Below, piece after piece: positions 1 to 18,310 of a stretch of DNA of 18,310 bases; within the stretch, counting starts at the first letter, position 1; each line of letters opens with the position of its first letter. The DNA comes from Burkholderiales bacterium (GTDB taxonomy: Bacteria > Pseudomonadota > Gammaproteobacteria > Burkholderiales > Burkholderiaceae), in NCBI GenBank assembly GCA_947371645.1, contig CANBQJ010000057.1, positions 1 to 18,310 on the forward strand, in the 5' to 3' direction. Below the pieces are notes generated by a model. It saw nothing but the letters and a program-made list of their open reading frames with translations, was not told the DNA's origin and did not search any database. Made by a program: the position numbers and the translations under genes.

Positions 1-141
1 CCGCGTGTGGGCATCTGGGGGACGGTGAAGCGCTGGTGGCGGCAACCAGCCAGGCGCGCGGGTGTCAAAGTGACACCGGCGGCGGCGCAAGGGGCCGAGG
101 CGGTGCTGGACGACGCGGAAGAAGCCTGGCGGGTGCGGTGA
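1..141 (+). CDS. possible C-terminal end of an unidentified protein (partial)
   Basis: Frame 1 is open from the window edge to a TGA at 139-141 and encodes about 46 residues, ending in an acidic stretch and WRVR. The product is rich in Ala, Arg and Trp and I do not recognise a family. Codon third positions are mostly G or C, as in the rest of the window. The last 15 bases lie inside the oppositely oriented tRNA-Ser gene, so the two genes are convergent and overlap. Frame 3 is also open here, so the coding call is weak. A perfect inverted repeat (61-77) lies inside it. Confidence 0.35.
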   Translation, partial: PRVGIWGTVKRWWRQPARRAGVKVTPAAAQGAEAVLDDAEEAWRVR

Positions 142-216
142 GATTCGAACTCACGGAGGGGATAAACCCTCGCCGGTTTTCAAGACCGGTGCCTTAAACC
201 GCTCGGCCACACACCC
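127..216 (-). tRNA. tRNA-Ser (anticodon UGA)
   Basis: Read on the minus strand from 216, the sequence folds as a class II tRNA. The acceptor strand GGGTGTG pairs with CGCACCC (one G-T pair). A D-arm follows (GGCCGAGCGGTTTAAGGC), then an anticodon stem CCGGT/ACCGG around CTTGAAA with anticodon TGA. There is a long variable arm (GAGGGTTTATCCCCTC) and a T-arm GTGAG-TTCGAAT-CTCAC. The discriminator is G, and CCA is genome-encoded at 129-127. The length of 90 nt is usual for tRNA-Ser. UGA reads UCA and other UCN serine codons. Its 3' end overlaps the end of a possible plus-strand gene. Confidence 0.97.
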
Positions 217-237
217 TGCAAGGCAGCCATTGTAGGC

Positions 238-1083
238 TCAAGCACCGGGCTGCCGGGCCTGCGGGCAGTCCAGTTGTGTCACTTCCAGCACACGGCCGTG
301 CGCTGGCCCCGGGCCGTCGTCCAGGCGCACTGCGGTGAGCTGGCCGCCCCAGACGCAGCCCGTGTCCAGCGACAGCAAGTCTGGCCGCTGGATGAAGCCC
401 AGCGTCGACCAGTGGCCAAAGGCCACCCGAGCGGACGCCGTGCGCCGGCCGGGCACCTCGAACCAGGGCATGAAACCCACAGGTGCCCCGCCAGCGCCTT
501 CCTTGGTGGCGAACTCCATCTCGCCGTCGGCCGCGCAAAACCGCAGGCGCGTGAGCGCGTTCACCACACAGCGCCAGCGGTCCGGGCCTTGCAGCGCCTC
601 GTCCCACTTGGCCGGCTGGTTGCCGTACATCAGGGGCAGGAAGGTGGCCAGGTCGGGGCCGCGCAACATCGCCTCCACCTCGGCGGCCAGGCTCAGGGTC
701 TGGTCCACACCCCACTGAGGCAGCACGCCGGCGTGCACCATCAGCCAGCCATGGGCCGACACCGCCAGGCGCTGCTGGCGCAGCCACCCCAGCCAGTCGT
801 CGCGGTCCGGAGCGTTCAGGATCTCGCTCAGGGTGTCGCTGCGGTGCGGTTTGCGCACGCCGTGCGCCACGGCCAGCAGGTGCAGGTCGTGGTTGCCCAG
901 CAGGCAGGTGACGGCGCCTTCCAGGCTGCGCAACAGGCGCAAGGTGTCCAGCGAGGCGGGCCCGCGGTTGACCAGGTCGCCCAGCACGTAAAGGTGGTCT
1001 CGCGACGGCGAAAAGCCCAGTTTGGCCAGCATGCCTTGCAGGGGGGCGCAACAGCCCTGCACATCGCCCATCACATGGATCAT
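238..1083 (-). CDS. apaH: symmetrical bis(5'-nucleosyl)-tetraphosphatase (diadenosine tetraphosphatase)
   Basis: ApaH hydrolyses Ap4A symmetrically to two ADP, and in other bacteria it also removes Np4 caps from RNA. The 281-residue product matches the usual length of about 280. The PPP-family metallophosphatase motifs appear in order: GDVQGC at 6-11, GDLVNRG at 35-41, GNHDLHLLA at 63-71, HAGV at 117-120 and GHW at 223-225, with the ApaH-typical LDTGCVWGG near 239-247. The usual His of the GDxHG motif is Gln here (Q9). I recall the same Gln in Pseudomonas ApaH, so this is probably normal outside enterics. The ATG at 1083 fits the family N-terminus, although no strong ribosome site precedes it. 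It is divergent from the CorC-type gene across 53 bp, and the tRNA-Ser gene starts 22 bp beyond its stop. Confidence 0.96.
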   Translation of the reverse strand: MIHVMGDVQGCCAPLQGMLAKLGFSPSRDHLYVLGDLVNRGPASLDTLRLLRSLEGAVTCLLGNHDLHLLAVAHGVRKPHRSDTLSEILNAPDRDDWLGWLRQQRLAVSAHGWLMVHAGVLPQWGVDQTLSLAAEVEAMLRGPDLATFLPLMYGNQPAKWDEALQGPDRWRCVVNALTRLRFCAADGEMEFATKEGAGGAPVGFMPWFEVPGRRTASARVAFGHWSTLGFIQRPDLLSLDTGCVWGGQLTAVRLDDGPGPAHGRVLEVTQLDCPQARQPGA

Positions 1084-1136
1084 GGGGGCGATTCTGCTAC
1101 GCTCATGCGATCTGCGTTGATGGCCGGGAATGCACC

Positions 1137-2441
1137 GTGCCGCTTATGGACCTGGCCCTGCTGATCTTCCTGACCTTGCTCAACGGCTTGTTCGCCATGT
1201 CGGAGATGGGGCTGGCCGCCAGCCGCAAGGCCCGTCTTCAGGTCATGGCCGAAACCGGCGACGTCGGGGCCATGGTGGCCATGAGCCTGCACGACAACCC
1301 CACGCAGTTCCTGTCCACGGTGCAAATTGGCATCACGTCCATCGGTGTGCTCAACGGCATCGTGGGTGAAGCGGCGTTCTCGCCACCCCTGGCCGACTGG
1401 CTGCAGACCAAATTCCCGCTCACAGACCGTGTCGCCAGCATCACGGCCACGGCGCTGGTGGTGATCATCATCACCATCGTGTCCATCATCTTTGGCGAAC
1501 TGGTGCCCAAGCGCGTCGGCCAGATGTACCCGGAGTCCGTGGCCCGCCTGATTTCGCGCCCCATGTTGTGGCTGTCGCGCGCCACGCGGCCGCTGGTGCG
1601 CTTCCTGTCGTTCACCACAGACGCCGTGCTCAAGCTGCTGGGCATCAGGGACAACGGCAGCCGCAGCGTCACCGAAGAAGAGATTGCCGCGCAGCTGGAA
1701 GAGGGGCTGGACGCCGGCGTGATCGAGGCCCACGAGCACCAGATGGTGCGCAATGTGTTCCGCCTGGACGACCGCCAGATCGGCTCGATGATGATCCCGC
1801 GCAGCGACATCGCCTGGCTGAACCTCGAGGTCTCGGTGAGCGACAACCTGGCCACCATCGCCCAGCACGGCTATTCGCGCTACCCGGTTTGCCGCGGTGG
1901 CCTGGACGATGTGGTGGGCGTGGCTTCGGCGCAGTCGCTGCTGCACCAGCTGTCGCAGTCGGGCGAGATCGAGCTGGACAAGGGCCTGTTGCCGGCTGTC
2001 TTCGTACCGGAGACGCTCTCGGGCATGGAGCTGCTGGAGCACTTCCGCGGCTCGGACACGCAGATGGTCTTCGTGGTGGACGAGTATGGTGAGATCCAGG
2101 GTGTGATCACCTTGCGCGACGTGCTGGAGGCCATCACTGGCGAATTCAAGCCCCCTGAGCCGGAAGACGCCTGGGCCATCCAGCGTGACGATGGCTCCTG
2201 GCTGATCGACGGGCTGATCCCGGTGCCCGAGCTCAAGGACAGGCTGGAGATCAAGTCCATGCCAGACGAAGACCGGGGCCGCTACAACACCCTGGCCGGC
2301 ATGGTGATGCTGCTCTTGGGCCGCCTGCCGCAAACCACCGACGCGGTCGAGTGGGAAGACTGGCGCTACGAGGTGGTCGACATGGACGGCAAGCGCATCG
2401 ACAAGGTTCTGGCCACCCGCCTGCCCCCATCGCGCCATTGA
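1137..2441 (+). CDS. CNNM/CorC-HlyC family membrane protein (DUF21, CBS pair, CorC_HlyC domain)
   Basis: This is an inner-membrane protein of the hemolysin C/CorC/YtfL (PaeA) family. Family members are linked to magnesium, cobalt or polyamine efflux; the substrate cannot be read from the sequence. An N-terminal DUF21 transmembrane domain (about 1-190) has hydrophobic segments near 5-25, 62-80 and 98-120 and the conserved GELVPKRV at 120-127. A CBS pair follows: CBS1 about 219-272 starting MIPRSDI, and CBS2 about 286-337 ending ITLRDVLEAITGEF. A CorC_HlyC domain runs from about 345 to 430, with GRYNTLAG at 381-388. The length of 434 is typical. I chose GTG 1137 because GGGAA (1126-1130) sits 6 bases upstream; ATG 1146 is the alternative and would shorten the protein by 3 residues. 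It is convergent with comEC, with 19 bp between the stop codons and no clear terminator. Confidence 0.91.
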   Translation: MPLMDLALLIFLTLLNGLFAMSEMGLAASRKARLQVMAETGDVGAMVAMSLHDNPTQFLSTVQIGITSIGVLNGIVGEAAFSPPLADWLQTKFPLTDRVASITATALVVIIITIVSIIFGELVPKRVGQMYPESVARLISRPMLWLSRATRPLVRFLSFTTDAVLKLLGIRDNGSRSVTEEEIAAQLEEGLDAGVIEAHEHQMVRNVFRLDDRQIGSMMIPRSDIAWLNLEVSVSDNLATIAQHGYSRYPVCRGGLDDVVGVASAQSLLHQLSQSGEIELDKGLLPAVFVPETLSGMELLEHFRGSDTQMVFVVDEYGEIQGVITLRDVLEAITGEFKPPEPEDAWAIQRDDGSWLIDGLIPVPELKDRLEIKSMPDEDRGRYNTLAGMVMLLLGRLPQTTDAVEWEDWRYEVVDMDGKRIDKVLATRLPPSRH

Positions 2442-2460
2442 AGCCGATTGCGGGCGCGCT

Positions 2461-5181
2461 TCAGCCCCCCGGCGCTTCGGGCGAGTCGCTCCAGTGGTGG
2501 GGGTGCGCTGAGCGCCAACAATGACCCAGACTGGGCAGGGCGCCAGGCGCTGAGGGTGTGCCCTGGTGAGCCGGCGCAAGTGAGGTGCCTTCTTCATCAC
2601 TGGCCCACCACCAGGCGCCACAGGTGGGGGTGGCCACCCAAGACAGCCCCAGGGCTTCATACCGTGACAGCACGCCTGGAGACGGGTGCCCATACCGGTT
2701 GCGTGCACCTGCCTGGACCACCACCTGCGCCGGCTGCACCGCCTGCAGGAATTCAGGCGTGGAGGATGTTGCGCTGCCGTGATGGGGCGCCATCAAGACC
2801 GTGGCGCGAAGGGCCGCACGCAATTCGGGGTCATGTTCGGCCTGCTGCACCAGGGCGGCTTCTTGCGGCGCCTCGATGTCGGCAGTCAGCAGCAGGCTGC
2901 GTGCTGGCCGGGCCCCGTCCGTGTCACGGCTCACCCTGAGCACGCAAGAGTGGGCGTTGGGCTCGTCAGCGTGCTCACCTGCCCGCATGGGGTGCAACAC
3001 TTCAAAGCGCACGCCGTCCCAATCCCAGCTCAAGCCCTGCTGGCAGGCGACATGGGGCAAGGGCTGCGGCCCTCCCTGAGCGCGCCAGCTCAGCCAGGTG
3101 CGAACCGGGTGCTCAGGCACCAGGCTGCTCACCAGCTGCGTCACCGGCAGCCCCGCCAGCACCGACAAGGCACCGCCCACGTGGTCGCTGTCTTCATGGC
3201 TGATCATCAGCACATCGAGTTTGCGCACACCCAGGGTCTGCAAGGCCGGCAGGATGTGTCGCGCGCCAGCGTCCATGTCCTCGCCCATCCTGGGGCCGGT
3301 GTCAAACAGCAAGGCGTGCTGCCGGGTGCGCACCAGCACCGCCGTGCCCTGACCGATGTCGATGGCCAGGGTTTGAAACTGCCCGGCCACCGGCAGGGGC
3401 AGCAGGTGCCAGCCCGGCGGCAAGGCCAGCAGGGGCAGCAAAGCCAAGGCCCAGCCCCATCGCCATCCGCGCGGACCGGGCCACACCCACAGCAAGCCTG
3501 CCAGCACGCCCCAGAGGCCCAGCCAGGTGGGGGGCTCCGCCCAGGCACCCACCGCCCATGACCAGCTGGCCACGTGGCGCAAGGCCTGCATGAACACATC
3601 GAGCACCGCCGCGTCCAGCCGCCACAGCGGCGGACAGGCCATGCCCAGCAAAGCCAGCGGTGTCACGCACAAGTCGAACAGGGGGATGGCCAGCAGGTTC
3701 ACCAGCACCCCCGCCAGCGACACCTGGTGGAAACACACCACCGCCACCGGCGCCATGGCCACCGACAGCAACACCTGCACCCTGGTCAGCGCACGGACTG
3801 CCGCCCACACCGTGCGCCACGCCGATCCACACCAGCCCGCCCAAGCCGCCAGACCCGGGACAGACCCACGTTCTTCTGGCTCGGGCGTGCCCGCATCTCC
3901 CATGGTCATCAGCACCACCACACACAGGAAGGACAACCAGAAGCCCGCTTGCAACAGCGCCCAGGGGTCGATGAGGGCCACCGCTGCCATCACCCACAGG
4001 CTGGAGAGCGTCCAGGGCCAATCCCGGCCGCTGGCACGCAACAGCGCCAGGCCCAGCATGGTCCACACCGTGCGCTGAGCCGGCAAGCCCCACCCCGACA
4101 GGACGGCATAGGCCGCACACACCGAGATGGACAAGGCCGCCGCCGCCAAGGGTGCCGGACAGGCGTGGGCCAGGCGCTGTGACCGCCCCCAATGCCGGCG
4201 CACCAGCCAGGCCACCCACCAGCCCACCACCGCGATGTGAGACCCGCTGATGCTCACCAGGTGGGCCACGCCGGTGCGGCGAAACACGTCCCAGTCGTCG
4301 CGGGTCACGGCAGACTGGTCGCCCACGGTGAGCCCGGCCAGCACGCCCGCCAAGGCAGGCTCATCCACCTGTTGCGTGATGCGAGCGCGCAAAGCAGCCC
4401 GCCACCGGTCCAGCATCCCGACCAGGCGCCAGGCGGACGCTGGCCGATCCTGGCGCAGGTCTGCGGGCTTGTTGCCCACTCGGCCCACGGCCCCGATGCC
4501 GTGCTCCCAGGCCATGAGCACGGCATCGGGGCCGCCCGGGTTGGCCACGCCATCGGGTCGATGCCAGTTGGCCTTCAACCACCAAGAGCTCCCTGGCAGC
4601 GGCATGGGCCCGAGAGGCCAATAGACGCGCACGCGCTGGATCGGCGTCAGGCGGGGCAACTCGCTGTCGGCGACGGCCACCAGGCGCCCGGCCTTCCGCG
4701 CCGGCACAGGGTCACCCTGCCAGCGCAGCACCTGCGCCTCCAGCTGCCAGCCCCCCGTTGGCAAAGGCTGAGGCAGGCTGTCCACCAGCACCTGCGCGCC
4801 GGCCAGCCGGGGGCCAAGGTCCGCAGGCCACATGGCGGCGGCGCGGACCTGCGCACGCCATCCCACCATCGCGAACGCACACATGGCCAGGGCCAAGCCA
4901 CACAGCAGCTGGCGCCCTGCCACCAGCCACACAGGGGCGAGCACCTTCGGCAGCCTGTGCCCTGCCCAGACCAGCGAGGCCAGCGCGCAGCCGGACACCG
5001 CCACCAAGGCCTGACACCAGGCCATGGGCCACAGTGAAGGACTCAGCAACCCTGCCGCCAAGCCCAACAACAGACACCCAGGCCCGCCATACCAGGCGCG
5101 CAGCGACGCCGCAGGCCAGCTGCCCACGGCAACGCTGGGCTCGCCCGCCACGGCAGCGAATGGCATGCCCACCGCGCTCAC
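2461..5181 (-). CDS. comEC: DNA internalization-related competence protein ComEC/Rec2
   Basis: ComEC is the inner-membrane channel that carries single-stranded DNA into the cytoplasm during natural transformation. The 906-residue product shows the full architecture: N-terminal membrane segments and a DUF4131-like region (about 30-230), a multi-pass Competence domain (about 270-580) with the hallmark [13 protein letters not shown] near 307-319, and a C-terminal metallo-beta-lactamase-like domain (about 600-860). The last domain carries DIGQG 608-612, [10 protein letters not shown] 661-670, LLTADIE 764-770, APHHGS 798-803 and GHPSP 831-835. These are the metal-site motifs expected for the proposed nuclease. 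The position after GQG is Thr rather than the frequent Asp, which varies among ComECs. The start GTG (5181-5179) overlaps the intI stop TGA (5180-5178) as GTGA. ATG 5166 is an alternative start. Neither has a strong ribosome site, which suggests reinitiation after intI. There is no frameshift or truncation. Confidence 0.95.
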
Positions 5182-6176
5182 AGCACGTCCAACGGGCTTT
5201 GCACCCCGCCGCCACCCACTTTGAGCACGTGGGTGTAGATCATCGTGGTGCTCACGTCGCTGTGGCCCAGCAGTTCTTGCACGGTCCGGATGTCGTAGCG
5301 GGCCTGCAGCAGGTGGGTGGCAAAAGAATGCCTGAGCGTGTGAGGCGAAGCCGGCTTGACGATGGCCGTGCGGCGCAGCGCCCGCTTGAACGCCCGCTGG
5401 AAGGTCTGGTCCAGCAGGTGGTGGCGGCGCCGGATCTGGTCACGCGGGTCCATGGCCGTTTCGGCCGCCGGGAACAACCAGAACCAGCTCCATGTGTGGC
5501 CCACGTTGGGGTATTTGGCCGCCAACGCGTGGGGCGTCCACACACCGGCCAGCTTCGCTTTGCGGTCCCCGGCCCACAAGACCTGCGCGTGACGGATCTG
5601 TGCACGCAATGGCACGACCAGGCGAGCGGGCAGCATCACCGTGCGGTCCTTGCCACCCTTACCGTCCCGCACCACGATGGCGCGGTGGTCGAAGTCGACG
5701 TCCTTGATGCGCAGGCGCAGGCCCTCCATGAGCCGCATGCCCGTACCGTAGAGCAACTGCCCGAACAGCTGGTGTGCGGGCTCCAGGGCGGCCAGCACCT
5801 GCCCCACCTCTTCGTGCGACAGCACCACGGGCAGCTTGCGTGAGCCCTTGGGCCGCCCGATGTCCTGGAACCAGGGCATGTCCATGCCCAGCACCTGCTT
5901 GTAGAGGAAGAGCAAGGCCGACAGCGCCTGCTTGTGCGTCGATGCCGACACCTTGCGCTCATTGGCCAGGTGGCTGAGGAAGGCCTCCACCTCGGCCACG
6001 CCCAGTTCACGCGGGTGCTTCAAGCCGGCAAATCGCACGAAATCGCGCACCCATTGGACATAGGCCTGTTCGGTGCGCAGGCTGTAGTGCAGGTAACGGG
6101 TGCGTTCCCGGACCTGGTCCAGCAGCATGGGTGACTGCAAGGCAGGCATGGGCAATGGCATGTCGGGCGCGACCAT
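5178..6176 (-). CDS. intI: integron integrase IntI (site-specific tyrosine recombinase)
   Basis: IntI recombines attI and attC sites to capture, excise and shuffle gene cassettes. This 332-residue protein aligns from memory along its whole length with IntI1 of class 1 integrons (337 residues), well beyond the catalytic core. Shared blocks include [41 protein letters not shown] and [12 protein letters not shown]. Catalytic residues are all present: R148, K173, H279, R282, H305 and nucleophile Y314, each offset by two from IntI1. The IntI-specific insertion is present at about 218-238 ([17 protein letters not shown]), which separates it from XerC/XerD. I chose ATG 6176 because it gives the family length and follows GGGAGAGGAG at 6196-6187; the frame stays open upstream to 6326. 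Base composition by eye matches the neighbours. The stop overlaps the comEC start, and ridA is divergent. No cassette array flanks it on either side. Confidence 0.96.
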
Positions 6177-6397
6177 GGTGGGTCCACTCCTCTCCCTGTT
6201 GGCGTGTTGTTCGTTTGCTCTGTCGGCAGTCTCTTCAAACATGTGCCGACCAACCACCCACAAAAGGAGGCGAGGCCACCCATACCTCCGGGGGATGACA
6301 AGTCGCTCAGCCACGCGCCAAGGCACGCTGCGATAGACTCAGGCCCACAGCTCGCCGACCGGCGCGCGAGCCCGCACAACGCGCACACCGCATCGCC
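6177..6397. other. intI/ridA divergent intergenic region, expected location of attI
   Basis: This is the 221 bp upstream of intI, where attI and the cassette promoter lie in classical integrons. I searched both strands for the core RYYYAAC/GTTRRRY and found no exact match; GTTGGCG (6198-6204, +) and GTTGGTC (6254-6248, -) each differ at one position. No CTG-N10-CAG LexA-type box was seen. On the minus strand GGAGG (6289-6285) can pair with CCTCC (6270-6266), followed directly by TTTT. A weak -10-like TAGACT (6334-6339) could serve ridA, but no -35 is evident. Nothing else is recognised. Confidence 0.5.
6187..6196 (-). promoter_or_regulatory. ribosome binding site deciding the intI start
   Basis: The minus strand reads GGGAGAGGAG, a strong Shine-Dalgarno match, 10 bases before ATG 6176. 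It supports the 332-residue integrase over the 382-residue frame that begins with a GTG at 6326. Confidence 0.75.
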
Positions 6398-6853
6398 ATG
6401 TCCATCGCACAACGCCTCCAAGACCTGGGCATCACCCTGCCCCCCGTGTCCGTTCCCGCTGCCGCCTACGTGCCCTTCGTGCGCACCGGCAACCTGGTGT
6501 TCCTGTCGGGTCACATTGCCAAGCGCAACGGCCAGGTCTGGGCGGGGCAACTGGGCAAGGGCCTCAGCACTGCCGAGGGCAAGGAGGCCGCACGCCTGGT
6601 GGCCATCGACCTGCTGGGCACACTGAATGCGGCCGCCGGTGGCCTGGATCACGTGGTGCGCATCGTCAAGGTGATGTCGCTGGTCAACAGCACGCCCGAT
6701 TTCACCGAGCAGCACCTGGTGACCAACGGCTGCTCCGAATTGCTGGCCGAAGTGCTTGGCGAAGCCGGCGTGCACGCCCGCAGCGCCTTCGGTGTGGCCC
6801 AGATCCCCCTGGGTGCTTGCGTTGAAATCGAACTCATCGCCGAAGTGCGCTGA
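6398..6853 (+). CDS. RidA family protein (YjgF/YER057c/UK114)
   Basis: RidA proteins hydrolyse reactive enamine/imine intermediates such as 2-aminoacrylate released by PLP enzymes; paralogue subfamilies have other or unknown roles. The 151-residue product has the chorismate-mutase-like RidA core. It carries LVFLSGHIAKRNG (33-45), the central VVRIVKVMSLVNS (86-98) and the C-terminal HARSAFGVAQIPLGACVEIE (126-145). R128 is at the position of the substrate-carboxylate-binding Arg. It is longer at the N-terminus than E. coli RidA (128 residues), as in the subgroup of RidA-like proteins of about 150 residues, so deaminase activity is likely but not certain. The ATG at 6398 has no strong ribosome site. 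dsbB follows after 22 bp on the same strand, and intI is divergent. Confidence 0.92.
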   Translation: MSIAQRLQDLGITLPPVSVPAAAYVPFVRTGNLVFLSGHIAKRNGQVWAGQLGKGLSTAEGKEAARLVAIDLLGTLNAAAGGLDHVVRIVKVMSLVNSTPDFTEQHLVTNGCSELLAEVLGEAGVHARSAFGVAQIPLGACVEIELIAEVR

Positions 6854-6875
6854 CACAGCAGAGCGCCCGCCCGTC

Positions 6876-7373
6876 ATGAAGCTTCCCATGCATTCGCGCC
6901 TGCTGCCCGCAGCAGCAGCCATGGCCTGCGTGGCCGCCGTGGGCGCCGCCCTCTATGGCCAGCACGAGCTCAACATGCAGCCCTGCCCCTGGTGCATCCT
7001 CCAGCGCATGCTGTTCATGCTCCTGGCCGCCTGGCTGGGCGTGGCGGCCTTGCTGCCCCGCTCTGCCCTGCAGCGCGGCTGGTCGGCGCTGGCCGCCGTG
7101 CCTGCCGCCTGCGGCATCGCCGCCGCGCTGTGGCAGCACTTCGTGGCCGCCAAATCGGCGTCTTGTGCGCTCACCCTGGCCGACCGCATCCTCACCACCA
7201 CCGGGCTGGACGTGCAGTTTCCTGAGGTCTTCGAGGTGCGCGCCAACTGTTCTGACGCGGCCGTGAGCATCCTGGGCGTGCCATTCGAGTTCTGGAGCCT
7301 GGCGCTGTTCGCCATCCTGGCCGCCCTGGCCCTGGGTCACGCACTCGCCCGTGCGCCCGATGCTGGACACTGA
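6876..7373 (+). CDS. dsbB: disulfide bond formation protein B
   Basis: DsbB is the inner-membrane quinone reductase that reoxidises the periplasmic dithiol oxidase DsbA. The 165-residue product has four predicted membrane segments (about 9-27, 43-60, 69-88 and 137-157). Both cysteine pairs are present: the first-loop CPWC at C37/C40 and the second-loop C97/C125. The QRM just after CPWC and the terminal ILGVPFEFWSLALF segment are typical of the family. I chose ATG 6876, which begins MKLPMHSRLL directly before the first membrane segment; ATG 6888 is possible. The frame is open upstream into ridA, but that extension is not family-like. The stop overlaps the start of pabBC, so these genes are probably co-transcribed. 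Confidence 0.94.
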   Translation: MKLPMHSRLLPAAAAMACVAAVGAALYGQHELNMQPCPWCILQRMLFMLLAAWLGVAALLPRSALQRGWSALAAVPAACGIAAALWQHFVAAKSASCALTLADRILTTTGLDVQFPEVFEVRANCSDAAVSILGVPFEFWSLALFAILAALALGHALARAPDAGH

Positions 7374-9222
7374 CCTGCAGCACGCCACGGCGCTGGTCGA
7401 CTTCCCCGGCGCCGACGGCCAGCGTGAGCGCTGGCAATTTGGTCAACCCTTGCAATGGCTGGTGGCCCACGACCCCTTGCAGGTGCCCGCCTTGCTGGAC
7501 GCCGCCCACGCGCAGGCGCAAGCCGGCCGCTGGTGTGTGGGTTGGGTGGCCTACGAAGCCGCCCCTGGGCTCAACCCTGACCTGCCCGCCAAAGCGACGC
7601 CCCCAGGCGCGGTGTACGCCGTCTGGGCCGTGTTCGACCAGGCCCAGGCCAGCTGGCCGCAAGACCACACCCCGGCGCCGCCAGCGCCCTGGCACATGGG
7701 CCCCTGGCAATCGAGCTGGACGGCCGATCAGGCGCGGCAGCGCATCGACGCCATCCACGAGCTGATCCGCCAGGGCGAGGTCTACCAGATCAACCTCACC
7801 GAGCGCCTGCAAGCCCCTTGGGAGGCTGAGCACACCCAACAGCCCACGGCCGCCCTGCACGCTTGCTTCCAGGCCCTGCAACGCAGCCAGCCCGATGGCT
7901 ACGCCCTCTTCCTGGACGGCCGCGCGGCCACCCGCCAGCCCGGTGTGGTGATGAGCGTCTCTCCCGAGTTGTTCGTCGACTGGTCTGGCGACGCGCTCAC
8001 CACCCGCCCCATGAAAGGCACGGCACCTCGCCGTTGGGACGCCGACGAAGACCAGGCCCAGGCTGCGCACCTGCAGCGGTCCGAGAAGGAACGCGCCGAA
8101 AACCTGATGATCGTGGACCTGCTGCGCAACGACCTGTCCCGCGTGGCCGTGACCGGCAGCGTGCACGTGCCCAGCCTGTTCGACGTGCAGGCCTTGCCCA
8201 CGGTCTGGCAGATGACCTCCACCGTCACCGCCCGCGCGCGGCCCGGCCTGCGCCTGAGCGAACTGATGGCGGCCACCTTCCCGTGTGGCTCGGTCACCGG
8301 GGCGCCCAAACGCCAGGCCATGCACCACATCGCCCGGCTGGAAAGCGCGCCACGCGGGGTGTACTGCGGCGCCGCTGGCCTGATGCGCCCCGGCGGGCAT
8401 GTCACCTTCAACGTGCCCATCCGCACGGTCAGCGTGCACACGCCGCCCCCACCGGCGCCCTGGCGCGCGGACTGCGGCATCGGCAGCGGCATCACCCTGG
8501 ACGCCCAGGCCGATGCCGAACTGGCCGAGTGGCGCCACAAGCGCGCCTTCCTGCAGCGCGCCGAAGCACCTTTTCAGCTGCTGGAATCGCTGCGGCTGGA
8601 GAGTGGCCAGTTGCTGAGGCTGGATGCGCACCTGCGTCGCATGCACAAGGCCGCGCTGTACTTTGGATTCAGCACCGCCGCGCGATGGTCCCGGCATGAA
8701 CTGGCGCTGCGTGAAGCCCTGGCCCACGCCGTGACCAGTGTCGGCACGGCCTCTGGCGTCTGCAAAGTCCGCCTGCTGCTGGACGCCCAAGGGCAGGTGC
8801 AGGTCGAGGTCCAACCGCTGGCCACCTCGCCCGCCCACATCCGCGTGCACTGGGCCGAACAGCCCATGCCCGAAGCCGACGCCTTCATCCGCCACAAAAC
8901 CACCCATCGGCACGCCTACGACGCCCACCAAGCGCCCGCCGGCTGCTTTGACACCTTGCTGCACAACGTGCAAGGGGAGCTCACGGAGTTCACCATCGGC
9001 AACCTGGCCTTGCAGGTGGACGGCCGCTGGCTCACCCCGCCGCTGTCGGCGGGACTGCTGCCGGGCGTCATGCGCGCCGAGTTGCTCGCCAGTGGTCAGT
9101 TGAGCGAAGCGACCCTGACCACCGCCGACGTGCGGCATGCGCAAGGCGCCGCACTCATCAACAGCGTTCGCGGCTGGCTTGCCGTGGACCTGCCCCACCT
9201 GCAGAACCAATTGCTCAGCTGA
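7360..9222 (+). CDS. pabBC: fused aminodeoxychorismate synthase component I / 4-amino-4-deoxychorismate lyase
   Basis: This bifunctional enzyme converts chorismate plus ammonia to 4-amino-4-deoxychorismate (PabB half) and then to p-aminobenzoate plus pyruvate (PabC half) for folate. Residues here count from GTG 7351. The chorismate-binding domain (about 120-400) has EVYQINLTERL (143-153), PMKGTAP (220-226), the core CGSVTGAPK (312-320) and CGIGSGITLDAQAD (375-388). The Lys of PMKGT (K222) distinguishes ADC synthases from anthranilate synthases, which have PIAGT. The class IV aminotransferase-fold half (about 408-620) has ESLRL, HKTTHR with likely PLP lysine K516, and GELTEFTIGNLAL (542-554). 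No glutamine amidotransferase (PabA) is in the window. Starts ATG 7360 or GTG 7351 both overlap dsbB, by 14 or 23 bases, which suggests coupled translation. Confidence 0.94.
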   Translation: MLDTDLQHATALVDFPGADGQRERWQFGQPLQWLVAHDPLQVPALLDAAHAQAQAGRWCVGWVAYEAAPGLNPDLPAKATPPGAVYAVWAVFDQAQASWPQDHTPAPPAPWHMGPWQSSWTADQARQRIDAIHELIRQGEVYQINLTERLQAPWEAEHTQQPTAALHACFQALQRSQPDGYALFLDGRAATRQPGVVMSVSPELFVDWSGDALTTRPMKGTAPRRWDADEDQAQAAHLQRSEKERAENLMIVDLLRNDLSRVAVTGSVHVPSLFDVQALPTVWQMTSTVTARARPGLRLSELMAATFPCGSVTGAPKRQAMHHIARLESAPRGVYCGAAGLMRPGGHVTFNVPIRTVSVHTPPPPAPWRADCGIGSGITLDAQADAELAEWRHKRAFLQRAEAPFQLLESLRLESGQLLRLDAHLRRMHKAALYFGFSTAARWSRHELALREALAHAVTSVGTASGVCKVRLLLDAQGQVQVEVQPLATSPAHIRVHWAEQPMPEADAFIRHKTTHRHAYDAHQAPAGCFDTLLHNVQGELTEFTIGNLALQVDGRWLTPPLSAGLLPGVMRAELLASGQLSEATLTTADVRHAQGAALINSVRGWLAVDLPHLQNQLLS

Positions 9223-9260
9223 GACGTGGCGCGAGGAATTCCCTCTCTGAAACTGGGGAC

Positions 9261-9330
9261 TTGAACCAGAAATACTGATTGATTCACAATAAATACTGAT
9301 TGGTATTATTTTGAACCAATCAGAAATCAC
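9261..9330 (+). promoter_or_regulatory. AT-rich promoter/operator region of the fasciclin gene, with direct repeats
   Basis: By my count only 20 of these 70 bases are G or C, in sharp contrast to the GC-rich surroundings. AATACTGATTG occurs twice (9271-9281 and 9292-9302), exactly 21 bp apart, about two helical turns. TTGAACCA also occurs twice (9261-9268 and 9311-9318), 50 bp apart. A possible sigma-70 promoter is TTGATT (9279-9284) with TATTAT (9304-9309), but the 19-base spacer is long. AGGAG at 9331-9335 then lies 7 bases before the ATG. Spaced repeats on one helix face suggest a cooperative regulator; its identity is unknown. Confidence 0.6.
9296..9323. repeat. inverted repeat CTGATTGGT / ACCAATCAG
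   Basis: Two perfect 9-base arms (9296-9304 and 9315-9323) are separated by 10 AT-rich bases. The left arm overlaps the second copy of the 11-bp direct repeat and reaches the candidate -10, and the right arm lies just before the ribosome site. This fits an operator or a 5' leader hairpin better than a terminator, because no T-run follows. Confidence 0.6.
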
Positions 9331-9342
9331 AGGAGATCCGAC

Positions 9343-9906
9343 ATGCCCCGCCAGAACCTCAAGGCACGCCTGCGTGCCCACATCCTCGCCGCCCTGCTCG
9401 CCCCTGCATTGAGCGTCATCGCCACAGGCGCACAAGCCAGCACCTTCTCCCTGCCCAGCTGGCTACAGTGCCGCAGCACCAACCTCACCGAGTTCAACGG
9501 CACCATCGTGGACGCCGCGGTGGCCACGCCAGAACTCAGCACCCTGGTCAGCCTGGTGCAGGCCGCCAACCTGGTTGGCCCGCTCACGGGCAAAGGCCCC
9601 TTGACCGTGTTCGCTCCCACCAACGCCGCTTTTGGCAAGGTACCCGCCCCCTTGCTGAGCCTGATCGGCAGCGACGTGGGCCTGCTGACCAACGTGCTCA
9701 CCTATCACGTCACCACAGGCACCGTGGACCCGCGCCGCAACCTCACACCCAGCCAGGTCACGACACTCAACGGACAATCGGTGTTCGTCGGTTTTGACGC
9801 CAGCGGCGCCTCGGTCAACCAGTCGACGGCGGCGTGCAAGGGCGTGAAGACCAGCAACGGCACCGTGTGGATCATCGACAGCGTGCTCCTGCCTCAGTTC
9901 AAGTGA
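9343..9906 (+). CDS. secreted fasciclin (FAS1) domain protein
   Basis: The 187-residue product begins with a signal peptide: KARLRAH, a hydrophobic core at about 13-28, and a likely signal peptidase I site after AQA (30-32). A single FAS1 domain fills the rest (about 52-187), with the H1-type motif GPLTVFAPTNAAF, the H2-type LTYHVTTG, and a terminal WIIDSVLLP strand. FAS1 domains mediate adhesion or carbohydrate/protein binding outside the cytoplasm; the ligand here is unknown. Two cysteines (C43 and C164 by my count) could form a disulfide. The ATG is well supported by AGGAG 7 bases upstream. The gene stands alone behind an unusual AT-rich repeat-bearing promoter, suggesting its own regulation. 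Confidence 0.92.
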   Translation: MPRQNLKARLRAHILAALLAPALSVIATGAQASTFSLPSWLQCRSTNLTEFNGTIVDAAVATPELSTLVSLVQAANLVGPLTGKGPLTVFAPTNAAFGKVPAPLLSLIGSDVGLLTNVLTYHVTTGTVDPRRNLTPSQVTTLNGQSVFVGFDASGASVNQSTAACKGVKTSNGTVWIIDSVLLPQFK

Positions 9907-10032
9907 AACCATGCCGTGGCCCACGCGGTGGACGCCCCTGCAGCCGGCGGGGTACCCCAAGCTGACTAGACTCATGGCCTCAGCCCCTCGCGGGGCGCAC
10001 TTTCAGGGCATCAGAAGCCCGCCGCACACACC

Positions 10033-10434
10033 ATGAGACTGCTGCACACCATGCTCCGCGTGGGCAAGCTCCAACGCTCGATCGACTTCTACACCCAGGT
10101 CATGGGAATGGAACTCTTGCGCACCACAGACCGCCCCGACCAGCAGTACACGCTGGCCTTCGTGGGCTACGGTCGCAACCCCGAACACGCCGAGCTGGAG
10201 TTGACCTACAACTACGGCGTTGAGCAGTACGACATGGGCACGGCCTATGGCCACATCGCCATCGGTGTGGACGACGTCCAGGCCACCTGCGACGCCGTGC
10301 GCGCCAAAGCGTCCGAACTGGGCGGTGCGATCACCCGCGAGCCGGGGCCGGTCAAAGGCGGCAACACCCTCATCGCCTTCATCACGGACCCGGACGGCTA
10401 CAAGGTGGAGCTCATCCAGCGCGGGACGCTCTGA
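10033..10434 (+). CDS. gloA: lactoylglutathione lyase (glyoxalase I)
   Basis: GloA converts the methylglyoxal-glutathione hemithioacetal to S-lactoylglutathione in the cytoplasm. The 133-residue product starts [11 protein letters not shown] and matches E. coli GloA closely along its length from memory. Metal ligands correspond to H5, E56, H74 and E126; the last is shifted by four relative to E122 of E. coli because of a short insertion near 91-98. [21 protein letters not shown] and [13 protein letters not shown] are all family hallmarks. The short length and this ligand set fit the Ni/Co-dependent bacterial type. In the 126 bp upstream, TAGACT (about 9967-9972) is a weak -10 candidate, and GCCCC-TCGC-GGGGC (9983-9996) is a hairpin without a T-run. 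It is convergent with aroC, 20 bp apart. Confidence 0.96.
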
Positions 10435-10454
10435 ACCCGTGCATCAGGCTTCAA

Positions 10455-11555
10455 TCAGGGCGCCTGAGCAGGCAGCACTGGCGTGTCCACGTGCACATCA
10501 CCGCACTGGGCACGGTGGCGCATCACGTGGTCGATGATGACCAGGGCCAGCATCGCTTCGGCAATCGGCGTGGCGCGGATGCCCACGCAGGGGTCGTGGC
10601 GGCCAAAGGTCTCCACCGTGGCCGGCTGGCCGGCGATGTCGATGGACGGACGCGGCAGGCGGATCGAACTGGTCGGCTTGATGGCGATGGCCACGCGCAG
10701 GTCTTGCCCGGTGGAGATGCCACCCAACACACCGCCGGACTGATTGGCCAGGAATCCCTCGGGCGTGAGCGCGTCACCGTGCTCGCTGCCCTTTTGCGTC
10801 ACGCTGGCAAAGCCCGCGCCAATTTCCACGCCCTTCACGGCGTTGATGCCCATCATCGCGTAGGCGATGTCGGCGTCCAGCTTGTCGAAGAGCGGCTCGC
10901 CCAGGCCCACCGGCATGCCCGTGGCCTCGACGATCAGCTTGGCGCCGCAGGAGTCGCCCGACTTGCGCAGCTCGTCCATGTAGGCCTCCAGCGCCGGGAT
11001 CTGGCTGGCGTTGGCGGCGAAGAAGGGGTTGTGGGGGACGTGCGCCCAGTCCTCGAAGGCGATGACCTCGCTGCCGATCTGCGTCATGCAGCCGCGCACC
11101 TCGACACCCAGTTGTTCGCGCAGCCACTTCTTGGCCACGGCGCCGGCCGCCACCATGGGCGCGGTCAGCCGCGCAGACGAGCGGCCACCACCACGGGGGT
11201 CGCGGATGCCGTACTTGTGCCAGTAGGTGTAGTCGGCGTGCCCCGGGCGGAAAGACGCCAGGATGTTGCCGTAGTCCTTGCTGCGCTGGTCCGTGTTGCG
11301 GATCAGCAGGGCGATGGGCGTGCCGGTGGTGCGGCCTTCGTACACGCCGCTGAGGATCTCGACGGCGTCCGGCTCACTGCGCTGGGTCACGTGGCGTGAG
11401 GTGCCGGGTCGGCGGCGGTCCAGGTCAGGCTGGATGTCCGCTTCGGACAGCAACAGGCCGGGCGGGCAGCCATCGATCACGCAGCCGATGGCCGGGCCGT
11501 GAGATTCGCCAAAATTCGTGACCGCAAACAGGTGACCGAAAGTGCTGCCAGCCAT
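10455..11555 (-). CDS. aroC: chorismate synthase
   Basis: AroC removes phosphate from 5-enolpyruvylshikimate-3-phosphate to give chorismate, using reduced FMN. The 366-residue product has all family signatures: GESHGPAIG (16-24), [20 protein letters not shown] (48-67), [18 protein letters not shown] (78-95), [17 protein letters not shown] (103-119) with H106, [10 protein letters not shown] (122-131), and C-terminal [19 protein letters not shown] chose ATG 11555 ([10 protein letters not shown]), which matches the family N-terminus; an upstream TTG at 11567 would add only four residues. The frame is intact. Its product chorismate is the substrate of pabBC in this window, but the two are not co-transcribed. 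A short TCAGG-GCG-CCTGA hairpin (10455-10467) overlaps the stop. The CBS gene lies 66 bp upstream on the same strand. Confidence 0.97.
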
Positions 11556-11621
11556 GACCAGATCCAAGGGAGCAAAGTAGAGCCTGCCATTGTCCCCTGA
11601 ATTGCCCTGGATCGGCGGCGG

Positions 11622-12092
11622 TCAGAGCAGCGCGGGCCGCTCCTGCGCGGCGTCTTCCTCGACGGGCCAGTCGCGGATGTAGGCCTTGAGCATGCGGTTC
11701 TCGAAGTCCTGCCCATCGACCACGGCCTTGGCCACGTCGTAAAACGAGATCACGCCCATCAGGGTTTTCTGGTTCATCACGGGCATGTAGCGCGCATGGC
11801 GGTTGAGCATCATGCGGCGCACCTCGTCGATCTCGGTGTCGGGGGTGCAGGTCAGCGGGTGGTCGTCCATCACCGAACGCACCCACAGGCCTTCGACCTG
11901 ACCACCATTGCGCACCACGCCCTGGATGACCTCGCGGAAGGTCAGCATGCCGACCAGGTCACCATGCTCCATCACGACCAGCGAGCCGATGTCGCGCTCG
12001 GCCATCGTGGTGGCGGCTTCCGCCAGCGGCTGGTCCGGCTGAACGGTGAACAGCGTGCTGCCTTTGACGCGAAGGATGTCAATGACTTTCAT
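11622..12092 (-). CDS. CBS-domain-pair protein
   Basis: This is a stand-alone Bateman module: two CBS domains (about 8-60 and 73-130) and a short C-terminal tail, 156 residues in all, with no catalytic domain. CBS1 ends MLTFREVIQGVV and CBS2 contains ARYMPVMNQKTLMGVISFYDVAKAVV. CBS pairs usually bind adenine nucleotides and regulate a partner; the partner is not evident. The start at 12092 is supported by GAGGAG about 8 bases upstream and by the typical N-terminus MKVIDILRVKG. A promoter candidate lies at 12162-12133. It is tandem with yihY upstream and aroC downstream but has its own leader. Confidence 0.9.
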   Translation of the reverse strand: MKVIDILRVKGSTLFTVQPDQPLAEAATTMAERDIGSLVVMEHGDLVGMLTFREVIQGVVRNGGQVEGLWVRSVMDDHPLTCTPDTEIDEVRRMMLNRHARYMPVMNQKTLMGVISFYDVAKAVVDGQDFENRMLKAYIRDWPVEEDAAQERPALL

Positions 12093-12132
12093 GGGCGGTC
12101 TCCTCGATCATGGACGGGCTACAGGAGGTTTC

Positions 12133-12162
12133 AATATAGCCCCTTCTACCCCCCCGAGCCAA
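12133..12162 (-). promoter_or_regulatory. candidate sigma-70 promoter of the CBS gene
   Basis: On the minus strand TTGGCT (12162-12157) and TATATT (12138-12133) are separated by 18 bases, about 40 bases before the CBS gene start. The -35 lies in the loop of a C5/G5 inverted repeat (12151-12167). Confidence 0.5.
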
Positions 12163-12174
12163 GGGGGCGCCCCC
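12151..12174. repeat. overlapping GC-only inverted repeats between yihY and the CBS gene
   Basis: CCCCC (12151-12155) and GGGGG (12163-12167) can pair around a 7-base loop. The same G-run starts a perfect 12-bp palindrome GGGGGCGCCCCC (12163-12174). The two pairings are mutually exclusive. The position downstream of yihY suggests a transcription-end structure or a dispersed repeat, but no T-run follows on the minus strand. Confidence 0.45.
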
Positions 12175-12213
12175 TCGTTTCACGGTCTTTGTGCGTCGCC
12201 CGGGCCGCGGTGC

Positions 12214-13455
12214 TCAGCCCATGGCCTGGGCCAGCGTCATGTCGTTCAGGCCAGCCTGCTGCCAGAACGCCGACGTGACGCCGTCCGGGCGCAAGAGCAA
12301 GGCACCCGCCAAGGGCGCCACCGGGGTGCGCAGCGGGTCGCACAAGAGCACGATGCGGCCGGCACGGTCACCGTCGGTTTCTTCCAGGTGCCCCACCCAG
12401 TCCAGGCCACGCAGCACCTCCACCAGAGGCTCGATCTGCAGCGGGTCGGTCTTGAGGCGGTGAGCGAGCTGGTGGGCACTCAGGCCGCGCTGCGCATCTT
12501 GCTGCACCTGGTACAGGGCCTTGAGCATGGCCAGCACCAGGGCAAAGCGGTAGCCAGGTGAATCGGGCCAACGCTTGACCTGCGACAGCAGGCTGGGGGT
12601 GTAGGCCGCGACCACCGCCCCCATCAGGATGATCAGCCAGCTGAGGTAGATCCAGACCAGGAAGATGGGGACGGCGGCGAAGGCGCCATAGATGGTGGCG
12701 TAAGCCGGCACCTTGCTGAGGTAGACCGCCAGGGCCTTCTGGCCGATCTCCAGCCCGGCCGACGCGAAAATCGCCCCGCCCCAGGCGTGCTCCCAGCGCA
12801 CGAAGGTGTTGGGCACGAACTTGTAGAGCGCCGCGAAACCCGAGGTCTGCAGACCAAACACGGCCACGCTGAGCAGGAAGCCCACGCCACCGGGCAGTTC
12901 GTCCACCAGGCCGCCTGAGGCCGAGATCAGGTAGGACGTGAGCGACAGGCTGGCACCGATCAGCAATGGCCCCAGGGTGAGCGCGGCCCAGTACACCAGC
13001 ACCCGCTGGGCGATCGGCCGCACCGCCTTGACCCGCCAGATGCCGTTGAGGGTGTGGTCGATGGTCAGCATCAGGGACATGGCCGTGAGCCCCAGCGCGA
13101 TCAGGCCCATGCCACCCATCTGGCTGGCCTTGGTGGCGAACTTGGTGAGCGACAAGAGCACCGGCTTGGCGATCGCATCGGGCACCAGGCCGGCGAGCAC
13201 CTGCTGCTCCAGCATCTTGCGAAAGCGCGAGAACACGGGGAAAGCGCTGAACAAGGCCAGCATCACCGTGAACAGCGGCACCAGCGCGATGGTGGTGGTG
13301 AAGGTCAGGCTGCCGGCGGTCACGCCCAGGTGGTCCTCGCGGAAACGCTGCCGCAAGGTCTGGTAAGTCTGCACCCAGGGCCACTGAGAAAGCGTGGCGA
13401 CAAACAGGTGCCAGCGGGCGCGCCACCGCGCCAGCTGGGTCAAGGCCTCATTCAT
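12214..13455 (-). CDS. YihY/BrkB family inner-membrane protein with C-terminal extension
   Basis: The first roughly 300 residues match the YihY (formerly 'virulence factor BrkB' or RNase BN) family of about six membrane helices. Recognisable blocks are AGSLTFTTTIALVPLFTVML (47-66), the central IDHTLNGIWRVKAVRP, YWAALTLGPLLIGASLSLTS, and IYGAFAAVPIFLVWIYLSW. The function is not established; the old RNase assignment to this family is considered wrong. A soluble C-terminal region of about 110 residues (about 305-413) looks helix-turn-helix-like (QRGLSAHQLAHRLKTD) and is not in E. coli YihY (about 290 residues), although such extensions occur in betaproteobacteria. The ATG at 13455 fits the family N-terminus. 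The divergent DUF2069 gene starts within about 20 bp, so promoters must lie in coding sequence. Confidence 0.9.
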   Translation of the reverse strand: MNEALTQLARWRARWHLFVATLSQWPWVQTYQTLRQRFREDHLGVTAGSLTFTTTIALVPLFTVMLALFSAFPVFSRFRKMLEQQVLAGLVPDAIAKPVLLSLTKFATKASQMGGMGLIALGLTAMSLMLTIDHTLNGIWRVKAVRPIAQRVLVYWAALTLGPLLIGASLSLTSYLISASGGLVDELPGGVGFLLSVAVFGLQTSGFAALYKFVPNTFVRWEHAWGGAIFASAGLEIGQKALAVYLSKVPAYATIYGAFAAVPIFLVWIYLSWLIILMGAVVAAYTPSLLSQVKRWPDSPGYRFALVLAMLKALYQVQQDAQRGLSAHQLAHRLKTDPLQIEPLVEVLRGLDWVGHLEETDGDRAGRIVLLCDPLRTPVAPLAGALLLRPDGVTSAFWQQAGLNDMTLAQAMG

Positions 13456-13474
13456 GGGTGGCTATGATGCCAGC

Positions 13475-13918
13475 ATGCTACGTGTACCCATCGACGCCCC
13501 CCTTCAGGACGACTTCATCGCCCAACACTCACCCGAGCGCCTGCAGCGCATCCAGCAGGTGCGCGGCCTGTGCCTCGGCATGGTGCTGGGCCTCATTGCC
13601 CTGGGCCTGGCCTGGGAGCTGAAGTTGGCGCCCCTGCCCGGCGGAACCGGCGCCCTGGCCTTGAAGGTGCTGCCCCTCACCTTCGCGGTGGCGGGCATGC
13701 TCAGGCACCGGCTCTACACCTTCCGCTGGATGTCGCTGCTGGTGTGGCTCTACTTCACCGAAGGCGTGGTGCGTGGCACCAGCGACGCCGGCGTCTCCCA
13801 GGTCTGCGCCTGGGCAGAAATCGCCCTGAGCACCGGCCTGTTCGTGGGCTGCGCGGTTTACGTGAAACTGCGGCTGAAGGTGCTGCCGCCCAAAGACAAG
13901 TCCAAGCTCAAGGCTTGA
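13475..13918 (+). CDS. DUF2069 family membrane protein
   Basis: This small inner-membrane protein of unknown function has 147 residues and about four hydrophobic segments (near 32-48, 62-76, 84-98 and 112-132). The cytoplasmic tail is Lys-rich (KDKSKLKA). The central RLYTFRWMSLLVWLYFTEGVVRG and the following acidic/Ala segment are what I recognise as DUF2069. I chose ATG 13475. ATG 13454 in the same frame has a better-placed AAGG but would share its CATG with the divergent yihY start codon. The FAD oxidoreductase gene follows after 12 bp and is probably co-transcribed. Confidence 0.82.
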   Translation: MLRVPIDAPLQDDFIAQHSPERLQRIQQVRGLCLGMVLGLIALGLAWELKLAPLPGGTGALALKVLPLTFAVAGMLRHRLYTFRWMSLLVWLYFTEGVVRGTSDAGVSQVCAWAEIALSTGLFVGCAVYVKLRLKVLPPKDKSKLKA

Positions 13919-13930
13919 GGCCCACCAGAC

Positions 13931-15403
13931 ATGGACACGCCAACCGCCTTGCCTGCGCCTGAACGTGAGGCCTTCCTGAGCGCCTTGCGGGTGCTGCTGG
14001 GCGATGCCCAGGTCGCCGAGCCCACGGGTGCGGACGACCAGGCCCACACGGCCAGCCAGACCGACTGGCGGGGCCGCTACAGGGGCTGGGCGCTGGCCAT
14101 CGCGACGCCTGCCCACACCGCCGAGGTGGCGGCCGTGGTGCGCTTGTGCGGCCAACATGGCGTGGCCATCGTGCCTCAAGGCGGCCACACCGGCCTGGTG
14201 GGCGGCGGCGTGCCCGACGCCAGTGGCCAGCAGCTGGTGCTGAGCCTGCGGCGCCTCAACCGCATCCTGGAGGTGGACGCGGCCAACCTCACCCTCACGG
14301 CCCAGGCCGGCTGCCTGCTGGCCGATGTGCAGGCCGCAGCGGCGCAGGCCGGCTTGCTTTTCCCACTCAGCATGGCCTCCGAAGGCAGCTGCACGCTGGG
14401 GGGCAACCTGGCCACCAACGCCGGCGGCACGCAGGTGCTGCGCTTTGGCAACGCGCGTGAACTGTGCCTGGGCGTGGAAGCGGTGAGCGCACAAGGGGAG
14501 GTCTGGCACGGCCTGCACGGCCTGCGCAAGGACAACACCGGCTATGACCTGCGCCAACTGCTGATCGGCAGCGAAGGCACCTTGGGCCTGATCACGGCGG
14601 CGACCGTGAAACTGTTTCCTCAGCCGCGCAGCCAGCAGGCCGCTTTGCTTGCTTGCCCGGACCTGGACGCCTGCCTGAGCCTGCTTCAGGCGGCCAGGCA
14701 CACGCTCGACGCCCAACTCACGGGCTTCGAGCTGATGGGCGCATACCCGCTGGCGCTGGCGCGTCGACACATGAGCAGCCAGGCTCAGGTGCTGAATGCC
14801 CTGGGCAGCGCTGGCGAGGCATCAGCCTGGGTGGTCCTGCTGGACGCCGCCAGCCCCCTGCCCACATCCGCATTGCAAGAACAGCTGGCCGCGCTGTGCC
14901 ACCAGGCCATGGACGCTCGGTGGGCGAGCGAGGTGACGCTGTCGCAGTCGAGCACCCAGCACCGCGCCATGTGGGCGTTGCGCGAGGCCATCCCCCTGGC
15001 AGAGAAGGCCGAAGCCTTGATGGTCAAGCACGACATCGGTGTACCGACGTCCCGCATTCCCCGCTTTGTGGACGAGGTGCAGGCCGCTTTGAGTCAAGCG
15101 CTCCCTGGCGTGCGCATCGTCTGCTTTGGTCACATGGGCGATGGCAACCTCCACTTCAACGTCCAGGGACCGGCCGGCGTCACCCCGTCGGACTTCCTGG
15201 CCCGGCACCAGGCAGATGTCGAGCGCATCGTCTATGACCTGGTCGAGGCACACCAGGGCACCATCTCGGCGGAGCATGGCATTGGTCAGCTCAAACGCCA
15301 TGAACTGGCTCAGCGTGGCTCACCCGTCAAACTGAGCTGGATGCGCGCCATCAAGCAGGCCATGGACCCCCAGGGGCTGCTCAACCCGGGCAAGGTGGTC
15401 TGA
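13931..15403 (+). CDS. FAD-binding oxidoreductase, GlcD / D-2-hydroxyacid dehydrogenase type
   Basis: This is a flavoprotein of the VAO/PCMH family that likely oxidises a D-2-hydroxyacid such as D-2-hydroxyglutarate, D-lactate or glycolate and passes electrons to a carrier; the substrate is not determined by sequence. The 490 residues contain an FAD_binding_4 domain (about 52-190) with PQGGHTGLVGGG (82-93) and LGGNLATNAGGTQVLRFGN (156-174), then LIGSEGTLGLIT (211-222). The FAD-oxidase_C domain (about 230-488) has HDIGVPTSRIP (367-377), GHMGDGNLHFNV (400-411), SAEHGIGQLKRHEL (446-459) and terminal DPQGLLNPGKVV. The HxGDGNxH and EHGIG motifs carry the metal and substrate residues of this clan. 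There is no FeS domain, so it is not a GlcDF or D-LDH fusion. It is convergent with the DUF1178 gene, with a 41 bp gap and no clear terminator. Confidence 0.92.
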   Translation: MDTPTALPAPEREAFLSALRVLLGDAQVAEPTGADDQAHTASQTDWRGRYRGWALAIATPAHTAEVAAVVRLCGQHGVAIVPQGGHTGLVGGGVPDASGQQLVLSLRRLNRILEVDAANLTLTAQAGCLLADVQAAAAQAGLLFPLSMASEGSCTLGGNLATNAGGTQVLRFGNARELCLGVEAVSAQGEVWHGLHGLRKDNTGYDLRQLLIGSEGTLGLITAATVKLFPQPRSQQAALLACPDLDACLSLLQAARHTLDAQLTGFELMGAYPLALARRHMSSQAQVLNALGSAGEASAWVVLLDAASPLPTSALQEQLAALCHQAMDARWASEVTLSQSSTQHRAMWALREAIPLAEKAEALMVKHDIGVPTSRIPRFVDEVQAALSQALPGVRIVCFGHMGDGNLHFNVQGPAGVTPSDFLARHQADVERIVYDLVEAHQGTISAEHGIGQLKRHELAQRGSPVKLSWMRAIKQAMDPQGLLNPGKVV

Positions 15404-15444
15404 CGGCGACGGCTCAGGCACCGCCAGCCGGGACACTGCGAGGC

Positions 15445-15909
15445 TCATTGCACGGGGCTGTCAAACCCCTTGGGCACAACCAGGCTCATGACCTCGATGC
15501 CCTCTTCTTTCAAGGCTTCACGGTCATCTGCGTCCAGCTGACCCCGGATGGGTTTGGCCGGCAGTTCGCCCGCGTGCATGGCTCGGGCCTCTGTGGCGAA
15601 TCGTTCGCCCACGTCCTCTGTGGTCTGCATGACGTGGCGCACCGCCGACCAGTACATCGCTTGCAGGGCCAGTGCCTCGTCGGGCTTCCTGGCAGCTGCC
15701 TGGACATCCGTGCCAGCCACGCCAGCAGCGTCCGTTGCCTGGTGCGACACGTTCAGACGCGAAGCAGACGGAATGCGCTGGACGTGGACATCCCCGCACA
15801 CCGGGCAGCTCAGCAGCCCACGCGCCTGCTGGCTGCCAAGCTCAGCGGCAGAAGCAAACCAGCCCTCAAAGCGGTGCCCCTGCGGGCAAGCCAGATCAAC
15901 CACCAGCAT
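15445..15909 (-). CDS. DUF1178 family protein
   Basis: The 154-residue protein begins MLVVDLACPQGHRFEGWFAS, the standard DUF1178 opening. It has a zinc-ribbon-like set C8, H12, C35 and C38 (CPVC), and a conserved C-terminal half (about 85-140) with YWSAVRHVMQTTEDVGERFA, ARAMHAGELPAKPIRG and EALKEEGIEVMSL. Its function is unknown. I chose ATG 15909; the open frame continues upstream to 15981 but overlaps the Nudix gene and is not family-like. The start lies 2 bp after the Nudix stop, so the two are almost certainly co-transcribed. Confidence 0.92.
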   Translation of the reverse strand: MLVVDLACPQGHRFEGWFASAAELGSQQARGLLSCPVCGDVHVQRIPSASRLNVSHQATDAAGVAGTDVQAAARKPDEALALQAMYWSAVRHVMQTTEDVGERFATEARAMHAGELPAKPIRGQLDADDREALKEEGIEVMSLVVPKGFDSPVQ

Positions 15910-15911
15910 GC

Positions 15912-16520
15912 TCACGCACCCTGTCCTTCCTCGTTCACCCATTGCAAGGGCCAGTGGCCTGCGCGCCATTGTTGCAGCCACATCAAACCCACAATGGTCT
16001 TCACGTCCGTCAGCGTGCCATCGCGCACGCCGTCTTCCAGCTCTTGTTGGGTGGCGGCGAACACATCGAGGAATTCGCCCTCATCCAGGTGGCGTTCGTG
16101 CAGGGTCAGGCCATCTGCAAACCAGATCTCGATGACCTCGGTGGCGTAGCCAATGACCGGGTGCATGATGCCGGCGCGCGCCCAACGCTGCGCCTTGTAG
16201 CCGGTTTCTTCCCACAGTTCGCGGCGGGCACAGGTCAGGCCACCTTCGCCAGCATCCAGCTTGCCGGCCGGGAACTCGGTCATGGTCTGCCCCACCGGGT
16301 AACGGTACTGGCGTTCCAGCACCAGGCGGCCATCGGGCAGCACCGGCACCACCATCACGGCACCGGGGTGCACCACGTATTCGCGAGAAGCGCTGCGCCC
16401 ATCGGGCAGGCGAACCTGGTCGCGCTTCATGGACAGGAATTTGCCCTGGAAGACCACCTCGGACGACAGGGTGTCTTCGCGCAAGTGGGCGTCGGAGGCA
16501 GGTGATTCGTTCGAACTCAT
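15912..16520 (-). CDS. Nudix hydrolase, ADP-ribose pyrophosphatase type
   Basis: The 202-residue product contains a full Nudix box at 86-108: G86, E92, then R100-E-L-W-E-E-T-G-Y108, fitting GX5EX7REUXEEXGU with all metal-binding glutamates. The preceding FQGKFLSMKRDQVRLPDG (24-41) and VLERQYRYPVGQ (67-78), and the following MHPVIGYATEVIEIW, are typical of the ADP-ribose/NudF-like group, so hydrolysis of ADP-ribose or related sugar nucleotides to AMP is likely. I chose ATG 16520 (MSSNESPAS). The frame extends to 16634, but that stretch is low-complexity and precedes the conserved region. It is followed at 2 bp by the DUF1178 gene. Confidence 0.92.
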   Translation of the reverse strand: MSSNESPASDAHLREDTLSSEVVFQGKFLSMKRDQVRLPDGRSASREYVVHPGAVMVVPVLPDGRLVLERQYRYPVGQTMTEFPAGKLDAGEGGLTCARRELWEETGYKAQRWARAGIMHPVIGYATEVIEIWFADGLTLHERHLDEGEFLDVFAATQQELEDGVRDGTLTDVKTIVGLMWLQQWRAGHWPLQWVNEEGQGA

Positions 16521-16738
16521 GGGACGGTGCAGCTGTGATGTGGCCAGGATCTGCGCGGGGCTGGGCGGCGCGCGCTGGTGACGATTGTGCCCCGGGGGCC
16601 TCTGCTTGTGGCACCCTGCTTCGAGCGGCCCCACAGCTGGCCAACGTCAATGGGGCGCCCTCCCCAATGGAATCGGGCCCCGCAGGGCCCGATGGAGGTG
16701 TCAGCGCGGCGCCACCCGGGCGCCTGGCACAGTGAGAT
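16521..16738. other. nuoN-Nudix intergenic region
   Basis: These 218 bp separate two minus-strand genes. They hold a strong inverted repeat (16673-16692) and a second G4/C4 inverted repeat nearby (about 16651-16666). A plus-strand open frame (16502-16735) has low-complexity content and no recognisable domain. I see no small membrane protein here. Confidence 0.5.
16673..16692 (-). terminator. probable transcription terminator of the nuo operon
   Basis: Perfect 8-base arms TCGGGCCC / GGGCCCGA surround a 4-base loop. On the minus strand the hairpin is followed by a short T-containing stretch (TTCCATT), about 45 bp downstream of the nuoN stop. The T-run is weak, so termination may be partial or Rho-assisted. 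Confidence 0.55.
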
Positions 16739-18217
16739 TCAACCCGCCAAAGACTGAGTGATGGCGCGCGCGCACAAGGTCATCAGACCGGAAGGGAGGA
16801 TGCCCAGGGCGACCACGGCCAGGGCGTTGAAACCCAGCAGCACACGGGCATGGCCTTCCACCACCGGCGAGCTGTCGGTGGGCTCGTCGAAGTACATGAC
16901 CTTGACGATGCGCAGGTAGTAGAACGCCCCAACCAGCGACAGCAGCACCGCCACGATGGAGATCTGCAGCAGCAGGGTCGAGTTGGTGGTGATCAGCGCT
17001 TGCAGCACAGCCAGCTTGGCGTAGAAACCCACCGTGGGCGGGATGCCGGCCAGCGAGAACATGAACACCGCCATGACACCGGCCAGCAAGGGGCTGCGCT
17101 TGTTCAGGCCGGCCAGATCGGAAATCTGTTCGGACTCGAAACCCGGCCGCGACAGGATCATGATCAGGCCGAAGGTGCCCATCGTGGTCAACACATAGGT
17201 GAGCACGTAAAACAGCGACGAGCCATAACCATTGCCTGCCGACACCGTGTTGCCAGCCACGACCGTGGGCACGAAGCCGAGCAGCATGAAGCCCAGTTGC
17301 GCGATGCCTGAATATGCCAGCATGCGCTTGAGGTTGGTCTGCGCGATGGCAGCCAGGTTGCCCACCGCCATGGACAGCACCGCCAGGATCATCAGCATCT
17401 GTTGCCAGTCCGCAGCCTGGCTGACCAGGCCTTCCACCAGCAAACGGATGGTGATGGCAAACGCCGCCAGCTTGGGCGCACCGGCCACCATCAGGGTGGC
17501 CGCCGTGGGGGCGCCCTGATAGACGTCAGGCACCCACATGTGGAAAGGCACCACACCCAGTTTGAAGGCCAGGCCGGAGACGATGAACACCAGGCCGAAG
17601 GCCAGCACCTGCTTGTTGATGGTGCCCGCCAGCGTGGCTTTGTAGACCTCGCCCAGGTCGAGTGAACCGGTGGCCCCATACATCATCGAGAGGCCATACA
17701 GCAGAAAACCCGAAGCCAGCGCGCCCAGCACGAAGTACTTCATGGCGGCTTCAGTGGCTTGGGCGTTGTCGCGGCGCAGGGCCACCATCGCGTACAGCGA
17801 CAGCGACATCAACTCCAGGCCCAGGTAGATGGACAGGAAGTTGTTGCCGATGATCATGATCGAGATGCCCAGCAGCGAGAACATCGCCAGCGTGAACAGC
17901 TCGCCCTTGAGCATGTCGCGCTCACCAGCGTAGTTTTGCGCGTAGACCAGGCTGCCCATCACCGCCAGCGTCGCGCACAGCGACAGCAGGTGGCCCATGG
18001 CGTCGGTTACCACCATGCGCTGCATGGCGTACACCGAGGTGCCGCTGTCCAGCGCATTGAGGTGCAGTGCAGCCACCACGGCCAGCGAGGCCATGGACAG
18101 CAGGTAGGTCGTGGTTCGTTTCGGGCAGGTGACGAAAAGATCGACCATGGCCACCAGGCAAGCCATGCCCAGCAACACGATCTCGGGCGTCACCGCGCAC
18201 CAGTTCAAGTCAGTCAT
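16739..18217 (-). CDS. nuoN: NADH-quinone oxidoreductase subunit N
   Basis: NuoN is one of the three antiporter-like proton-pumping membrane subunits of respiratory complex I. The 492-residue product is multi-pass (about 14 helices) throughout. Family motifs include IYLGLELMSLSLYAMVALRR (130-149), EAAMKYFVLGALASGFLLYG (156-175), FKLGVVPFHMWVPDVYQGAP (218-237) and NLKRMLAYSGIAQLGFML. Key charged residues E135, K160, K219 and K249 line up, with an offset of two, with E133, K158, K217 and K247 of E. coli NuoN as I recall them. The ATG at 18217 follows the nuoM stop by 13 bp, with AGG about 10 bases upstream. It is the last gene of the nuo operon here, and a hairpin follows it. Confidence 0.97.
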   Translation of the reverse strand: MTDLNWCAVTPEIVLLGMACLVAMVDLFVTCPKRTTTYLLSMASLAVVAALHLNALDSGTSVYAMQRMVVTDAMGHLLSLCATLAVMGSLVYAQNYAGERDMLKGELFTLAMFSLLGISIMIIGNNFLSIYLGLELMSLSLYAMVALRRDNAQATEAAMKYFVLGALASGFLLYGLSMMYGATGSLDLGEVYKATLAGTINKQVLAFGLVFIVSGLAFKLGVVPFHMWVPDVYQGAPTAATLMVAGAPKLAAFAITIRLLVEGLVSQAADWQQMLMILAVLSMAVGNLAAIAQTNLKRMLAYSGIAQLGFMLLGFVPTVVAGNTVSAGNGYGSSLFYVLTYVLTTMGTFGLIMILSRPGFESEQISDLAGLNKRSPLLAGVMAVFMFSLAGIPPTVGFYAKLAVLQALITTNSTLLLQISIVAVLLSLVGAFYYLRIVKVMYFDEPTDSSPVVEGHARVLLGFNALAVVALGILPSGLMTLCARAITQSLAG

Positions 18218-18230
18218 GTCGGTCGGGCCT

Positions 18231-18310
18231 TCAGTTCAGCTTGCTCACGGAAACGTGCTTGATCAGCTCGGTCACCGAGGCCTGCATGGCGTCGGTGAAG
18301 GGCTTGGGCT
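18231..18310 (-). CDS. nuoM: NADH-quinone oxidoreductase subunit M, C-terminal end (partial)
   Basis: From the window edge the minus strand reads through about 25 codons ending ...ELIKHVSVSKLN and a TGA at 18233-18231. The position directly before nuoN and the ending 'P..DAM..SV..L..HV..SKL' fit the C-terminus of betaproteobacterial NuoM. The rest of the gene lies outside the window. The gap to nuoN is 13 bp, as within one operon. Confidence 0.85.
   Translation of the reverse strand, partial: PKPFTDAMQASVTELIKHVSVSKLN

Follow-up and report, generated by a model that had tools for sequence, protein, structure and literature searches.

The intI locus

The 18,310-nt stretch of DNA analysed here (hereafter the window) carries on its minus strand an integron integrase gene, intI, whose end overlaps the start of comEC and which a short divergent spacer separates from a ridA gene on the opposite strand. 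The features concerned are the following:

127..216, minus strand: tRNA-Ser (TGA)
1137..2441, plus strand: gene for a CNNM/CorC-type protein, found beyond comEC in relatives as well
2461..5181, minus strand: comEC, competence DNA channel, 906 aa, full-length (TIGR00361, 269.8 bits, cut-off 190.05)
5178..6176, minus strand: intI, 332 aa plus stop, uninterrupted, with all catalytic residues
6177..6397: divergent spacer between intI and ridA, 221 nt
6398..6853, plus strand: ridA, RidA/YjgF-family gene (Pfam PF14588 and PF01042)
6876..7373, plus strand: dsbB (Pfam PF02600)
7351..9222, plus strand: pabB, fused in a single frame to a class IV aminotransferase domain at the C-terminus

The original prediction of a complete 332-residue integrase with six named catalytic residues is borne out, as R148, K173, H279, R282, H305 and Y314 are all found in the uninterrupted translation, and these residues are also kept in relatives, being identical across all 43 rows (43/43) of the protein's own tree clade. 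A longer frame could be read from a GTG at 6326 (382 aa). P0002, the nearest protein, which is 90% identical to the window IntI over all 332 residues with both ends coinciding, has the identical Met start and the identical length, which points to the 332-aa frame, and the predicted ribosome site is indeed present as an AGGAG 10 nt 5' of the intI ATG.

With regard to family membership, the window IntI scores 457 bits against the NCBIfam integron integrase model TIGR02249 (cut-off 265) and 485.7 bits against NF011946 (cut-off 435), when the XerC and XerD models give 150 and 146.2, both under their own cut-offs; in PHROGs, it matches general phage integrase families and one family of unknown function, and nothing else. 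Among integron integrases of solved structure, its nearest relative is 2a3v ('IntI4'; E 6.1e-85), with which a 28-residue stretch of the window protein pairs without a gap, the match running gap-free through the IntI-specific extra-helix region. By hand count, W231, P244, H252 and H253 of the window protein lie opposite W219, P232, H240 and H241 of 2a3v, which we take to be the contacts of that chain to extrahelical attC bases. The match to 2a3v and to the IntI models settles the fold, and the family scores, the catalytic residues and the extra-helix region together identify the predicted protein as an integron integrase.

Its phylogenetic position agrees with this assignment. In a tree of 97 rows, made of 94 IntI and three Xer sequences (L154-L156; the Xer rows L157-L159 were left out), the Xer rows split from the IntI rows with a support of 100/100, on a very long branch (5.65 plus 4.35). 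An identity as XerC or XerD was rejected on the under-threshold Xer scores and on this separation, the family scores carrying the argument. The window IntI and P0002 pair at 100/100 inside a 43-row clade (100/95) made up of Aquabacterium and environmental sequences, with the IntI1-type rows outside; its identity to the latter is 65%, including to L029, which stands on a separate branch and which we take to be the IntI1 of class 1 integrons. Class 1 integrons are mobile and carry resistance cassettes. More broadly, IntI is detected at E <= 1e-40 in 34 of the 42 genomes of the genus of G174 and at E <= 1e-80 in 166 of 399 genomes drawn from the wider family. Integron integrases are therefore common in the group, and it is the place of the gene and its absent parts that make up the unusual side of this locus.

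Placement of intI in the comEC-ridA gap

The stop codon of intI (TGA) and the start codon of comEC (GTG), both on the minus strand, overlap by 4 nt at 5178-5181, as verified at the codon level; were comEC to start at the alternative ATG at 5166, the overlap would be gone and 11 nt would be left between the two genes. From the comEC start to the ridA start the window counts 1216 nt; the corresponding gap of relatives is short. Among 43 comEC loci retrieved from relatives by comEC similarity (about 1.5 kb per side, some ended by contig ends, G052 excluded), ridA adjoins comEC in 34, and IntI is found within that distance of comEC in none. Four genus-mate loci (L082, L099, L100 and L101) display the order CNNM-comEC-ridA-dsbB-pabB with no intI inside, and the corresponding genomes (G006, G050, G381 and G256) have their IntI located elsewhere, the copy of G050 being partial. 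Reciprocally, none of 16 other window genes is present in 80 loci picked by IntI similarity, many of them shortened by contig ends.

We also surveyed the distance between IntI and comEC in the 166 IntI-positive genomes, 139 of which have listed places for IntI; comEC places are known for 67 + 69 of them, which left 136 genomes to be compared by eye. Both genes lie on one contig in about 42 of the 136 (eye count), and on separate contigs in the remaining drafts, which speaks against adjacency, yet leaves room for adjacency at contig ends. Among the matches listed, intI directly abuts comEC in a single one of the 136 other genomes, G052, for a chance expectation of about 0.03 direct adjacencies (a rough, post hoc estimate at 1 in 4000 genes). 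With one case in 136, a conserved family locus uniting intI and comEC was rejected. In two further genomes, G271 and G194, intI lies about 3 kb from comEC with parC and ridA in between.

These observations qualify the core chromosomal setting that had been claimed for the gene. The housekeeping neighbours and the matching base composition (GC3 of 0.87 for intI, 0.82-0.91 for ten neighbours) uphold it; the place itself, however, is unusual, as relatives have comEC and ridA adjacent and their intI, if any, elsewhere. Since the window may be a metagenome contig, one could suspect an assembly chimera, in which an integron fragment was joined to a comEC-ridA locus. This would require a false join on either side of a single 1-kb gene, with one of the two hitting a stop/start overlap, and the GC3 of intI matches that of its neighbours, so that we regard such an artefact as very improbable.

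The G052 case (L166) resembles the window in that intI sits up against comEC on the same strand: intI stops at 13800, 2 nt ahead of a comEC frame that can be read from a TTG at 13803 (first ATG at 13836). Unlike the window, this locus has retained a LexA box and an attI-type core as well as two attC matches, has no ridA match in the 19.5 kb examined, and encodes an IntI of another clade (99/92 group). Given these different clades, the two comEC adjacencies look independent. A group II intron maturase lies between the two attC matches of G052 (L166:9000-16300).

Other core genes are found at the same position relative to intI. In G004, G007, G174 and G423, all of the genus (loci L182:1754-4347, L004, L125 and L131), rimO is the next gene after intI, on its strand and within about 110 nt, and other groups have other common downstream genes. 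In G271 and G194, it is parC that directly follows intI on the same strand and separates it from ridA and comEC (L174:1985-18200 and L175); the plus strand of L174 bears 16 attC matches at E <= 0.01. Being parC-linked, these two near-comEC integrons were rejected as instances of the window arrangement. This layout, in which the integrons of relatives commonly terminate in an intI that leads into a core gene, speaks for the former presence of an entire integron at comEC.

attC, attI and LexA sites

The integron platform was then sought around intI. An attC covariance model, whose 19 seed sites come from relatives and from other integrons, was run with filters off and found no attC on either strand of the 18.3-kb window (best match 8.8 bits, E 1.4), that is, over 12.1 kb upstream and 5.2 kb downstream of intI. 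Of 30 loci (L166-L195) from the genomes of 29 relatives, 23 gave attC matches with this model at E <= 0.01; the set was hand-chosen rather than random, and both L181 hits are seeds of the model. The seven loci without such a match are L167, which has a single weak one (E 0.037), L179, L182, L185, L187, L194 and L195; L185 (G429), L195 (G414) and L167 (G052) are attC-free at this threshold despite offering 9-13 kb of upstream sequence. These seven loci imply that orphan IntI genes occur in the group. At L185, the LexA box and the attI-type core are absent too. In Aquabacterium lacunae (L005/L180), IntI stands among housekeeping-type genes with neither LexA box nor attI-type core, with a single attC about 5.2 kb upstream and with three changes at otherwise invariant columns.

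No attI-type core (RYYYAAC or GTTRRRY) lies within 400 nt upstream of intI, where many relatives, though not all, have one; attI being variable, a divergent site may exist, and failing to find attI weighs less than failing to find attC. Likewise, no LexA box (CTGT-N8-ACAG) occurs at one mismatch or fewer within the 330 nt before intI, nor elsewhere near the gene. A perfect box precedes intI in 16 of the 30 relatives' loci and is missing in 14, including all 11 loci at 52-58% identity; in a second, overlapping locus set it is found in 12 of 16, 11 of these 12 belonging to the 14 clade mates with available DNA. As three of these 14 clade mates and 14 of the 30 loci are without it, its loss is not unusual. 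A search of positions 5000-6700 for sigma-70-type promoters returned no match, but G+C-rich promoters are easily missed and a cassette promoter Pc may have escaped detection. The 221-nt spacer gave nothing above chance in blastn against the attI regions and comEC-ridA spacers of relatives (best E 0.79), and the aligned identity of the upstream region to those of relatives is 0.31-0.41, for a mean of 0.41 among the relatives themselves.

The expectation of a working sedentary chromosomal integron was therefore not confirmed: in the window, neither an attC array nor, within 400 nt of intI, an attI-type core, nor the LexA box of an SOS-regulated integrase was found, when most or many relatives have them. 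An intact integron with its cassettes where they normally lie was rejected, for no attC was found on either strand and ridA, dsbB and pabB are normal comEC neighbours in relatives rather than cassettes. Aquabacterium-type chromosomal integrons are among the nearest counterparts, as their IntI (L125/L168 in G174; L002 in A. soli) are 70-72% identical to that of the window and belong to the same clade. Unlike the window, the G174 integron includes attC sites as well as an attI-type core, its LexA box is perfect, and rimO comes next downstream; in A. soli (L002), an attI-type core is seen, and attC amounts to one cut-off weak match at the contig end.

Within 18.3 kb, the window thus shows an IntI gene with no nearby attC, as do the In0 elements of IntegronFinder, a known minority that accounts for 356 of the 3116 IntI genes counted across complete replicons (PMC9024848). 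It differs from them in that neither an attI-type core nor a LexA box was found and in that intI overlaps comEC. Cassettes or an attI may possibly lie elsewhere in the genome.

A probable orphan integrase at the head of comEC

Does intI still encode a functional protein? Selection on the protein was estimated in two ways. The alignment was scored over 322 columns, of which 127 show no variation among the 41 other clade members. Of the 29 differences scored between the window IntI and P0002, none falls on an invariant column and all lie in the remaining 195 (Fisher p 2.8e-7); three more, in unscored columns, bring the total to 32; the sole departure of the window from the invariant columns, T277S, is found in P0002 too. 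In addition, the dN/dS of intI against 11 relatives ranges from 0.12 to 0.36, at dS values of 0.7-2.1 that are near saturation. Both approaches show the purifying selection that had been anticipated, on an intact protein whose constraint may predate the stranding of the gene. P0002 itself is known from a 1973-base contig, its gene neighbourhood lying outside the comparison.

A recently stranded relic has to be considered, in which the platform would have been lately deleted and intI would now be functionless but have yet to decay. The failure to find attC, an attI-type core or a LexA box in the window agrees with such a scenario, as does the reported correlation between lack of LexA control and predicted integrase inactivation (PMC3108266). 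Furthermore, once the 32 differences from P0002 are polarised, 10 fall on the window branch, eight on the P0002 branch and 14 on neither with certainty, which does not separate constraint before stranding from constraint after it. Yet the 127 invariant columns are unchanged between the window and P0002, an outcome with a chance of 0.007 if the 10 assigned changes were evenly spread, and the GC3 of intI equals that of its neighbours. We hence hold a functionless relic to be rather unlikely.

We rather favour, as the probable explanation from the sequence evidence, an orphan, In0-type IntI of the Aquabacterium lineage that stands at the head of the comEC unit and is probably still functional. 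Most likely, a whole chromosomal integron would once have occupied the comEC-ridA gap and later lost its attI, its LexA-regulated promoter and all of its cassettes; the other route would be a move of intI alone into the gap. Judging from the stop/start overlap, intI would be the first, promoter-proximal gene of the comEC transcription unit. As no LexA box was found, its expression should follow that of comEC or be constant instead of being SOS-controlled. Most likely, the protein has kept its ability to cut and join folded attC hairpins. With no attI or attC found beside the gene, it would have to act in trans, either on cassettes located at other places in the genome or on cassette DNA that enters the cell in single-stranded form. 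SOS control is held central to integron function (PMC8946536), and the survey linking its lack to predicted inactivation also reports putatively functional integrases devoid of a native LexA site (PMC3108266). The window IntI, intact and constrained with no LexA box or platform found, sides with these exceptions.

A bolder reading is that of a domestication into competence, whereby selection would have put or kept intI in the comEC unit and replaced its SOS control, such that the recombinase would coincide with the uptake of single-stranded DNA. The 4-nt overlap, the intact protein despite the LexA box not being found, and the IntI of another clade abutting comEC in G052 are all compatible with it. 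As a matter of fact, a precedent for a link between DNA uptake and integrase is reviewed in V. cholerae, where transformation brings single strands in through ComEC and induces IntIA via SOS (PMC8946536). Against this idea, direct adjacency is seen in just one of the 136 genomes compared, G052 still has its LexA box, attI-type core and attC, and same-strand sites upstream of rimO and parC are also used, such that comEC may be just one of many sites hit by chance. We accordingly consider such a domestication improbable. No intI-comEC unit is described in those titles and abstract openings that were listed from the literature on integrons and comEC or on integrases and competence.

A coupling of intI to competence is nonetheless a possible and testable idea, of low to moderate probability. 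In its full form, for which we see a slim chance, intI would have escaped SOS control and would now head the comEC unit, and the recombinase would be made together with the single-stranded-DNA channel. If this were true, the co-produced channel would supply single-stranded DNA, the form of attC on which IntI acts, the independent IntI at comEC in G052 would represent a convergent case, and the direct wiring of intI to comEC would be a short cut of the transformation-to-IntIA logic of V. cholerae. With its intact and constrained IntI in front of the gene for the uptake channel, the window locus offers a direct test of whether integrases can be retained to act in trans and of whether DNA uptake and cassette capture can be connected independently of SOS.
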